This document shows positions 1-64,000 of a stretch of DNA of 64,000 nt, one piece after another. This DNA is from an uncultured Alphaproteobacteria bacterium (GTDB taxonomy: Bacteria; Pseudomonadota; Alphaproteobacteria; RF32; CAG-239). Numbering within the stretch: position 1 is the first letter of the stretch; each line of letters opens with the position of its first letter. The notes beneath the pieces are model-generated. The model searched no databases. It had not been told where the DNA came from and saw only the letters and a program-made list of their open reading frames with translations. A program made the position numbers and the translations under genes. The DNA lies in assembly GCA_944390455.1 (NCBI GenBank), contig CALXPU010000001.1:136620-200619 (forward strand), read 5' to 3'.

Positions 1-116
1 AATGTCGGATAATTTGTTTTTTCTAAAGCTTGTTTTGCTTTTTGACGCAATCCGTAAACAGAGGGTTTATCATCCAAAAATAATGTAATGTTATCTAATA
101 AAGGTACTGTTGCCAT
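1..116 (-). CDS. sufD: SufD N-terminus (truncated by window edge)
   Basis: Reading leftward from an ATG at 116, an open frame runs off the window and begins MATVPLLDNITLFLDD. It starts six bases after the sufC stop, so it is the next gene of the same transcript. SufD is the usual partner after SufC in the SufBCD scaffold that assembles Fe-S clusters, and the N-terminal 'YGLRQKA' stretch is compatible with that family. Only about 38 residues are visible, so the name rests mostly on context; SufB or a cysteine desulfurase are less likely alternatives. Confidence 0.55.
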   Translation of the reverse strand, partial: MATVPLLDNITLFLDDKPSVYGLRQKAKQALEKTNYPT

Positions 117-122
117 GGTTGA

Positions 123-881
123 TTATTCCTCTTTGAGGAAATCGGTGTAACCGCTTTGTTCCAGCTCAGTAGCCAGACTTTTATCGCCGCTTTTTATAAT
201 ATGCCCATCAGCAAATATATGGACTATATCCGGTTCAATGTGGTCTAATAGTCGTTGATAGTGTGTGATAACAAGAAAAGCGTTTTCTTTTGTTCTTAAC
301 GCATTAACACCGTCTGAAACTGTTTTTAGGGCATCAATATCTAATCCTGAATCAATTTCATCCAATATGCAAAAATCAGGTTTTAATAAAGCCATTTGTA
401 ATGTTTCAAAACGTTTTTTTTCACCGCCTGAGAAACCTACGTTTACAAATCTTTTTAGCATTTCTGGTGAAATGTTTAACCGAGAGGCTTCTTGCTTTAA
501 ATGTTTCATAAATGCAATTGTATCAAGTTCTTTTTCTCCACGGTATTTTAAGATTGAATTGAGCGATTGTTTCAAGAAGTTTGAAACTACTACCCCAGGT
601 ATTTCGGTAGGGTATTGCATGGAAAGAAATAATCCATTTCTGGCTCTTTCTTCTGTTGACATGGATAATAAATCTTGACCTTTAAACTTAACACTTCCGG
701 ATGTTACAATGTAGCCATCTTTTCCGCTTAACACGTATGATAAAGATGATTTACCGGCTCCATTAGGCCCCATTATGGCGTGCACTTCTCCGGCGTTGAT
801 GGTTAGATGTAAGCCTTTAATTATTTCTTTTTCTTCTACTCTTGCATGTAGATTTTTTATTTCTAATAAAGGTGTTGTCAT
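123..881 (-). CDS. sufC: Fe-S assembly ATPase SufC
   Basis: ABC-type ATPase of 252 residues that powers the SufBCD Fe-S cluster scaffold in the cytoplasm. Visible motifs: Walker A GPNGAGKS at residues 38-45, the Q-loop 'SMQYPTEIPG' typical of SufC, the degenerate signature FSGGEKKR near 150, and Walker B with D-loop CILDEIDSGLD near 172. The length matches the family (about 250). It lies 14 bases after the secA stop and six before the presumed sufD start, so it is probably co-transcribed with both. SufB, which usually precedes SufC, is not in front of it here. Confidence 0.96.
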   Translation of the reverse strand: MTTPLLEIKNLHARVEEKEIIKGLHLTINAGEVHAIMGPNGAGKSSLSYVLSGKDGYIVTSGSVKFKGQDLLSMSTEERARNGLFLSMQYPTEIPGVVVSNFLKQSLNSILKYRGEKELDTIAFMKHLKQEASRLNISPEMLKRFVNVGFSGGEKKRFETLQMALLKPDFCILDEIDSGLDIDALKTVSDGVNALRTKENAFLVITHYQRLLDHIEPDIVHIFADGHIIKSGDKSLATELEQSGYTDFLKEE

Positions 882-895
882 TATTTTATCCTAAG

Positions 896-3595
896 TTATG
901 CAACTTTACCGTGGCAGTGTTTGTATTTCTTACCACTTCCGCAAGGACAAGGGCTGTTTCTTGAAATATTTTTCCACTCTGGATGTTCGTCAATGTTGTG
1001 AGCAACTGTTTTGTTTTCAGGAGCTACATCTTGTTTGTTTTCAAGAGATTCATGAACGGCTTCCATTTTTCTGTTTTGGGTTTTTTGTTCTTGTTCTTTT
1101 ACATCTTGGTCACTGCCTTGTTGGATTGTTGTGCGACAGACCAGAACAGTAATTCGTTCCTTAAGTATATCAAGCATGTCTGAGAACATATTGAATGCTT
1201 CGCGTTTATACTCGTTTAGAGGATCTTTTTGACCATATGCGCGAAGTACAATAGTATGACGCATTAAATCTAACGTTGCAATATGTTCTTTCCATAGTTG
1301 ATCCAATGTTTGTAAAACAATACTTTTTTCAACTAGATGGATTATTGCCGGAGGTACTGTAGCATTTTTGTTTGCAATCAAATTATCTGTTTCTTTGATT
1401 ACTCTTTCTGCCATATCTATGTTATCAATGCCTTTTTCTTCAGCCCAAATTTCAACAGGTAAGTTAAGTCCGGTTGTGTTGAAAATATCTTGTTTTAGGC
1501 GATTTATATCCCAATCTTCAAGAGAACTTCCTTCTGGAAGGCAATTGTTAACTATTCCTGCTAAGTAATCGTGACGCATGTCTAAAATAGTTTCAGATAT
1601 ATCGTCTGTGGACATTATTTCTTTTCTTTGTTCATAGATGACTTTTCTTTGCTCATTCATTACATCATCATATTTTAATAAGCTTTTACGAATGTCAAAG
1701 TTACGCTCTTCTACTTTTTGTTGAGCTTTTTCCAGAGCTTTGCTGATGAATGGGTGAACAAGAGCTTCTCCTTCAGGTAATCCTAAACGGCGAAGTACCT
1801 CAGACATTCTTTCTGAACCAAAGATGCGCATTAAATCGTCTTCAAGCGACAAGAAAAATTTAGAAGTTCCTGGGTCTCCTTGACGTCCAGATCGTCCTCT
1901 TAATTGGTTATCAATACGACGACTTTCGTGGCGTTCGGTTCCGAGGATGTATAAACCTCCTGCTTTTAATACCTTTTCCTTATTTTCTGCAATTTCTTGT
2001 TTTATTTTTTCTTTTAATTTTGCAATTTCTTCTTCGGTTTCATTTCCGGTCAACCGCTTCTTTAAAGCAACTTCAGGGTTGCCGCCGAGTTGAATATCCG
2101 TACCACGACCGGCCATATTAGTTGCGATTGTTACAGCACCATATACACCAGCTTCAGCAACGATTGCAGCCTCTCTTTCGTGGTGCTTAGCATTAAGAAC
2201 TTCAAATTTTATATCTGTTTGCTCTTTTAATAATTTTGCGATTGTTTCTGATTTTTCAACAGAAGTTGTTCCGACCAATACTGGTTGACCTTTGGCGTGG
2301 CATTCTTTGATGGTATCAATGATTGCTTTATATTTTTCACGTTCTGTTCTGTAAATGCAGTCATGTTCATCTTTACGAATGACTGGACGGTTTGTTGGAA
2401 TCTCTACGCATGCTAAATTATAAATATCGCCAAATTCAGCTTCTTCTGTCATTGCTGTACCGGTCATACCTGCTAATTTAGGATACAAACGGAAGTAGTT
2501 TTGGAATGTGATTGATGCTAAAGTTTGGTTTTCTGACTGGATTTCAACACCTTCTTTGGCTTCGAGAGCTTGATGTAGACCATCGCTGTAGCGACGACCT
2601 TCCATAATTCTTCCGGTGAATTCATCAATAATCATGACTTTACCATCGCGTACTAAGTAGTCCACGTCTTTTGTGAACATGATATTAGCGCGAAGGGCTT
2701 GGTTGACATGGTTAACAAGTTGCACGTTCTTTACATCATACAATCCGCCTTCGGTGATTAAACCTGCTTGTTTGAGCAGTTGCTCAACATGTTCCATTCC
2801 AACTTCTGTAAGGGTTACATTTTTAGCTTTTTCGTCTTTTTCGTAATCTGCTGCGTTTATGTGCTTGATAATGTTGTTTACCAAAACATATTTTTCAGAA
2901 GAATCCTCTGCTGCACCAGAAATGATTAAAGGAGTTCTGGCTTCATCAATTAAAATAGAGTCAACTTCATCAACAATAGCATAGTTGAAATCACGCTGTA
3001 CTCTTTCTTCCAGAGAAAATTTCATATTGTCACGAAGGTAATCGAATCCTAATTCATTGTTGGTTGCATAAGTAATATCGGCATTATAGGCTTCTTTTCT
3101 TTGGTTATCATCTTTTTCATGCACAATATAATCAACAGTTAGACCTAAGAAGCGATATACTTGTCCCATCCATTCAGCATCACGTTTTGCTAAGTAATCG
3201 TTTACGGTAACAACATGGACACCTTTTTGTTCAATAGCATTTAAATATGCGGCTAAAGTAGCAACAAGAGTTTTACCTTCACCGGTTTTCATTTCTGCAA
3301 TCATTCCTTTGTGAAGAACGATACCACCGATGAGTTGTACGTCATAGTGTCTTTGACCGAGAGTTCTTTTAGCTGCTTCTCGTACAGTTGCGAAAGCTTC
3401 AGGTAGAATGTCGTCTAACGTTTCTCCTTCTTTTAATCTGTTACGGAATTCCAGAGTTTTATTTCTTAACTCTTCATCGCTAAGTTTTATGAAGTCTGGT
3501 TCTATTGCGTTGATTTGTTCTACGATTTTATATTGTTTTTTTACAAAACGATTGTTGGCTGTGCCGAATATTTTACGTGCGAGATCTGCTAACAT
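896..3595 (-). CDS. secA: preprotein translocase ATPase SecA
   Basis: Motor ATPase that drives unfolded preproteins through SecYEG at the inner membrane. The 899 residues match the roughly 900-residue bacterial SecA. Visible: helicase-like Walker [12 protein letters not shown] near residue 105, the DEAD-like VDEVDS near 210, the second nucleotide-binding half with [16 protein letters not shown] near 505, the '[12 protein letters not shown]' motif, and the C-terminal zinc tail [14 protein letters not shown] that binds SecB. An intact tail agrees with the secB gene at 5806-6249. It faces away from the parvulin gene at 3769, so divergent promoters lie in 3596-3768. Confidence 0.98.
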
Positions 3596-3768
3596 TATCT
3601 TTACCTTATTATATATGTGTCTTTCTGCTACATTTAGTGTTTATATAGAATAAAGTCAATACTATCAACAGAAGTTATAAACGCTAATTAAAAAATACTT
3701 GGAATATTTTATAAATAAGTATATATGAATTATTGAGTATGAATAAACTTTTTATTTTGGAGGTTTTT

Positions 3769-4620
3769 ATGAAAAAGAGAATCTTAGGTTTTACAATCTC
3801 TGCTGTTGCTGTGATTGTTGTAGCCGTTGCTTCTTTTATATCTTTTAAGGTATATAATGCGAATGCTGGTGCTGATAAAGGCGTTGCTGCAAAAGTTAAT
3901 GGTGAAATTATTTATGTTAACGATTTGAAGCAAAGTTATGCTGATCATCCACAAATTCAAGATAAAGTTCCTTTTGAAGAATTTTATGCTAAAACTTTGG
4001 ATGTTTTTGTTAATAGTAAATTGGTTTATCAGGCTGCTAAGGCTGCAAAAATTGAAGAGACTCCTGAATATAAGAGACAGTTGGTTACAGCTCAGGAAGA
4101 TTTAGCTCGTAAGTTGTATCTTGAAAAATTGGTTGATGAAAGAGTTAATGAAAAAGCTATTCAAGATTTGTACAATGACTATAAATCTAAGTTTGAAAGC
4201 CAAAAAGAAATTAAAGCAAAACATATCTTAGTTGACTCTGAAGACAAAGCTAAAGAAGTTATTGCTAAGTTGAAAAAAGGTGAAGATTTTGTAAAATTGG
4301 CTAATGAATATTCTAAAGATCAAGTTGAGTTAGGTTATTTTACAGAAGATATGATGGTTCCTGAATTCTCTAAGGCTGCATTTAGCATGGATAAAGGTGA
4401 GTTTTCTAAGACTCCGGTTAAAACTGAATTTGGTTACCATGTAATTTTAGTAGAAGATATTAGAGCTTCTAAACCTTTGGAACTTAAGGAAGTTGAACCT
4501 CAATTGAAAAATATTGTTACTCAACAAGTAATTGCTAGAATTTTTGAAGATTTGCGTAATAATGCTGAAGTTGAACGCTATAGTTTGGATGGCGATAAAC
4601 TTCCAGAAAAGAAACAATAG
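3769..4620 (+). CDS. periplasmic parvulin-type peptidyl-prolyl isomerase
   Basis: Membrane-anchored or secreted foldase of the PrsA/SurA parvulin family, 283 residues. After MKKR comes a hydrophobic segment (about residues 5-27), then a SurA-like helical N-domain and a rotamase domain with 'KAKHILVDSEDKAKEVIAKL' near residue 145 and GYFTEDMMVPEFSKAAF and FGYHVILVED further on. The start at 3769 is preferred over an in-frame ATG at 3733 because GGAGG lies directly upstream and the signal-like segment then begins properly. Divergent pairing with secA is familiar in Alphaproteobacteria and suggests a role after Sec export. Followed by a terminator at 4629-4668. Confidence 0.93.
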   Translation: MKKRILGFTISAVAVIVVAVASFISFKVYNANAGADKGVAAKVNGEIIYVNDLKQSYADHPQIQDKVPFEEFYAKTLDVFVNSKLVYQAAKAAKIEETPEYKRQLVTAQEDLARKLYLEKLVDERVNEKAIQDLYNDYKSKFESQKEIKAKHILVDSEDKAKEVIAKLKKGEDFVKLANEYSKDQVELGYFTEDMMVPEFSKAAFSMDKGEFSKTPVKTEFGYHVILVEDIRASKPLELKEVEPQLKNIVTQQVIARIFEDLRNNAEVERYSLDGDKLPEKKQ

Positions 4621-4628
4621 TAATTACA

Positions 4629-4668
4629 GTAAAAAAAGAAGGGAGCTTTTGAGCTCCTTTTCTTTTGT
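4629..4668 (+). terminator. intrinsic terminator after the parvulin gene
   Basis: A GGGAGCT / AGCTCC hairpin flanked by an A-rich left arm and a T-rich right arm (CTTTTCTTTT) ends the plus-strand parvulin transcript. The flanking A and T tracts extend the stem. Confidence 0.85.
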
Positions 4669-4680
4669 GTTTGTTATAAA

Positions 4681-4711
4681 AAAAACTGCACTTCTGTGCA
4701 GCTTTTTTATT
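4681..4711 (-). terminator. intrinsic terminator after carD
   Basis: On the minus strand GCTGCAC-agaa-GTGCAG is followed by a run of T, a few bases after the carD stop. It sits back to back with the plus-strand terminator at 4629-4668, giving each convergent gene its own stop signal. Confidence 0.85.
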
Positions 4712-4714
4712 AAA

Positions 4715-5218
4715 TTATCTTGATGCAATCGTGTCTAAAAGTTTTTTATTTGCTTCTTCAAGACTGATGTTATCACATACAGCAACTTCACTGGCTAAAC
4801 GCTCTAATGCGTGTTCGTAAATTTGGCGTTCGCTATATGATTGGTCTGCAAGATTTTCACTGCGGTGTAAATCTCGGATAACTTCCGCAACAGCGATAGG
4901 ATTGCCGGAATTTATTTTATTTTCGTATTCTTGCGCTCTTCTTGACCACATAACTTTCTTTACTCTCGGCTTACCTTTTAAAGTTGCTAAAGCTTCTCTC
5001 ATGGTTAAGTCGTCAGAAATTTTACGTAATCCGACCTGGTCTAATTTAGACATAGGTACACGTAATGTCATTTTGTCTTTATCAAAGTTAACAACAAGTA
5101 ACTCCATTTCACTGCCTGCAATAGTTTGCTTTGCAATGTTGGTTACTTTGCCAACTCCTTGGGTCGGATAAACAACATATTCTCCTGAGTTAAATGTAAC
5201 AACAGAATTTTTTTTCAT
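4715..5218 (-). CDS. CarD/CdnL-family RNA polymerase-binding regulator
   Basis: 167-residue CarD-family protein. The N-terminal RNA-polymerase-interacting Tudor-like domain is seen in 'FNSGEYVVYPTQGVGKV' (about residues 9-25), followed by 'LRVPMSKLDQVGLRKI' and a helical DNA-binding C-domain with WSRRAQEYENKINSGNP. In Alphaproteobacteria (CdnL) such proteins stabilise open promoter complexes at growth-related genes. An AGGAGG sequence sits about eight bases before the ATG. It is monocistronic with its own terminator at 4681-4711. Confidence 0.95.
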   Translation of the reverse strand: MKKNSVVTFNSGEYVVYPTQGVGKVTNIAKQTIAGSEMELLVVNFDKDKMTLRVPMSKLDQVGLRKISDDLTMREALATLKGKPRVKKVMWSRRAQEYENKINSGNPIAVAEVIRDLHRSENLADQSYSERQIYEHALERLASEVAVCDNISLEEANKKLLDTIASR

Positions 5219-5333
5219 ATGGTATTTCCTCCTAGGTTATTAGTGTTATTATGAAAACGAGGAGACTATACCACATTTTTTGGAACAAATCTATACCTAA
5301 AATTAAAAAAAATTAAATTTTTTGCAAAAAAAT

Positions 5334-5804
5334 TTATTTATGCGGGAAAAGATTTGTTTGACGAAGAGCTTCGCCGACAACCATTACTGCTGATACGGCA
5401 ACATTTATGGAGCGCGCGTTGGCGTTCATCGGTATTAGTAAACGTGCATCTGCTATTTGATGGACTGCTTCTGGGACGCCGGCACTTTCTCTGCCCATTA
5501 AAATAATGTCATTGGGTTGAAACTCAAATGTTGTATAAGGAACACTGGCGTGTGTTGTTAGAAGAACTATTCTACCGTATTCGTCAGAGTGTTCTTCTCG
5601 ATATTTTAAGAAATCTTGCCAAGAATTGTGACGGCGATAATTGGCCATATTTAAATAATCCATTCCGGCGCGTCTCATGGCTTTTTCGTTAAATATAAAA
5701 CCGCAAGGTTCTATAATATCTATCGGTAAATCCAGACAGGCACCCAAACGTAAGAGAGTGCCTGTGTTTTGAGGAATATCTGGTTGAAATAGTGCTAGTC
5801 TCAT
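5334..5804 (-). CDS. trmL: tRNA (cytidine(34)-2'-O)-methyltransferase
   Basis: SPOUT-family methyltransferase of 156 residues that 2'-O-methylates the wobble base of tRNA-Leu isoacceptors. Characteristic: N-terminal 'FQPDIPQNTGTLLRLGACL', central 'MRRAGMDYLN', and the knotted SAM-binding end with ILMGRESAGVPE and 'RSINVAVSAVMVVGEALRQ'. Length equals the E. coli protein (about 157). It begins one base after the secB stop, so the two are translationally coupled. This window also holds a tRNA-Leu(UAA) gene, a standard TrmL target. Confidence 0.94.
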   Translation of the reverse strand: MRLALFQPDIPQNTGTLLRLGACLDLPIDIIEPCGFIFNEKAMRRAGMDYLNMANYRRHNSWQDFLKYREEHSDEYGRIVLLTTHASVPYTTFEFQPNDIILMGRESAGVPEAVHQIADARLLIPMNANARSINVAVSAVMVVGEALRQTNLFPHK

Positions 5805-5805
5805 T

Positions 5806-6249
5806 TTAGTTAGGCTTTACAATTTGTTCTTTTTTACTTCTGTATACGGCAGCAAAATCAACAGGTGTGAGCATGAGAGGCGGCAAGCCTGCGTTTGCTA
5901 AGTTGGATGAAATGATTTGGCGTGCATATGGGAATAGTAATTTTGGTATTTCTATGAATAGTACTGGTTCTAATTTTTCTTCAGGTAAGTGAACCGTGCA
6001 AGCTGCGGCATATGCTAATTCAAATATAAATAAGCTTTCATCATTGATATCTGCATTTATTCTGATGTTTAAGGTTACTTCAAAATTATCTTCATTGAGT
6101 TTGTTTACATCTATATTTAAATCCACATTGATTTTTGGTTGATTATTTAATTTTGAAAAGATAGATGGGGCGTGTGGAACCTCTAATGACATGTCACGAA
6201 TATATTGCATATTCAAGCTTACTTCAGCCGTTTCTTGGGTGTTACTCAT
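5806..6249 (-). CDS. secB: export chaperone SecB
   Basis: Cytoplasmic tetrameric chaperone that keeps secretory proteins unfolded and delivers them to SecA. The 147 residues fit the family; recognisable pieces are 'QYIRDMSLEVPHAP', 'FELAYAAACTVHLPEEKLEPVLFIEIPKLLFPYAR' (positions about 78-112, quoted in part), and 'AGLPPLMLTPVDFAAVY' near the C-terminus. It is divergent from the TimA-like gene at 6383, a common alphaproteobacterial neighbourhood. Co-transcribed with trmL. Confidence 0.96.
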   Translation of the reverse strand: MSNTQETAEVSLNMQYIRDMSLEVPHAPSIFSKLNNQPKINVDLNIDVNKLNEDNFEVTLNIRINADINDESLFIFELAYAAACTVHLPEEKLEPVLFIEIPKLLFPYARQIISSNLANAGLPPLMLTPVDFAAVYRSKKEQIVKPN

Positions 6250-6323
6250 TTTTTAATCCTTTCTTTTGAAATTTTTATATACCTTTAATATAGAAGTTTA
6301 TTTTTATACGTCAAATATTATAG

Positions 6324-6352
6324 TTGATAATAAAGATATTTAACGCTATATA
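6324..6352 (+). promoter_or_regulatory. sigma70-like promoter for the TimA-mltA-smr operon
   Basis: TTGATA (6324-6329), 17-base spacer, TATATA (6347-6352; a shifted TATAAT overlaps). It is placed about 30 bases before the 6383 start. Confidence 0.5.
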
Positions 6353-6382
6353 ATATATGTATCTTTAATAGAGGTGTAAAAA

Positions 6383-7024
6383 ATGTCAGGATATTTGGAT
6401 ATAATATTTTTATTGGTTTTAGTTGTCATTATTTTCAGTAAGTTGAAGAGTGTTTTAGGAACTGGTGCTGAAGATGCTAAGGTTATTATGATACCTAAGG
6501 AACAATTTGAAAAAGTTTATCATGAATTGAAAAAGAATACACTTAACGAATCTATTGCTGCGGTTGATTTGGATAAATTGTCTCCTTTGGATAGAGAGTT
6601 GGTTAAAATTCCTAATTTTAATAAAAATGTCTTTATTAAAGGTGCGCAAAAAGCTTTTGAAATGATTTTATCAGCATTTAGCAAAGGTGATGCTCGTACT
6701 TTATCTAAATTGGTTAATGGCGAATTGCTTAAAAAATTTGAGGAAGTTATTAAAACTCGTAAAGAACAAGGAATTACTTCTGAAACAGATTTGATTGGTT
6801 TTGTTGAAACCGAGGTTGAAGCTGTTAAATTTGTGGAAAATGATAAAGTTAATCTAGTGGTTAAATTCGTTAGCGAGCAAGTTAATTTGTTAAAAGATGC
6901 TAAAGGGGAAGTTATTGAGGGAGATGAAAATTATGTTCAGACGATTTCTGATGTTTGGACATTTGAAAAATCTTTGAATCCTAGAGTTACTAATTGGTTG
7001 TTGTGTTCTACGAAAAAATGCTAA
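6383..7024 (+). CDS. Tim44/TimA-like membrane-associated adaptor
   Basis: 213-residue protein with one N-terminal transmembrane helix (about residues 4-20, 'LDIIFLLVLVVIIFSKL') and a Tim44-like C-terminal domain; the 'KGAQKAFEMILSAFSKGD..TLSKLVN' segment near residue 88 is typical. Bacterial Tim44-like (TimA) proteins resemble the matrix side of the mitochondrial import motor, but their bacterial role is not well settled. First gene of an operon with mltA (7-base overlap) and smr, and divergent from secB, as in many Alphaproteobacteria. Confidence 0.85.
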   Translation: MSGYLDIIFLLVLVVIIFSKLKSVLGTGAEDAKVIMIPKEQFEKVYHELKKNTLNESIAAVDLDKLSPLDRELVKIPNFNKNVFIKGAQKAFEMILSAFSKGDARTLSKLVNGELLKKFEEVIKTRKEQGITSETDLIGFVETEVEAVKFVENDKVNLVVKFVSEQVNLLKDAKGEVIEGDENYVQTISDVWTFEKSLNPRVTNWLLCSTKKC

Positions 7025-8175
7025 AAAAAGGACTTGTTTTTTGTGTTGTGGCTTTTTTGGCTTCTTGTTCTAGTGGCGAGAAAGAAGAAATTGTTTCGTC
7101 TGCTTTTAACTTGCAAAAAGTAGAGTTTTCTCAGTTAAAAAATTGGAATGAGGATGATGCAGTTGGCTTTGGTAAGGCTTTGCGTGATGTTTGTATTAAA
7201 CTGCAGCGCCAAACTTCTCCGTATTTAAGTAGTGAAAAAATTAATTATTCTTTGAGTTCATATAAAAAGCATTGTCAGAATATTTTAGAACTTCATGATG
7301 ATACTGAAGTAAAATCTTATATTGGACAATATTTTCAGCCTTATGCTGTCGTTGTGGATGGAGATGTTACTGGTAAGTTTACCTCATATTATGAGGCGAC
7401 GCTGCGTGCTAGTTATACACGCGGAGGGAAGTATCAATATCCTATTTATGGCAAACCTAAAGATTTAGTTGAAATAAATTTAAGAGATTTTGATAGTTCT
7501 TTGCCTAATATGCGTTTGGTTGGGCGTGTTAAAGATGGGAAAATGATTAAGTATTATACGCGCCAAGAAATAGATGAAGGAAAACTTGATGCGCCTGTGA
7601 TATTATGGGGTGATGATCCTGTTGATATTTATATTATGCAGATTCAAGGAGCAGGCGTGGCTACATTACCGGATGGTAAGGAAATACGCGTGGCGTATGC
7701 GGATAATAATGGGCATAAATTTAAGGGAATCGGTTCTATTTTATTAGAAAAAGGATTGATAAAATCGGGTGATGCTTCTATGCCGAAAATTCGCGAGTGG
7801 CTTCGTGAAAATGGCGAAACGGCCAAGAAAAATATGTTGCTCAATGATAGATTTATTTTTCATAAAATTGTAACAGCCGAAGGACCTATAGGAGCAATGG
7901 GATTGCCTTTGGTTGCCGGAAGAAGTTTGGCTGTTGATAGGTATTATATTCCGTTGGGCTCGATTATGTGGTTAGAAACAACAGGACCCGATGGGGAAGC
8001 GATAAATAAGTTAGTTATGGCCGAAGATGTCGGAAGCGCTATTAAAGGGGGAATTCGCGGAGATTATTTTTGGGGACATGGAGAAGAGGCTTTAGAATCT
8101 GCCGGAAGAATGAACTCTAAAGGACGTTATTTTATTTTGATACCGAATGATGCTGAGGTCAAAATAAATGACTGA
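7018..8175 (+). CDS. mltA: MltA-family lytic murein transglycosylase (lipoprotein)
   Basis: 385-residue periplasmic, outer-membrane-anchored peptidoglycan lytic transglycosylase. The ATG at 7018 gives a lipoprotein signal ending in the lipobox LASC near residue 19; an upstream TTG in frame would bury it. MltA domain: 'GKFTSYYEATLRASYTRGG' near residue 120 and 'VILWGDDPVDIYIMQIQGAG' near 195. The C-terminal 3D domain with its Asp triad is seen in 'GLPLVAGRSLAVDRYYIPLG' and 'VMAEDVGSAIKG..RGDYFWG'. Overlaps its upstream neighbour by seven bases and the smr gene by eight, so the three are translationally coupled. Confidence 0.94.
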   Translation: MLKKGLVFCVVAFLASCSSGEKEEIVSSAFNLQKVEFSQLKNWNEDDAVGFGKALRDVCIKLQRQTSPYLSSEKINYSLSSYKKHCQNILELHDDTEVKSYIGQYFQPYAVVVDGDVTGKFTSYYEATLRASYTRGGKYQYPIYGKPKDLVEINLRDFDSSLPNMRLVGRVKDGKMIKYYTRQEIDEGKLDAPVILWGDDPVDIYIMQIQGAGVATLPDGKEIRVAYADNNGHKFKGIGSILLEKGLIKSGDASMPKIREWLRENGETAKKNMLLNDRFIFHKIVTAEGPIGAMGLPLVAGRSLAVDRYYIPLGSIMWLETTGPDGEAINKLVMAEDVGSAIKGGIRGDYFWGHGEEALESAGRMNSKGRYFILIPNDAEVKIND

Positions 8176-8677
8176 TACAGATGAAACGTGGGAAGAAGTG
8201 GTTAAAGGGGTTAAACCTTTAAAAACGAATCGTTTTGTAGACAGTATTGACGCTAAAGAAGTAGTTATTCGCCACGATAAGATTACAACGGTTACATTTG
8301 ATACATTAAAGAAATATCATAGTGTTGAGAAAGATGATTTTTCGCAAATGGATGGATCTTTGGCTAAAAGATTTAAACGAGAAGATTTTAGAATTGAAGC
8401 GACATTAGATTTGCATGGAATGACGGAAAAATCTGCATTTGAGGAAGTGTGTGATTTTATTAAATCTGCTTATAATCAGGGTAAACGTTGCGTTTTGATT
8501 GTTACAGGAAAAGGCTATGACGATACTTTGTTTAGTGAAAAAGGAGTGTTGCGCAAATCTGTTCCTAATTGGCTTTCTCATACAGAAATCAGTTCTTTGA
8601 TTTTGGCATATAAGAATCCAAGTGAAGCCAAAGGAGGGGCGGGGGCTTTGTATATTTTATTGCGTAAAAAAAGTTAG
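8168..8677 (+). CDS. Smr-domain protein
   Basis: 169 residues. An unstructured N-terminal third is followed by a Smr (MutS2 C-terminal-like) domain: 'ATLDLHGMTEKSAFEEVCDF' near residue 79, the catalytic-type VLIVTGKG near 115, and 'GGAGALYILLRKK' at the end. Smr domains are nucleases or nucleic-acid binding modules. The short E. coli-like form (SmrA/SmrB) fits this length; the substrate cannot be told from sequence. Last gene of the TimA-mltA-smr operon, closed by a terminator at 8696-8733. Confidence 0.88.
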   Translation: MTDTDETWEEVVKGVKPLKTNRFVDSIDAKEVVIRHDKITTVTFDTLKKYHSVEKDDFSQMDGSLAKRFKREDFRIEATLDLHGMTEKSAFEEVCDFIKSAYNQGKRCVLIVTGKGYDDTLFSEKGVLRKSVPNWLSHTEISSLILAYKNPSEAKGGAGALYILLRKKS

Positions 8678-8695
8678 TTTTATTTTATTTTTTAT

Positions 8696-8733
8696 AAAAG
8701 AAAACCCCACTTTAGCGGTGGGGTTTTTCTTTT
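8696..8733. terminator. bidirectional terminator between smr and valS
   Basis: ACCCCAC-tttagcg-GTGGGGT hairpin with an A-rich tract to the left and a T tract to the right; it works for both converging genes. Confidence 0.9.
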
Positions 8734-8749
8734 GTAGAGAGTTTATTAA

Positions 8750-11359
8750 CTAGATCACTTTTTTCTTTTCAGGAACAAAGTTTTGGTCCAGCATAATGTT
8801 TTCAACAGCTAACTCTTCTGAAGGTTGGTATGCAATACCACTTTCTATAATGTTTCCAACGTTTAATAGGTCAGAATCGTTAGATTTTAAGCAAGAAATT
8901 GTTTTTTCATCTGCTTTGATTACCAGACTTAAAACAGGGTTCTTTTGAGATTTATTCTCAATGGTCTTTTGCTTACGAATTTCTGTAGAAACGGTAGAAA
9001 TTGTGTTGTACAGAAGAGCGTTTTCTGCACTAATAGAATCTAAGCAACTTAATGATGTCCAAAGTTCTTTGTGAACAGAAATGTCTGTTGCTTTTTTCCA
9101 TGGACGTGCTTGATATACTTCTTCAGTAATGAATGGGCAGAATGGAGCTAACAATTTGATAAAGGTATCAAGTGATAGCTTTAAGGTTGCGATTGCTGAA
9201 GAGTTATCTTCGGAGTATGCACGTTTTTTTACAATTTCAACATAGTTATCGCAGAAATCCCAGAAACGTGTTTCTATTGCATCAAGAGCTAATGAATAGT
9301 CGTAGTTTTCAAAGCTTTGTTTTGCAGATTTTACAGTATCTGCCAGTTTTTTAATCCAAGATTTATCTAAGCCATTGGTTATATCGTTCAGATAATCGGC
9401 AGAGGTAGAATTGCCTACAATCATGAATACGAATTTACTTGCATTGTAAATTTTTACAACCAACTTACGACCTTGTTGCATCATCTTTTCTTCAAATGCA
9501 GTATCTGCTCCGAGTTTTGCTTTGGCTGCCCAATAACGAACGGCATCTGCAGAGTGATTTTCAATCAAATGCATCGGAGTTACAACGTTTCCTTTTGATT
9601 TACTCATCTTTTTACGGTCTGGATCAAGGATAAAACCACTGATGAGTGTTTTGTACCAAGGAATTGTGTTTTCGTGCATTAAGCTTTTGGCAATTGTGTA
9701 GAAAGCCCAAGTACGAATAATGTCGTGAGCTTGCGGACGAATATCAAACGGCATAGATAAGTTTGATTTATCTTTTGCCATAGCCATTGCGATTTGTGGT
9801 GTTAAAGAAGATGTTGCCCATGTATCCATAACATCTGGGTCTCCGGCAAATCCGTTTGGTTGGTTTCTTTGAGCTTCTGTATAGCCGTTTGGAGTATCTG
9901 CCATTGGGTCTATAGGAAGTTGGTCTTTTTCTGGCAAAATAACGCTATTATAATCAATATTTCCGTTAGCATCTACTTTGTACCAAACAGGGAATGGAAC
10001 GCCGAAATAGCGTTGACGGCTAATGCACCAATCTTGGTTTAATCCCTCGGTCCATGTTTCATAACGATGTTGCATATATGCTGGTAACCATTCAATTTTG
10101 CGTCCAGCGGAGAGCATTTCTTGTTTCATATCCATCAAGTTGATAAACCATTGACGAGATGGTACGAATTCAAGCGGTAAATTACCTTTTTCATAGAATT
10201 TTACCGGGTGCATAATTTTTCTTGGTTCGCCGATTAAGTAGCCTTGTTCTTTTAGCATTTCAGCTACTTTCTTTTTAGCGATATGCGCAGGCAAGCCAAT
10301 TAATTGATTAAAGTTCTGTTGAGCTTTTTCTTTATTAAGCGTAGTGAAAGGACCTTCGCCGTAGGTGATGTTCATGATTTTGCCATCAAGACCGATGATT
10401 TGCTTAATCGGTAGACCGGATTTTTTCCACCAAGCAACGTCGGCAGCATCACCAAAGGTGCAGACCATCATAATACCGGTTCCTTTGTCTTTTTCAGCAT
10501 GTTCGGATGCAACAATCGGAACAGGAATATCAAACAACGGAACAATGGCTGTTTTGCCAAATAAATGTTTGTAACGTTCGTCATCAGGATGTGCAACGAT
10601 TGCCAAGCAAGCTGCTAAAAATTCCGGACGAGTGGTTGCGATAGTAAAAGTTTCGTCGCTATCTTTAACACTAAAGCGAATATCGTGGAAGTAACCCTCC
10701 ATTTCTTTATCTTCAACTTCGGCTTGAGAAACAGCGGATTTAAATGTAACATCCCACATAATCGGAGCTTCTACTGCTACGACTTTGCCTTTTTTGTATA
10801 AATCCAAGAAGGATGCTTGAGAGATTTTTATGGATGTCGGACTGATGGTGGAATAAGTTAAATTCCAATCATAAGAGTGTCCGATACGACGGAAAACGTT
10901 TTCAAAGATTTTTTCATCTTCTGCGGTTAAGGTTTCGCAGGCTTCAATAAAGTTTTTACGAGAAATTTCTTTGCGTTCGTCTTTGCTGTTTTCAATATGA
11001 ACGGGTTTGAAATTCGGGTCATAAGCAACTTTGGGGTTGCAAGCGATGTTATAATAGTTTTGAACACGGCGTTCTGTCGGTAAGCCGTTGTCGTCCCAAC
11101 CGATTGGGTAGAACACGGATTTTCCCTGCATGCGTTGATATCTGGCAATAATATCGGTTTGAGTATAGCTGAAAATGTGACCGATATGCAAAGAGCCGGA
11201 GACGGTTGGCGGAGGGGTGTCTATCACAAAACTGTTGTCACGGCTTTGTGTGGCATCATATTTATAAACCTCGTTTGCGCTCCAATATGCGTCGCAACGT
11301 TTTTCTATTTCTTCGGCATTAAATTGACTATCTAATCCTTGTTCTTCTTTATAAGACAT
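8750..11359 (-). CDS. valS: valyl-tRNA synthetase (short, Rickettsia/archaeal-like type)
   Basis: 869-residue class I synthetase. HIGH region 'DTPPPTVSGSLHIGHIFSYT' near residue 45, KMSKS loop DPDRKKMSKSKGN near 560, an editing-domain stretch with 'FTIATTRPEFLAACLAIVAH' and 'GTGIMMVCTFGDAADVAWWK'. The phrases FYPIGWDDNGLPTERRVQN and FGDAADVAWWK match the archaeal-like ValRS I recall from Rickettsia rather than the E. coli type, and the protein ends without the usual long coiled-coil arm. ATG 11359 is chosen over an upstream in-frame TTG because GGAG lies 11 bases before it. Monocistronic. Confidence 0.95.
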   Translation of the reverse strand: MSYKEEQGLDSQFNAEEIEKRCDAYWSANEVYKYDATQSRDNSFVIDTPPPTVSGSLHIGHIFSYTQTDIIARYQRMQGKSVFYPIGWDDNGLPTERRVQNYYNIACNPKVAYDPNFKPVHIENSKDERKEISRKNFIEACETLTAEDEKIFENVFRRIGHSYDWNLTYSTISPTSIKISQASFLDLYKKGKVVAVEAPIMWDVTFKSAVSQAEVEDKEMEGYFHDIRFSVKDSDETFTIATTRPEFLAACLAIVAHPDDERYKHLFGKTAIVPLFDIPVPIVASEHAEKDKGTGIMMVCTFGDAADVAWWKKSGLPIKQIIGLDGKIMNITYGEGPFTTLNKEKAQQNFNQLIGLPAHIAKKKVAEMLKEQGYLIGEPRKIMHPVKFYEKGNLPLEFVPSRQWFINLMDMKQEMLSAGRKIEWLPAYMQHRYETWTEGLNQDWCISRQRYFGVPFPVWYKVDANGNIDYNSVILPEKDQLPIDPMADTPNGYTEAQRNQPNGFAGDPDVMDTWATSSLTPQIAMAMAKDKSNLSMPFDIRPQAHDIIRTWAFYTIAKSLMHENTIPWYKTLISGFILDPDRKKMSKSKGNVVTPMHLIENHSADAVRYWAAKAKLGADTAFEEKMMQQGRKLVVKIYNASKFVFMIVGNSTSADYLNDITNGLDKSWIKKLADTVKSAKQSFENYDYSLALDAIETRFWDFCDNYVEIVKKRAYSEDNSSAIATLKLSLDTFIKLLAPFCPFITEEVYQARPWKKATDISVHKELWTSLSCLDSISAENALLYNTISTVSTEIRKQKTIENKSQKNPVLSLVIKADEKTISCLKSNDSDLLNVGNIIESGIAYQPSEELAVENIMLDQNFVPEKKKVI

Positions 11360-11443
11360 TGTTTCGTTTACTCCAATAAAAATCAAACTGTTGCAGATTT
11401 TAGCAAGAGCTTATTTAAAAGTAAAGGATTTAAATGGTATTGA

Positions 11444-11811
11444 TTGAGCGGTTTAAGCGGAAAAAGGCGATTTTTTGTGATTGTGGGGTAAGGGGAATTT
11501 TGAGGTTTAAAGTCTATTTGTTTAAAAAAGCGTAGTCAAATTGACGGAATCTACAAAAAGATATTGAAAACAATAGAAAAAGATGCTATAGTTAGAATGT
11601 AAAAATATATTTAGGTGTTTCAATTATTTTAGAGTTTTATTATGCAAGTGGTCTTTCGGGATTATTTACTGATAACTTCTCTGAAAGAATTTGAAATGCC
11701 TTTTTTTGTGAAATTTATTAAATTTTTTTCTATATGAGACATTTTGTTTTTTTGAAATCCATTATCTTTATGATGATGGTCGCATTTGTAGCTATGAGCG
11801 CAAATGCGCAG
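11444..11811 (+). repeat. direct repeat copy 1: promoter, leader and signal-peptide module
   Basis: About 368 bases that recur at 12670-13033. The unit begins near TTGAGCG and runs through an A/T-rich upstream part, the promoter, a ~135-base untranslated leader, the ATG and the signal-peptide codons up to GCGCAG. The best-conserved stretches include the first 47 coding bases, which are identical. The coding sequences diverge sharply just after the signal peptide. Together with 11360-11443, which shows nothing else, this accounts for the 374-base gap between valS and the first beta-barrel gene. Confidence 0.9.
11564..11592 (+). promoter_or_regulatory. sigma70-like promoter in repeat copy 1
   Basis: TTGAAA (11564-11569), 17-base spacer, TATAGT (11587-11592). 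The predicted start leaves a leader of about 135 bases before the ATG at 11734, without a Shine-Dalgarno sequence. In the leader TCTTTC (from about 11653) can pair with GAAAGA about 30 bases later. Confidence 0.65.
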
Positions 11812-12588
11812 AGAAGAATTAACGGAGTTAATCTGTCTAAAAAGCAGGTTGCAGAGCTCCTAGTAAAAAACCCCACCGACACAGTGACTATGTCTCGTGT
11901 CGAGATAAAGAAAGAAAATAATATGGTTTTTGAAGAAATACGCTCTGCGTATATTTTCAATAAGAAAATCGTATCACGCCGAGATACGATCATTTCTGCC
12001 ATAGCTATGTCAGATGATATTCAATTCTCTGATAAGGAGGCTGTCCTTCGTGGAGAATTGGATATGAGAAATCCCGAGCACCAGCGAGCAGATGGTTCTA
12101 ATATCCATCATGTCAATGTAACTTTGCTTGGTGGGGCGAACTACGTTGATAATACCATTAACGCAGGGGCAACCTTGCGTGTTGGATATGAAACCTGTCA
12201 CTTCTTGTTTGAAGTGGAAGGATCATATTCCACCATGGCATACACTTCAGCCTCCATGGTATCCGGCAAATACGATACTTTTATCGCAGCCGGTAATTTG
12301 GGATGGAAATTCTGGCAGAACAGAGATTATCGCTCTTATTTGGCGATACTCGGTACTGCTGGATATGCTAAGCAGAAGTCAGACTCCCGCGACGCGGAAT
12401 TTTTCTCTGAAAACTATGGGCTTATGCTCGGCGCATTTGCCCGTGGCGCTTGGGGATTCACAAAACGGTTCCAGCTGATTGGCGAGGCTGGGTACCGCAT
12501 TCTGCCGCAGGTGTTCCATGACAAAGGAACACAATTGTTCTCCAACGGAGGACCATTTGTGAACCTTGGCGTGAACATGTCTTTCTAA
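11734..12588 (+). CDS. outer-membrane beta-barrel protein, paralog 1
   Basis: 284 residues: signal peptide MRHFVFLKSIIFMMMVAFVA..SANAQ (cleavage near residue 26), an N-terminal charged region of about 80 residues, then alternating hydrophobic strands with many Gly and aromatic residues and a terminal ..NLGVNMSF, as expected for an outer-membrane barrel whose last strand ends in Phe. No enzyme motif is seen. It shares promoter, leader and signal peptide with the gene at 12956, and the mature N-termini are related (INGVNLSKKQ../INGINTRDAK..). Base composition is richer in G+C than its neighbours and no Shine-Dalgarno precedes the ATG, suggesting transfer. Closed by a terminator at 12609. Family unknown. 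Confidence 0.8.
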   Translation: MRHFVFLKSIIFMMMVAFVAMSANAQRRINGVNLSKKQVAELLVKNPTDTVTMSRVEIKKENNMVFEEIRSAYIFNKKIVSRRDTIISAIAMSDDIQFSDKEAVLRGELDMRNPEHQRADGSNIHHVNVTLLGGANYVDNTINAGATLRVGYETCHFLFEVEGSYSTMAYTSASMVSGKYDTFIAAGNLGWKFWQNRDYRSYLAILGTAGYAKQKSDSRDAEFFSENYGLMLGAFARGAWGFTKRFQLIGEAGYRILPQVFHDKGTQLFSNGGPFVNLGVNMSF

Positions 12589-12608
12589 GCGTAGAAAGAC
12601 CACATTAT

Positions 12609-12656
12609 GAAACAGCAGATTTTAGGGGTTCCCTAAAGTTTGCTGTTTCTTTTTGT
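12609..12656 (+). terminator. intrinsic terminator after beta-barrel paralog 1
   Basis: Nested perfect arms GAAACAGCA..TGCTGTTTC outside and TTTAGGG-gtt-CCCTAAA inside, followed by TTTTTGTTTT. An unusually long and strong hairpin. Confidence 0.92.
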
Positions 12657-12669
12657 TTTAAAAGGATTT

Positions 12670-13033
12670 TTGAGCGTTTTAAATGGAAAAGGCGATTTTT
12701 GAGATTTTAGAGAGAGGGAGATTTTGAGTTTTAAAGTCTATTTGTTTAAAAAAGCGGAGTCAAATTGACGGAATCTACAAAAAGATATTGAAAACAATAG
12801 AAAAAGATGCTATAGTTAGAATGTAAAATTATTTATTAGGTATTTCAATTATTCTAGATTTTTATTATGTGGTGGTCTTTCGGGATTATTTACTGATAAC
12901 TTCTCTGGAAGAATTTGAAATGCCTTTTTTGTGAAACAATTTAATTTTTTTCTATATGAGACATTTTGTTTTTTTGAAATCCATTATCTTTATGATGATG
13001 GTGTCATTTGCTGCTGTAAGCGCAAATGCGCAG
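12670..13033 (+). repeat. direct repeat copy 2: promoter, leader and signal-peptide module
   Basis: Second copy of the 11444-11811 module, about 1.2 kb downstream in the same orientation. It contains the same promoter, leader and signal-peptide codons, with scattered substitutions and small indels. It fills the 367-base gap between the two paralogs apart from the preceding terminator. Confidence 0.9.
12788..12816 (+). promoter_or_regulatory. sigma70-like promoter in repeat copy 2
   Basis: TTGAAA (12788-12793), 17-base spacer, TATAGT (12811-12816), identical to copy 1. In the leader the right arm of the small stem reads GGAAGA instead of GAAAGA, which still pairs with TCTTTC through a G-U pair. 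Confidence 0.65.
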
Positions 13034-13975
13034 GAGGTTATTAACGGTATTAATACACGCGACGCGAAGGCGTGTATGGAATACCTTGTAAAGAATTCAA
13101 AGGACACTATCGCGTCAGTGTCTTCATTTGTAAGCGGCGAAGATACAGTCGTCGTGAGACGTTCGGTTTTCTTGGCGGGCGAAAAGCTGATGGCTCGTCA
13201 GGATACAACTATTTACCGCCCGACAGTGAAAACTGTTACCGTGGTGAATAAGGAAAAGGCTGAAAATTTGTACGAGGCAAGCGTTAATACTCGCTTTGCC
13301 GAGAAGGCGTTTGATGACGCTGCAAGAGACACATACTACGCTTATTCTGATAGCGTAGCCGGTGTTTCTGAGGGCGACCTCAATGCCGGTAAGGTGGTTC
13401 TTAGATCTGCTAATAAGTACGGTTGGGGGATAAACCTCTATGCCGGTTGGCAGTTCGCAGAACATGTAAACAGCCCCGTCATCGGAGCAGGATTGGAGTA
13501 CAGCCGCTCTTGGTGGGCTGCTATGCTGAGCGGTGAGGCCGGATACTCTAAGTATACATCAAACGCAGTTAATGCGGGCGATAAGTACTGGAGTTTTAGA
13601 ACTGAGGCTTTAGCCGCCTTGCAACCATTCAGATTTGATGCTTACAATCAGAACCGTCTTTTCCTCTTCGGAGGTTTGGGTTTTGAATGGTATAGTACCG
13701 AATCAAAACCTTTCACCGATGAGGCGGGAAACGAATACGAATTCAAGTCATGGGGTAACTTTTTGTACCCAACGGCTGGAATTCGTTTTGAACACCGGTT
13801 CTTTTCCACTGGAAACAGTTTATTTGTTTCCGCACAGTGGAGACAGCTTTCTGGAGTAATCCAGAATGCTAGCACAGAGCGATATAATGCTCTGATGCTG
13901 TCGGTAGGCTTTAACTTTGGATTTTTCCGTAACACAACGGGGATGTCTAAGTCCGATGTGAAGGCGTTATATTGA
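12956..13975 (+). CDS. outer-membrane beta-barrel protein, paralog 2
   Basis: 339 residues with nearly the same signal peptide as paralog 1 (MRHFVFLKSIIFMMMVSFAA..SANAQ). The mature part starts with a ~130-residue region rich in charged residues, Val and Asp, then a barrel-like C-terminal half beginning near 'YGWGINLYAGWQF' with repeated amphipathic strands (for example 'LFVSAQWRQLSGV' and 'LMLSVGFNFGFF'). An extra ~15-residue tail follows the last strand. G+C is high for the window: line 13501-13560 has 34 G+C in 60, against 23 in 60 at 25981-26040. No Shine-Dalgarno. Function unknown; a surface structure or adhesin-like role is only a guess. Confidence 0.78.
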   Translation: MRHFVFLKSIIFMMMVSFAAVSANAQEVINGINTRDAKACMEYLVKNSKDTIASVSSFVSGEDTVVVRRSVFLAGEKLMARQDTTIYRPTVKTVTVVNKEKAENLYEASVNTRFAEKAFDDAARDTYYAYSDSVAGVSEGDLNAGKVVLRSANKYGWGINLYAGWQFAEHVNSPVIGAGLEYSRSWWAAMLSGEAGYSKYTSNAVNAGDKYWSFRTEALAALQPFRFDAYNQNRLFLFGGLGFEWYSTESKPFTDEAGNEYEFKSWGNFLYPTAGIRFEHRFFSTGNSLFVSAQWRQLSGVIQNASTERYNALMLSVGFNFGFFRNTTGMSKSDVKALY

Positions 13976-13995
13976 TGACTGATGCGAACACTATT

Positions 13996-14043
13996 AAGCA
14001 GGGAAAGATGAGGGCGTATGCTCTCGCTTTCTCTGCTTTTTTT
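13996..14043 (+). terminator. intrinsic terminator after beta-barrel paralog 2
   Basis: AAGCAG.GAAAG..GAG.GC-gtat-GC.CTC..CTTTC.CTGCTT followed by a long T run; a strong, slightly interrupted hairpin. Confidence 0.9.
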
Positions 14044-14097
14044 ATGGCTAAAAAGGTGATTTTTGAGTGTTTTTAGGATTATAGCGCGCGATTTTTG

Positions 14098-14126
14098 TTG
14101 TTTTAGACGAAAAAATATGGTATAAT
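14098..14126 (+). promoter_or_regulatory. sigma70-like promoter for beta-barrel gene 3
   Basis: TTGTTT (14098-14103), 17-base spacer, consensus TATAAT (14121-14126), about 28 bases before the ATG at 14154. The leader is short, unlike those of the two paralogs. Confidence 0.7.
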
Positions 14127-14153
14127 CTGACCTAGAACAAATATTATTTAGAT

Positions 14154-14762
14154 ATGAGAAAAAAATTTTTTGCAGTTATGGCAGCGATAGTTGTCATCTG
14201 CTCGGTATTTAGTAGTGCAAGTGCTCAGTGTTTCTATCGTTATGACTACGGTTATGGCGGTGGTTTATTTGGAGATGGCGCAAACTTCTATGCCGGATTT
14301 GGTGCAGGCGCCGCATTAGTTAATGATATGGCTTCTCCAACGTATAGCGTGCGTTTGGGGGTGGAGGCAGGACTCTTTGTGGCAGAACTGGAGGGAAGCT
14401 ATCTTTCTATTAATTCCGTCTACGATGACGGATTTGAGCCTGAAACCAATACTCTTTCAACTATGACGGTGGGGGTAAACGTTGGGCTTAATATTTTAGC
14501 TTCCTCCGTGGGACGCTTGTCATTAATGCTCCACACAGGGTATGCACTGCAAGAGGAATGGTATCATGGTGGGTATTATGACTATTATGGTCATGCCTAC
14601 TATGGTCGTTATTACATCGGAGCAGGTCTGAACGGTTCCGTTAATCTGACGAATCGCTTTGCTCTCTTTGCAGAGGCAAGGTATCAGTCAATCCCGATTG
14701 ACGGATGCGGAAAGACTAAGTGGGGAGGTATCCTCTCCGGTGGACTCCGAATTTATTTTTAA
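14154..14762 (+). CDS. outer-membrane beta-barrel protein, Gly/Tyr-rich
   Basis: 202 residues. Signal peptide MRKKFFAVMAAIVVICSV..SASAQ (cleavage near residue 24), then a Tyr/Gly-rich opening (YRYDYGYGGG) and regularly spaced strands such as 'ANFYAGFGAGAALV', 'VRLGVEAGLFVAELEGSYL', 'TVGVNVGLNIL' and a final strand ending GGLRIYF with terminal Phe. This is the pattern of a small eight-stranded porin-like barrel. It has its own promoter and terminator. The SASAQ cleavage site, raised G+C and absent Shine-Dalgarno resemble the two genes before it. No specific function can be given. Confidence 0.78.
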   Translation: MRKKFFAVMAAIVVICSVFSSASAQCFYRYDYGYGGGLFGDGANFYAGFGAGAALVNDMASPTYSVRLGVEAGLFVAELEGSYLSINSVYDDGFEPETNTLSTMTVGVNVGLNILASSVGRLSLMLHTGYALQEEWYHGGYYDYYGHAYYGRYYIGAGLNGSVNLTNRFALFAEARYQSIPIDGCGKTKWGGILSGGLRIYF

Positions 14763-14778
14763 TTATGTTGAGCTTTGA

Positions 14779-14808
14779 GGCGGTGGGAGAAATCCTGCCG
14801 CTTTTTTT
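14779..14808 (+). terminator. intrinsic terminator after beta-barrel gene 3
   Basis: GCGG-tg-GGA-gaaa-TCC-tg-CCGC (the inner t/g positions can form G-U pairs) followed by seven T. Confidence 0.88.
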
Positions 14809-14901
14809 ATGTTTGTGGCTTTTTTGTTAGGGCGGACTTGAAAGAACTTTTGTAATGACTATATCTCCGTTGTATCGTTTTAATTTTGGAGGAAGTTGCA
14901 A

Positions 14902-15216
14902 ATGAATAAATTGTTTATGGGGCTTTTGGCGGTGGCTGCGTTGGCTCTTATCGTGTCACAGGCTATTGCTGGGGCTAGTAATGCAAATAATAATGCGGCT
15001 AATGCTGTGGCTAATGCTGATAATGGCGGTGTGATGATTATTGAAACTTATTCGGCATCTTCGGTTGCTACTCCGGGGAATGCTGATGGTAATAATGATA
15101 TGCAACCACTGCCCGGTGATCCTGGGGTTGAAGTAGCCCCTCTTAATTCTTCTGTTGCTCAGCCGATTATGGTTGAAGAAGATGTTATGATTCAACAAAC
15201 AGAGGATGGAGAGTAG
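14902..15216 (+). CDS. small secreted Asn/Ala-rich protein
   Basis: 104 residues from the ATG at 14902, which follows a good GGAGGAAG; an upstream TTG in frame is less likely. A signal peptide (MNKLFMGLLAVAALALIVSQ..AGA) is followed by a low-complexity Asn/Ala stretch (NANNNAANAVANADNG) and a Pro/acidic tail. The mature part looks disordered and contains no cysteine. Unlike the three barrel genes before it, codons and ribosome-binding site look native. Function unknown; small secreted proteins of this kind may act at the cell surface, but nothing in the sequence decides it. Confidence 0.65.
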   Translation: MNKLFMGLLAVAALALIVSQAIAGASNANNNAANAVANADNGGVMIIETYSASSVATPGNADGNNDMQPLPGDPGVEVAPLNSSVAQPIMVEEDVMIQQTEDGE

Positions 15217-15225
15217 CCTCTCTTC

Positions 15226-15238
15226 TTTAAATACATCG
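15226..15238 (+). repeat. TTTAAATACAYYG motif, copy 1
   Basis: TTTAAATACATCG, 9 bases after the stop at 15216. One of six matches in the window, all in gene ends or just after them. Confidence 0.6.
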
Positions 15239-15249
15239 TTTAAAACACC

Positions 15250-15262
15250 TTTAAATACGCCG
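15250..15262 (+). repeat. TTTAAATACAYYG motif, copy 2 (variant)
   Basis: TTTAAATACGCCG, one change from the consensus. It forms the left arm of the terminator at 15253-15287. Confidence 0.5.
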
Positions 15263-15287
15263 TTATCTTCAACGACGTATTTTTGTT
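15253..15287 (+). terminator. intrinsic terminator after the small secreted gene
   Basis: AAATACG.CGTT-atcttc-AACG.CGTATTT followed by TTG and T-rich sequence. The upstream motif copy 15226-15238 could compete with the left arm for the same right arm. Confidence 0.7.
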
Positions 15288-15344
15288 TATTCTTTGTTCA
15301 TAATCTTGTAGCTATACTCTTTGGGTAACTGTAAGGAGAGGATT

Positions 15345-16175
15345 ATGAAGTTTGGATTATTTGTTTTCTGTATGACGTTGGTGCCTTTATTATCTTGGGC
15401 AGAAGATGAAAAAATTGCAGTGCAGTCTATGAGTGAACTTGATGGAATGCAGCAAGATAAACTCGTTAATTTGCGTGAGCGTAGTATGATTTACTCTGCT
15501 TTTTATAGTTATGATTATAAACCGAAGATTTTTGAACGTTATAATCCTAAGGAAAAATGGGTGGGGGATAAATATAGCTGCTATCGAAATGAATTTTATG
15601 ATGGAAAATCTGAGGCTAGTATTTGGTTGAAGAATCCTAATGTTCTCATCCATCCGGTGGCGGGAACTTTGCGCCATATGTTTTATGGTGATACAAATAA
15701 TCCGGTGTTTTGTATGTATTCTCAACAATTGATGTTTAAACCTAAAAGTATTGTCTATAAAGAAGATAAAAAAGAAATTGTTGTGACGTATAAAGCATAT
15801 AATATTTTATTGGGGATTGGCTCGCATACGTTTGGGGCTATTGATTTTTCTCTTTCTCCGATTAATGCGTATGATGTCGGATTTAATTATATGAATTTGG
15901 CTAAAAGCTCTGGAGTGGTAACAGCGCGAGAATTGCGGGGAACGTCTTTGAAAATGGCTCAAGCTAATGTTTTGCCTTTAAATGAAGATGTGACTGTTTG
16001 TAATCCTTGCTACACAAGTGGCTATGGAGTTTGTTCTTGTTATGTGAAAGATAAAGATGTTCAAATAGAGTTGAAGTCTAAAAATGCTGAACTGTTGTTT
16101 AAATTATGGCGAGATAAGCCTAAATCTAAAGATGATGCAGCTGATTTTTATTATCGTATTCGGTTTATTCCATAA
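15345..16175 (+). CDS. hypothetical secreted protein
   Basis: 276 residues from the ATG at 15345, which has AAGGAGAGG before it; an upstream TTG would break the signal peptide (MKFGLFVFCMTLVPLLSWA). The mature protein is mixed alpha/beta without recognised domains. It contains several cysteines, including the cluster VCNPCYTSGYGVCSCYV near residue 225, which could form disulfides in the periplasm. Codon use matches the housekeeping genes. It ends just before a shared terminator with rpsA. I do not recognise the family. Confidence 0.7.
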   Translation: MKFGLFVFCMTLVPLLSWAEDEKIAVQSMSELDGMQQDKLVNLRERSMIYSAFYSYDYKPKIFERYNPKEKWVGDKYSCYRNEFYDGKSEASIWLKNPNVLIHPVAGTLRHMFYGDTNNPVFCMYSQQLMFKPKSIVYKEDKKEIVVTYKAYNILLGIGSHTFGAIDFSLSPINAYDVGFNYMNLAKSSGVVTARELRGTSLKMAQANVLPLNEDVTVCNPCYTSGYGVCSCYVKDKDVQIELKSKNAELLFKLWRDKPKSKDDAADFYYRIRFIP

Positions 16176-16183
16176 TGCTGTTA

Positions 16184-16196
16184 TTTAAATACACTG
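16184..16196 (+). repeat. TTTAAATACAYYG motif, copy 3
   Basis: TTTAAATACACTG, 8 bases after the stop at 16175 and just before a terminator. Confidence 0.6.
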
Positions 16197-16210
16197 TGTT
16201 TTTATATAAG

Positions 16211-16247
16211 AAAACACCTCGTACTTGCGCACGAGGTGTTTTTTGTG
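16211..16247. terminator. bidirectional terminator between the 15345 gene and rpsA
   Basis: AAAACACCTCGT-acttgcgc-ACGAGGTGTTTT, a perfect 12-base stem with T tract on the right and A tract on the left; serves both converging genes. Confidence 0.93.
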
Positions 16248-16261
16248 ATTAAAGAATCAGA

Positions 16262-17944
16262 TTATTCTTTGCTCTTCAAAGCTTCGCCTAAAGCGTCACC
16301 TAAAGTAGAACCAGAAGAATTTGAAGCAGAATATTCTTCAATTGCTTTCTTTTCTTCTTCAATCTCATAAGCTTTTACAGAAACGCCTAATTTTGCGTTT
16401 TTGCGATCAACAGAAGTTAATTTTGCTTCCAAAACGTCACCTTCTTTGTAGCTTAATGGATCGTTGTTTTCTTTAGACAAGTCTGCTTTTTTGATTGTTG
16501 CAGCAATGCCTTGAACAGTTACTTGAACACCTTTTTCATCAGCGCCTGTTACGATTGCTTTAACAATGTCACCTTTTTTCAAAGATTCTAATGTCATTGC
16601 AACGTTGTTTTCAGACATTTGTTTAATGCCCAAGCTGATGCGTTCTTTTTCTACATCAACGTCAATGATTTTTGCTTCAATTGTTTGACCTTTGGTGTAA
16701 TCTTTAACAGCTTCTTCTCCAGATTTTTCCCAAGAAATGTCAGACAAGTGAATCATACCATCGATTTCGTCAGACAAACCAATGAACAAACCGAATTCGG
16801 TGATGTTTTTGATTTTGCCTTCAATAACAGATCCTAATGGGTGTTCTTCAATGTATGCAGCCCATGGATTTGGTGTGCATTGTTTGATACCCAAGCTGAT
16901 ACGACGTTTTTCTGGATCAACTTCAAGAACTTTAACTTCAACTTCTTGAGATGTTGAAACGATTTTACCCGGATGTACGTTCTTGCGTGTCCAGCTCATT
17001 TCTGATACGTGAACAAGACCTTCGATACCATCTTCGAGTTCAATGAATGCGCCGTAATCGGTGATGTTGGTTACTTTTCCTTTGTAGATTTCGCCTACTT
17101 TGTACTTGTCTGCAACAGCTTGCCATGGGTCATTTTCTAATTGTTTCATACCAAGGCTGATACGTTGTGTATCTTCATTGAATTTGATAACTTGTACTTT
17201 TACTGTTTGACCTAAAGAAAGTACTTCTGCAGGATGATTGATTCTCTTCCAAGAAATGTCGGTAACGTGTAATAAACCGTCAACACCGCCCAAATCAATG
17301 AATGCACCGTAATCTGTTAAGTTCTTAACGATACCTTCTAATACAGAGCCTTCTTTGATGTTGTCAATCAATTCAGCACGAGCAGATGCTCTGGTTTCTT
17401 CTAATACTACACGACGAGAAACAACGATGTTACCGCGTACTTTGTCCATCTTCAAGATTTGGAACGGTTGAGAGATACCCATTAAAGGTGTGATGTCTTT
17501 AATCGGGCGAATGTCAATTTGTGAACCAGGCAAGAAAGCAATTGCACCGTTTAAATCAACAGTGAAGCCGCCTTTAACGCGTCCGAAGATTACACCATTT
17601 ACTCTTTCGTTGTTGTTCATCATCTTTTCAAGGTCTTGCCATACTTCTTCACGGCGAGCCTTTTCACGTGATAATACGATGTTGCCGTCTTTGTCTTCGT
17701 ATCTGTCTACTAATACTTCTACAACGTCGCCAACTTTTAATTCGTCATTTCTTCCGAATTCGCGAAGCGGAATGCGGCCTTCTGATTTCAAACCTACATC
17801 AACAGTAGCGAAATCATCAGTTAAACGAATAATTGTTCCTTTCATAACTGTGCCAACGATGCCTTTGTTGCCGAATTGTTCGTTTAACAATTCTTCAAAA
17901 TTTTCAGTCATTTCAGGAATTTGAATTTCTGCAGTATTTGCCAT
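16262..17944 (-). CDS. rpsA: 30S ribosomal protein S1
   Basis: 560 residues with six S1 RNA-binding repeats; easily seen ones begin at GTVMKGTIIRLTDDFATVDV, 'GSVLEGIVKNLTDYGAFIDL', 'GEIYKGKVTNITDYGAFIEL' and 'GSVIEGKIKNITEFGLFIGL'. Length and repeat number match proteobacterial S1 (557 in E. coli), which recruits mRNA to the 30S subunit. No Shine-Dalgarno-like sequence precedes the ATG; instead the leader has hairpins. The usual neighbours cmk and ihfB are absent. Confidence 0.97.
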   Translation of the reverse strand: MANTAEIQIPEMTENFEELLNEQFGNKGIVGTVMKGTIIRLTDDFATVDVGLKSEGRIPLREFGRNDELKVGDVVEVLVDRYEDKDGNIVLSREKARREEVWQDLEKMMNNNERVNGVIFGRVKGGFTVDLNGAIAFLPGSQIDIRPIKDITPLMGISQPFQILKMDKVRGNIVVSRRVVLEETRASARAELIDNIKEGSVLEGIVKNLTDYGAFIDLGGVDGLLHVTDISWKRINHPAEVLSLGQTVKVQVIKFNEDTQRISLGMKQLENDPWQAVADKYKVGEIYKGKVTNITDYGAFIELEDGIEGLVHVSEMSWTRKNVHPGKIVSTSQEVEVKVLEVDPEKRRISLGIKQCTPNPWAAYIEEHPLGSVIEGKIKNITEFGLFIGLSDEIDGMIHLSDISWEKSGEEAVKDYTKGQTIEAKIIDVDVEKERISLGIKQMSENNVAMTLESLKKGDIVKAIVTGADEKGVQVTVQGIAATIKKADLSKENNDPLSYKEGDVLEAKLTSVDRKNAKLGVSVKAYEIEEEKKAIEEYSASNSSGSTLGDALGEALKSKE

Positions 17945-18072
17945 TATTTTTTATTTTCAAAAAATGCCAGACCCTCATACGAGGCGGACTTGTGCATATT
18001 AAAAATGCTTCTTTATGCTGCACCGCATAAAAGAATTGTCAGATTTTTAACTTTAAATATCTAAAAAGTCAA
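17945..18072 (-). promoter_or_regulatory. structured rpsA leader and possible promoter
   Basis: On the minus strand: a possible -35 TTGACT (18067-18072), a TTTATGC-ggtgca-GCATAAA hairpin (18012-18031), a CCTC-gtat-GAGG hairpin (17973-17984), then an A-rich stretch directly before the ATG with no GGAG. A leader with hairpins and a weak ribosome-binding site is what is known for autoregulated rpsA in E. coli; the link here is inference. Confidence 0.4.
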
Positions 18073-18111
18073 GAAAATTGTGTCGCAAAAAAGGTGTGCG
18101 AGCGTTATTTT

Positions 18112-18873
18112 TTAGACTTTGTAGGGGAGGCGTTTGTATATGAAATCGCTTAGAGCGTTGGGGAGAATGCTTCCAAGCCATACGGCAAATCTCATGGGCC
18201 ATGGAAATGCTATCAATCCTACATTTTTTTGTATCCGCTTTGCTATAATTTCTGCGGCAGGTTCCGCTTCCATGAAAAAGGGCATGGGGCAGGTGTTTTT
18301 ATCGGTAATTCTTGATCGTACGAATCCGGGGCAGATGGTGTTTACTTGTATGTTGTGGGGGAGCAAATTCAAACGCAATGCTTCGCCATAGGTTTTTACA
18401 CATGCTTTTGTGGCACTATATGATGGGCAGGCTGGAAGTCCATGATAACCGGCAATAGATGCAGTAATGGCTATAATTTTATCTTTATCGGTTCTTTTTT
18501 TATAATTTTCAATGGTGGGAGTGATTGTGTTTATGACACCCATGACGTTTGTATTGAAAGTATTGTAAATGTTTTCTGGGGTTTCTTCTAACGTGGCGAC
18601 GCCTGCATTAGCAAAAACTAGATTTAGTGGTGTTGATTTTTCTGCGGTGTTTATCCAATTTTCAACTTCTTCTTTGTTGGTTATATTGATGATTTGGGCG
18701 TGAATTTTAGCTTTCCCATTTTCTTGGCAGGCTTTTTTTACATTATTTAATCTTTGTTCGTTACGACCGCAAATGTAGATATTTTCTGTTTCCGGTTGTT
18801 TGGCATAATATAAAGCTAAAGCTTCGCCAATTCCTGAAGAAGCTCCCGTAATCAAAATATTTTTAATAATCAT
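18112..18873 (-). CDS. short-chain dehydrogenase/reductase
   Basis: 253-residue classical SDR with Rossmann-fold cofactor motif TGASSGIG at residues 9-16, NAGVA near 90, catalytic Ser in 'ITASIAGYHGLPACPSYSAT' and the YSATK Tyr/Lys pair near 158-162, then 'NTICPGFVRSRIT'. Such enzymes oxidise or reduce alcohols and ketones with NAD(P)(H); substrate not predictable. The C-terminal hydrophobic segment (FAVWLGSILPNALSDFIY) suggests membrane contact, as in lipid-acting SDRs. Single gene between rpsA and gmk. Confidence 0.88.
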   Translation of the reverse strand: MIIKNILITGASSGIGEALALYYAKQPETENIYICGRNEQRLNNVKKACQENGKAKIHAQIINITNKEEVENWINTAEKSTPLNLVFANAGVATLEETPENIYNTFNTNVMGVINTITPTIENYKKRTDKDKIIAITASIAGYHGLPACPSYSATKACVKTYGEALRLNLLPHNIQVNTICPGFVRSRITDKNTCPMPFFMEAEPAAEIIAKRIQKNVGLIAFPWPMRFAVWLGSILPNALSDFIYKRLPYKV

Positions 18874-18969
18874 GGTGTAATCCTTTAAATAAAACTTTAT
18901 TTATGTGTTTTATCATATATATTAGTTTTTAAGAAATGTAAAAGATTTGAAAAAATTATGAGGTTCTTT

Positions 18970-19617
18970 ATGACTGATAGTAAATGTGAAATGAAAAGAT
19001 TGGGTTCTATGTTTATATTTGCAGCTCCAAGTGGTGGTGGAAAGAGCTCGGTTATTAAGAAAGTGCTTGGTCACTTAGATGATATTCAGCTTTCTGTTTC
19101 TGTGACAACCCGTCAGCCTCGTGATGGTGAAGTGGAAGGAAAAGATTATTACTTTATTTCAGAAGAACAGTTTAAAAAATTGATAAAAGATAAACAGTTA
19201 TATGAGTATGTAGATTCTGATTTTGGTCCTAAGTATGGAACACCTAAAGCTCCAGTGGAGGAATTATTAAAGCAAGGGAAAGATGTGATACTTGATTTGG
19301 ATTATCCTGGGGTGCAAAGTTTGAAAGCTATTGCAGGGGATAGAGTTAAAGCCATTGCCTTACTTCCGCCATCTATGCGTGTATTAAAAGAGAGATTGGT
19401 TAATCGTGGAACAGATGCTGACGAGGTAATTGAACGTCGGATGAGTATGGCTGAAAAGAGAATTAGAGAATCGCAGTTTTATGATTATGTTATTATGAAT
19501 AATGATTTGGATAAAGCTGCAGATGAAGCAATCTCTATTATTAAAGCCACTCGAGTTGAAAGAAAAAATATTTGCGAATTGGAAGAATTCATCAATCAGA
19601 TTGTGGAAGACAAATAA
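18970..19617 (+). CDS. gmk: guanylate kinase
   Basis: Phosphorylates GMP to GDP with ATP. P-loop FAAPSGGGKSSVIKKVL near residue 16, GMP-binding 'SVSVTTRQPRDGEVEGKDYYF' with the conserved Ser/Arg/Tyr set (quoted in part), and lid 'RLVNRGTDADEVIERRMS'. Length 215 fits (about 207). ATG 18970 is preferred because GAGG sits six bases before it; an in-frame ATG at 18958 would add four residues. The gene ends directly against cysK, so they are co-transcribed. Confidence 0.95.
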   Translation: MTDSKCEMKRLGSMFIFAAPSGGGKSSVIKKVLGHLDDIQLSVSVTTRQPRDGEVEGKDYYFISEEQFKKLIKDKQLYEYVDSDFGPKYGTPKAPVEELLKQGKDVILDLDYPGVQSLKAIAGDRVKAIALLPPSMRVLKERLVNRGTDADEVIERRMSMAEKRIRESQFYDYVIMNNDLDKAADEAISIIKATRVERKNICELEEFINQIVEDK

Positions 19618-20541
19618 ATGACTAAGATTTATAATTCAATTGTTGAAATGGTAGGGCATACGCCTTTATTACGTTTGGGTAATCTTACAACAAAATTTAA
19701 ATTAAATGCTGAGATTTTAGCTAAATGCGAAATGTATAATCCGCTTTTTTCTGCTAAAGATAGAGTGGCTTTATCAATGATTCAAAAACAAGAAAAGTTG
19801 GGCGTAACCGATGATACGGTTTTTGTTGAAGCAACTTCCGGAAATACAGGAATTGCATTGGCTGCGATATGTGCTGCAAAAGGATATAAATTGATTATTG
19901 TTATGCCTGAAAATATGTCTCAAGAACGTATATCTTTAATGCGTCATTTAGGAGCAGAGGTTATTCTTACGCAAGCTGAAGATGGTATGAGTGGTGCGAT
20001 TCATAAAGCTGAAATATTGAAAGAGCGTAATCCTAATGTGGTTATCTTAAATCAGTTTGAAAACGAGGCGAATCCTGATGCGCACAGAATGGGTACGGCT
20101 ATGGAAATTTTGGAAGATACAGGTGGTGATTTTGATGCAATTATTGCTGGAGTGGGTACAGCTGGCACTCTTACAGGAATTGCGTCTGTTTTAAAAACAT
20201 ATAACCAAGATTTGTTTGTTGCTGCGGTTGAACCTGCAAATAGCGCAGTATTGAGCGGAGAAGCTTCAGGCTGTCATAAGATACAAGGAATTGGTGCTGG
20301 TTTTATTCCCAAATTATATGATAAAAATTTGGTTGACGAAGTTATAAAAATTAGTGATGATGACGCTATTGAAATGGCTAAAATTGTTGCTAAGACAGAA
20401 GGATTGCCGATTGGTATTTCCGGAGGGGCTGCGATTGTTGCTGCAGTTGAATTAGCAAAAAGAGAAGAATTTTTAAATAAGCGTTTGGTGGTTGTGTTGC
20501 CAGATAGCATTGAACGTTATTTATCGACTGGTTACTTTTAG
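19618..20541 (+). CDS. cysK: cysteine synthase (O-acetylserine sulfhydrylase)
   Basis: PLP enzyme making cysteine from O-acetylserine and sulfide, 307 residues. Motifs: 'VGHTPLLRLGNLT' at the start, PLP-lysine context FSAKDRVA near residue 45 (more often SVKDR), substrate loop EATSGNTGIALA near 71, phosphate-binding GVGTAGTLTG near 180, and 'GIGAGFIP'. Starts immediately after the gmk stop and is followed by lptG after 12 bases. CysM or cystathionine beta-synthase-like activity is possible. Confidence 0.93.
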   Translation: MTKIYNSIVEMVGHTPLLRLGNLTTKFKLNAEILAKCEMYNPLFSAKDRVALSMIQKQEKLGVTDDTVFVEATSGNTGIALAAICAAKGYKLIIVMPENMSQERISLMRHLGAEVILTQAEDGMSGAIHKAEILKERNPNVVILNQFENEANPDAHRMGTAMEILEDTGGDFDAIIAGVGTAGTLTGIASVLKTYNQDLFVAAVEPANSAVLSGEASGCHKIQGIGAGFIPKLYDKNLVDEVIKISDDDAIEMAKIVAKTEGLPIGISGGAAIVAAVELAKREEFLNKRLVVVLPDSIERYLSTGYF

Positions 20542-20553
20542 GATTTTTAGAAA

Positions 20554-21660
20554 ATGATGAAACCAAATTCAATTTTAGGTTCTTACCTTATTAAGCAGAC
20601 AATATTGAATTTTTTGTTTGTGTTGGGGGTTATTTGCGCAATTATCATGATGTTTGATATGATTGAGATTTTGCGTAGAACTTCTGGTCGCCACGATGCT
20701 TCTGTCGGCTTTTTATTGCAGTATGTTATTGCAAAGCTGCCAGAGACTGTTGATAAGGTTGTTCCTTTTATTGTAATGGTTTCAACGATGATTGCTTTTT
20801 GGCGTTTGAGTAAATCTAATGAATTTGTGATTATTCGGGCAACAGGGGTGTCTATTTGGGGAGTTTTGTCTCCGGTTTTGCTTGCTGTTTTTGGTATAGG
20901 TGTTTTTTGGGTGGCAGTTCTTAATCCTATTTCTGCTAAATTGTTTGAGTTAAAAGAGACTTTGTCTTATCGCTTGTCTACAGATAATCCGAATGCTATG
21001 TTGTTTTCAAATAAAGGTTTATGGATACGCGAAGGGAAAAGCGATGGAACAGTGGCAATTCTTAATGCGGGTAATTTAAATCTACAAGATGGTGTGTTGT
21101 GGCTTAGAGATATAAGTATTATTGAGGTTGATGATAAAACGCAAGTTAAGCGTCGTATAGAGGCTTTTGTGGCAACGCTTGAAGAAGGTGATTTGAATTT
21201 GCGTGATGTTCGCATTTATAAAGCTGGTCAACAAGCTGAAATTTTAAATAGTCTTAAGTATCCGACAGAAATGAATATTCAGCGAATTAAAGATAATTTT
21301 GTTGATCCGGAGGCAATTTCTTTTTGGAATTTGCCTGATACTATTGAATTTTATGAGACTTCCGGTTTTTCTGTGCAACGTTATAAAATGAGATATTTAA
21401 GTTTAATAGCTTTGCCGTTTTTCCTGATGGCAATGGTTTTGGTTGCAGGAATTTTCTCATTGAAAGCTAGTCAGCGTCAAGGCGGAGTTTTGTTAATGAT
21501 TGTATCCGGTATTGCAACAGGATTTACGGTTTATTTTACTTCGCAAGTTATTTCTGCTTTTGGGGTAAATGCGTATATTCCGGCGTGGTTTGCTGTTTGG
21601 GCTCCGGCTATTGTGGTTGCATCAATCAGTATCTCTGTTTATTTACATAAAGAAGAATAA
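20554..21660 (+). CDS. lptG: LPS export permease LptG/LptF family
   Basis: 368-residue inner-membrane protein of the LptB2FG transporter that extracts lipopolysaccharide. Three N-terminal helices (about residues 15-120) precede a periplasmic beta-jellyroll part ('LWIREGKSDGTVAILNAGNL') and three C-terminal helices. The segment 'LLQYVIAKLPETVDKVVPFIVMVS' followed by 'FWRLSKSNEFVIIRATG' is the coupling-helix region. Its size and single copy here suggest LptG rather than LptF, but the two are hard to separate by eye. Third gene of the gmk-cysK-lptG run. Two adjacent ATG codons make the start uncertain by one residue. Confidence 0.88.
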   Translation: MMKPNSILGSYLIKQTILNFLFVLGVICAIIMMFDMIEILRRTSGRHDASVGFLLQYVIAKLPETVDKVVPFIVMVSTMIAFWRLSKSNEFVIIRATGVSIWGVLSPVLLAVFGIGVFWVAVLNPISAKLFELKETLSYRLSTDNPNAMLFSNKGLWIREGKSDGTVAILNAGNLNLQDGVLWLRDISIIEVDDKTQVKRRIEAFVATLEEGDLNLRDVRIYKAGQQAEILNSLKYPTEMNIQRIKDNFVDPEAISFWNLPDTIEFYETSGFSVQRYKMRYLSLIALPFFLMAMVLVAGIFSLKASQRQGGVLLMIVSGIATGFTVYFTSQVISAFGVNAYIPAWFAVWAPAIVVASISISVYLHKEE

Positions 21661-21664
21661 ATCT

Positions 21665-22102
21665 TTATTGAAGTAGAGATATTATTTCAGGGGAAATTTT
21701 GCAGGGGCGCATGTTTTCTAAGCTTAGAAATACCAAAGTTATAGATATTTCGCATAAGACATTTTCACCGCGATAAAGTTTTTGTTCCATTTTTAATGAA
21801 ACACCTTTGACTTCAGTTACTTTGCAGGTGATGTTTAAAGCGTCATCTAGTTTGGCTGGTGATTTATAACTGATGTTGCAATCACGAACGACAAAACCCT
21901 TTCCGTCCTTTTTGAGCATTTCTTCTTGGTTTAAGCCTAAATGACGTAAAAATTCGGTGCGAGCTCTTTCGGCATATTTTAGATAATTTGCATAATACAC
22001 AATTCCGCCGGCATCTGTATCTTCATAATAAATTCGAACAGGAAATGAAAATGTTTTGTCTTCAAATAATTTTCCTTTTATTGTGTCTGTGGTATATGTC
22101 AT
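21665..22102 (-). CDS. ybgC: YbgC-type acyl-CoA thioesterase
   Basis: 145-residue hot-dog thioesterase. The signature 'VRIYYEDTDAGGIVYYANYL' near residue 22 contains the catalytic Asp, followed by KYAERARTEFLRHLG. YbgC accompanies the Tol-Pal system in many Proteobacteria and usually sits between ruvB and tolQ. Here it follows ruvB by four bases, but the next gene (lptG) runs in the opposite direction, so tolQ is not downstream. Confidence 0.92.
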   Translation of the reverse strand: MTYTTDTIKGKLFEDKTFSFPVRIYYEDTDAGGIVYYANYLKYAERARTEFLRHLGLNQEEMLKKDGKGFVVRDCNISYKSPAKLDDALNITCKVTEVKGVSLKMEQKLYRGENVLCEISITLVFLSLENMRPCKISPEIISLLQ

Positions 22103-22106
22103 CTTT

Positions 22107-23168
22107 TTAAATTCCTAAATCATCCATGAAACTAAATTGGTTATTGTTGTTTTTGAATTTGCTGATGCCTAAATATTTGCAGCCTTGTTCAGATAAAACA
22201 CGGCCTCTTGGTGTACGTTGTAAAAATCCCAATTTTAGCAAATAAGGCTCAATCACCTCTTCAATTGTATCGCGTTCTTCTGATAAAGCTGCTGCCAATG
22301 TATCGGCACCAACAGGGCCGCCTCCGTAGTTTTTAGCAATACAATTTAGATATCTGCGGTCAAATTCATCCAGCCCATAAGCGTCAACATCAAGTAATCT
22401 AAGGGCTTTGTCTGCTATAGCTGAATCTATTTCTACATTACCGGCAACAGCTCCAAAATCACGAACTCTTTTTAGTAAACGGCCAGCGATACGAGGTGTT
22501 CCTCGTGAACGTTTGGCTATTTCCATTGCTCCGTCATTTGAAATTGGCATATTTAGCAAATGAGCACCTCTTAAGACGATTTTCTGTAAGTCTTCATGAT
22601 TGTAAAAATCCATACGCAACGGAATTCCGAAGCGTTCTCTTAATGGTGTGGAAACTAAGCCTGAGCGAGTGGTGGCTCCAACCAAGGTAAATGGTTGTAA
22701 ATCTATTTTTACAGAACGAGCGGATGGTCCTTCGCCAATAATAATGTCCAGTTGAAAATCTTCCATTGCGGAATATAATACTTCTTCTATGGCTGGATTG
22801 AGGCGATGTATTTCATCAATAAATAAGACGTCTCTTGCTTCTAAGTTGGTTAGGATGGCAGCCAAGTCTCCAGATTTTGTTATCATCGGGGCGGAAGTGG
22901 CCTTAAAGCCGACACCTAGTTCTTTTGATATGATGTTAGACAAGGTTGTTTTACCTAATCCAGGGGGACCGTAGAGCAAAACATGGTCTAAAACTTCTCC
23001 TCGACTTTTTGCTGATTGAATAAAGACTTTAAGGTTTTGACATACCTTTTCTTGTCCGACAAATTCATCTAATGTTGTGGGGCGTAAATTTATGGCTGCT
23101 GGAGAATTGCTTTCGTCTGTTGAGAGTTTCTGTGCGCTAACAATTCGTTCTTTTTCATCTGATAGCAT
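22107..23168 (-). CDS. ruvB: Holliday junction helicase motor RuvB
   Basis: 353-residue AAA+ ATPase that drives branch migration with RuvA. '[18 protein letters not shown]' at the start, Walker [12 protein letters not shown] near residue 65, Walker [13 protein letters not shown] near 114, sensor GATTRSG, arginine-finger region '[16 protein letters not shown]', and the winged-helix C-terminus with '[10 protein letters not shown]'. Two bases after ruvA, thus one operon ruvA-ruvB-ybgC. Confidence 0.97.
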
Positions 23169-23170
23169 GA

Positions 23171-23857
23171 TTATTTCTCCAGTTGATTAAATTCTTTTAA
23201 TGCTAATCGTATTAATGTTCCTAAATCAGCTTTAGGGTTATTTAAGCAAACTTCTGTTGCGACACGGTAAGCATCAATTTTTTGATAGCCTAAGTTGGTT
23301 AGTGCTGATGTAACATCTTCTGTATTGTTGTAGGTTTGATTTTCGTTATCATTCATACTTGGGGTTTTGGTATTTTTTTCTTTAGTTGGTTTTTCTTCAG
23401 AGGTTTCTGAAGATAAAGTTGTGTCTAAATCAGAATTTCCCATATATTCAACAGGGATTGTAACGATTTTGTCTTTTAGTTCTGTTACTAGGCGAGCAGC
23501 TAATTTGGGACCTACGCCAGAGGCTCTGAGAAATGAACTTTTGTCTTGAGCAGCAACGGCTTGGGATAGTTGTGCAGGAGATAAAGCACTTAATATGCTT
23601 AAGCAAACTTTGCCCCCGACACCTTGTATTTTAGTTAAAGTGTTAAACCACTCTTTTTCCCATGGGTTTTGAAAGCCGAACAGCGTTATGCTATCTTCTT
23701 TTATAACTGTTTCGATTAATAAGGATGCGAATTCTCCTTGTTTTAATCTGGAGAGTGAACGAGATGACATATTGACTAAGTAACCGACGCCGTTAACGTC
23801 AATTATGCAGCAGTCTTCTCCTATGTTATCTATGATTCCCTTTAATTTTGCTATCAT
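23171..23857 (-). CDS. ruvA: Holliday junction DNA-binding protein RuvA
   Basis: 228 residues. N-terminal OB-fold domain ([20 protein letters not shown]), helix-hairpin-helix domain '[19 protein letters not shown]' and '[19 protein letters not shown]', a long Asn/Glu/Thr-rich flexible linker at about residues 145-185, and the C-terminal RuvB-binding three-helix domain ('[20 protein letters not shown]'). The linker makes it longer than E. coli RuvA (203). First gene of ruvAB-ybgC; ruvC is 6.5 kb away at 30371. Confidence 0.95.
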
Positions 23858-23975
23858 TTCATTTCCTTTGCTGGGTGTAGTGTAAAGTGCTTTTTACCTC
23901 CCTTCAAGTGTTTTTTTAGGTAACCCCCTTTTATTCAATCAATTTGTGGTTATATCCGGAGTTAAAATATAATCA

Positions 23976-25124
23976 ATGATGAAAGATGGTAGGGTGTTTA
24001 TTTTAGCTTTATTGTGTTTTGTGTGTTCTGAAAATGTTAATGCTGATGATTTGACTTTCCAGTATCAGAAGTTTAAAAATAATCTTAATCAGAAATATGG
24101 ATTTGATTATAGTATTGATATGTCTGTTTTAGGACAACACTCTAGTCCTAGTGGTAAAAATAATGCTGTTCAAGCGTATATTTATCCGGAATTTTCTTGG
24201 ACTACTTTTGATAATCATTACGGTACCGGTACTTTAAATTTTGCATATACTGTTGTTCGATATGGTAGTCATAATGCCAATGATTTGGCAAATAATTCAG
24301 GATTTGTTACGGGAATTAACGATTATACGGATGATGGGACGCAATTTAATGAACTTTATTACTCTTATCAATTACCCGGACGTTGGAATTGGATGACTTT
24401 AGCCGTCGGGCAATTCCCTTTGTATAATTTTGATGGGACTGATTATGATGCAAATCAGCAGGTTAATTTCATAAATGATGCTTTGGCGCAAAATGCTTCA
24501 GCTTCTTATTCTGATGCCGGTTTGGGTGGGTATGTGCAAATTACGCCTAATGAGGAGTGGCGCTTTGCTTTTGGTGGACAAGATGCTACAAATGTTGAGT
24601 CCCCAAGTATAAGATTTAATCATTTGGATGAAAATCATTATACTACCTTTGGCTATGTTGCTTATACTCCAACTATTAAAGGGTTAGGTGATGCGGAGTT
24701 TTCTTTATTAGTTTATAATCAACCGGCAGTGTCCGAGCAACCGCAGACAACTAATGGCTGGTCGCTTAATTTATCTCAAAATATAGGTGAAAAATTTAGT
24801 GTTTTTGCTCGTGTGAATGAAGTAAGTGGCAGTATGGAAGAAATTAGTCAATCTTGGGTCTTCGGTGGTGTTTATAATAATCCGTTGGATAGAAATCCGT
24901 TGGATCAAATTGGTTTAGCTTATGCTTATAATAAAGTTGATGAAGCAGCTATTGGCGAGCCTTTGGCTCATAAAGCTGAGCAAGTTGTTGAGGCTTATTG
25001 GGCTTGGGGTATTGGCGATATGTTGACGATAACTCCTGATGTGCAATTATATATTAATCCTGCTCTTAATCAAAAGTCTGAGTATGGTGTTGTTACAAGT
25101 TTACGAGCTACAGTGTTCTTTTAA
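23976..25124 (+). CDS. outer-membrane porin, OprB-like
   Basis: 382 residues with a signal peptide (MMKDGRVFILALLCFVCSENVNA) and a long all-beta mature chain rich in aromatic girdle residues, ending in ..LRATVFF with terminal Phe. Segments such as 'LNELYYSYQLPGRWNWMTLAVGQFPLYNFD' (partly quoted) and 'QSWVFGGVYNNPLDRNPLDQIGLAYAY' recall carbohydrate-selective OprB-type porins. Native codon use, unlike the barrel genes at 11.7-14.8 kb. Start is one of two neighbouring ATGs (23976 or 23979). A sugar-uptake role is inferred from the family only. Confidence 0.72.
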   Translation: MMKDGRVFILALLCFVCSENVNADDLTFQYQKFKNNLNQKYGFDYSIDMSVLGQHSSPSGKNNAVQAYIYPEFSWTTFDNHYGTGTLNFAYTVVRYGSHNANDLANNSGFVTGINDYTDDGTQFNELYYSYQLPGRWNWMTLAVGQFPLYNFDGTDYDANQQVNFINDALAQNASASYSDAGLGGYVQITPNEEWRFAFGGQDATNVESPSIRFNHLDENHYTTFGYVAYTPTIKGLGDAEFSLLVYNQPAVSEQPQTTNGWSLNLSQNIGEKFSVFARVNEVSGSMEEISQSWVFGGVYNNPLDRNPLDQIGLAYAYNKVDEAAIGEPLAHKAEQVVEAYWAWGIGDMLTITPDVQLYINPALNQKSEYGVVTSLRATVFF

Positions 25125-25151
25125 TAAAATTGCGTATTTATAAAGAAATAT

Positions 25152-25190
25152 GCCCATTATTGACATTTCAATAATGGGTTTTGCTTTTTA
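25152..25190 (+). terminator. intrinsic terminator after the porin gene
   Basis: CCCATTATTG-acattt-CAATAATGGG, perfect 10-base stem, followed by TTTTGCTTTTT. Confidence 0.92.
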
Positions 25191-25212
25191 AATACATTGT
25201 TTAAATACATCG
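25187..25212 (+). repeat. TTTAAATACAYYG motif, copies 4 and 5 in tandem
   Basis: Two exact head-to-tail 13-base units (TTTAAATACATTG then TTTAAATACATCG), starting in the T tract of the porin terminator. Confidence 0.65.
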
Positions 25213-25344
25213 TTTCTTTCTTTTTATATCCTTGAAGATGTTTTTTCGCTGTGTATTAATGGTAATTTCTTGATGTTTCTTCTTTAAAAAGGGGGTATGA
25301 AAGCGGTAATTAAATTTCCGTTAGAAATATGAGGATATTAAAAA

Positions 25345-25875
25345 ATGCGTAAGCTTGGTTTATTTGTTTTTATGATGTTAATTTCAGCTTGTCAGTCTAA
25401 GCAGGTTATTGTACCAGCGGTGGTTCATAATGTTAGTACAACTCAGGAGGTTGTTGTGGAAAAAGCTCGGTTGCCTATTATTGGAGAAGTTGAACCTATT
25501 TATTTTTTGCCGATGAAATCTCCTTTTGCGGCTAGAATTGATACGGGGGCTACAACTTCGTCTTTGGATTGTAATGATGTTGAATATTTTGAACGAGATG
25601 GAGAAAAATGGGTGTCTTTTAAACTCAAAAATCGTAAAACGGGCGAGGAGCATTTGTTTGAAAAGAAAGTTGAGCGCTCTTTTAAGGTTAAACGTGCTGG
25701 ACAGGATGAAAGCCGTAAGGCTGTGAAAATGGATGTCAAAATGGGAGATGAGGTATTTTCCGCAGTGTTCTCTATTGCAGATCGCTCCAATTTTGATTAT
25801 CAAGGGTTAATTGGACGTAATATTTTGACCGGAAGATTTTTGGTTGATACATCCACTTCTTATACTTTGAACTAA
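25345..25875 (+). CDS. retropepsin-like / 'ATP-dependent zinc protease' family lipoprotein
   Basis: 176 residues with a lipoprotein signal (MRKLGLFVFMMLISAC, lipobox near residue 16). The domain matches the family listed as 'putative ATP-dependent zinc protease' (PF05618), now regarded as retropepsin-like: 'PMKSPFAARIDTGATTSSLD' carries the aspartyl D-T-G-A motif near residue 66, and 'GLIGRNILTGRFLVDTS' the second conserved piece. Directly upstream of a 7TM inactive-transglutaminase gene and a RimK-like ATP-grasp gene, the standard three-gene cluster for these families, probably acting together in peptide or envelope chemistry. A good start is supported by ATGAGGA before ATG 25345. Confidence 0.85.
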   Translation: MRKLGLFVFMMLISACQSKQVIVPAVVHNVSTTQEVVVEKARLPIIGEVEPIYFLPMKSPFAARIDTGATTSSLDCNDVEYFERDGEKWVSFKLKNRKTGEEHLFEKKVERSFKVKRAGQDESRKAVKMDVKMGDEVFSAVFSIADRSNFDYQGLIGRNILTGRFLVDTSTSYTLN

Positions 25876-25890
25876 TTAGGATGAATGATT

Positions 25891-27435
25891 ATGAAACTAA
25901 ATTTGGCCAGATTTTTTACTGTTAGAAAAGTTTTGAGTTTTTTGTTATTTTGCGCTATCGGTTATTCGGCGTATAGTATTTATTATAAGGTTAAGTATTG
26001 GGGGTTTACTCTTTCTCCAAAGGCTGTAACGGATGTTTGGACTGTTGATGCTAAAATCTCTTTTAATGCAATCAGTGATAATGTTAAAGTTTCTCTTGCC
26101 GTTCCTACCGATCGTGATGGCTTTAAAATCTTAAGTGAAGAAGTTGTGGCTAAAGGGTACAAAATTACACAAGATAAGATTAATAGTCGTGTGATTTTGG
26201 AAGGGAAAGATAAACATGGTAAGCAAAATTTGTATTATCGGTTGAGTATTTATGATGATGCTCAAAATGTAGCTCTTAATTCTTTGTTGCCAGCAAAGGT
26301 AGATAGACCAATCTTATCAGAGGAAGAAAATATTCAAATGCGTAAGATTTGGGAGTTGTCTGAATTACAGAAAGGGGATAAAGTTCAGAAAGCCATTTTG
26401 GCTATTAATCAAGAAGTTAATAGTCCAACGATGAGTTTGGTTTTACCGCTTAATCATACGGCAAAAGAATTTGCTGAAAAAGTGATTCAAGTATTGGCTT
26501 ATAAACGTATTCCTGCTCGTATTGCAAGAACAATTAAATTAGAAGAAGGGCGTAAGACAGAGAAACCGGATATTATGTTAGAGGCATATTATGATGGTCA
26601 TTGGGCTTTGTATGATTTGAGTACAGCGAAAATTGGTTTACCTAAAAATTGGGTTATTATTCAGAGAGGTGGTGTTTCTCTTTTAGATGTTAAGGGAGGA
26701 GAGGATTCTACAGTGGTCTTTTCTGTTTTGAAATCTGTAGCTTCACCTTTGAAAATGGCTGAGCATCGGGCAAAAGCTCATGATAAACTTTGGAGTTATA
26801 ACTATTCTATGTATACACTGCCTGTATTTGAGCAAAATACATTGAAGTGGTTGATGATTTTCCCTCTGGCTATTTTAGTTGTTGTTATTATGCGTAATGT
26901 TATTGGTGTATCTACAATGGGAACCTTTACACCAATGTTGTTGGCTATGGCTTTGGTTAGAACAGGTTTTTGGCCAGGATTGATTTGCTTTTCAGTGATG
27001 ATTGCTTTGGGCTTGGTTATGAGGGCTTTAGTTGCAAAATTGAATTTGTTGCTGGTTCCGAGAATCTCATTTGTTGTAATTTTTGTGATTCTACTTATTC
27101 AGGTTTTAACAGTCGTAGGGTATAGACTTAATTATACTATTGTTAGTTCGGCTATTTTCTTCCCAATTATTATTACGGCATGGATTATTGAACGTGCTTC
27201 AATTACTTGGGAAGAAGAAGGTGCTGTCAATACATTAAAGGAAATTTTGTTTACTTTCATTACAGCGGTTGTAACTTACTTTGTTATTAGCAACGAATAT
27301 GTTCGCCATGTAATGTTTGCCTTTAATGAACTTAACTTGGTTATTTTGTTCATCGTTATGCTGTTGGGAACTTATACCGGTTATCGTGTGACGGAATTGA
27401 TGCGTTTTGCTCCACTTATTCATAAGGATCACTAA
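25891..27435 (+). CDS. 7TM membrane protein with inactive transglutaminase domain
   Basis: About 514 residues. One N-terminal helix (near residues 12-30), a periplasmic domain of roughly 280 residues that corresponds to the inactive transglutaminase-like domain (including 'FAEKVIQVLAYKRIPARIAR' and 'AYYDGHWALYDLSTAKIGLP'), then seven hydrophobic segments starting at 'WLMIFPLAILVVVIMRNVIG' and the family motif VSTMGTFTPMLLAMAL. I assign it to the 7TM_transglut families. ATG 25891 is better spaced from AGGA than the ATG at 25885. Middle gene of the three-gene cluster; ATP-grasp follows after one base. Confidence 0.86.
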   Translation: MKLNLARFFTVRKVLSFLLFCAIGYSAYSIYYKVKYWGFTLSPKAVTDVWTVDAKISFNAISDNVKVSLAVPTDRDGFKILSEEVVAKGYKITQDKINSRVILEGKDKHGKQNLYYRLSIYDDAQNVALNSLLPAKVDRPILSEEENIQMRKIWELSELQKGDKVQKAILAINQEVNSPTMSLVLPLNHTAKEFAEKVIQVLAYKRIPARIARTIKLEEGRKTEKPDIMLEAYYDGHWALYDLSTAKIGLPKNWVIIQRGGVSLLDVKGGEDSTVVFSVLKSVASPLKMAEHRAKAHDKLWSYNYSMYTLPVFEQNTLKWLMIFPLAILVVVIMRNVIGVSTMGTFTPMLLAMALVRTGFWPGLICFSVMIALGLVMRALVAKLNLLLVPRISFVVIFVILLIQVLTVVGYRLNYTIVSSAIFFPIIITAWIIERASITWEEEGAVNTLKEILFTFITAVVTYFVISNEYVRHVMFAFNELNLVILFIVMLLGTYTGYRVTELMRFAPLIHKDH

Positions 27436-27436
27436 G

Positions 27437-28384
27437 ATGTTTGAGTGGATTTTTAATGGAAAAAAATTACGCGAAAATGGTGTGTTGGGGATGAACGATC
27501 GTAATTACTCGGTGATTGCGAAATATAATAAGCGTTCTCTTTATACATTGGTTGATGATAAAGTTAAGACAAAAAGGTTGGCCAACAGTATTAACATCAA
27601 TACCCCAAAGATGATTGGTATTATTGAGTTTCAATATCAAGTTAAGAATCTTTTGGATATTGTTAAGAGGTATGATACTTTTGTGATTAAACCTGCTCAC
27701 GGTAGCGGTGGAAAAGGTGTTTTGGTAATAAAGAAGTATGATGGTGAACATTTTTATAGTGCTTCTGGAGATGTTTTAAGTTTTAAAGATGTTTATCAGC
27801 ATGTTTCTAATACACTGAGCGGACTTTTTAGCTTAGGCGGAAAATATGATGTTGCGCTAATTGAGGAAGCCGTTAATTTTAGTGATGTGTTCAAAAATTT
27901 TAGCTATCATGGAGTGCCGGATGTTCGCGTTATTGTTTATAAAGGTTTTCCGGCGATGGTTATGATGCGCTTAGCAACCAAAGAATCTGGCGGTAGGGCT
28001 AATTTGCACCAAGGGGCTGTTGGCGTTGGATTGGATGTTGCGACTGGGTTGCCACTTAACGCAGTTATGCATAATAAGCCAGTATTTGAGCATCCAGATA
28101 CAAAAGCGAATCTAATGGATTTGCGTGTGCCATTTTGGCGTGAACACTTGATTATTGGTTCTTTGGCGTACGATATGACTGGACTTGGCTATTTGGGGGC
28201 TGATATTGTGTTGGATGAAAATAGAGGCCCAATGATGTTGGAAGTTAATGCTCGTCCGGGATTGGCTATTCAAATTGCAAATGGTAAAGGTCTGAAAACA
28301 CGCTTACAAGAGATTGATGAAACATATCCATTGGGACTTTCTGCTGAAGAAAGAGTAGATTTTGTCTTGAATCAGGGAAAATAA
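27437..28384 (+). CDS. RimK-like ATP-grasp (alpha-L-glutamate ligase-like) protein
   Basis: 315-residue ATP-grasp ligase, cytoplasmic. 'VIKPAHGSGGKGVLVIKK' near residue 84 is the ATP-binding Gly-rich loop; 'VPDVRVIVYKGFPAMVMMRL' and 'ADIVLDENRGPMMLEVNARP' near 265 carry the metal-binding Asp/Glu/Asn. In the family these proteins act as ligases joining an amino acid to an acceptor. Start taken at ATG 27437, two bases after the 7TM stop; an earlier TTG in frame would overlap the preceding gene. Third gene of the retropepsin-7TM-ATP-grasp cluster. Substrate unknown. Confidence 0.87.
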   Translation: MFEWIFNGKKLRENGVLGMNDRNYSVIAKYNKRSLYTLVDDKVKTKRLANSININTPKMIGIIEFQYQVKNLLDIVKRYDTFVIKPAHGSGGKGVLVIKKYDGEHFYSASGDVLSFKDVYQHVSNTLSGLFSLGGKYDVALIEEAVNFSDVFKNFSYHGVPDVRVIVYKGFPAMVMMRLATKESGGRANLHQGAVGVGLDVATGLPLNAVMHNKPVFEHPDTKANLMDLRVPFWREHLIIGSLAYDMTGLGYLGADIVLDENRGPMMLEVNARPGLAIQIANGKGLKTRLQEIDETYPLGLSAEERVDFVLNQGK

Positions 28385-28441
28385 ATTCCTAAATATTAGC
28401 CAGAAGATAAGTTTTGTTATAAAAGATGTAGGGAGCTAGTG

Positions 28442-29047
28442 ATGTCTAATATTTTAGGTAAAAGTGAAACAAAAATTTTGGATAAAAGCGATACAAAAAA
28501 TTTAACTGCAGATGATACTAAGAAAATTGGTATTAGCGAAACCAGAGGAAAGAAAATGAAATATTCTTATAATGTTACAGATCCTGAAAATGCGTTAGTT
28601 ATGAAATTGAAAGATGGGGATGTTGTGATTGAAATGTATCCTGATGCAGCCCCGAATCATGTGGCTAGAATTAAAGAATTGGTTCGTCAGGGATTTTATA
28701 ATGGTTTGAAATTCCATCGCGTTATTGAGGGATTTATGGCTCAAACAGGATGTCCTTTAGGAAATGGAACTGGTGGCAGTGGTAAAAAGTTGAAAGCTGA
28801 ATTTAATACTATTCCACATACAAGAGGTATTGTTTCTATGGCACGTGCTATGCATCCGGATTCTGCAGATAGTCAATTCTTTATTTGTTATGATGATTGT
28901 CCGCATTTGGATGGGCAATACACTGTTTGGGGTAAAGTTGTTTCTGGAATGGAGTTTGTTGATAAAATCAAAAAGGGGAGCGGTTATAACGGAATGGTTA
29001 GTCAACCGGATGAGATTATCAGTATGCAGGTTATTGCAGATTTATAG
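28442..29047 (+). CDS. cyclophilin-type peptidyl-prolyl isomerase with octapeptide-repeat N-extension
   Basis: 201 residues. The C-terminal cyclophilin domain has 'FYNGLKFHRVIEGFMAQTGC' with the catalytic FHR and FMAQ, plus 'SQFFICYDDCPHLDGQYTVW'. There is no signal peptide, so it is cytoplasmic. Before it lie four tandem octapeptides (ILGKSETK, ILDKSDTK, NLTADDTK, KIGISETR) at about residues 4-35. Start 28442 has GGGAG six bases upstream. A second ATG at 28556 follows GAGG with good spacing and would make the bare domain, so two products are possible. Closed by a terminator at 29073. Confidence 0.9.
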   Translation: MSNILGKSETKILDKSDTKNLTADDTKKIGISETRGKKMKYSYNVTDPENALVMKLKDGDVVIEMYPDAAPNHVARIKELVRQGFYNGLKFHRVIEGFMAQTGCPLGNGTGGSGKKLKAEFNTIPHTRGIVSMARAMHPDSADSQFFICYDDCPHLDGQYTVWGKVVSGMEFVDKIKKGSGYNGMVSQPDEIISMQVIADL

Positions 29048-29072
29048 GGTTGATATAAATTGTTTTATTGAG

Positions 29073-29097
29073 AGGCGTTCTGTGAACGCCTTTTTCT
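29073..29097 (+). terminator. intrinsic terminator after the cyclophilin gene
   Basis: AGGCGTTC-tgt-GAACGCCT followed by TTTTC; 8-base stem. Confidence 0.9.
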
Positions 29098-29108
29098 TTA
29101 GATAAATA

Positions 29109-29137
29109 TTGACAAAAAACTATTTTTACCCTAGTGT
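29109..29137 (+). promoter_or_regulatory. sigma70-like promoter before the 29179 gene
   Basis: Consensus TTGACA (29109-29114), 17-base spacer, weak TAGTGT (29132-29137). A second TTGACA lies at 29139. Confidence 0.45.
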
Positions 29138-29178
29138 TTTGACAAAATAAAATTATTGTAAAACTTAAATTTTTGTGT

Positions 29179-30312
29179 ATGAAAAATCTTATTTTGAAAC
29201 AAGTTAATGCGATAGGCACAGAACTTGGCTTTCCATTTTATGTTTATCCCGACGGAACTTGCGGTAAATCAATGGTTTCAGGAGGACTTAACGCAGTTAT
29301 GGTGGTTAAAAAGAAATTTCCGGTTGAAGAACTTAAATCGGATTTTCTAACCGGTTCTCAAGGCTCGGATGAAAATGTTTTGGCTCATTTGACCGAAATT
29401 GGTAATCAGTTGGGCTTTCCTCTTTATGTGTATGCAGATGGAATGTGCGGTTTGACACCTTCATCGGAGATTAACAAATTTCCGTTTACGATGATGGTTA
29501 AAAAGCCGTTCGTTGTTAATCAGATGGTGGTTGAACCTAATGATGTTGCAGCCTGTTCTGATTCTTCTGCTGTTAAAAAAATAACATCTTATCCTTATTC
29601 AAATTGGACTTTACCGACACCTCAGGTTTTTACGCCGACAGATGAAGAGGTAAAAATTCTTGAAAAAGCTCGGGAAAAGGTGCGGAGAGAAGAGGTTTTG
29701 TCTAGGGATGAAGAACGTGTATATCTTTGTTTTGCCACGGATACAGAATTTGAAAATTTTGTTTTGAATAGAATTTTATTTTGTTCTAACGAAAAATATA
29801 TTCTTTTACGTGGAACGCAAGATTTGGTTAAAAAGTATGTTCTTAAGCATTGCTGGGATGATGTTGTTGTAGATCTTATGGCGGAGCGTTGTTCTGATGA
29901 CGTTATTTTAGCTTACTTTAGTAAGTGGCTTGTTCATGTTAAGGTAATAGAAAAATTACTAGATTTGGGACGATTTGAGTTGATTGAAAAAATCCAAAAG
30001 GTTACCACATTGGATGCTCGTAGGTCGGGTTCAGATAGGCATGTCGCCGCTATTATCAAAGCAGGTCATTCGGAATTGCTAAAAACACAAATTAGGAAAC
30101 ATGGTTTTCGTTATGAAGATGATGTTGAGGCACTTATTAAAACCGGAAATGTGGAAATGATAAAATATTATTTGGATTATCATTCTCTTTCTGAAAGTGC
30201 TCAAAAAGAGTTGATAGAGCTTGGTAACGCTCAGTTGGCTAAAATTTATCAAGAGAGATATAGTTTTTGTTCTGATTCTCTTAAATTGGCTAAATGGTGT
30301 GGGTTAATTTAA
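29179..30312 (+). CDS. hypothetical protein with N-terminal tandem motif and helical repeats
   Basis: 377 residues, no signal peptide or membrane segment. The N-terminal ~110 residues hold two copies of a motif: IGTELGFPFYVYPDGTCGKS and IGNQLGFPLYVYADGMCGLT, each followed by a Phe-Pro/Val-rich stretch with MVVKK or MMVKK. The C-terminal 200 residues are short alpha-helical units (for example 'VIEKLLDLGRFELIEKIQKV', 'LLKTQIRKHGF', 'MIKYYLDYHSL') resembling degenerate ankyrin-like repeats. No Shine-Dalgarno lies before the ATG; an in-frame TTG two codons earlier is an alternative start. I do not recognise the family; protein-protein interaction is the only reasonable guess. Confidence 0.7.
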   Translation: MKNLILKQVNAIGTELGFPFYVYPDGTCGKSMVSGGLNAVMVVKKKFPVEELKSDFLTGSQGSDENVLAHLTEIGNQLGFPLYVYADGMCGLTPSSEINKFPFTMMVKKPFVVNQMVVEPNDVAACSDSSAVKKITSYPYSNWTLPTPQVFTPTDEEVKILEKAREKVRREEVLSRDEERVYLCFATDTEFENFVLNRILFCSNEKYILLRGTQDLVKKYVLKHCWDDVVVDLMAERCSDDVILAYFSKWLVHVKVIEKLLDLGRFELIEKIQKVTTLDARRSGSDRHVAAIIKAGHSELLKTQIRKHGFRYEDDVEALIKTGNVEMIKYYLDYHSLSESAQKELIELGNAQLAKIYQERYSFCSDSLKLAKWCGLI

Positions 30313-30327
30313 TATGATTTGTTTAAT

Positions 30328-30365
30328 AAAAAAGGCTTTCTTTTAATTGAGGGAGCCTTTTTTGT
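30328..30365. terminator. bidirectional terminator between the 29179 gene and ruvC
   Basis: AAAAAAGGCT(ttc) .. (ggg)AGCCTTTTTT with A tract left and T tract right; the bracketed bases can add G-U and C-G pairs. Confidence 0.85.
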
Positions 30366-30370
30366 TTGGA

Positions 30371-30859
30371 TTATACAGCATGGTCTTTGTACGAATTGCG
30401 TAGATTGCAGTGGGTTATGGCAATTGCCAAAGCATCAGATGAGTCATTGTTTTTAGGTTGGCAGCCGGGTAGAAGAATTTTTACCATTGTTTCAACTTGG
30501 TTTTTATCTGCTTTTCCGACTCCAGTTAGCGCTTTTTTGATTTTGTTTGGTTCATATTCAAACAAAGGAATATTATAAAGTGCCGGCATTAAAAAAACGA
30601 CACCTCTCGCCATACTTAATTTTAAGGAAGTTTCAGGGTTCGTATTTAAAAATGTTATTTCTATCGATGCTTCGTCGGGTTTGTATAATTCTATTACTTT
30701 TTGGAGCTCTGTATAAATTGTATGCAATCTTGTTGAGAGATTTGCTTTGGCTGATGTTGGAATAAAACCGTCTGCCACATAGGACAGACGGTTTCCGTTT
30801 ATATCAATTATTCCCCAACCAGTGGAGGATATGCTCGGGTCTAAACCCAAAACACGCAT
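30371..30859 (-). CDS. ruvC: Holliday junction resolvase RuvC
   Basis: 162-residue endonuclease that cuts four-way junctions after RuvAB branch migration. N-terminal 'VLGLDPSISSTGWGIID' contains the first catalytic Asp; 'EASIEITFLNTNPETSLKLS' carries the acidic Glu, and 'NDSSDALAIAITH' near residue 140 gives the last acidic pair. The start overlaps the yebC stop (TAATG), so translation is coupled. It is separated from ruvAB (22107-23857) by a plus-strand block. Confidence 0.94.
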   Translation of the reverse strand: MRVLGLDPSISSTGWGIIDINGNRLSYVADGFIPTSAKANLSTRLHTIYTELQKVIELYKPDEASIEITFLNTNPETSLKLSMARGVVFLMPALYNIPLFEYEPNKIKKALTGVGKADKNQVETMVKILLPGCQPKNNDSSDALAIAITHCNLRNSYKDHAV

Positions 30860-31614
30860 TATTCAGCCTCCAATTGAGCCATAATTTCTTCTGCAATTTC
30901 TGCATTGTGGTAAACGTGTTGAACATCTTCATCATCTTCTAAAGCGTCAACAAATTCTAAGAATTTCTTAGCTGTTTCCAAATCGGTAATTTCTGTCTTA
31001 ACAGTTGGTTTCCAATCCAGACGAGAAGCAGACGGTGTTCCGAATTTCTTTTCCAATGCGTCTGTTACGGCAGACAAATCTTCCGGTAATGTTTCGATAG
31101 CATGGATTTCATCATCGGATACAACATCGTTTGCACCTGCTTCCAATGCTTCTTCAAACATTTTATCAGCATCTGCAACGCTTGCCGGATATTCAATATA
31201 ACCGATACGCTCAAAGTTGAAAGATACGGAACCTGTTTCACCCATAGCACCGCCACGTTTGCCGAAAATAGAGCGTACGTTACTTGCAGTACGGTTTTTG
31301 TTGTCGGTTAAGGCTTCTACGATAACGGCAACTTTGTTTGGAGAGAAACCTTCGTAGCGCATGGATGTGAAGTCTGCGCCACCAGCAACTTGAGTTGCTT
31401 TGGCAATAGCACGTTCAATGTTGTCTTTTGGCATACTTTCTGCTCTTGCAGCTTGGATGGCTAATCTTAAACGTGGGTTTTTATCCGGTTCAGGTAAGCC
31501 ACTTTTGGCAGCAACGGTAATTTCTCTGGCAAGTTTTGCAAATACTCTTGCTTTTTTTGCATCTTGTGCACCTTTACGGTACATAATGTTCTTAAATTGG
31601 GAGTGTCCTGACAT
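30859..31614 (-). CDS. yebC: YebC/TACO1-family protein
   Basis: 251 residues beginning MSGHSQFKNIMYRKGAQDAK, the family hallmark (usually SGHSKWxxIKHRK; here with Gln-Phe and Met-Tyr). 'RLRLAIQAARAESMPKDNIE' and 'YEGFSPNKVAVIVEALTDNK' are conserved, and an acidic C-terminal domain ends ALEDDEDVQHVYHN. YebC proteins act on translation of difficult sequences or as transcription regulators; which applies here is unknown. First gene of yebC-ruvC, the common order in Alphaproteobacteria. Confidence 0.94.
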   Translation of the reverse strand: MSGHSQFKNIMYRKGAQDAKKARVFAKLAREITVAAKSGLPEPDKNPRLRLAIQAARAESMPKDNIERAIAKATQVAGGADFTSMRYEGFSPNKVAVIVEALTDNKNRTASNVRSIFGKRGGAMGETGSVSFNFERIGYIEYPASVADADKMFEEALEAGANDVVSDDEIHAIETLPEDLSAVTDALEKKFGTPSASRLDWKPTVKTEITDLETAKKFLEFVDALEDDEDVQHVYHNAEIAEEIMAQLEAE

Positions 31615-31697
31615 TTAGCATCTCCATAATATCTGTTAGTTAATGTTTATTGTTGTTGTCTCTATAAAATCATCTGAGAAAAAGTGCAAGTATTTTA

Positions 31698-32519
31698 TTA
31701 TTCTGCTTCTTCTGCAAGTTTGGTATCTGTTAGTAGAAAAGCAGGTGCTTTTTTTCCGAAGACTTTATAGCGTTTGGATAAATCCAGAGCTTTTTTATCC
31801 AATAAGGGAGGCTTTAAGTCTTGTTTTGCACCAGGAATCGGTGTCTTCTCAATTTGAGGAGTAGCTTGCTTTTTTTCTTTTTTGTTTAATTCTTGCGGTA
31901 AAGTTGGCTCTACTGAAGCAATTTCTTCTTGTTTTTTATCAACTTTAATTTCAGCTGGAGTTTTTAATATTTTATTTAATGTATCTTGCGTTTCTTTAGA
32001 ACGTCTGGTGGTAAATACAATATTCTGCTTGTTGACCGGTAGCAATGCCAATATTTTATCTAGATTGTTTAATTGGCGGTTTTTCTTTATTAAATTTATG
32101 TCGTCAACAACTAAGATATTTATGTTTGATAAATCTAAGCTGTTTTCATTTATATTTTCAAGCAACAAATCTGGTGAAGCGATGATAACGTTTGCTTCTT
32201 GTTCTGTATTGTCGCTTTCGGTTTCGTTTATTTCGTGATATTTATTAAAAATTGAAAATTTATCGGAAATGTTAACAGCTTCTTTGCTGTCTGCGGCGAT
32301 AATTAAGATATTTTGCCCTTCGTTTTTTGATATAATATCGATAAGTGGAAATATATAAGAGCAAGTTTTGCCACATGCATTTGGTGCTATTGTAAAAATA
32401 TCCTTTCCTGAAAGGATTGATGGAATAACATCTTTTTGCACAGTTGTAGGTTCTTTATAGCCTAAATCTTCAATGGCGTGGATGGTTTTTTCGCTTAAAC
32501 CTAAATCACTAAAACTCAT
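31698..32519 (-). CDS. degenerate DEAD-box protein with only the first RecA domain
   Basis: 273 residues. The start is a normal RhlE-like N-terminus: 'MSFSDLGLSEKTIHAIEDLG' and Q-motif YKEPTTVQ, then a P-loop altered to APNACGKT (usual AxTGxGKT), a motif-II position reading VVDDINL in place of DEAD, and FTTRR at the SAT position. After about residue 185 the second RecA domain is missing; instead a Lys/Glu/Pro-rich linker of about 60 residues leads to a short tail 'LDLSKRYKVFGKKAPAFLL'. The frame is intact over 822 bases, so it is not an obvious pseudogene. It is probably not an active helicase. It is divergent from rarA. Confidence 0.78.
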   Translation of the reverse strand: MSFSDLGLSEKTIHAIEDLGYKEPTTVQKDVIPSILSGKDIFTIAPNACGKTCSYIFPLIDIISKNEGQNILIIAADSKEAVNISDKFSIFNKYHEINETESDNTEQEANVIIASPDLLLENINENSLDLSNINILVVDDINLIKKNRQLNNLDKILALLPVNKQNIVFTTRRSKETQDTLNKILKTPAEIKVDKKQEEIASVEPTLPQELNKKEKKQATPQIEKTPIPGAKQDLKPPLLDKKALDLSKRYKVFGKKAPAFLLTDTKLAEEAE

Positions 32520-32700
32520 ATTTCATTCCTATTTTTGTATTTAATTTCTTGAATACTATAACTTTATGGCTTAGTGTCAAGCCCTATGTGTGGGTGCGTG
32601 TAAAAATTCAAAGGTTTAAAATTTTTATATTTAAAAAAATAGCTTTTTTAGTTTTTTTGTGTTAAAACATGAGGAGTTTTAATAAGGATTTGTTGGTAAA

Positions 32701-34029
32701 ATGGAAGAAACTCTTTTTTCTAGTCGAATAAAAAGGCCTTTAGCAGATCGGTTGCGTCCCAGAAAATTGGAAGATGTTGTGGGACAAGAGCAAGTTTTAG
32801 GGGAAGATTCTCCTTTGGGGAGAATGCTTTTTACGGGGCGTGTTTCTTCTTTTATTCTTTGGGGGCCTCCTGGTTGTGGTAAGACGACTATTGCTAGACT
32901 TATTGCAGAGCATACGAATCTTTATTTTGAGCAAATATCAGCTGTTTTTTCAGGGGTTACGGATTTAAAGCGAGTTTTTCAGTACGCGCAAGAGCGTCGT
33001 GTTACTCAAGGCAAAGGAACGCTTTTGTTTGTTGATGAAATTCATAGATTTAATAAATCTCAGCAGGATGGGTTTTTGCCGTATGTTGAGGATGGAACGG
33101 TTATTTTGGTTGGGGCAACAACAGAGAATCCTTCTTTTGAACTCAATGCCGCTTTGTTATCCAGATGTCAGGTTTTTGTGTTGAATCGTTTGACGCCGGA
33201 TAATTTTGAGGAATTGTTGCAGCGTGCTGAGAAAGAAGAGGGAATGAAACTTCCTCTTGATGAAGAAGCCCGTGAATTTATGAAAAGTGTTGCAGATGGA
33301 GATGGGCGTTATATTCTTAATTTGGCGGAAAGTGTTTGGGCTTATGCTAAGCCAGGGGAGATTTTTGATAAAGATAAATTAATGAAAATTATCCGTTCAC
33401 GGGCTCCTGTTTATGATAAAGGACGTGACGGACACTATAATTTGATTTCTGCCGTGCATAAATCTTTGCGTGGGTCAGATGTTGATGCGGCTTTATATTG
33501 GGTGAGTCGTATGATTGTTTCTGGTGAGGATCCTAGATATATTTTAAGACGGCTTATTCGTTTTGCAGTGGAAGATGTTTCTTTGGCTGATCCTAATGCT
33601 GTTACGCAAGCCATTGCTTGTGCTGAAGTTTATGAACGTTTAGGCTCTCCAGAAGGGGATTTGGCAGTGATGCAATTAACTGCATATTTGGCAACGGCTC
33701 CAAAATCTGCTGCGGTTTATAAGGCTATGCATAGTGCTTTTGATGCGGCAAGACAAACAGGATCCTTAATGCCGCCAAAACATATCTTGAATGCACCTAC
33801 AAAATTGATGAAAGAGTTAGGCTATCATGAAGGATATGTTTATGATCCGGATTTGGAAGATGGATTTTCTGGGCAGAATTATTTTCCTGAAGAAATGGGG
33901 CGTAGGCGCTTTTATAATCCTGTTGATCGTGGTTTTGAACGGGAAATTAAAAAGAGAATTGAGTATTTTGATAAGTTGAGAGCAGAAAAACAGCGTGCGC
34001 AAAAACAAAAAAATAAATTAAATTCTTAG
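32701..34029 (+). CDS. rarA: replication-associated AAA+ ATPase RarA (MgsA)
   Basis: 442-residue clamp-loader-like ATPase that acts at stalled replication forks. 'RPLADRLRPRKLEDVVGQEQ' at the start, Walker A WGPPGCGKTTIARLIAEH near residue 53, Walker B TLLFVDEIHRFNKSQQD near 103, sensor 'VGATTENPSFELNAALLSRC', and the C-terminal MgsA domain with 'YWVSRMIVSGEDPRYILRRL' and 'AVYKAMHSAFDAAR'. A final Lys/Gln-rich tail is basic. Single gene with its start at ATG 32701. Confidence 0.96.
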   Translation: MEETLFSSRIKRPLADRLRPRKLEDVVGQEQVLGEDSPLGRMLFTGRVSSFILWGPPGCGKTTIARLIAEHTNLYFEQISAVFSGVTDLKRVFQYAQERRVTQGKGTLLFVDEIHRFNKSQQDGFLPYVEDGTVILVGATTENPSFELNAALLSRCQVFVLNRLTPDNFEELLQRAEKEEGMKLPLDEEAREFMKSVADGDGRYILNLAESVWAYAKPGEIFDKDKLMKIIRSRAPVYDKGRDGHYNLISAVHKSLRGSDVDAALYWVSRMIVSGEDPRYILRRLIRFAVEDVSLADPNAVTQAIACAEVYERLGSPEGDLAVMQLTAYLATAPKSAAVYKAMHSAFDAARQTGSLMPPKHILNAPTKLMKELGYHEGYVYDPDLEDGFSGQNYFPEEMGRRRFYNPVDRGFEREIKKRIEYFDKLRAEKQRAQKQKNKLNS

Positions 34030-34121
34030 GTTTTGGAAGAATCTCTATAAATAGAATTTGACTTTTGGTTTGATAATGATACTCTGACCGAAACATTGAA
34101 TTATTTTAAAATTTAATTTTT

Positions 34122-34325
34122 ATGAGTGATTTGAAAGCATTTGCTGAAAGACTTGTTAGTCTTCGGTGTAAGGATGTGCAACAATTGGCGGAAATTTTGA
34201 AAGAGGAATATGGTATTGAGCCGAAACAGGGCGCAAAATTAGAAGACTTGTGTGTTTCTGAAAAAGCTGTTTCTCGTCAAGTTCGCCGAAAAATGGAACG
34301 AGAGGCTAAGAAAAAACGAAAATGA
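34122..34325 (+). CDS. mini protein resembling the L7/L12 N-terminal domain
   Basis: 67 residues. The first ~36 ([20 protein letters not shown] and [14 protein letters not shown]) closely resemble the dimerisation domain of ribosomal L7/L12 as I remember it from Bacteroidota (MADLKAFAEQLVNLTVKEV.. and [13 protein letters not shown]). The Ala-rich hinge and the C-terminal factor-binding domain are absent and replaced by a basic tail (..[16 protein letters not shown]). No Shine-Dalgarno precedes the ATG. A strong terminator follows at 34362. If folded, it could dimerise and touch L10; that is inference. Expression is supported by its isolated position and terminator only. Confidence 0.65.
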
Positions 34326-34361
34326 TTAGTTTCTAAAAGCGTATTATTTATAGTTTAAACG

Positions 34362-34390
34362 AAAAGCTCTTCAATCAGAAGGGCTTTTTG
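34362..34390 (+). terminator. intrinsic terminator after the mini L7/L12-like gene
   Basis: AAAAGC.CTTC-aatca-GAAG.GCTTTTT with T-rich tail. Confidence 0.85.
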
Positions 34391-34456
34391 TTTTATTCAC
34401 TTGTTTTTTTAGAGCTCTTCTGTTACACTTCCGAGAAGTTTATGAAAGGAAAATAA

Positions 34457-35386
34457 ATGGCTGGTGTTGAAATTGTAAAAGTTAAAGATTGTGACGATGG
34501 TATGCGTCTTAATCGTTGGTTTTTGAAATACTATCCTGGATTAACTTTAGGACGGTTGCAGAAATTGCTCAGAACAAAGCAAATAAAGGTTGATGGAACG
34601 AAAGCTGAAGCTAATACTCGTCTTGAGGCTGGTCAAGATATTAGAATCCCTCCGCTAGATAATGAAAAACAAGCGATTCAACATCAGGAAATCTCTTTTA
34701 AAGATGCTGAATTTATTGAGAAGATGGTTATTTATAAGGATGATAAAATTATTGTCTTGAATAAGCCGTCGGGGTTGGCCGTACAAGGTGGGACAAATAC
34801 AAGTCGGCATGTGGATGGTATGCTAGAAGCATTAAAGTTCGGCTATGAAGAAAAACCAAAATTGGTGCATCGTATTGATAAAGATACGAGTGGTATTTTA
34901 GTTTTGGCCAGAACTCGAAAAATGGCTGATGTTTTGACCAAAGCGTTTAGAGAACATTCATTGCGTAAAACATATTTGGCTCTTACGCGTGGTGTACCAA
35001 ATCAAGAATTCGGTGAAATTAAAGCGCCGTTGGAAAAAATGGAGGGGCGTGTTCAAGTTGTTGAAGGTGGAAAACCTGCGATTACAGAATATGAAGTGCT
35101 GGATAGAGTGGGCGATAAATATGCTTTGATTGCAGCAAGTCCTCTCACAGGTAGAACACATCAAATTCGTGCACATTTAGAGTTTATTGGAGCGCCGATT
35201 TGGGGAGATGATAAATATTTTGGTGCTGAACGGGATAAAAATAAATTGTTAGCGAATAAATTACATCTTCATGCCTATAAAATTGATTTATCTTCTGTGT
35301 ATGGAAAAAAAATGGTTGTAAAGGCTAAGTTGCCTGATTATTTTAAAGAAAGCTTGAAGTTGCTCGGATTAAATCTTGGGGAGTAA
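34457..35386 (+). CDS. rluC: 23S rRNA pseudouridine synthase RluC/RluD family
   Basis: 309 residues: N-terminal S4 RNA-binding domain ('MRLNRWFLKYYPGLTLGRLQ' near residue 16) and a pseudouridine synthase domain with the catalytic Asp in KLVHRIDKDTSGILVLART near 140, and 'ASPLTGRTHQIRAHLEFIGA' near 225. Short SD AAAGGAAA precedes the ATG. RluC (positions 955, 2504, 2580) is favoured over RluD by size and the S4 spacing, with moderate certainty. asmA follows after six bases, so they share a transcript. Confidence 0.9.
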   Translation: MAGVEIVKVKDCDDGMRLNRWFLKYYPGLTLGRLQKLLRTKQIKVDGTKAEANTRLEAGQDIRIPPLDNEKQAIQHQEISFKDAEFIEKMVIYKDDKIIVLNKPSGLAVQGGTNTSRHVDGMLEALKFGYEEKPKLVHRIDKDTSGILVLARTRKMADVLTKAFREHSLRKTYLALTRGVPNQEFGEIKAPLEKMEGRVQVVEGGKPAITEYEVLDRVGDKYALIAASPLTGRTHQIRAHLEFIGAPIWGDDKYFGAERDKNKLLANKLHLHAYKIDLSSVYGKKMVVKAKLPDYFKESLKLLGLNLGE

Positions 35387-35392
35387 AGGGAA

Positions 35393-37522
35393 ATGAAAAA
35401 ACTTCTAAAATTTATTCTTATTTCAGTTGTTTCTGTTTGTGTTTTGGTTGTGGCGGCAGGATATATTCTTTTAACACAAATAGATTTTAATGCCTATAAA
35501 AATAGTATTATAAAGATTGTTTATGAAAAAACCGGACGTCAATTGACAATGGATAATATTCAGTTGAAACCATCTTTTAATCCGATTGTAGAAGTGCAAA
35601 AGGTTACTTTTTCTAATGCAGAGTGGGCTAAAAATCCAGAAATGGTATCTGCACAATCTATAGAGTTGGGTTTTGCGTTGTTACCTTTGTTTCATAAAAA
35701 AATTGAAATTGATACTTTTACCGTTCATGATGCTGTAGTAAATTTGGAGATGAACTCTCAAGGTAAGGCTAACTGGGAATTTTCAGATAATCAATCTTCC
35801 GAAGTTAAAAAACAGGTTCTGTCAAATTGGAGCTTGATTAAAACAGCTTATGCTGATGATACTCTAACAACAAATGTTCCAGTTTCTGGAGAGGAATTTT
35901 TATTGTCTGAATTAGTGGTTAGAAATCTTCTTTTAGATAATGTTCAGATTAATTATACAGATACGGCTCAAACAGTTCAAAGTTACAAAATTAACAATCT
36001 TAAACTGACGGAAGCTGACTTAAATAATATTAATTTTGATTTTAATGTAAATGATGGTCTGTATACCGGAACAGGTATTGCCGGTGGCTTTAGTAAATTA
36101 GAGAATGTAAATGGCTACCCAGTACAGGGGCAGTTTGATGTCATGGGAATCCAAGCAACCACAGATGTGCTTTTATATGATTTGATGGGGGGAGAAATTC
36201 GTTTTAAGGGAAATGTAAGTGCTCAGGGATTTTTAGGAAAAAACAGCGGGTATAATGAATCTGTTAATGCAAACATTGAGGGAAATTTGAAAAAAATTAA
36301 GGCTGATATTCAAAGTTTGATGTTTGCAGGTAATCAGATTAAAGGAACTGTTTCGGTTGACTTAAATCAGCAAGTCCCTGCAATTAGAGCAAACCTTAGT
36401 AGTGATAAAATTGATTTGGCTTCTTTTACAAAGAAAACGCAAAGCATGGCTGCTTTTAGTTTAGTGAAAGAGGCTAAGGCTACAACACTTGTACCTAATG
36501 AGGTTATTCCTTATCAATATTTATCAGATGTTGACGCTAAAGCTGATGTTTATATCGGTTTGCTGTCTAATGCAAATGTTGAATTGGCAAAAGATTTAAC
36601 TCTTCAAGCTGAAGTTGTTAAGGGAATTCTCAATGTTAAATTAACAAAGGGTATGATTTTTAATGGAGATGCAACCGCTGCGTTTAATGTCAATGCTTCT
36701 CAAAAATCTGTTTTGTTTAAAATGGATGTTAAAAGATTGAATCTAAAACAAGCATTGGCTGCTGCTGGTGATATTAAAGCAGCATTGGATTTTAGAAGCG
36801 GTAGTGAAACTGATATCGTTGTTAATTTGATAGGGCAAGGGGATACTTTTGCAGAAGTCGTTGATACCTTAAACGGACACTTTATTACAATTATGGAACA
36901 ATCTCAGTTACATATAGGTAATATTGGCTTGTTGAAAGGGAATATTATTTCTCAATTATTGGATACACTTCGTATTACTAAGGGAAATGATGATCTGAAT
37001 TTAAGATGTGCTGTTGTGCGTGCAGATTTGAAAGATGGTAAGGCACAAATTCCAAATGGAATTACCGTTAATGCAGATAAATTTACGATTGTTGCAACAG
37101 GTGATGTTAATTTGAAAAAAGATGAACTTAATTTGAGTTTTAAGCCGTTTGCCGGAAAATTAACAGATACAAATCTGGCAAAGGTTTTATCCTCATTGGT
37201 AAAATTGACAGGAACAATTCAAAAACCAAAAATTCGTGTGGATAGCGCAAATGCTATTAAAACGATTGTTGGTGTAACAACTACCGGGCCGGTTTATCTG
37301 GGAAGCCAAATGTTATTGGAAAATGATGGTTCTCCTTGTTATACAGCATTGCAAGGAACAGGATTGGAAAGTAGATTTCCGAAACCTGAAAATGTTGTTA
37401 CACAAACGACCGATGATGTCGGACAAATTTTTGATGATAGTGTTGGTGCTGTAAAAGATACAACAAAGGGAATTATTGATATTTTATCCGGTTCAGTTAA
37501 AAGTTTAAGTAGGACGAAATAA
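35393..37522 (+). CDS. AsmA-family envelope protein
   Basis: 709 residues. N-terminal transmembrane helix (KLLKFILISVVSVCVLVVAA) and a short cytoplasmic start, then a periplasmic AsmA-like chain beginning 'IDFNAYKNSIIKIVYEKTGR' near residue 27 ('GRQLTMDNIQLKPSFNP'). The long repetitive beta middle and the 'NGHFITIMEQSQLHIGNIGL' region near residue 490 are typical of AsmA C-domains. Members are thought to move phospholipids or assist outer-membrane assembly. The last ~80 residues (from about 625) look like a tail after the domain. Follows rluC; the ATP12-like gene follows closely. Confidence 0.87.
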   Translation: MKKLLKFILISVVSVCVLVVAAGYILLTQIDFNAYKNSIIKIVYEKTGRQLTMDNIQLKPSFNPIVEVQKVTFSNAEWAKNPEMVSAQSIELGFALLPLFHKKIEIDTFTVHDAVVNLEMNSQGKANWEFSDNQSSEVKKQVLSNWSLIKTAYADDTLTTNVPVSGEEFLLSELVVRNLLLDNVQINYTDTAQTVQSYKINNLKLTEADLNNINFDFNVNDGLYTGTGIAGGFSKLENVNGYPVQGQFDVMGIQATTDVLLYDLMGGEIRFKGNVSAQGFLGKNSGYNESVNANIEGNLKKIKADIQSLMFAGNQIKGTVSVDLNQQVPAIRANLSSDKIDLASFTKKTQSMAAFSLVKEAKATTLVPNEVIPYQYLSDVDAKADVYIGLLSNANVELAKDLTLQAEVVKGILNVKLTKGMIFNGDATAAFNVNASQKSVLFKMDVKRLNLKQALAAAGDIKAALDFRSGSETDIVVNLIGQGDTFAEVVDTLNGHFITIMEQSQLHIGNIGLLKGNIISQLLDTLRITKGNDDLNLRCAVVRADLKDGKAQIPNGITVNADKFTIVATGDVNLKKDELNLSFKPFAGKLTDTNLAKVLSSLVKLTGTIQKPKIRVDSANAIKTIVGVTTTGPVYLGSQMLLENDGSPCYTALQGTGLESRFPKPENVVTQTTDDVGQIFDDSVGAVKDTTKGIIDILSGSVKSLSRTK

Positions 37523-37532
37523 TTTGGTTGAA

Positions 37533-38033
37533 ATGCAGGAAATTGTTTGTTCTGTTCATGAACATAGAAATGAAATTGTGCTTCGGTTGCTTGAATTTTC
37601 GGTAACCGATACAATTTTGTATTTAAAAGAATGTATTTCTAATGAGAAGACATTAAATAGTTTAAAATATGCAATTTGTTTTGCGAATGATTTTTTGCAA
37701 ACAAAGTTTGAGGAAGTTTCCGGATTGGAAGTTTCGACAACTAATTTAGCACAAAAAGAGCTCTTAAGAGAATTTCTTAATAAATTGGATGATGTATCTT
37801 TAGCTGTGGTATATCTTGTGGCAACGGAATTAAGGTCTGTTCTGTTGGGGTGTTTGTTTTTATGTCGTGTTTTTTCTGTAAAAGATATTTTTAATTTGGC
37901 ATTTGCAGAAGAATTAGAAGAACAGGATAAATGGGGATGTGATGATTGCATTCGTCAGAAACATACGGAAATTTTAGAGAAATTAATGTCTTGGGAAAAA
38001 TTTTGTAATGAGAGAAGTTTATTTAAAAATTGA
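37533..38033 (+). CDS. ATP12-like F1-ATPase assembly chaperone (short)
   Basis: 166 residues. The C-terminal part 'VYLVATELRSVLLGCLFLCR' followed by 'LAFAEELEEQDKWGCDDCIR' matches the ATP12 signature (a Leu-rich helix, then LDEDFQAEQWGED-type motif). ATP12 binds the F1 alpha subunit before assembly. The N-terminal beta domain usually seen in the ~230-residue family is absent or very short, so this may be a minimal version. The start ATG 37533 is preferred over an in-frame TTG nine bases earlier. It overlaps acyP by 26 bases. Confidence 0.65.
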   Translation: MQEIVCSVHEHRNEIVLRLLEFSVTDTILYLKECISNEKTLNSLKYAICFANDFLQTKFEEVSGLEVSTTNLAQKELLREFLNKLDDVSLAVVYLVATELRSVLLGCLFLCRVFSVKDIFNLAFAEELEEQDKWGCDDCIRQKHTEILEKLMSWEKFCNERSLFKN

Positions 38034-38295
38034 GGGAAGAGTTCAAGGTATTGGTTATCGTCGGTGGGCTGTTTCTAAGGCTCTGGAAATTGGTGGAATT
38101 TCAGGGTGGGTAAGGAACGAAGATGATGGTAGTGTTGAAATACTGATGAGTGGGGATGATGATAAAATTAATCAAATGATACAATGTTGTTATCAGGGGC
38201 CTCTTTTTGCGCGAGTTGATAAAATTTCTTTTTTGCCAGGGGTGAGAAATTATTTTTTACCACAGATTGAAGAAAATGTCTTTAGGCGTATTTAA
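38008..38295 (+). CDS. acyP: acylphosphatase
   Basis: 95 residues, the classical size. 'KIEGRVQGIGYRRWAVSKAL' contains the catalytic Arg of the GRVQGVGFR motif, and 'GISGWVRNEDDGSVEI' the catalytic Asn. It hydrolyses acyl phosphates such as acetyl phosphate in the cytoplasm. It begins inside the end of the ATP12-like gene, so the two are coupled in the rluC-asmA-ATP12-acyP run. Confidence 0.94.
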   Translation: MREVYLKIEGRVQGIGYRRWAVSKALEIGGISGWVRNEDDGSVEILMSGDDDKINQMIQCCYQGPLFARVDKISFLPGVRNYFLPQIEENVFRRI

Positions 38296-38646
38296 TTGTA
38301 ATCTTAATACAAATTAGCATTGTTGATATTAGTTTTTTCGTCATTGCATATTCTTTTCTTTCGTGTCTGTTGGCGATGAGAGAAATATGCGTGTAATGTT
38401 GATGATAAAACTAGAATTTTACTCGCTTTAAAAGATATTTATTATATCTTAATTGGAAAGATATTTGCGTGCAAGTCGAATAAACTTGGGCGAAAATCAT
38501 GAACTTTATTATGAATGAATATAATATATGCTTTGGGGTTGCAGTTGATTAGTGACTGTGTATGAATTATTAGGGGAGTGGGAAATGTTTTTTAGAACTA
38601 AAGGATACAAGAAAATACTTTAAAACTTTTAAATTAGGAGGCTGTA
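38296..38646 (+). other. 351-base intergenic region ahead of trxB
   Basis: No gene of normal size. Two features stand out: a perfect palindrome AAGATAT-ttatt-ATATCTT at 38432-38450, and a 12-codon frame at 38584 (MFFRTKGYKKIL) preceded by AGGGGAGTGG. Either could be part of trxB control, but neither is convincing alone. A plain AGGAGG lies just before the trxB ATG. Confidence 0.35.
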
Positions 38647-39582
38647 ATGGCGTTATATACAACTGATTTGCTTATTTTGGGCTCTGGTCCTGCCGGTTAT
38701 ACCGCGGGGATTTATGCTACTAGAGCAGGACTTAAGACAATGATTGTTTCCGGAAATCAAGAAGGTGGACAATTGACTATGACAAATAGTATTGAGAACT
38801 TTCCGGGATTTGAGGAAATCAGTGGTTATGAATTAATGGATAAAATGAAACAGCAAGCTTTGAAACTTGGTGTGGATTTTGTTAATGATAATATTGTTGA
38901 AGTAGATTTTTCTAATAGACCATTTGTTTGTAGCTCTGAAAATGGACATTCCTTTAAGGCTCGGGCTGTAATTATTGCAACGGGTTCTTCAGCTAAATGG
39001 TTGAATTTGTCTTCTGAAAAGAAATTCTTAGGATATGGAGTTTCTGCTTGTGCTACTTGTGATGGGTTCTTCTATCGTGGAAGAACGGTTGCTGTTATTG
39101 GCGGTGGTAACTCTGCGGCTGCAGAAGCTTTGTATTTAGCGTCGTTGGCTGATAAAGTTATTTTGGTACATAGACGTCATCAATTACGAGCAGATAAGAT
39201 TTTGCAAGATAGAATCTTAAATAACAAAAAAATCGTTGTTGAATGGGATAGTGTTGTTGAAGAGATTTTAGGCGAAGATGAACCTTTGAAAGTAACAGGA
39301 GTTAAACTTCGTAATGTAGAAAATGATGAAATAAAAACTGTTCCTTTGGATGGTGTATTTATTGCTGTTGGTCATCAACCGAATACAGAAATATTTAAAG
39401 AACATCTTGTTTTGGATGGTAAAGGTTATATTGTTACACGTGAAAATAGCTCTGCAACAAATGTTGATGGTGTTTTTGCGGCAGGTGATGTTAAAGATCC
39501 GAAATATAAGCAAGCTGTTATTTCTGCCGGTAGTGGTGCCATGGCAGCGATGGACGCTATTGAATATTTAGATAAGGATTAA
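38647..39582 (+). CDS. trxB: thioredoxin reductase
   Basis: 311-residue flavoenzyme that reduces thioredoxin with NADPH. FAD motif LILGSGPAGYTAGIYATRAG at residue 8, redox-active CATC in SACATCDGFFYRG near residue 137, NADPH-binding 'VAVIGGGNSAAAEALYLASL' near 150, and a C-terminal FAD motif 'DGVFAAGDVKDPKYKQAV'. Strong AGGAGG Shine-Dalgarno. It converges on the membrane protein at 39579 with a four-base overlap at the stop codons. Confidence 0.97.
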   Translation: MALYTTDLLILGSGPAGYTAGIYATRAGLKTMIVSGNQEGGQLTMTNSIENFPGFEEISGYELMDKMKQQALKLGVDFVNDNIVEVDFSNRPFVCSSENGHSFKARAVIIATGSSAKWLNLSSEKKFLGYGVSACATCDGFFYRGRTVAVIGGGNSAAAEALYLASLADKVILVHRRHQLRADKILQDRILNNKKIVVEWDSVVEEILGEDEPLKVTGVKLRNVENDEIKTVPLDGVFIAVGHQPNTEIFKEHLVLDGKGYIVTRENSSATNVDGVFAAGDVKDPKYKQAVISAGSGAMAAMDAIEYLDKD

Positions 39583-40964
39583 TTATCTTTGATTTCTGCA
39601 GTGTACAGGCAATATTTAGTATTTAATTTGTAGCGTAGATGGAAAGCCAAGTTTGAGTTATAATAACTTGGCTTTCCGCATGTTCGGAAGAGTAGTAAGT
39701 TTGGGTTTTGTTGTACAAAGTCTGTTAAAGTATATATGTTTATGCGTTTATACATGTGATGTAGCGACTCTTGGAAGCCTTTTAGTGTTGTATAGTTTGT
39801 AGCGTTCTGATTTATTAGAGTGATGTTGTTATTTAAGTATGGAAGGATTATGTTGCCGTCAAAATGTTCCAGAACTAAGATTTTTTGTTTGTGTTCTGGG
39901 AACAGTTTGTTGATTTGTACGGCACTGTTTGTGAGTTGCTTTAAATAATGTTTGTCGGCTATTTTATATTGATTTGCTGGGTTAAAAATTAGAGCGATAG
40001 CGGTTATGGCCAAGGGAAGAGTTTTATATAAAGGTATTTTTTCTTGTGTGGTATTACTGATCCAATAAGAGCATATTAAGTATATGTAGAAGAAATTGTG
40101 AAGATGTATTCCACCATGATACAAGCTATGGAAAATTATAAAAAGTAGCCCCTGAGTGCTGATTAAGAAAAATAAGGCGGTATATTTTTTGTTTTTATAA
40201 AAAATATAGAGAGAAATTAAAATTAGGATTGGGTATGTATAGATATTCAGCGGAAATAAGGCTTTGTTTATATCTGATATCAAAGTATTAGAAGTAGGGG
40301 TGTGTTTGGTTATATCTGTATCGTAATTATAAAATTGTAAGATGATTAGAATTAACTCAATGAGGCCGACAATTATTATTTGTAGCGTTGGTGTGGTTAT
40401 TGTTTTATTTTGTAGACTTACTTTTATATTTTCATAAAAATAGGAAATTCCCAGAATCAGAGCACCTAAGAAACAAGCTAGATTGGTGTTGGCCGTTAAT
40501 AAAAGTAGGCTTAAGTATAAAATATTTTTTTTATGTCTGTATGGATAGATGCTTAAAAGGGCAAATAATAAGAGTAATCCTAGAGAGTAACTGCGTGCAA
40601 ATGCAATATATAATTGTAAAAATGGAGCGGATAATGTTATAAGATATTTTAGATATGCTGGAAAAGGCGCATATTTGTATAGTAAATAAAATGCGCCTAG
40701 CATGAAGACAAGATTTAAAATATATAAAGAATATGGATATAGAAAATTTGTTTTTGCTATAGGCATTAAAATGTAAAACCAAAGGAAAGGGTGTCCTTCA
40801 GTTTTGCTTAAAGTAAATATATCGGTTAGTGATAAATATCGTGCAATATTCCAAGCGTGTGCTTCGTCGTAATTTGGAGGGCAATTTAAATTTAAAAAAG
40901 CTGCCGAAATTATTAGGATTGTAAAACCTATAATATACAAATGATATTTCAGCAGCTTTTTCAT
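39579..40964 (-). CDS. GT-C-like multi-pass membrane protein
   Basis: 461 residues with about nine to ten hydrophobic segments. Early in the chain 'NCPPNYDEAHAWNIARYLSL' and 'KTEGHPFLWFYILMPIAKTN' give the Asp-Glu loop and the HPFLW motif seen in polyprenol-linked sugar transferases of the GT-C fold (ArnT/GT39-like). Start two bases before the ychF stop on the same strand, so it is the last gene of an rplY-pth-ychF run. Donor and acceptor cannot be told; it might decorate the envelope. The overlap with trxB is at stop codons only. Confidence 0.68.
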   Translation of the reverse strand: MKKLLKYHLYIIGFTILIISAAFLNLNCPPNYDEAHAWNIARYLSLTDIFTLSKTEGHPFLWFYILMPIAKTNFLYPYSLYILNLVFMLGAFYLLYKYAPFPAYLKYLITLSAPFLQLYIAFARSYSLGLLLLFALLSIYPYRHKKNILYLSLLLLTANTNLACFLGALILGISYFYENIKVSLQNKTITTPTLQIIIVGLIELILIILQFYNYDTDITKHTPTSNTLISDINKALFPLNIYTYPILILISLYIFYKNKKYTALFFLISTQGLLFIIFHSLYHGGIHLHNFFYIYLICSYWISNTTQEKIPLYKTLPLAITAIALIFNPANQYKIADKHYLKQLTNSAVQINKLFPEHKQKILVLEHFDGNIILPYLNNNITLINQNATNYTTLKGFQESLHHMYKRINIYTLTDFVQQNPNLLLFRTCGKPSYYNSNLAFHLRYKLNTKYCLYTAEIKDN

Positions 40965-40966
40965 CT

Positions 40967-42079
40967 CTATACGTTAAATAAGAAGTTTAACAGATCTCCG
41001 TCTTGAACAACGTAATCTTTACCTTCTGAACGCATTTTTCCGGCTTCTTTGCATCCTTGTTCGCCACCGAATTTGATATAGTCGTCATAGGCTATTGTTT
41101 CTGCACGGATAAATCCTCTTTCAAAATCTGAGTGAATGATGCCAGCGCATTGAGGCGCTTTAGAGCCCTTCAAAAATGTCCATGCTCTTACTTCTTTGGG
41201 ACCGGCGGTAAAGTATGTTTCAAGACCGAGTAATTCATATCCGGCTTTGATAATTTTGGTTAATCCTGTTTCTTCTAGTCCTAAAGCTGATAGAAATTCT
41301 TGTTTTTCTTCTTCACTGTCTAATTGAGCTACTTCGGATTCAATTGCGGCAGAAATGATAACAGCCTTTGCGTGTTCTTTTTCTGCTTTTTCAAATACTT
41401 TTTTAGAGAATTCATTACCGGTTGCAGCGCTGTCTTCATCAACGTTGCATACGTATAATACGGGTTTTGATGTTAAAAGCTGCATCATTTGATATTGCTT
41501 CCAAGCATCTTTATCTTCAGGAGATGGAGCAGCTGTGCGTGCTGGTTTTCCTTCGCGTAATGCGTTGATAATTGGCTCCATTACTCTGGCTCTCACAGCG
41601 GCTTCCTTATCGCCTCCGGTTTGAGCTTTCTTCTTTGTTTGTTCAAAACGTTTTTCTAAGGATTCTAAATCAGCAATCATTAATTCTGTTTCAACAATTT
41701 CAGCATCGCGAATTGGGTCAACAGATCCTTCTACATGAGTGATGTTGCTATCTTCAAAACAGCGTAGAACATGGATGATTGCATCTGTTTCACGAATATT
41801 GGCTAAGAATTGATTGCCTAAGCCTTCACCTTTGGAAGCGCCTTTTACTAAACCTGCTATATCTACAAATTCTAATTGTGTGGGAACAATATTTTTGGGG
41901 TGTACAATGTTGGCTAGCTCTTGCAAGCGTTTGTCCGGTACAGCGACTCGGCCAGTGTTTGGTTCAATTGTGCAAAACGGAAAATTTGCAGCTTGTGCTG
42001 CAATGGTTTGTGTTAATGCGTTGAATAGAGTGGATTTGCCTACGTTTGGAAGACCTACAATACCACAGTTAAATCCCAT
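40967..42079 (-). CDS. ychF: ribosome-associated ATPase YchF/OLA1
   Basis: 370 residues, Obg-related. Walker A 'GIVGLPNVGKSTLFNALT' at the start, switch 'FVDIAGLVKGASKGEGLGNQ' near residue 67, and 'VLYVCNVDED' near 208 where GTPases have NKxD; that change gives YchF its ATP preference. The C-terminal TGS-like domain contains 'FTAGPKEVRAWTFLKGSKAP' and ends 'VQDGDLLNFLFNV'. Length matches E. coli YchF (363). Downstream of pth, a widely conserved pairing. Confidence 0.97.
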   Translation of the reverse strand: MGFNCGIVGLPNVGKSTLFNALTQTIAAQAANFPFCTIEPNTGRVAVPDKRLQELANIVHPKNIVPTQLEFVDIAGLVKGASKGEGLGNQFLANIRETDAIIHVLRCFEDSNITHVEGSVDPIRDAEIVETELMIADLESLEKRFEQTKKKAQTGGDKEAAVRARVMEPIINALREGKPARTAAPSPEDKDAWKQYQMMQLLTSKPVLYVCNVDEDSAATGNEFSKKVFEKAEKEHAKAVIISAAIESEVAQLDSEEEKQEFLSALGLEETGLTKIIKAGYELLGLETYFTAGPKEVRAWTFLKGSKAPQCAGIIHSDFERGFIRAETIAYDDYIKFGGEQGCKEAGKMRSEGKDYVVQDGDLLNFLFNV

Positions 42080-42196
42080 TTTATTGCTCCTGTTATCATT
42101 ATGTTTTCTTTTATGCGGTTATACTAAAGAAGTAATCTTTTTGCAATAAAAATATAGGGATATATAATGGGAAATGTTCGTTTTTATAAGAAAATT

Positions 42197-42769
42197 TTAT
42201 TTACTGTTGTGCATTCCGATGAGATTGGAATAATGCGCAATGCCTTTGTTTAATAATTCGCCTATGCTGTTTGATATAAAATCCAGACGTTCTTGTAAAA
42301 CATCCATTTCAGCTTTAGCGAAACGGGATAGTACAAAATTGACAGTGTCGGTGTGATGTTCTTGGGGGGATCCTACTCCGACGCGGATGCGGTTATATTC
42401 AGGACCTATTTGCGAATCTATGTTCTTTAGTCCATTATGTCCGCCTGCTGAGCCTCCGATTTTTGCTTTTAATTTGCCCAAAGCTAAGTCTTTGTCATCA
42501 TGAATGACGACAATGTTGTTCGGGGATATCTTGTAAAAATTAGCGACTTTGCCAACAGAGTTACCTGATAGGTTCATAAAAGTTTGTGGCTTTAGTAATA
42601 GAACTTTTTGACCGTCGATGTTGCCTTCTGCTAATAGTCCTTCAAATTTTGTCTTGAAAGGAGAAAAATTATAGCGGCTGTGTATTTCATCAGCCGCCAT
42701 AAATCCAATGTTATGGCGGGTTTTTGCATATTCTTCACCAGGATTGCCTAAACCTACCACTAAAAACAT
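42197..42769 (-). CDS. pth: peptidyl-tRNA hydrolase
   Basis: 190 residues. 'FLVVGLGNPGEEYAKTRHNI' near the start contains the catalytic His (RHNIGF), followed by 'LLLKPQTFMNLSGNSVGKVA', 'IVVIHDDKDLALGKLKAKIG' with the catalytic Asp, and 'GSAGGHNGLKNIDSQIG'. It recycles peptidyl-tRNAs released prematurely. Between rplY (18 bases upstream) and ychF, the classic order. Confidence 0.97.
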   Translation of the reverse strand: MFLVVGLGNPGEEYAKTRHNIGFMAADEIHSRYNFSPFKTKFEGLLAEGNIDGQKVLLLKPQTFMNLSGNSVGKVANFYKISPNNIVVIHDDKDLALGKLKAKIGGSAGGHNGLKNIDSQIGPEYNRIRVGVGSPQEHHTDTVNFVLSRFAKAEMDVLQERLDFISNSIGELLNKGIAHYSNLIGMHNSK

Positions 42770-42787
42770 CTTCTTGCCCTATAATTC

Positions 42788-43078
42788 TTAGTTACGCATA
42801 AAGTCAACGTGAATAGGCATATCCGATACCGGGTCAAATTGTACATCTTTGCAGATTACTTTTTCAGATTTGCCATTTAAAGAAATGGTAATTACTGATT
42901 TATAGAAATCACGAAGATCAAGAGCCTTTTCAAGTTCAACAGGATGTAAACTGATGTTTACAGCGTTTTTCTTTCCGCCATATATAACTGCAGGAATACG
43001 GCCTTCTCTACGACATGCACGAGCTGCCCCCTTACCTGCTTTTTCACGCAAATTTGCATTAAATGTAATTTCTGACAT
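42788..43078 (-). CDS. rplY: 50S ribosomal protein L25 (short form)
   Basis: 96 residues: 'FNANLREKAGKGAARACRRE' then GRIPAVIYGGKKNAVNISL and a final 'DMPIHVDFMR'. Binds 5S rRNA. The C-terminal TL5/CTC domain carried by most alphaproteobacterial L25 (about 200 residues) is absent, so this resembles the short E. coli version. First gene of rplY-pth-ychF. Its leader contains a hairpin at 43109-43138. Confidence 0.93.
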   Translation of the reverse strand: MSEITFNANLREKAGKGAARACRREGRIPAVIYGGKKNAVNISLHPVELEKALDLRDFYKSVITISLNGKSEKVICKDVQFDPVSDMPIHVDFMRN

Positions 43079-43108
43079 GTTTTTAATCCTTTTATAAAAT
43101 TAAAATTG

Positions 43109-43138
43109 ACCAACCGACCTCCAGGGGTGCCGTTTGGT
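43109..43138 (-). promoter_or_regulatory. hairpin in the rplY leader
   Basis: Reading the mRNA (minus strand), ACCAAACGGC pairs with GTCGGTTGGT around a ten-base loop, with one A-G mismatch and one G-U pair. It lies about 30 bases before the rplY start and sits in an AT-rich neighbourhood, so it stands out. Autogenous control by L25 is known in other bacteria; a similar role here is inference. Confidence 0.4.
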
Positions 43139-43187
43139 GTGAATTTTTATATATCTTCTTGTTTTAAAAATCAAGATTTTTTTAGAA

Positions 43188-43215
43188 AAAAGAGGAGGTT
43201 TGCTCCTCCTCTTTT
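43188..43215 (-). terminator. intrinsic terminator after pssA
   Basis: AAAAGAGGAGG-(6)-CCTCCTCTTTT, a perfect 11-base stem immediately after the pssA stop; on the minus strand it is followed by a T-rich run. Confidence 0.92.
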
Positions 43216-43219
43216 ATTA

Positions 43220-44029
43220 TTACTGTTGTATCTGTGTTTCTTCTTGTGTTTTTAGGTAGTCTCGTTTGTCTTTAAGGAATTTGAGAATACCAAAAGGAAT
43301 AGACAAAGCATATAATGCAGTAAGAACACCTAAAGTTAGCCAGGTTTGTGTAAATAAGAAATTAGCTAACAGAGCCACAATGATTAGCAAAGGAACAACC
43401 ATAGATGCTTTAACTTTGCTTTTCTTTAATGAAATGGTCGGAATTCTACTGGTTTCTAAATATGATACGAAGCACATCCACAATCCGCAGAATAAGTGCG
43501 TTCTTAAAATGTTTTCGGCTTCAATATTGTCAAAACTTATGAGAATCGGCATCATGACCATAGCAGCAGCTGCCGGAGCAGGAACTCCCGTAAAATAATG
43601 TGACCAATATGGTGGAATTGTTTTGTCTTCCAGCATGGTATTGAAACGAGCTAGACGCATAGCCATTCCCATTGCAAATAGTAAACAGAAAAACCAACCG
43701 ATTTTAGGTAGATCAAATAAGCACCATTGGAACATTAAGATGGCCGGAGCAACACCGAAACTTACGAAATCGCTGAGAGAATCCAATTCTGCTCCGAATT
43801 TTGAAGAAGCTTTTAACATTCTTGCAAGTCTTCCGTCCAGTCCGTCAAATAATGCGGCAAGGAATATGAATAAGACTGCTTTACTCCAATCTTCCTGTAC
43901 GGAATAACGAATTGATGTGATACCGGAGCAAAGTGCCAGCATTGTTACAATGTTTGGAACTAATTTACGAAAAGGAACTTCCGAAAATTTGTTCTTTGAA
44001 AATTTTATTTTCTTATTTAAGGGTTTCAT
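43220..44029 (-). CDS. pssA: CDP-diacylglycerol-serine O-phosphatidyltransferase
   Basis: 269-residue inner-membrane enzyme making phosphatidylserine, the precursor of phosphatidylethanolamine. The CDP-alcohol phosphotransferase motif DGLDGRLARMLKAS and 'KFGAELDSLSDFVSFGVAPA' (D-G-x2-A-R-x8-G-x3-D-x3-D) is near residues 65-95, and about seven hydrophobic helices follow. ATG 44029 is preceded by AAGG at proper spacing; an in-frame TTG at 44047 is less likely. Psd, often its neighbour, is not adjacent. Confidence 0.93.
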   Translation of the reverse strand: MKPLNKKIKFSKNKFSEVPFRKLVPNIVTMLALCSGITSIRYSVQEDWSKAVLFIFLAALFDGLDGRLARMLKASSKFGAELDSLSDFVSFGVAPAILMFQWCLFDLPKIGWFFCLLFAMGMAMRLARFNTMLEDKTIPPYWSHYFTGVPAPAAAAMVMMPILISFDNIEAENILRTHLFCGLWMCFVSYLETSRIPTISLKKSKVKASMVVPLLIIVALLANFLFTQTWLTLGVLTALYALSIPFGILKFLKDKRDYLKTQEETQIQQ

Positions 44030-44209
44030 AAAATTACCTTTCTTCAAATATTTATGCCGAAACGCTGTTTCTGCCGCATAAACTAAATATTACCCAAAAT
44101 ATGCGTTGCATATTAAAAACAGGAAAAATTTTAACCGGAAATAAAAAAAATACAAGTTTTATGTTGCATTTATATTTTTTTGTTTGTATAAGATATTTCC
44201 AGATGATTT

Positions 44210-44296
44210 GCGCTTGTGGCGGAACAGGTAGACGCTGCAGACTTAAAATCTGTTGGGAGCAATCCCGTGCCGGTTCGATTCCGGCCTAGCGCACCA
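44210..44296 (+). tRNA. tRNA-Leu (anticodon UAA)
   Basis: An 87-base cloverleaf with encoded CCA. Anticodon stem-loop CAGACTTAAAATCTG with TAA in the loop, a long variable arm (GGGAGCAATCCC), T-arm GCCGG-TTCGATT-CCGGC, and acceptor GCGCTTG pairing with CTAGCGC. The sixth acceptor pair is U-U. Class II form with the long arm fits Leu. A terminator follows at 44308. Confidence 0.96.
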
Positions 44297-44307
44297 TCTT
44301 TTAGATT

Positions 44308-44333
44308 AAAACGCCTTTATGGCGTTTTTTTGT
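44308..44333 (+). terminator. intrinsic terminator after tRNA-Leu
   Basis: AAAACGCC-tttat-GGCGTTTT followed by more T. Confidence 0.9.
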
Positions 44334-44427
44334 TTTGCTAATAAAATACTTTCTGACAATATATTTGACAAGCTTTTATAGTTTTTTTAGTCTAGATGAA
44401 GAGATTTGATGTTTATTGGAGGAAGGT

Positions 44428-44967
44428 ATGGGTGAGTTCTTTGATATTTTAGATGAACAAGGAAATAAAACGGGAAAAATAAAAAAACGTGAAGATGTTC
44501 ATCGGGACGGAGATTGGCATAAATCGGTTCATATTTGGATTGTTAATGATAAAAACGAAGTTCTTTTGCAAAAACGTAGTCCAAATAAAGATAGTCATCC
44601 TAATATGTGGGATATTTCTTGTGCAGGTCATTTGATCGCTGGTGATACGTCAATATCAGGAGCTCTTAGAGAAGCTAGAGAAGAATTGGGGCTTGATCTT
44701 TGTTCTTCACAATTGCAACTTATTGGTCAAAGGAAAAAGGCTAGTTGTTATACTCAGGCCTTTATTAATAACGAATTTAGCGATGTTTATTTATTACGCT
44801 TATCTATTTATATTCATGAATTGCAATTACAGACAGAAGAAGTTTCTGAAGTGAAGTTTGTTTCGCTTGATACTTTTAAAAATATGATAAGAGCAAAGGA
44901 TAAAACTTTGTTGATGCATAATGAAGAATTTGAAATGCTTTTTAATGCGCTAGGGATGGTTTTGTAG
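44428..44967 (+). CDS. Nudix hydrolase, IDI/YfcD-like
   Basis: 179 residues from ATG 44428 (GGAGGAAGG before it). N-terminal 'EFFDILDEQGNKTGKIKKRE' and 'HKSVHIWIVNDKNEVLLQKR' are typical of the IDI-like Nudix group. The Nudix box GHLIAGDTSISGALREAREE (about residue 75) has Asp at the position of the first conserved Glu, while the REAREELG core is intact. Members hydrolyse nucleoside or other diphosphates, or isomerise isopentenyl diphosphate. Substrate unknown. First gene of the accessory plus-strand run. Confidence 0.85.
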   Translation: MGEFFDILDEQGNKTGKIKKREDVHRDGDWHKSVHIWIVNDKNEVLLQKRSPNKDSHPNMWDISCAGHLIAGDTSISGALREAREELGLDLCSSQLQLIGQRKKASCYTQAFINNEFSDVYLLRLSIYIHELQLQTEEVSEVKFVSLDTFKNMIRAKDKTLLMHNEEFEMLFNALGMVL

Positions 44968-44996
44968 TGTTGTTGTTTTGAGGATGGTGTTTTATA

Positions 44997-46058
44997 ATGT
45001 TTTATAAGGTTATGTGCTATGTTTTGATTAACGTTTTGTGGATATCATTTGCTTTTGCAAGCTCTCTTTGGGAGGGAAAATGGGAGATGGGACGCTATAC
45101 GTCAGCAGGGGGAGGACTATTGGATATTCACGATTGTACGAGTGAAAATTGTCTTTTTAGAATTACTTCTATGCATGGTGCTCATACTTGTGATGTTAGT
45201 GGTGTAATGAAAATTGATAAAAATTATGCGAGATTTTATAATTCCGCAGATAAATATGGTGATGAATTTTCAGCGGAAGAAATATTGTTTGAGTTAAATC
45301 CTACGAAGAAAATTATTGATGTTCAGCATAAAAGTGGGCAATTTTGTGGCATGAGAGGCTATATAGACGGTATTTATGAATATGAAAGTTTGCCTTATCG
45401 TTATCCGACCAGTTTTGATTGTTGGAGAGATAATCTAAATCAGGCGGAAATAGCTATTTGTGCATCTCACAAACTCTCTCAAGCAGATATGGAACTTGAT
45501 GCTAATTATAAGTCCTATAAAACTCCTGAATGGTTTGATAATCGCAATAAATGTCAAAAGGATGAAAAGTGTTTATGGGAACTTTATACAAAATCTATTA
45601 AAGATGCTTTTGAGCTGGATTCAAATAGTTCATTTGATTTTTGGATTTATGTTCGAGGGCAAAAGCAAAAATGGTATTATCCTACGGATTTGGCTTTGTT
45701 GAGAGATTATTTTGAGGAGAATATGGCAGAACCATATTTCTCTGCGTGGACAGTTACTTTAGGAGATGATTCTTATACGGCGTCTTGTGAAAATTGTTTG
45801 GCCAAATCTTATGGTATTGCTGGTTTATATACAATATACGAATCAGCATGGTATATTGATGAGGAAGAAATGTGGATTAGTTTTATTTCGGCAAATTTAG
45901 ATATTCCTGAGGATAAAAAGGTTATTGTCTTTGCGCCATTTGGTAAAACATTAAATGATATGCCGGTATTTGTAAAAGAGTATACGGAAGATTTAGCAAA
46001 ACGTTGTCAAGTTTCTTCTGATGATATAAAGTTGATGTTCTTTAAAACATCAAAATAG
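44997..46058 (+). CDS. secreted protein with LprI-like domain
   Basis: 353 residues. Signal peptide MFYKVMCYVLINVLWISFAFA, then a Cys-containing N-terminal domain (DIHDCTSENCLFRITSMHGA), and a LprI-type region 'SFDCWRDNLNQAEIAICASH' with 'LSQADMELDANYKSY' and later RNKCQKDEKCLWELY near residue 180 (the four-Cys, C-x-A-x-x-x-L-x-x-x-D pattern). Such domains are found in lysozyme-inhibitor-like lipoproteins and many uncharacterised periplasmic proteins. The C-terminal third is unrecognised. No specific function is claimed. Confidence 0.72.
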   Translation: MFYKVMCYVLINVLWISFAFASSLWEGKWEMGRYTSAGGGLLDIHDCTSENCLFRITSMHGAHTCDVSGVMKIDKNYARFYNSADKYGDEFSAEEILFELNPTKKIIDVQHKSGQFCGMRGYIDGIYEYESLPYRYPTSFDCWRDNLNQAEIAICASHKLSQADMELDANYKSYKTPEWFDNRNKCQKDEKCLWELYTKSIKDAFELDSNSSFDFWIYVRGQKQKWYYPTDLALLRDYFEENMAEPYFSAWTVTLGDDSYTASCENCLAKSYGIAGLYTIYESAWYIDEEEMWISFISANLDIPEDKKVIVFAPFGKTLNDMPVFVKEYTEDLAKRCQVSSDDIKLMFFKTSK

Positions 46059-46134
46059 TGTTTGTAAAATATTTAAAAAGTAGGGGATGTTTTAGGTTAA
46101 AACTGTTAGTGCTATTTTATATAAAGGAAATATT

Positions 46135-47016
46135 TTGACAAATTATAGATATACAGCGGTTATAGCGACAATTTCTAATGCTTTTTGTGACGCTATTTTG
46201 GATTATACAGTAGGCTTTTACAATTACTATAAGGTTTTACTGTTAACATCAATAGTGGCTTTTATTGGGCAAATCGGAATAGGAGTTTATTCTGGAATAG
46301 CTTTTTCTCTTTTGGCATTACCTTATGTTTTTATTCATGCTGTTTTGATTTTATTGGGGTATATTTGTTTTGTTAGAGCTCTGAAATATATTCCTGTGGC
46401 ATTGGTGGGATTGATAGAAGCGAGTAGTTTGTTTTTGACTTTTGCGATAGATGCTTTTTTAGGGTATGTGGTTCTTTCTTTCTCGTTTATATTTTTATTG
46501 GTTTTATTTGTTTTTTCTATCTTTTTGTTTACAGAAAATTGTATTCAAGATAAAAAGAATTGCATCAAAACAATTAGACCAATAGGTTTTGTATGGGTGT
46601 TTGCTTCTGTCTTGTTTTATTTGGCGGCACCATATTTGGTTAAAGTTTCTAGTTTTAAGGGGGCTAACGAAATTGCTATAAATTTAGGGTATTATTTCGT
46701 TGCTATTCCGTATTTTTGGTTTCAGTTGCACTTTATAAAAATAAAACAAAATAGCCCTGAGCAATATTCGGTGAGATGGTGGCAAAATATATATGTACTT
46801 TCTTTTATTATAGGGCTCTTAGAAGCTGTATATTATGTTTTTGAAACTTTTAGCTTTATAAATGATACTCCAACTGTAGTTGTGGTTATTGAGCAGACAA
46901 GATTATTTTTACTATTTGTTTTTTCAATTCTTTTTAAAAGGGATAAATTTTCTTGGAAAAAGTTAGTTGCTTTAATGTTGGGAGGTTTATCGGTTGTTGG
47001 AATATATTTTTACTAA
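46135..47016 (+). CDS. DMT-superfamily (EamA-like) membrane protein
   Basis: 293 residues, about ten hydrophobic helices in two halves, with 'CFVRALKYIPVALVGLIEAS' near residue 80 and a C-terminal 'FVFSILFKRDKFSWKKLVAL' plus 'LMLGGLSVVGIYFY', the EamA hallmark at the end of each half. The start codon is TTG at 46135 with AAAGGA before it; no ATG is available near the beginning of the homologous region. Likely a small-molecule exporter of unknown substrate. Confidence 0.75.
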   Translation: MTNYRYTAVIATISNAFCDAILDYTVGFYNYYKVLLLTSIVAFIGQIGIGVYSGIAFSLLALPYVFIHAVLILLGYICFVRALKYIPVALVGLIEASSLFLTFAIDAFLGYVVLSFSFIFLLVLFVFSIFLFTENCIQDKKNCIKTIRPIGFVWVFASVLFYLAAPYLVKVSSFKGANEIAINLGYYFVAIPYFWFQLHFIKIKQNSPEQYSVRWWQNIYVLSFIIGLLEAVYYVFETFSFINDTPTVVVVIEQTRLFLLFVFSILFKRDKFSWKKLVALMLGGLSVVGIYFY

Positions 47017-47053
47017 TGCTTTTTTGATGGGATATGAATAGAGGGGAGAAAAT

Positions 47054-47818
47054 ATGAAACTCGTTGTTGATGTAATGTCATGTGAGGATACGATTAATAG
47101 TATTCTTCATTTTCAAACGGATGATAGTTCTTTATATTGGCGAGAAACGTTATTTCAGGTATATCCTAGCTTAGATAAAAGTAAAGGGCTTGATGCAGTT
47201 TGGGATGCACGAAAAGAATATTTGTGTGAGCAGTTGAGGCTTTTATATTTGCAAGTAGAGAATGATTTGACAGTCAAAGCTAAGATATTCAATCAATATT
47301 GGCTTGAGAAAAAAGATGAAGTAACAGAAGTTTTTTCTAAGGTCTTTCAGATTGATTGTGAGAATATTCTTGATGACATGACTGCGCAAATTTCATTAAA
47401 TCCAATTTGTCCGCGTGATATTCATTGTCATTTCTTTACGGTTTTTTATCGTTATGGAAAAGAACAGTTTTTAATGACTGCAATACATGAAATGGTTCAT
47501 TTTGTTTGGTTTCTTATATGGCATAAACATTTTAAAGACAGTGTTTCACATTATGATGCACCACATTTGGAGTGGTTGTTAAGCGAAATGGTTATTGATA
47601 CTTTTGTTCATCATTCGGACATTGGAATATTCTTTGACAGTTCTCGTATAGAAAAACCCGCATATCGTTATTTTTATGATATGAAAGTGAAAGGGGAGCC
47701 GATATTAGCAATGCTTGAAGAATTTTATTTGAGTGCAACATCTATTACAGATTTTATGGAGAAAGCTATTCAGTACTGTCGAGAAAATGAAGAGTGCATC
47801 AGAAAACAAGTTCTTTAA
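47054..47818 (+). CDS. putative HExxH zinc metallopeptidase
   Basis: 254 residues, no signal peptide. 'FLMTAIHEMVHFVWFLIWHK' near residue 145 contains HEMVH, and LEWLLSEMVIDTFVH about 30 residues later offers a downstream Glu as third zinc ligand (gluzincin pattern). The N-terminal half is helical and unrecognised. A strong AGGGGAG precedes the ATG. The family is unknown to me; activity is inferred from the motif pair only. Native codon use. Confidence 0.65.
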   Translation: MKLVVDVMSCEDTINSILHFQTDDSSLYWRETLFQVYPSLDKSKGLDAVWDARKEYLCEQLRLLYLQVENDLTVKAKIFNQYWLEKKDEVTEVFSKVFQIDCENILDDMTAQISLNPICPRDIHCHFFTVFYRYGKEQFLMTAIHEMVHFVWFLIWHKHFKDSVSHYDAPHLEWLLSEMVIDTFVHHSDIGIFFDSSRIEKPAYRYFYDMKVKGEPILAMLEEFYLSATSITDFMEKAIQYCRENEECIRKQVL

Positions 47819-47890
47819 TGTTTGTGTTTAAATGGAATTTAATTTTTGTGGGGTAAGTTCTTTTATATATCATAAATTATGGAGTTGCGG

Positions 47891-48688
47891 ATGCGATTGA
47901 AAGTTATTTTTGCTAATGTGATTCAAGGGATGATTCATGTTGGATATAATGATAAAAAAGAGAACCTTTTTACGGGATTTCATCCTAATAAATATGTTGA
48001 ATATTTTGAAAAAAAGAAACCTGATATTTTATGTTTGGCGGAAGCTCTTATGGATAATCAGCAGGGCGACAGTTCATTTATCGAAAAGATTGTTAATGTT
48101 TGTGGAATGCCTTATTATCGTAATTTGGTAGGGGAAAAAGCATTTTTTGTTGATAATAAATATTACGGGGTATCTGTTTGTTCAAAATTTCCCTTTACAT
48201 CGTATCAAGTTCAAAAATTGGCTAATCCTAAAATTGAAACAATTCGTCCTAATGGAGATCATTGGGTTATGCATGATAAATTTATTCAAAAGGTTGTTTT
48301 AGATTTAGGGAAAGACAAAACGCTTAGTTTAGTAAATACACATATGTTTCCTTTTCAACATTTTAATAAACATTTTTGGGATGATGAATTCGCCTCATAT
48401 CGTGCTCAGTGGGCTGAATTGTTGAAATCTGATAACGATAGCCTTTCTTTAATAACAGGAGATTTTAATACGGTTGGAATTACCATTGATAAGGCTTTTC
48501 CAGAATTAGAAATAGGAGGAGCTTTGCAATCTGTTGTTAATTATGAGGGTAAGATGTTTCAGCCAACATATCTATATGATACGCAAATTGAATATATTTT
48601 GGTTTCATCTGTGGCTAAAGTTGTTTCTGCTAAAGCTGAGATGGTATATTCTGACCATCCTTTTCTGATTGCGGAAATAGAACTTTAA
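47891..48688 (+). CDS. endonuclease/exonuclease/phosphatase-family protein
   Basis: 265 residues from ATG 47891, which has GGAG six bases upstream; an ATG at 47879 lacks one. EEP motifs: 'MRLKVIFANVIQG' start, 'KKPDILCLAEALMD' with the metal-binding Glu, 'LSLVNTHMFPF' , 'SLITGDFNTVGITID' (GDFN), and a final YSDHPFLIAEIEL (SDH-P). The complete set suggests an active Mg-dependent phosphodiesterase or nuclease. No signal peptide. The stop codon lies inside the TTTAAATACACTG motif at 48684. Substrate unknown. Confidence 0.86.
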   Translation: MRLKVIFANVIQGMIHVGYNDKKENLFTGFHPNKYVEYFEKKKPDILCLAEALMDNQQGDSSFIEKIVNVCGMPYYRNLVGEKAFFVDNKYYGVSVCSKFPFTSYQVQKLANPKIETIRPNGDHWVMHDKFIQKVVLDLGKDKTLSLVNTHMFPFQHFNKHFWDDEFASYRAQWAELLKSDNDSLSLITGDFNTVGITIDKAFPELEIGGALQSVVNYEGKMFQPTYLYDTQIEYILVSSVAKVVSAKAEMVYSDHPFLIAEIEL

Positions 48689-48696
48689 ATACACTG
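48684..48696 (+). repeat. TTTAAATACAYYG motif, copy 6
   Basis: TTTAAATACACTG overlapping the stop codon of the EEP gene; identical to copy 3 at 16184. Confidence 0.6.
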
Positions 48697-48759
48697 TTAA
48701 TACTATTTACTTCTGACTAAAAATAAAGTAAAATAGCTTTATTAAGTATGGGGGAAGAG

Positions 48760-50280
48760 ATGTTATCATTTGAGGAAATTTTAAATACAGTGTCTGATGA
48801 TAAAGTGATGGTTGATTATCCATCTCTTTTTCGTGATTTGCGACAGAAAATGAAAGAAAGTTATATTACTCCAGATATTCAGAGATTTTACATTGCTTAT
48901 TATGCCAAGATGGCTGCTGAGCATGTGGGGTTTTCTCAATTTTCAAAGGAAAGTCAGCAGGGATTTAAATCTGAAATAGAGCGTTTGTATGCGAATATTT
49001 CAGAGAATAAAAAACAGCAAGATTTTTTAGAAGAAATGGCGTCACGAACTGTCGGATTTATTGAAGATAGGCATTTTGAGGTAAATGTTGGCGGGAAAAT
49101 GTTTCATGGAGGTAAACCCAAAGCAGATAGGACAGTTGGAAAGAATTTTGCATATAGAACTCGTGAAGAAAAGCCCGATACATATCAAGAACAGGGTAAA
49201 GCTGTTGGACGGACTGATACGGGAGAAGAATTTCCGATTTGGGAAATAGGGACAATGAAAAAAGGAAATGAAGATATTTTGGTTGTTTCTGTTTATGATA
49301 TAGCTCATCGAGATAATTCTTATGAAGCATGGAGTGATTTTATTGAAAAGTTTGATGAAATTTATCTGACAAGTAAGGATAAGTGGGAAAAAGGAAGAAT
49401 TATTTTTGATGTTCGCGGAAATCGCGGTGGGGAAGATAAACCTATTGATCATGTGGCTAAAAGATTGTACGGAAATATGGTTAATACCTATAAACGTTGT
49501 GAAATTAAAGATACATCTTTGGGAAATTGGATTTTGCATAAACACGGTGCTTTTAAACCTCAAAATTATGAGAAAGACGGTTTAAAAAATACAGATATTG
49601 TGCAGCGAAAATGTTTTTCCGGCGAAAATAAGGTCTTATTTGATGAAACACAGACTTTTTATCCGTTTAATGAAAAAGATGGATATAAGGGGAGGATAGA
49701 TATTTTATTGTGCTCGAGAGTGGGCTCTTCGGCAGAGAGTGCTTATTCTTCTTTTTATCATCATCCTAATGTTAGATATATTGGTGAAAATACTCATGGT
49801 ATGCAGCAATATACTCAGGGAACTTTTAATACTCCATGGGGCGGTAGTATGCGTGTCGGATGGGGTAAATTGACTTATTGGGATAAAGAAGGGGAAAATA
49901 TTGAGGTTGTTGGTCATAAACCAGACGTAAATTGTTCCGGAAAAGATGCTTTTGATGTTGCTTTGTCTATGGATAGGGATGAAGGGCGAATTATCGGTTT
50001 TAGAGAGAAAAATGAAGCTGTCTGCGGAAAACAATCTTTTGTTGAGTATAATCCGAAAGTTACTTCTGATTTGCGGAAAGCATATTATGCAAAATACATA
50101 AATCCGGCATTGGGTGTTATAGAGGAACAAAATAAAAGAGATAGAGTTGCTCAATGTTTAGGACGTGCAAAGAGCCATTTTGCCACCAAAGACAATATTG
50201 AGCAAGAAAATTCGAGAAAAAGTTGTTTAGTCCCTAATGTGATGACTGTAAAAGTTAACAAAGGTAATGATGGAATGTAA
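48760..50280 (+). CDS. S41-family (C-terminal processing-like) peptidase
   Basis: 506 residues from ATG 48760, which is preceded by GGGGGAAGAG; an ATG at 48748 is weaker. No signal peptide. The S41 core appears as 'RIIFDVRGNRGGEDKPIDHV' (the D-x-R-x-N-x-G-G motif, near residue 215), 'DILLCSRVGSSAESAYSSFY' with the catalytic Ser context near 325, and 'YIGENTHGMQQYTQGTFNTP'. The PDZ domain usual in processing peptidases is not obvious, nor is the catalytic Lys certain. A C-terminal ~80-residue part is unrecognised. Next to a SGNH hydrolase gene. Confidence 0.8.
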   Translation: MLSFEEILNTVSDDKVMVDYPSLFRDLRQKMKESYITPDIQRFYIAYYAKMAAEHVGFSQFSKESQQGFKSEIERLYANISENKKQQDFLEEMASRTVGFIEDRHFEVNVGGKMFHGGKPKADRTVGKNFAYRTREEKPDTYQEQGKAVGRTDTGEEFPIWEIGTMKKGNEDILVVSVYDIAHRDNSYEAWSDFIEKFDEIYLTSKDKWEKGRIIFDVRGNRGGEDKPIDHVAKRLYGNMVNTYKRCEIKDTSLGNWILHKHGAFKPQNYEKDGLKNTDIVQRKCFSGENKVLFDETQTFYPFNEKDGYKGRIDILLCSRVGSSAESAYSSFYHHPNVRYIGENTHGMQQYTQGTFNTPWGGSMRVGWGKLTYWDKEGENIEVVGHKPDVNCSGKDAFDVALSMDRDEGRIIGFREKNEAVCGKQSFVEYNPKVTSDLRKAYYAKYINPALGVIEEQNKRDRVAQCLGRAKSHFATKDNIEQENSRKSCLVPNVMTVKVNKGNDGM

Positions 50281-50294
50281 TTTTAGGAGGCGTT

Positions 50295-50909
50295 ATGGTT
50301 AAAAATATCGGTATGATTGGTGATAGTATTGCTCATGGGTATTATGATGAAAATGAAATGGGATTTTTTGCTAGATTAGCTAAATTGATTTTAGAAAATC
50401 ACCCAGGTGATTATGTTTTTAATAATATGGCGCAATCTGGCGATAATATTGCTGATGTAACGAATAGAGCTATTTATGAAGTTTTATCAAGGCAATTTGA
50501 TTTAATTATCGTTAATATTGGGATTAATGATTTAAGACGGAGAAAAAATAGCGATTTACAGTTAGATTTTTCAGAAGGTGCTCGTATTATGTATTGGAAT
50601 AAATTGCTCGATATTTTAGCTAAAACTGGTGCTAAAATTGTGGTAATGGATTTGGTGCCGGTGATTGAGAGCAGATATTCAGAACAGGCTTCGTTAGTTC
50701 GATATAATTCAGATGTGGAAAGATATAATGAAATTATTAAAACAATTTGTCAGGATAGGAATGTTTTCTTTTTTTCTCGATATGAAGATTGGAAATCTCG
50801 TGATTTAGAAAAATTGTATAAAGATGCAACTCATCCTAATGCGGTTGGTCATCAGATGATGGCGGAAGAAATTTATCGGTTTTTACAGACAAAGTTGTTA
50901 CTTTTATAG
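50295..50909 (+). CDS. SGNH/GDSL hydrolase
   Basis: 204 residues. Block I 'IGMIGDSIAHGYYDE' (nucleophile Ser), block II 'NNMAQSGDNIADVTNR' (Gly), block III 'VNIGINDLRRRK' (Asn) and block V 'KDATHPNAVGHQMMAEEIYR' with catalytic Asp and His. This complete set indicates an esterase, lipase or carbohydrate deacetylase. No signal peptide, hence cytoplasmic unless exported another way. Starts 15 bases after the S41 gene with AGGAGG, so they are co-transcribed. Confidence 0.9.
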   Translation: MVKNIGMIGDSIAHGYYDENEMGFFARLAKLILENHPGDYVFNNMAQSGDNIADVTNRAIYEVLSRQFDLIIVNIGINDLRRRKNSDLQLDFSEGARIMYWNKLLDILAKTGAKIVVMDLVPVIESRYSEQASLVRYNSDVERYNEIIKTICQDRNVFFFSRYEDWKSRDLEKLYKDATHPNAVGHQMMAEEIYRFLQTKLLLL

Positions 50910-51044
50910 ATGTATTTTTCCGTTATTTATTTTTTAGGAAGTTTCTTGTTGTGCAAAAAATTGATAAAACAATAGTTTTGAAGATTTATGATTGTATATT
51001 TTTTATGGTCATTTTTTTGCCGCATAAACAGAATGAGGTACGAC

Positions 51045-51971
51045 ATGTGTGAAAATTTAAAAAGGATTTTTTATAAATTGTTGTTTCATTTTATACGGAA
51101 TAAACATCGTCGTAAACAATTGTATATTTGTTTATCTAAAGTGGGAATTTCTCAATATTTGAAGTTGGCGAAATTAAGTGAAGAAGAAAATAGAGAGAGT
51201 AAACAGTTTAAGTATTTTATATCAGTTGCGTGTATTATTAAAAATGAAGGTTCGTATCTTAAAGAATGGATTGAATATCATAAATTGATAGGGGTGGAGC
51301 ATTTTTATGTGTATGATAATGAGAGTTCTGATGATACAAAAGATATCTTAAAACCATACATAAATTCAGGGATAATTACATATGTTTACTATCCGGGAAG
51401 AGATAGACAAGATGCTGCATACTTAGATGCTTGTCGTAAATATGGTGACGAAACGAAGTGGATGGCTGTGATTGATTTGGATGAATTTATTGTTTTGCAT
51501 AAATCCAAAAATTTACAGGAATTTATGGATGAATTTAAAAATGTTAGTCAAGTTAGTTTGCATTGGGTTTTTTATGGTAGTTCTGGTTTTGAAAAGAAAC
51601 CAGATGGATTAGTTTTGGAGAATTTTAGAGGTCATGCTCGTCTTGCAGATTTTACCCCTAAGTCTATTTTTAATCCAAGAACAGTTACTGATACAGGTGC
51701 TCACTATATGTGGGTTTGCGGAAAGTGGGTTAACGAAGATAATAAAGAATTTGGTAAATATTCTGCGAATCCAATTTGTAAAGCGCAAGTTAATCACTAT
51801 GTAATTAAATCGTGGGAAGAGTTTTATAATAGAAAAGTGGCGCGTGGTCGAGCAGATTATAAAACATTTAGTAATGATTTGCGTGAATACTTTAATAAGC
51901 ATGTTAAAAATGAAGTTTATGATGATTTGATGCTTCCATATGTTGAGCAATTGAAATCTATTTTAGATTAG
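51045..51971 (+). CDS. GT92-like glycosyltransferase
   Basis: 308 residues from ATG 51045 (GAGG six bases before). The core 'VACIIKNEGSYLKEWIEYHK' with 'GVEHFYVYDNESSDDTKDIL' is the family-2/92 nucleotide-sugar region, and 'WMAVIDLDEFIVL' gives the DxD-like metal site near residue 145. 'YMWVCGKWVNED' and 'KAQVNHYVIKSWEEF' follow. It has no transmembrane segment. Proteins of this kind add sugars in surface glycan loci, but no other capsule gene is next to it. An in-frame start at 50988 would add 19 residues. Confidence 0.84.
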   Translation: MCENLKRIFYKLLFHFIRNKHRRKQLYICLSKVGISQYLKLAKLSEEENRESKQFKYFISVACIIKNEGSYLKEWIEYHKLIGVEHFYVYDNESSDDTKDILKPYINSGIITYVYYPGRDRQDAAYLDACRKYGDETKWMAVIDLDEFIVLHKSKNLQEFMDEFKNVSQVSLHWVFYGSSGFEKKPDGLVLENFRGHARLADFTPKSIFNPRTVTDTGAHYMWVCGKWVNEDNKEFGKYSANPICKAQVNHYVIKSWEEFYNRKVARGRADYKTFSNDLREYFNKHVKNEVYDDLMLPYVEQLKSILD

Positions 51972-52002
51972 ATAGTGAATAGCTTTTTTGTTTAAAATGG
52001 CG

Positions 52003-52046
52003 TAGCGAGTCCTTGTAATTTTAATTTAATGAAAGGACTATTGCTA
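52003..52046 (+). promoter_or_regulatory. inverted repeat enclosing the invertase ribosome-binding site
   Basis: TAGC-g-AGTCCTT (52003-52014) and AAGGACT-att-GCTA (52033-52046) form an interrupted 11-base inverted repeat around an AT-rich 18-base spacer. The right arm contains the AAGGA Shine-Dalgarno and ends at the A of the invertase ATG, so in RNA it can hide the start. It could instead be a protein-binding site. Confidence 0.5.
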
Positions 52047-52660
52047 TGATTTATGGTTATATTCGCGTTAGTACAGATAAACAAACTACTGAAAATCAAC
52101 ATTTTGAAATTAAAGAATTTGCACTTAAAAATGAAGTGGTCATTGATAAATGGATTATGGAAACTATTAGCTCAACCAAGGAGTTGGAAAAGCGTAAATT
52201 AGGTAAACTGCTTAAGAAACTTAAAGATGGTGATATTCTTATTGCTTCAGAATTGTCTCGTTTAGGACGTAATTTGTTACAGGTTATGAGCATATTACAT
52301 CATTGTATGTCTTCAGGGGTTAGGGTATGGACTATTAAGGATAATTATCGTTTAGGGGCAGATATTCAGTCTAAAGTTTTGGCCTTTGCTTTCGGATTAT
52401 CTGCAGAAATTGAACGAAATCTTATTTCTCAACGAACGAAAGAGGCTTTGTTGCGATTAAAGTCAGAAGGGAAAATTTTGGGTAGACCCAAAGGACGCAA
52501 AAATACTAAACTTAAATTGACCGGTAAAGACAATAAAATTTTAGCAATGCGTATGGAGCATATTTCAAAATCTCAGATTGCCAGAGTTTTGGGAGTGGAT
52601 AGGTTGACGCTTTCGCGTTATATGGCGGAGCATTTGCATGATCCAATGCTTGAAGATTGA
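52046..52660 (+). CDS. serine site-specific recombinase, Mpi-type DNA invertase
   Basis: 204 residues. Resolvase catalytic domain with nucleophile Ser in YGYIRVSTDKQTTENQ (residues 3-18), 'ILIASELSRLGRNLLQVMSI' near 68, and the helix-E region 'VWTIKDNYRLGADIQSKVLA' continuing FAFGLSAEIERNLISQRTKEAL. A C-terminal helix-turn-helix follows (HISKSQIARVLGVDRLTLSR). The sequence strongly recalls the Mpi global promoter invertase of Bacteroides fragilis rather than Hin/Gin, from memory. Mpi-type enzymes flip promoters bounded by short inverted repeats. No such invertible segment was recognised in this window. Confidence 0.88.
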   Translation: MIYGYIRVSTDKQTTENQHFEIKEFALKNEVVIDKWIMETISSTKELEKRKLGKLLKKLKDGDILIASELSRLGRNLLQVMSILHHCMSSGVRVWTIKDNYRLGADIQSKVLAFAFGLSAEIERNLISQRTKEALLRLKSEGKILGRPKGRKNTKLKLTGKDNKILAMRMEHISKSQIARVLGVDRLTLSRYMAEHLHDPMLED

Positions 52661-52680
52661 CTTAATGAAAAAGTATAAGT

Positions 52681-54585
52681 TTATGCATTTTTTTCATTGT
52701 CTGTTTCGGTGTTTGTTTTGCGCCCTTTAAGATTGATTAAAAATTGTGTTTCCATTTTTAAATATTGATCAAGCAACCATCGTGACCGTGATACTGAAAA
52801 TATTGTTAGAAGCAGTAAAACAAAAATTACTTTGGGGTTTTCTGTTAAAAACTTATGCACGACAGTTACAATGAAAAAAGATGAAACTAATATGCGGAAG
52901 CTGGTTAGGATAATTAATGGAAGGCGGTTTGCTTTTTTTGCCATCCATAGACGATAGTAAATTTTTGATACTTGGCTCTTTCCTGTAAAGAAATTGCGTA
53001 CACGTTGCATTTTGTCGTCAAAAGTTTTTTCCTCGTTGATTCCAGCTTCCTCTTTGGCGCAATTGGCGGCGATTTCTATTTCTTCAGCTTGCTTTTGCGG
53101 AAAAATCCAAATCATTTTATCTTTTAAAAATTTTGTGGCGATAATGTTCCAGCCGATTAATGCTTTTAAAAAAGGTGACATTAGGATAAAAGTCAATGTG
53201 GTTAATAGTATATTGGCTGGGATTCTATATGGAATAATGGTATGGATGATGGGTTGAATAATTGATGCAAAGACAATTATACTGTATAAAATGATTGAGA
53301 ATAAGGATAAACGTAAAAAATAATTTTTAAACAATGCACTCCAAAGTCTTTCTTCGTTATGTGTCATTGTTGTGGTGGTTTTGTTTATGTAATCCAACCA
53401 TTTTTCGGGAAGAATACGGTTTAGCTTTTTGTATGCTGGTTCTGCTGTTCTCATCATTACTGGTGTTAAGAATGTGGTTATTGCCGATACGGCAACGATG
53501 ATGGGGTAAACTTTGGGGCTTAATACATTTAAACTCATGCCCAGTGATGCAATAATAAAGGCAAATTCACCGACCTGAGCAAGGGAAAATCCTCCGTAAA
53601 GAGCAGTTTTTAGTGTCTCTCCAGATGCAACAAAACCGAAACATGAAAATACAATTTTTCCTATAACAACAATTAAAGTAATTACAATAATGGGTTCGGC
53701 GTATGTGATGAACATTTGTGGATTTACCATCATTCCTACGGACACGAAAAATACAGCTCCGAAAAAATCTTTAAGGGGTTGAATGTTTTTTTCTATTCGG
53801 CCAATAAATTCGGTTTCTGCTAAGATGGAGCCCATGATAAAAGCGCCAAGTGCTGCTGAAAATCCTGAGGAAGTTGCTAATAAAACCATTCCGAAACATA
53901 GACTTATGGTTATAATAAGCAACATTTCATCGGTTAGGTATTTCTGAATTTTTTCTAAAAAAGTTGGAACAAGGTATATTCCAATGATGAAACATAATAT
54001 TAAAAAGAAAATTAATTTTAATGTGCTTAGTCCCAGGGCTATTCCGTTTATTGTGCTTCCTAGAGCTATTGTCGGTAATAATACGAGCATTAATATTCCA
54101 ACTAAATCTTCTACGATTAGTACACCGAAAACTAAATCCGTGAATCGCTGTTTTTTAATGTTTAAATCATTGAATGCTTTGATGATAATGGTGGTGGAAG
54201 ACATGGATATCATAGATCCTAAAAAGAAACTGTCCATGGTTGACCAACCTAGCAGTAAGCCGACATTATAGCCTAGAAATAGCATGAAAATAATATTGGC
54301 ATTAGCTGTTATCATAGCTGCTTTTCCGACGTTTAGCATTTTTTTGAAGCTAAATTCCAATCCTAAGCCAAATAGTAGAAATATAACCCCTATATCTGCC
54401 CATAAGGTTAAATCTTCTTTATCTTTTACGGTGGGTAATAAATCAAAATATGGTCCCGCAAAAATTCCGGCAAGTACGTAACCTAAGACCATAGGTTGTT
54501 TAAATTTTTTGCAGAGTAGGGTTGTGATACCTGCGTAAATAGTGATTAATGTTAAATCTATGATAAGTGAGTGAATTGCGTGCAT
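52681..54585 (-). CDS. CPA2-family monovalent cation/proton antiporter (KefB/YbaL-like)
   Basis: 634 residues. About 12 helices form the exchanger domain: 'LTIIYAGITTLLCKKFKQPM', 'VLGYVLAGIFAGPY' , 'GLGLEFSFKKMLNVG', 'SMSSTTIIIKAFNDL', 'GFSAALGAFIMGSILAETEF' and 'GGFSLAQVGEFAFIIASLGM' (typical CPA2 core). After about residue 380 come two or three more hydrophobic segments and a charged stretch, but the RCK/TrkA-N nucleotide-binding domain of Kef proteins is missing. Likely K+ or Na+ exchange for protons at the inner membrane. Single gene. Confidence 0.87.
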   Translation of the reverse strand: MHAIHSLIIDLTLITIYAGITTLLCKKFKQPMVLGYVLAGIFAGPYFDLLPTVKDKEDLTLWADIGVIFLLFGLGLEFSFKKMLNVGKAAMITANANIIFMLFLGYNVGLLLGWSTMDSFFLGSMISMSSTTIIIKAFNDLNIKKQRFTDLVFGVLIVEDLVGILMLVLLPTIALGSTINGIALGLSTLKLIFFLILCFIIGIYLVPTFLEKIQKYLTDEMLLIITISLCFGMVLLATSSGFSAALGAFIMGSILAETEFIGRIEKNIQPLKDFFGAVFFVSVGMMVNPQMFITYAEPIIVITLIVVIGKIVFSCFGFVASGETLKTALYGGFSLAQVGEFAFIIASLGMSLNVLSPKVYPIIVAVSAITTFLTPVMMRTAEPAYKKLNRILPEKWLDYINKTTTTMTHNEERLWSALFKNYFLRLSLFSIILYSIIVFASIIQPIIHTIIPYRIPANILLTTLTFILMSPFLKALIGWNIIATKFLKDKMIWIFPQKQAEEIEIAANCAKEEAGINEEKTFDDKMQRVRNFFTGKSQVSKIYYRLWMAKKANRLPLIILTSFRILVSSFFIVTVVHKFLTENPKVIFVLLLLTIFSVSRSRWLLDQYLKMETQFLINLKGRKTNTETDNEKNA

Positions 54586-54674
54586 TTTTTTACTATATCT
54601 TGTTTATGTATAAGCTATATATACGGAGATTTTCTTTATTTCAAGTTAATAGCTTTTGTGAATGCTATATATAA

Positions 54675-55829
54675 TTATTTTTCTAGTTCAAATTCATTAT
54701 TGCTTTGATGGTTAAAGTAGGATGTTTCGCCATCGTCCCATTTTATTTTTAAACGGTTTTGTGGTAAAAATTCATATTTTCCGCAGTTTTTATATGCATT
54801 GTTAAAGCTGCAAATTCGGTTATTTTCTTGTTGGATAAAGGTGTCTTTCCATTGTGGAGTTTTGAGATAAATGTAAGGGGCATCTGGCGGTGGAGTAAAA
54901 AAGTCTGAAGCTAGAGCAAAAGGAACTTCTTTGATTCTTAATCCATGATATGCTTGTTTATATTTAAGATAAATGGTGAACAAACGTTCTCCTAAATATG
55001 CAAAAGCAAGCTTTTGTTCGGTGTTTCTTGCGGGTAATTCATCCTTTATTTCTTGGTAAAGTGGGCGTAAGATACTAAATAGCCAAGTGGCGTAGTTATT
55101 TAATATCTCTCGGCGCGTGATAAACATATTTGTTGGATAGAAACCATCATCACTTTTTAGGGTTTGATTAGCAAAGTCATACATGTGTGGGTATTTTTTG
55201 CGAATAATTTCGAGCGCTTTATCTAAATCTGAGATGATGTGTTCTTTTTGATATTGTTCGTATGTATTTATTTTTATAGGTTCGGATACGATAATGTCAT
55301 GTGTTGCAAACCATGGTAAAATGTATTTCTTTTCAAGTTCTAAATTGTGTAAAAATTCTTGAGAAAATTTTTCTAAATGCTTAATTCCCAGATGGCGGAA
55401 GCGCATGGATGGAAAAGTTAGCATCGGATAGCGGGAGTTATCGTTTATACATAAAAAGCGACGGTAGTGAAACATTCCGACGTATGGAGAATCGGTATTC
55501 TTCCATATCCAATACAGCGCAGTTAATTCGGCAAAGTTGCGATTTAAGTTAGATATGTTTTCATTTGTATCATCGCCTATCATATTATGATTGAGCCAAG
55601 CGATTTGTTCCGGTGTAAAAGTTCCTTGACGCGAAGGTGTGGTCGCAATGCTTCTCCCTCCTTGTATTGGGGTGAATATTTCACTTTCAATGAGAGGTGC
55701 CGGTTTGTAGTATACAACGTATATTTTTAGGTAATCTGTTTTATAAATGAATAAAATGTAGCTAAAAAAGCATAAAATAAAAGCAGCAAGAATAGTGGTT
55801 ATAAAAAATAAACTTTTGCTGCTTTTCAT
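54675..55829 (-). CDS. membrane-anchored DUF4422 glycosyltransferase-like protein
   Basis: 384 residues. One N-terminal transmembrane segment (about residues 7-30), then a DUF4422 domain: 'NRNFAELTALYWIWKNTDSP' and 'YVGMFHYRRFL' near residue 110 (the Glu-Leu-Thr..Tyr-Trp-W-K and H-Y-R-R-F motifs), and 'DDGFYPTNMFITRREILNNY' later. DUF4422 proteins often act as glycosyltransferases in surface polysaccharide loci. ATG 55829 has AGGA six bases upstream; the ATG at 55835 has it adjacent. Likely on the periplasmic or cytoplasmic membrane face; topology not certain. Confidence 0.82.
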   Translation of the reverse strand: MKSSKSLFFITTILAAFILCFFSYILFIYKTDYLKIYVVYYKPAPLIESEIFTPIQGGRSIATTPSRQGTFTPEQIAWLNHNMIGDDTNENISNLNRNFAELTALYWIWKNTDSPYVGMFHYRRFLCINDNSRYPMLTFPSMRFRHLGIKHLEKFSQEFLHNLELEKKYILPWFATHDIIVSEPIKINTYEQYQKEHIISDLDKALEIIRKKYPHMYDFANQTLKSDDGFYPTNMFITRREILNNYATWLFSILRPLYQEIKDELPARNTEQKLAFAYLGERLFTIYLKYKQAYHGLRIKEVPFALASDFFTPPPDAPYIYLKTPQWKDTFIQQENNRICSFNNAYKNCGKYEFLPQNRLKIKWDDGETSYFNHQSNNEFELEK

Positions 55830-55879
55830 TGGCATTCCTGTCTGAATGTAATAATTACATTGAGCTTAATTGATGTGAG

Positions 55880-56092
55880 TTAAGCTATAATATTCGGGTT
55901 AATCAATGTTTCTATCTTTTGAATTTTATTTTTTAAATTTGTTCTTTGGCTATTTAGTTGTTGTGCTTGATAGAAATCTATCATTTGTTTGTTTCTTACA
56001 AGTTTTGTGATATCTGACTTAACCCTTCTTTCTTCAAGTTTTAATTCACAAAGTTGTACTTGAAGTTTATTAAAAGAATTGGTATTTGTCAT
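55880..56092 (-). CDS. small coiled-coil protein, DUF465/YdcH-like
   Basis: 70 residues from ATG 56092, which has GGAG seven bases upstream; a longer reading from 56149 adds 19 residues without support. The chain is a helical hairpin: 'LCELKLEERRVKSDITKLVR' and 'QQLNSQRTNLKNKIQKIETL' resemble DUF465 (YdcH) proteins, which end in a Lys-rich helix followed by a Leu/Ile-rich one. Function of the family is unknown. Single gene. Confidence 0.6.
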   Translation of the reverse strand: MTNTNSFNKLQVQLCELKLEERRVKSDITKLVRNKQMIDFYQAQQLNSQRTNLKNKIQKIETLINPNIIA

Positions 56093-56298
56093 TAGCGTAC
56101 TCCAAATGTTACATTTATTCGCTTTATGCGATTCTTGTTCTTCGCGCATATTATACTGTATTTTGCACTAAAAATCAAGTTATTTTGAGGGCAAAATTAA
56201 AAAAATTAGTGAAAAAATATAAAATTCTGCTAGTCTTATAAAAATATTATCGTTATGTATTTTTCAAAATGAAACTTTATTGATTGGATAGGAATATT

Positions 56299-57381
56299 AT
56301 GACTGAAATTAAAAAAATTGGTATTTTAACCAGTGGTGGCGATTGTGCCGGTTTGAATGCGGTTGTTATGTCTGTGGTTAATTCTGCGGCTCAACTCGGT
56401 TGGGAAGTTTATGGTATTCATAATGGTACCGATGGTGTTACTGAGACTCCTTTGTCTTATGAATTGTTAACAGAAAGAAATTTTTCTGATACACCATGGC
56501 CGCGTTTGGCAGGTTCTTATCTTGGTTCTTTGAATAAAGGCGTTAAAATGGAATCGCAAGCCGAAATTTCTGCTCGTTTTGGTAAAGGCGTTGCTGAATT
56601 AGGTCTTGATGCTGTTATTGTTGTTGGTGGCGATGGTAGTATGAACATTGTTAGCAATTATTGTCGTAATGCCGGTGTTAAAATGGTTGGTATTCCAAAG
56701 ACTATTGATAATGATACTCCGCTTACACAATATTCTGTTGGTTTTGATTCAGCTTGCAAAGTTTGTACGGATGCTGTTGATGCTTTGTGGAAAACCGCTC
56801 GTTCTCACCAACGTGCTTTGATTTTGGAAGTAATGGGACGTGATGCCGGTCACTTAGCTATGCGTTCAGCTGTGGCAGGTTTTGCTGATGTTTGCTTGGT
56901 TCCTGAAATTCCTTATACAGTTGATGGTATTATTAATAAATTGAAGAGCATTAAGGCAAAAGGTCGTAACCATGCAGTTATCGTTGTTTCAGAAGGTGTT
57001 CATACAGAAACTGGCGAGATGGTTTCTAATACTAAAAACCTTATTGGTGAAAAGATTAATGGCGGTATTGGTGAATATTTGAGCGCTGCTATTAATGCTA
57101 AATATTCTGATTTTCAAACTCGTGTTACAAAATTAGGTCACGTTCAACGTGCCGGCGATCCGACTGCTTTTGATAGAGCATTGGCTTGTGCTTTTGGTGC
57201 AAAGGCTGTTGAATTGTTGAAGGCTGGTCATACAGATGTTATGGTTGCTCTTAACGGTGATAAATTAGTAACTTACCCATTAGAAGAAGTTGTTGCTGAA
57301 GGTACTACATTGTTGAATAAAGACAGTGTATATGTTAAAGCTGCAGTTGATATGGGAATGTATGTTGGTGAAATTAAATAA
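56299..57381 (+). CDS. pfkA: 6-phosphofructokinase
   Basis: 360 residues from ATG 56299 (AGGA before it). 'GILTSGGDCAGLNAVVMSVV' is the first nucleotide-binding motif; 'AVIVVGGDGSMNI' carries Gly where PPi-dependent enzymes have a second Asp, and 'IPKTIDNDTPLTQYSVGFDS' carries Lys where E. coli-type ATP enzymes have Gly. 'LEVMGRDAGHLAMRSA' binds the sugar phosphate. It phosphorylates fructose 6-phosphate, the committed step of glycolysis. The phosphoryl donor is therefore unclear from the two positions. Followed by a bidirectional terminator. Confidence 0.94.
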   Translation: MTEIKKIGILTSGGDCAGLNAVVMSVVNSAAQLGWEVYGIHNGTDGVTETPLSYELLTERNFSDTPWPRLAGSYLGSLNKGVKMESQAEISARFGKGVAELGLDAVIVVGGDGSMNIVSNYCRNAGVKMVGIPKTIDNDTPLTQYSVGFDSACKVCTDAVDALWKTARSHQRALILEVMGRDAGHLAMRSAVAGFADVCLVPEIPYTVDGIINKLKSIKAKGRNHAVIVVSEGVHTETGEMVSNTKNLIGEKINGGIGEYLSAAINAKYSDFQTRVTKLGHVQRAGDPTAFDRALACAFGAKAVELLKAGHTDVMVALNGDKLVTYPLEEVVAEGTTLLNKDSVYVKAAVDMGMYVGEIK

Positions 57382-57397
57382 TCACCTAAGTTCTATT

Positions 57398-57433
57398 AAA
57401 AAAGCGGCAGTTGTTGAAACTGTCGCTTTTTTT
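57398..57433. terminator. bidirectional terminator between pfkA and yejB
   Basis: AAAAAGCG.CAGTT-gttga-AACTG.CGCTTTTT, with T and A tracts on the two sides. Confidence 0.9.
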
Positions 57434-57475
57434 TGTTGGCTATAAAATCTTAAACATGGGAGATTTGAGGCTTTA

Positions 57476-58540
57476 TTAAATTTTTTCAAAATTTACACGT
57501 GGATCAACCAGTGAATAAGTTAAATCACTGAGAAGTTTTAAAATTAGTCCAAGAAGTGCAAAGATATATAAAGTTCCGAATACTACAGGATAATCTCTTG
57601 TCATAATTGCTTCATAGCCTAATAATCCCATTCCGTTTAGGCTGAAAATGATTTCTATTAAGAGAGAACCCGTAAATAATATTTTCATTAGTAATCCAGG
57701 TAGACCGGCAATAATAATCATCATGGCATTACGAAAAACATGGTGATATAAAATTCGATTTTCAGATAGACCTTTGGCTTTTGCGGTTAAAACATATTGC
57801 TTGCTTAATTCATCCATGAAAGAATTTTTGGTTAACATGGTTAATGAGGCTATTCCACCTATTACAATGCATATTGTCGGTAGAGTTAAATGCCAGAAAT
57901 AATCTCCGATTTTTTGCCAGATAGTAAAGTTTTCCCATCCATCGGAGGTTAAGCCTTTTAGTGGAAATATTTGAAAATAAGTGCCGCCAGCAAACAGTAC
58001 AATGAGTAGAACTGCAAATAAGAAAACCGGTATGGCTGAGCCGATAAATATGATAAAAGAACTTATCACATCAAATTGTTCTCCGTCTTTGCGGGCTTTT
58101 TTTATACCAAGAGGAATTGCTATTAAATAAATTATCAATGTTGACCATAGACCTAAAGATATTGATACAGGTAGGCGTTCTTTTATGAGCTCTAATACGG
58201 TTTTATCTTTGTAATAACTTTTCCCGAAATCAAAGTGAATATAGTCATTAAGCATTTTAATGAAACGTTCGTGTACAGGTTTATCAAAGCCAAATTGTTT
58301 TTCCAACTCTTTGACTAAATCATCAGGTACGCCTTTGGCTCCTTGGTATTTTTGTTCGTTTAGGTTGGGCATTCCTGAGTTGATATTTCCGGTGGCACTT
58401 GTATTCATCCCTTTATATTGCGCGAGCATGTATTCAACAGGTCCGCCAGGGGCTAGTTGTATGATTGCGAAATTTATCAGTAATATGCCGAATAGTGTTA
58501 GAGGTATTAATAAAAGTCTTTTGATAATGTAGTTACGCAT
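57476..58540 (-). CDS. yejB: ABC peptide transporter permease YejB
   Basis: 354-residue inner-membrane permease of the YejABEF oligopeptide/microcin C system. 'MRNYIIKRLLLIPLTLFGIL' is the N-terminal helix, 'INFAIIQLAPGGPVEYMLAQ' follows and the characteristic YejB insertion (about residues 40-75, rich in Asn and Gly) comes next. The permease loop 'LTAKAKGLSENRILYHHVFR' near residue 250 matches the EAA region. ATG is five codons before the first hydrophobic stretch. Directly after yejA (six bases). Yej E and F are not downstream. Confidence 0.92.
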   Translation of the reverse strand: MRNYIIKRLLLIPLTLFGILLINFAIIQLAPGGPVEYMLAQYKGMNTSATGNINSGMPNLNEQKYQGAKGVPDDLVKELEKQFGFDKPVHERFIKMLNDYIHFDFGKSYYKDKTVLELIKERLPVSISLGLWSTLIIYLIAIPLGIKKARKDGEQFDVISSFIIFIGSAIPVFLFAVLLIVLFAGGTYFQIFPLKGLTSDGWENFTIWQKIGDYFWHLTLPTICIVIGGIASLTMLTKNSFMDELSKQYVLTAKAKGLSENRILYHHVFRNAMMIIIAGLPGLLMKILFTGSLLIEIIFSLNGMGLLGYEAIMTRDYPVVFGTLYIFALLGLILKLLSDLTYSLVDPRVNFEKI

Positions 58541-58546
58541 TTTCTG

Positions 58547-60397
58547 TTAATCCTTTATCCACCAAGTATTGATATCTACGCCAAGATTTTGGTTATTTTC
58601 CGGAAAGGCAAATTTATCCCAATAGGCAATGCGGTCTGCGTTTGAATACCAATTGAAAATAACGTAGTGATTGAATAACAATACTCTATCCAGAGCTTTG
58701 ACATAGGCAGTGTAGAGTTCGGTGTCATCGGTTTCAATGAGTTTATTGATAAGATAATCAATTGTCGGATTTTTTATGCCTATAATGTTGCTGCTGCCTT
58801 TAGTGTCAGCTGATAGGCTACCCCAGAGATCTTTTTGTTCTGTTCCAGGCATGTAGATTCCGCTGACGCCTCCGACAATTATATCAAAATCAAAATTATC
58901 TAATTTGTTTTTATAGGTATTGATTTCAAGAACCCGTGTTGTCGCCTTTATACCTATTTTGCGTAGATTTTCTATAAATGGTAATAATACGCGCGTGAAA
59001 GAGTTGCCATTTGCGGAATTTATAATAATTTCAAATTCTAATGGCTCTCCGGTTTTTAAATTACACATTTTTTCATTAATGAAATCATATCCGGCTTCGT
59101 TTAGGAGTTTAACGGCTAGTTTTAGATTTTCTCTATCTGATAACGAATCGTTGCGGAATATGTTTTCTATCGGAGTAGTGAATATTTCTGGTGGTAGTTG
59201 TTCTTGCAAAGATTGTAAAATTTCTAATTCTTTCCCTTGAGGGAGGTCTGTTGCTGCAAAATGTGTGTTTGCAAAATAGCTCCTTAGTCTTTCATATTGG
59301 TTATAAAATAAATTTTTATTTGCCCATGGAAAATTAAATGCGAAATCAATAGCTTGTCTTACTCTGGCGTCTTTGAATTTTTCTTTACGAGTGTTAAAAG
59401 CAAAAAATTGGGTTGTGGCAGGACGATTATGTTTGATGGCTTGTTTTTTTATTTTTCCTGCTTTTGTGAGGTTATTGTCGTGTCCTGTTGCCCATGATTT
59501 CGCAATATATTCATAGCGAACATCAATGTTTCCGGCAAATAAGGCTTGTAATGTTACAGTGGTATCTTGATAGTAATCGTATTTTATTTCATCAAAATTA
59601 TAAAAACCTTTGCGGGTAGGTAAATTTTGCGCCCAATAGTTTTTATCACGCTCAAAAATGATGTATCGTCCGGCTTCAAATTTTTTTATCTTATAAGGCC
59701 CGTTTCCTAGTGGTGGGGTTAGGCAGGGTTTATCATATTCTCTATTCTTAAAATCTTTTGCTGAGAATATTTTTAATGAGCTTATGATTAAAGGGAGTTC
59801 TCTGTTTTTTGTATTGGGCTTAAAATAAAAGCGAACATGATGCGAAGTTACTTTTTCTACTCTGTCAATGTCTGCATAGTAAAATTTGTATATTGGAGAA
59901 CCTTTGGTAATTAGGGAATTAAAACTGAAAACGACGTCATCGGCAGTAATTGGACTGCCATCACTGAATTTTGCTTTGGGATTAATAAAGAAACCTATGA
60001 AGCTTTTATCGGAAGGAAGCTCAAATTTTTCTGCAATTAATGGATAGACTGTTTCTATATCATCTGCAGGAGAAACTCCTAAACTATCTAAGGTTAAAGC
60101 AACGGCTTCGGTTGAAGCAGTGCCTTTGAAAATGTAGGGATTGAAATTATCAAAAGTTCCATACGCCGGAAGAACAATTCGTCCTTTTTTCGGGGCGTCC
60201 GGATTTACGAAACTAAAATTTGTAAAGTTTTCCGTATATTTGGGAGCTGTATTTAGGGTAATATAGTCTTGTATGGATATTTGTATAGGGTTGATATCTT
60301 CTTGAGAGGTTTCTTCAATAGCAAGACATGTTGAAGTATTAAATATTCCGATAGTTGCCAGAATAATTGCTAAATACTTATTTGCTTTTTTTATCAT
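58547..60397 (-). CDS. yejA: ABC peptide-binding protein YejA
   Basis: 616-residue periplasmic solute-binding protein of the SBP family 5. The signal peptide starts at ATG 60397 (MIKKANKYLAIILATIGIFN); a longer open frame upstream would put 20 extra residues before it. Motifs: 'NFSFVNPDAPKKGRIVLPAY' near residue 60, 'FSDGSPITADDVVFSFNSLI', 'TPPLGNGPYKIKKFEAGRYI', and a tail around 'NLGVDINTWWIKD'. It overlaps the stop of the upstream gene by 20 bases, so translation is coupled. Confidence 0.93.
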   Translation of the reverse strand: MIKKANKYLAIILATIGIFNTSTCLAIEETSQEDINPIQISIQDYITLNTAPKYTENFTNFSFVNPDAPKKGRIVLPAYGTFDNFNPYIFKGTASTEAVALTLDSLGVSPADDIETVYPLIAEKFELPSDKSFIGFFINPKAKFSDGSPITADDVVFSFNSLITKGSPIYKFYYADIDRVEKVTSHHVRFYFKPNTKNRELPLIISSLKIFSAKDFKNREYDKPCLTPPLGNGPYKIKKFEAGRYIIFERDKNYWAQNLPTRKGFYNFDEIKYDYYQDTTVTLQALFAGNIDVRYEYIAKSWATGHDNNLTKAGKIKKQAIKHNRPATTQFFAFNTRKEKFKDARVRQAIDFAFNFPWANKNLFYNQYERLRSYFANTHFAATDLPQGKELEILQSLQEQLPPEIFTTPIENIFRNDSLSDRENLKLAVKLLNEAGYDFINEKMCNLKTGEPLEFEIIINSANGNSFTRVLLPFIENLRKIGIKATTRVLEINTYKNKLDNFDFDIIVGGVSGIYMPGTEQKDLWGSLSADTKGSSNIIGIKNPTIDYLINKLIETDDTELYTAYVKALDRVLLFNHYVIFNWYSNADRIAYWDKFAFPENNQNLGVDINTWWIKD

Positions 60398-61559
60398 CAA
60401 TCCATGCTCCAAACGGGTATGCATATTCATCATAATTGTTGTCCGGTGATGCTTCAATTTCTTTTTCTATCTCATCTAACGAGATAACTTTGTTTGCTTT
60501 ATTTTGTTTGGCTTTAGACTTTGATTTTGTGTGTTCAAAACTGGGCTCTGCTCTTAAATTGCGTAAAGCGTTTTGTGTATTTGCGAAAGATTTAATTATT
60601 TCAGGCTTCTTTTCAGTTGAAGAGGAAGAAAGTAGTTCTTCACGAATGGCCTTCATACCTTCTTCAATGTTGTTTTGTGGTGTTTGTTCTTTATCAAAGG
60701 AGGGTTCTGGTTGATTTTGTATAGTGTTTTTTTGTTTTACAGGCTGTGCTGTTTGAAGTTTATCCGGTTGGGATAAAAACGAAGGAAAACTGCTAGCAGA
60801 TTCTTCGGTTAAATTAAATTCTTTCAACGGTTGTTGTGGTAATTTTTTTTCAGATTGTATAGTTGTTTCATTTATTTTTTTTAATTTTTCAGCAATGGGA
60901 ATTACGATATTATAAACTTTTCCCATCGCCCCGAATTCAATCATGTTGTAGAATATTCTTTGAGTGTCATGCATTTCGAGCAATTGATACAAACTTCTGG
61001 TTCTGGCTTCAAATTCCAGAATACTTCCTTTTAGCAAAGGATCTTTTTGTGCTTTGTTAATCAGATGATCCGTGAAGCCCGGTTGAAAATTGTTCGTTTC
61101 AATAAATGTTTTGGCAATTAGCCAACGTTCACCTCCGGCAGTTCTGTTCCAAAGATGCTCCATTTGTGCACTAGAAATGGAGTTACTGCGTTTGATTATG
61201 TCGGATAAAATTTCGTTGCAATCTGCAATTAGGGTATCTACTTCTTGCAGCATAAAACTATTCTTGAATTCTTTTTCCAGAGCAATTATTGCACAGTTTA
61301 GAGCATTGGTGGTTTCTGCGTTTTTATTTAGTTGTTCGGTAATTCTTAAATTTTGTAGACGAATATCTTTTTGTTCTTCGGTGCTTTTGATTAGGGCAAA
61401 TATTCCCCAGATTAGTCCTATTGGGAAAGCAATTGAAAAAATAACTTGGTAAAAAGTTTCGGGATTGTTGGCCATATTTTGTAGATTGATGCTCTTCAAT
61501 CCGAATAAAAACCATAAAATGCTTGAAAAAGCAGCTATAAAAAACGACATATTCAACAC
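60378..61559 (-). CDS. hypothetical two-TM protein upstream of yejA
   Basis: 393 residues starting at GTG 61559, which has GGGAG seven to eight bases upstream (an ATG three codons later is spaced worse). Two hydrophobic helices at about 4-25 and 33-57 are followed by a coiled-coil-like helical region to about residue 240 ('LNCAIIALEKEFKNSFMLQE', 'EARTRSLYQLLEMHDTQRIF') and a disordered Gln/Pro/Ser/Lys-rich C-terminal tail. No catalytic motif. The coupling to yejA suggests co-expression but no role is known to me. Confidence 0.7.
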   Translation of the reverse strand: MLNMSFFIAAFSSILWFLFGLKSINLQNMANNPETFYQVIFSIAFPIGLIWGIFALIKSTEEQKDIRLQNLRITEQLNKNAETTNALNCAIIALEKEFKNSFMLQEVDTLIADCNEILSDIIKRSNSISSAQMEHLWNRTAGGERWLIAKTFIETNNFQPGFTDHLINKAQKDPLLKGSILEFEARTRSLYQLLEMHDTQRIFYNMIEFGAMGKVYNIVIPIAEKLKKINETTIQSEKKLPQQPLKEFNLTEESASSFPSFLSQPDKLQTAQPVKQKNTIQNQPEPSFDKEQTPQNNIEEGMKAIREELLSSSSTEKKPEIIKSFANTQNALRNLRAEPSFEHTKSKSKAKQNKANKVISLDEIEKEIEASPDNNYDEYAYPFGAWIDDKKSK

Positions 61560-61749
61560 AAATTTACTCCCTTTATATTTTTTGTTATTGTAGCGTTTGT
61601 GCTATATTTTGCAATTAAAAAATACGTTGAATACCTATGTTTTTGTGCATATTTATTGTGGTTTTTTGTATATATGCAAAAAATATGATGAAATTTTTTT
61701 ATTTTGTGGTATAGAGGGGGCTAAGGTTTAATTTGTAAAGGTATAAAAA

Positions 61750-62724
61750 ATGAATGAATCTACAGCTGTAGTGCTTGATTTTGAAAAAGATATTTTAGAA
61801 ATTGAAGAGAAAATTGAGCACCTTAAACTTCTGGCAAAAGATGAAGATATGGACATTACCAGAGAAATCAGACGCTTGGAACGTAAGTTGGGGCAGCACG
61901 TTAATCGTACTTATATGAATTTATCAGCTTGGCAAAAGGCACAGATTGCTCGCCATCCTGAAAGACCTCATTGTTTGGATTATATTAAGGCGTTTGTTGA
62001 AGACTTTACTCTTTTGGCCGGTGACAGATGTTTTGCTGATGATGAAGCAATGGTTTGCGGTATTGGTAAAATTGATGGGCATGCCGTTGTTGTTATGGGG
62101 CAAGAAAAAGGTAATGATTTGGAGACCAGAATTAAATATAATTTTGGTATGGCAAAACCTGAAGGGTATCGTAAAGCTCAGAGAATGCTTGATTTAGCGG
62201 ATAAGTTTCATTTGCCGGTGATTAGTTTTGTAGATACTGCCGGAGCATATCCTGGTGTTGATGCAGAAGCTCGCGGTCAGGCTGAGGCTATTGCTGCATC
62301 TATTGAAAAATGTTTGAAAGTTAAGACGCCGATTATATCTATTATTATTGGCGAAGGTGGTTCTGGTGGTGCTATTGCTATTGCTACAGCGAATCGAGTT
62401 TTAATGTTGGAACACTCCATCTATTCTGTTATTTCTCCTGAAGGATGTGCTTCTATTTTATGGCGTTCCGGTGATAAAACTAAAGAAGCAACAGAAGCTT
62501 TACGCTTAACCGCTCAGGATTTGAAAGCTCTGGGTATCATTGATGAAATTATTAAAGAGCCGATGGGGGGAGCTCATCGTAATCCGCAACAAGCGATGCA
62601 GTCTGTGAAAGAAGTTATTTTGAAGCATTTAAGAGAATTGGAAAATATTGCTCCGGATGATTTGAAAAAACAACGTACAGAGAAATTCTTGAATATGGGT
62701 AGACATATTACTGCAGAATTTTAG
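61750..62724 (+). CDS. accA: acetyl-CoA carboxylase carboxyltransferase subunit alpha
   Basis: 324 residues, cytoplasmic. N-terminal helix 'LDFEKDILEIEEKIEHLKLL', then the crotonase-like core: 'AWQKAQIARHPERPHCLDYI', 'FVDTAGAYPGVDAEARGQAE' near residue 157, 'IIIGEGGSGGAIAIATANRV' and 'EHSIYSVISPEGCASILWRS'. It transfers CO2 from biotin to acetyl-CoA with AccD in fatty-acid synthesis. Length equals E. coli AccA (319). Single gene with its own terminator at 62731. Confidence 0.97.
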   Translation: MNESTAVVLDFEKDILEIEEKIEHLKLLAKDEDMDITREIRRLERKLGQHVNRTYMNLSAWQKAQIARHPERPHCLDYIKAFVEDFTLLAGDRCFADDEAMVCGIGKIDGHAVVVMGQEKGNDLETRIKYNFGMAKPEGYRKAQRMLDLADKFHLPVISFVDTAGAYPGVDAEARGQAEAIAASIEKCLKVKTPIISIIIGEGGSGGAIAIATANRVLMLEHSIYSVISPEGCASILWRSGDKTKEATEALRLTAQDLKALGIIDEIIKEPMGGAHRNPQQAMQSVKEVILKHLRELENIAPDDLKKQRTEKFLNMGRHITAEF

Positions 62725-62730
62725 ATATTA

Positions 62731-62755
62731 AGGGCAGGAAAACCTGCCCTTTTGT
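62731..62755 (+). terminator. intrinsic terminator after accA
   Basis: AGGGCAGG-aaaa-CCTGCCCT followed by TTTG and T-rich sequence. Confidence 0.92.
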
Positions 62756-62819
62756 TTAGCTTTAATTTTTTTGGAAATTTATTATCTCCTCTAGTGTTGA
62801 TGATGAAGTGAATTTGTGT

Positions 62820-62847
62820 ATTTCAGATTTGTGTATGTTTCTGAAAT
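62820..62847 (+). promoter_or_regulatory. inverted repeat upstream of the small Cys gene and hsp20
   Basis: ATTTCAGA (62820-62827), 12-base spacer, TCTGAAAT (62840-62847): a perfect 8-base inverted repeat about 50 bases before the 62898 start. Operator or hairpin; nothing identifies the binding protein. Confidence 0.4.
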
Positions 62848-62897
62848 ATTAGGGCAAAACGCTTTGTGATTGTAATCATTTAATTTGGGAGGTGAAT

Positions 62898-63059
62898 ATG
62901 AAAAATTCTACATCTAAATTTTCTAAAGATAAAACACAATCTGGTTCTTGTTCAAAATCTTCTTCTAATGCAACTTCTGCATCCGGTTGTCATTGCGGAT
63001 CAAAACAGGCAAGCGGTGAAGTTGAAGAAATGGATGTTGTTGAAATAGAAGAAAAATAA
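62898..63059 (+). CDS. small Ser- and Cys-containing protein (53 residues)
   Basis: Open frame from ATG 62898 to a stop at 63059, with a strong GGGAGGTGA ribosome-binding site. The product begins MKNSTSKFSKDKTQSGSC, has a GCHCG motif near residue 30 (three Cys in all) and an acidic end (..EEMDVVEIEEK). The GCHCG pair could bind a metal. It stands ten bases before hsp20, so both are likely on one transcript. No signal peptide or known family; missed by methods that ignore frames under 60 codons. Confidence 0.6.
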   Translation: MKNSTSKFSKDKTQSGSCSKSSSNATSASGCHCGSKQASGEVEEMDVVEIEEK

Positions 63060-63069
63060 TTGGAGAATT

Positions 63070-63540
63070 ATGATGAGAAATGTGGTTACAAATGTTAATC
63101 AGAATAATCATGATTTGTCTGTTTCTCACTATCCTACAGATTTCAGAAGTCTGATGAATCAGTTTTGGAATTTTTGGGATAATTCTAATTCTGATTTTAT
63201 GGAATTGTCACCCAAAATTCAGGTTACTGAAGATAAAGATATGGTCAAAGTTACAGCTGAACTTCCGGGAATCGATGAAAATGATATTGATTTAGAGATT
63301 TCAGCAGACGGTATCCTTAGTATTGGAGGCGAGAAAAAGAACAAATCGGAAGAATGTGCAAAAGATAATTATTTTTCTGAAATTTCTTATGGTACTTTCA
63401 AACGAACTATACAACTTCCTTGGGATTTGGATTATGAATCAACAACAGCGCATTACAATAATGGCGTATTGACAGTTTCTATTCCGAAGTCTCAAAATGA
63501 AAAGCATAAATTTAAAAAGATTAGTGTGGCTAAATCTTAA
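63070..63540 (+). CDS. small heat-shock protein Hsp20/IbpA family
   Basis: 156 residues. The alpha-crystallin domain runs from 'LSPKIQVTEDKDMVKVTAEL' near residue 45 through 'PGIDENDIDLEISADGILSI' to 'ISYGTFKRTIQLPWDLDYES' and 'NNGVLTVSIPKSQ' (the A-x-x-x-N-G-V-L motif). An N-terminal ~40-residue arm contains Phe/Trp-rich 'RSLMNQFWNFWDNSN'. It binds unfolding proteins. Start is one of two adjacent ATGs (63070 or 63073); GGAG favours the second slightly. A hairpin follows at 63561. Confidence 0.93.
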   Translation: MMRNVVTNVNQNNHDLSVSHYPTDFRSLMNQFWNFWDNSNSDFMELSPKIQVTEDKDMVKVTAELPGIDENDIDLEISADGILSIGGEKKNKSEECAKDNYFSEISYGTFKRTIQLPWDLDYESTTAHYNNGVLTVSIPKSQNEKHKFKKISVAKS

Positions 63541-63560
63541 TATTAAATTTTGAGTTTTAT

Positions 63561-63596
63561 AAAGTAGGCTGTTCTTTTGAAGAATGGCCGACTTTA
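63561..63596 (+). terminator. hairpin after hsp20
   Basis: AAAGT.GGC.GTTCTT-tt-GAAGAAT.GCC.ACTTT; a long interrupted stem, but without a T run behind it, so termination is only probable. Confidence 0.5.
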
Positions 63597-63614
63597 TATG
63601 ATTGAAAAGAAAAC

Positions 63615-63643
63615 TTGACAAAAAATATGATTGTTGATATTTA
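63615..63643 (+). promoter_or_regulatory. sigma70-like promoter before the 63.65 kb RNA candidate
   Basis: Consensus TTGACA (63615-63620), 17-base spacer, TATTTA (63638-63643). Predicted start near 63650 places the RNA structure at the very 5' end. Confidence 0.6.
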
Positions 63644-63644
63644 G

Positions 63645-63705
63645 GTATCAGGTGAGGCAAGTGCCTGGTATGTCCGCTAAAGTGATACATTGCCGTTGTT
63701 TTTTT
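63645..63705 (+). ncRNA. pseudoknot-capable leader or small RNA candidate
   Basis: GTATCA (63645-63650) pairs with TGATAC (63683-63688), while GGCAA (63656-63660) inside pairs with TTGCC (63690-63694) outside, a crossing pattern typical of a pseudoknot. Alternatively AGGC pairs with GCCT (63655-63666). A run of seven T (63699-63705) follows. The next start (63785) is 80 bases downstream, so it may be a leader with an early stop, or an independent small RNA. No known family was matched. Confidence 0.4.
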
Positions 63706-63784
63706 ACATAGATTTCTTTTGAGATGACTTATTTATGCTGATCGGGCAGGCTAGGATGATAAGTTGTCAGGAAAGGAATTTTAA

Positions 63785-64000
63785 ATGTTTGATTATATTG
63801 ATGTTTTTAAATTAGAAGCAAAGTGTTTCTTAAAAGATTTTCGTAAAAAGTATCCGAAAGAAGTAGATTTGGCTGCTAAATATTTTAGCGGTAAATCTGA
63901 CTTGTCTCTTATGCAAGCGCAGCATATTATTGCAAAAGAATATGGTTTTAATAGCTGGGATGATTTGATTTCTGCTGATAAATGGGATTTAGCTGGAGCG
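63785..64000 (+). CDS. truncated gene; N-terminal 72 residues visible
   Basis: From ATG 63785, preceded by AGGAAAGGAA, the frame runs off the window. The N-terminus 'MFDYIDVFKLEAKCFLKDFR' is followed by 'SLMQAQHIIAKEYGFNSWDD', a motif common at the start of ankyrin-repeat or glyoxalase-superfamily proteins with the LADAQLVIARExGFxSW pattern. The rest is outside the window, so no product can be named. Confidence 0.55.
   Translation, partial: MFDYIDVFKLEAKCFLKDFRKKYPKEVDLAAKYFSGKSDLSLMQAQHIIAKEYGFNSWDDLISADKWDLAGA

Follow-up and report, generated by a model that had tools for sequence, protein, structure and literature searches.

Within a 64,000-nucleotide stretch of the genome of an uncultured Alphaproteobacteria bacterium (hereafter the window), two neighboring genes, A and B, open with nearly the same promoter, leader and signal-peptide codons and continue into clearly different predicted beta-barrel proteins. 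The initial annotation took this arrangement for a cassette system in which a common expression module is given to new surface proteins, and proposed that the direct repeats could recombine to delete or fuse genes. The locus raises the question of how the 5′ parts of two genes can stay alike while the proteins that they export differ.

Architecture of the repeated modules

The coordinates and the length of about 365 bases initially given for the duplicated promoter-leader-signal module proved correct in direct-repeat and BLAST comparisons (E = 7.6e-136 for module A against module B). The two modules (Table 1), which sit 1.2 kb apart and each open a different eight-stranded barrel gene, are ~92–94% identical overall and 94% identical across 315 bases. 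Ungapped direct repeats were found at 11472–11608/12696–12832 (92%), 11648–11751/12872–12975 (80%, with an indel inside) and 11717–11832/12939–13054 (87%), and the gapped identities were 228/247 (92%) for the 250 bases upstream and 69/75 (92%) for the signal-peptide codons. The upstream element shared by both copies is a possible regulator site. Given the strong terminator behind gene A, the two genes appear to be transcribed separately. A genome-wide search for further copies of the module, as the initial annotation had proposed, returned only these two, with no third copy found in the 1.54-Mb draft source genome by either DNA search or leader RNA model search.

Table 1. Features of the barrel gene locus (positions in the window)
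Feature	Position	Strand	Description
valS	8750–11386	−	flanks the barrel genes
Module A	11451–11811	+	upstream element, promoter, leader and signal-peptide codons of gene A; direct repeat of 12676–13033
Conserved upstream element	11506–11552	+	AAAGTCTATTTGTTTAAAAAA..GTCAAATTGAC; present in both copies, recognizable in most related species
Promoter A	11564–11592	+	TTGAAA-17-TATAGT, sigma-70-type, extended −10; conserved across species
Leader RNA hairpin A	11613–11701	+	predicted; MFE −29 kcal/mol, z −5.3; covariation; followed by U run at 11702–11708
Gene A	11734–12588	+	ORF and predicted model; 284 aa, signal peptide (..SANAQ) and 8-stranded barrel
Terminator of gene A	12609–12649	+	3′ of gene A; 19-pair stem, T run
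Module B	12676–13033	+	upstream element, promoter, leader and signal-peptide codons of gene B; direct repeat of module A
Promoter B	12788–12816	+	hexamers and 17-base spacer identical to promoter A
Leader RNA hairpin B	12838–12925	+	predicted; MFE −28.7 kcal/mol, z −5.2; covariation; followed by U run
Gene B	12956–13975	+	ORF and predicted model; 339 aa, signal peptide nearly as in A and a different 8-stranded barrel
Gene C	14154–14762		third predicted barrel gene, behind B; 202 aa, without module
S1-domain ribosomal protein gene	16262–17944	−	opposite flank of the barrel genes

The neighbors of the locus (valS, the S1-domain ribosomal protein gene and carD) are chromosomal in type, and the interval between valS and the S1-domain protein gene holds three predicted barrel-type genes, A, B and C. 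Their GC content was 0.44–0.46, compared with about 0.36 for most genes of the window, and an S1-domain ribosomal protein gene lies near them. A Shine-Dalgarno-like motif, present in 35 of the 54 window genes, was absent at all three starts (11734, 12956 and 14154), and the approach to the start codons of A and B is A/U-rich.

The AlphaFold models of A and B each contained eight strands, with a mean pLDDT of 76 and 62, respectively, and their nearest folds were NspA, OmpA and OmpX. Both products are therefore modelled, with moderate confidence, as eight-stranded outer-membrane barrels of the OmpA-TM/NspA/OmpX fold, and no Pfam or NCBIfam family passed for either of them. Their signal peptides end in -AQ and contain no lipobox cysteine. 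In the clade compared, the profiles of the mature parts of A and B aligned only over the first ~59 mature residues and the barrels were hardly related. The initial description of near-identical upstream and signal parts, each preceding a distinct and diverged beta-barrel, was thus borne out. Elsewhere in the source genome (G000:C11:46535–46975), another barrel protein of ~209 aa resembles A, with 31% identity over part of the sequence. Single related barrel genes also occur in other genera of the family (L131, L132 and L139), where they adjoin genes for ~800-aa lipoprotein-like proteins that by eye resemble Bacteroidota surface proteins.

Distribution of the gene pair across species

We compared 18 genomes, one per species, all of which were drafts and most or all of which were metagenome-assembled. 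Both genes were found in identical order and place in six of them (G007, G016, G005, G010, G014 and G013), and in G015 and G001 A and B were both in order on the contigs read. In G011, A was in place and B lay with its module on another contig at a different locus (L068, G011:C11); the two modules were 96% alike despite their separation, indicating that B moved recently or that copying can act between loci far apart. The mature parts grouped by paralogue and not by species, A matching A and B matching B. In profile comparisons, the distant A families matched with 99.5% probability and the distant B families with 83% over 260 columns, and the orthology of the G013 and G014 B genes to the other B genes was weak though full-length (23% identity).

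Several candidate exceptions were rejected. An apparent third module copy in G010 (C8:1923) belonged to an unrelated DsbA-like protein, and a weak leader match on G014 C54 had no barrel gene nearby. The absence of the pair from G009 most likely reflects an assembly gap rather than a deletion, because the Smr and S1-domain protein genes are missing there too. A 24,556-aa open frame in G003 is most likely a run of N, as N makes up 12,000 bases of the 20 kb read.

The contigs of about half of the genomes (9 of 18: G001, G002, G003, G004, G006, G008, G012, G015 and G017) terminated in the module or no more than a few hundred bases from it, for which near-identical repeats are the natural cause. 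A second module was found beside the Smr gene in G015 (99% over 283 bases), second copies were found in G012 (100% over 140 bases) and G017 (60 bases at 100%), and both contig ends in G004 shared ~75 identical bases by eye. Short-read assemblies thus break at the module and several genomes miss one of the two surface genes, so that our survey undercounts them.

Concerted evolution of the 5′ modules

Within single genomes, the 250 bases upstream of A and B were 91–99% identical in the eight species with full data other than G001 and 77% identical in G001, and the identity of the signal-peptide codons ranged from 66% (G016) and 73% (G007) up to 100% (G013 and G015). The 315-base module was 93–98% alike within G014, G013 and G011, compared with 67–78% between distant species, and the signal peptides were identical or near-identical within G013, G011, G015 and G014 but differed between species. 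In the module tree, A and B of the same species paired with support of at least 95/80 in G001, G011, G013 and G014, a single clade of A modules was rejected (AU p = 1.5e-42), and the tree needed seven changes of the A/B label, which is no better than shuffled labels. These comparisons argue for concerted evolution confined to the 5′ module, which resembles its paralogue within a genome more than its orthologues in other species.

The direction and limits of the exchange could be read from individual genes. The first 40 bases of the signal-peptide codons of gene A in the source genome (G000) were 100% identical to those of its own B and at most 57% identical to any A orthologue of the close clade, and the start of the mature part reverted to the orthologue (0.50 to its own B and 0.76 between A genes). 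The B signal peptides of G005 and G010 were of the A-like type. With A carrying the B type in one species and B the A-like type in two others, copying appears to have gone both ways. Homogenisation reaches from ~240–280 bases ahead of the start codon to the vicinity of the signal-peptide cleavage site, but in G007 and G016 the signal-peptide part was not homogenised (66–73%), so that the process is patchy. At the B position in G002 and G017 (L072 and L073), adjoining the downstream small-protein gene, there is a chimeric gene whose head is B-like (best match to B, 8e-9 and 3.5e-4) and whose barrel matches only A (down to 1e-53). The proposal that the repeats can recombine is supported, on an evolutionary time scale, by the concerted evolution of the modules and extends to fusion, as in this chimera, but not to deletion, since none by crossing-over between the repeats was seen in the genomes compared.

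A predicted structured RNA in the leader

The leader of gene A spans ~135 nt between the predicted start (~11599) and the initiation codon, and both the A and B leaders are predicted to fold into one long interrupted stem of roughly 90 nt. Ten of the 12 leaders folded far better than shuffled sequences (z of −4.2 to −7.3), and those of G006 and G001B were not outstanding (z of about −1.4). Because a plain MAFFT alignment of the distant leaders was not structural, the distant ones were aligned with a model built on four close leaders. In this alignment, which is fitted to the model, 94% of pair cells were standard pairs compared with 45–54% when slid, and double-sided, compensatory changes were found in 17 of the 33 hairpin pairs. 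The distant leaders also reach a matching hairpin shape when folded on their own, and a covariance model built on G016 and G010 located the leaders of G014 and G011, and with a weak match that of G013, at the correct positions. Rfam leader families gave only chance-level matches across 11300–14300. By these predictions, the comparison of the A and B modules has exposed a new structured leader RNA that is conserved, covarying and undescribed. A conserved upstream ORF in the leader was also considered and rejected by eye, its frame being broken by indels between A and B.

We lean towards a role of the hairpin in mRNA stabilisation or translation control over one as an attenuator or as a target of a small RNA or protein. 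It is rather unlikely, at perhaps one chance in a few, that the hairpin is merely a DNA palindrome or leaky terminator that has no regulatory role and is carried along by conversion. A U run does follow it in most species and the loop-less matches of the leader model are ordinary terminator-like hairpins, but G013 and G014 keep the hairpin where the U run is absent, and the invariant G-U pairs and better scores on the sense strand fit an RNA.

Explanations for the likeness of the modules

If a whole gene had recently undergone a simple tandem duplication and the mature parts had then diverged fast, this would account for there being two tandem copies only and for the homology of the first ~59 mature residues. 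The orthologues of A and B are, however, in order even in species whose modules are far diverged, and mature A and B differ far more from each other than A from A or B from B across species; this account, which the initial annotation had named as the one that would undo its proposal, is excluded by the species comparison in its simple form and we regard it as very improbable. We give as little credence to strong selection holding each module alike independently of recombination. Promoter and leader do have a function and contain conserved elements, but the modules change much between species and the changes, including silent and signal-peptide changes, are common to A and B of the same species; such lineage-specific shared changes need copying. 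The cassette system, in which one expression module would repeatedly capture new surface-protein genes, is somewhat less remote but still improbable. Different mature parts do stand behind a common module, B of G011 has moved elsewhere together with its module, and the chimera of G002 and G017 joins parts of both genes. The source genome nevertheless has two modules only, with no sign of more in the genus, draft gaps apart, and the mature parts everywhere belong to the same two families of orthologues, in order wherever the locus is assembled, which speaks against new surface proteins being added.

Very probably, then, the tandem pair of barrel genes is old, and gene conversion, acting repeatedly and in either direction, has kept the 5′ modules of A and B alike up to the signal-peptide cleavage site or close to it, where the homology of A and B ends. 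The copying would proceed by RecA-type recombination between the direct repeats. Selection would retain both barrels and probably their shared control, and may thereby help to keep the modules alike, so that modules are homogenised while barrels diverge. Through the common module, transcription, mRNA stability or post-transcriptional control, and also export, would be matched between the two genes; its most likely role is to match the two surface barrels in export and in leader-controlled expression. A more specific reading, to which we give slightly less than an even chance, is that the leader RNA represents a new cis-acting family of an uncultured alphaproteobacterial genus, co-regulating the barrel pair and synchronised by conversion that does not extend beyond promoter, leader and signal peptide. 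Were it true, regulation and export would evolve as one shared part and the surface domains apart.

Comparison with known systems

The 5′ untranslated stem-loop of Escherichia coli ompA is an mRNA stabiliser. The leaders of A and B, as predicted, resemble it in being long structured 5′ leaders of barrel-protein mRNA, the ompA protein being an abundant one, with no sequence relation evident.

The closest precedent for the module is the erp (ospE/ospF/elp) family of Borrelia burgdorferi, in which an ‘upstream homology box’ places a conserved promoter/operator and leader peptide before very different mature surface proteins, and whose genes recombine among themselves and are co-expressed (PMC10016077). 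A near-identical promoter, leader and signal peptide likewise precede divergent mature surface proteins here. The erp products are lipoproteins whose genes occupy an allelic site on several cp32 prophage plasmids (PMC10016077), whereas A and B are two chromosomal beta-barrel genes, usually in tandem, with an -AQ signal-peptide end and a structured leader RNA. In Helicobacter pylori, the outer-membrane paralogues babA/babB and homA/homB have one segment in concerted evolution and others distinct, and chimeras arise (PMC3960876). The A/B pair shares with them a segment more alike within than between genomes, as well as chimeras, but the bab and hom genes homogenise a 3′ coding segment and the A/B pair its promoter, leader and signal peptide. 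Silent-cassette antigenic variation, with one expressed locus and silent donors, does not fit: a promoter and an intact ORF are present at both modules, and there are no further copies. The locus is thus a variant of the Borrelia erp and H. pylori bab themes with a new leader RNA, and not a new category, and provides a sequence-clear case from an uncultured lineage in which recombination appears to homogenise two surface genes solely in their regulatory and export part.
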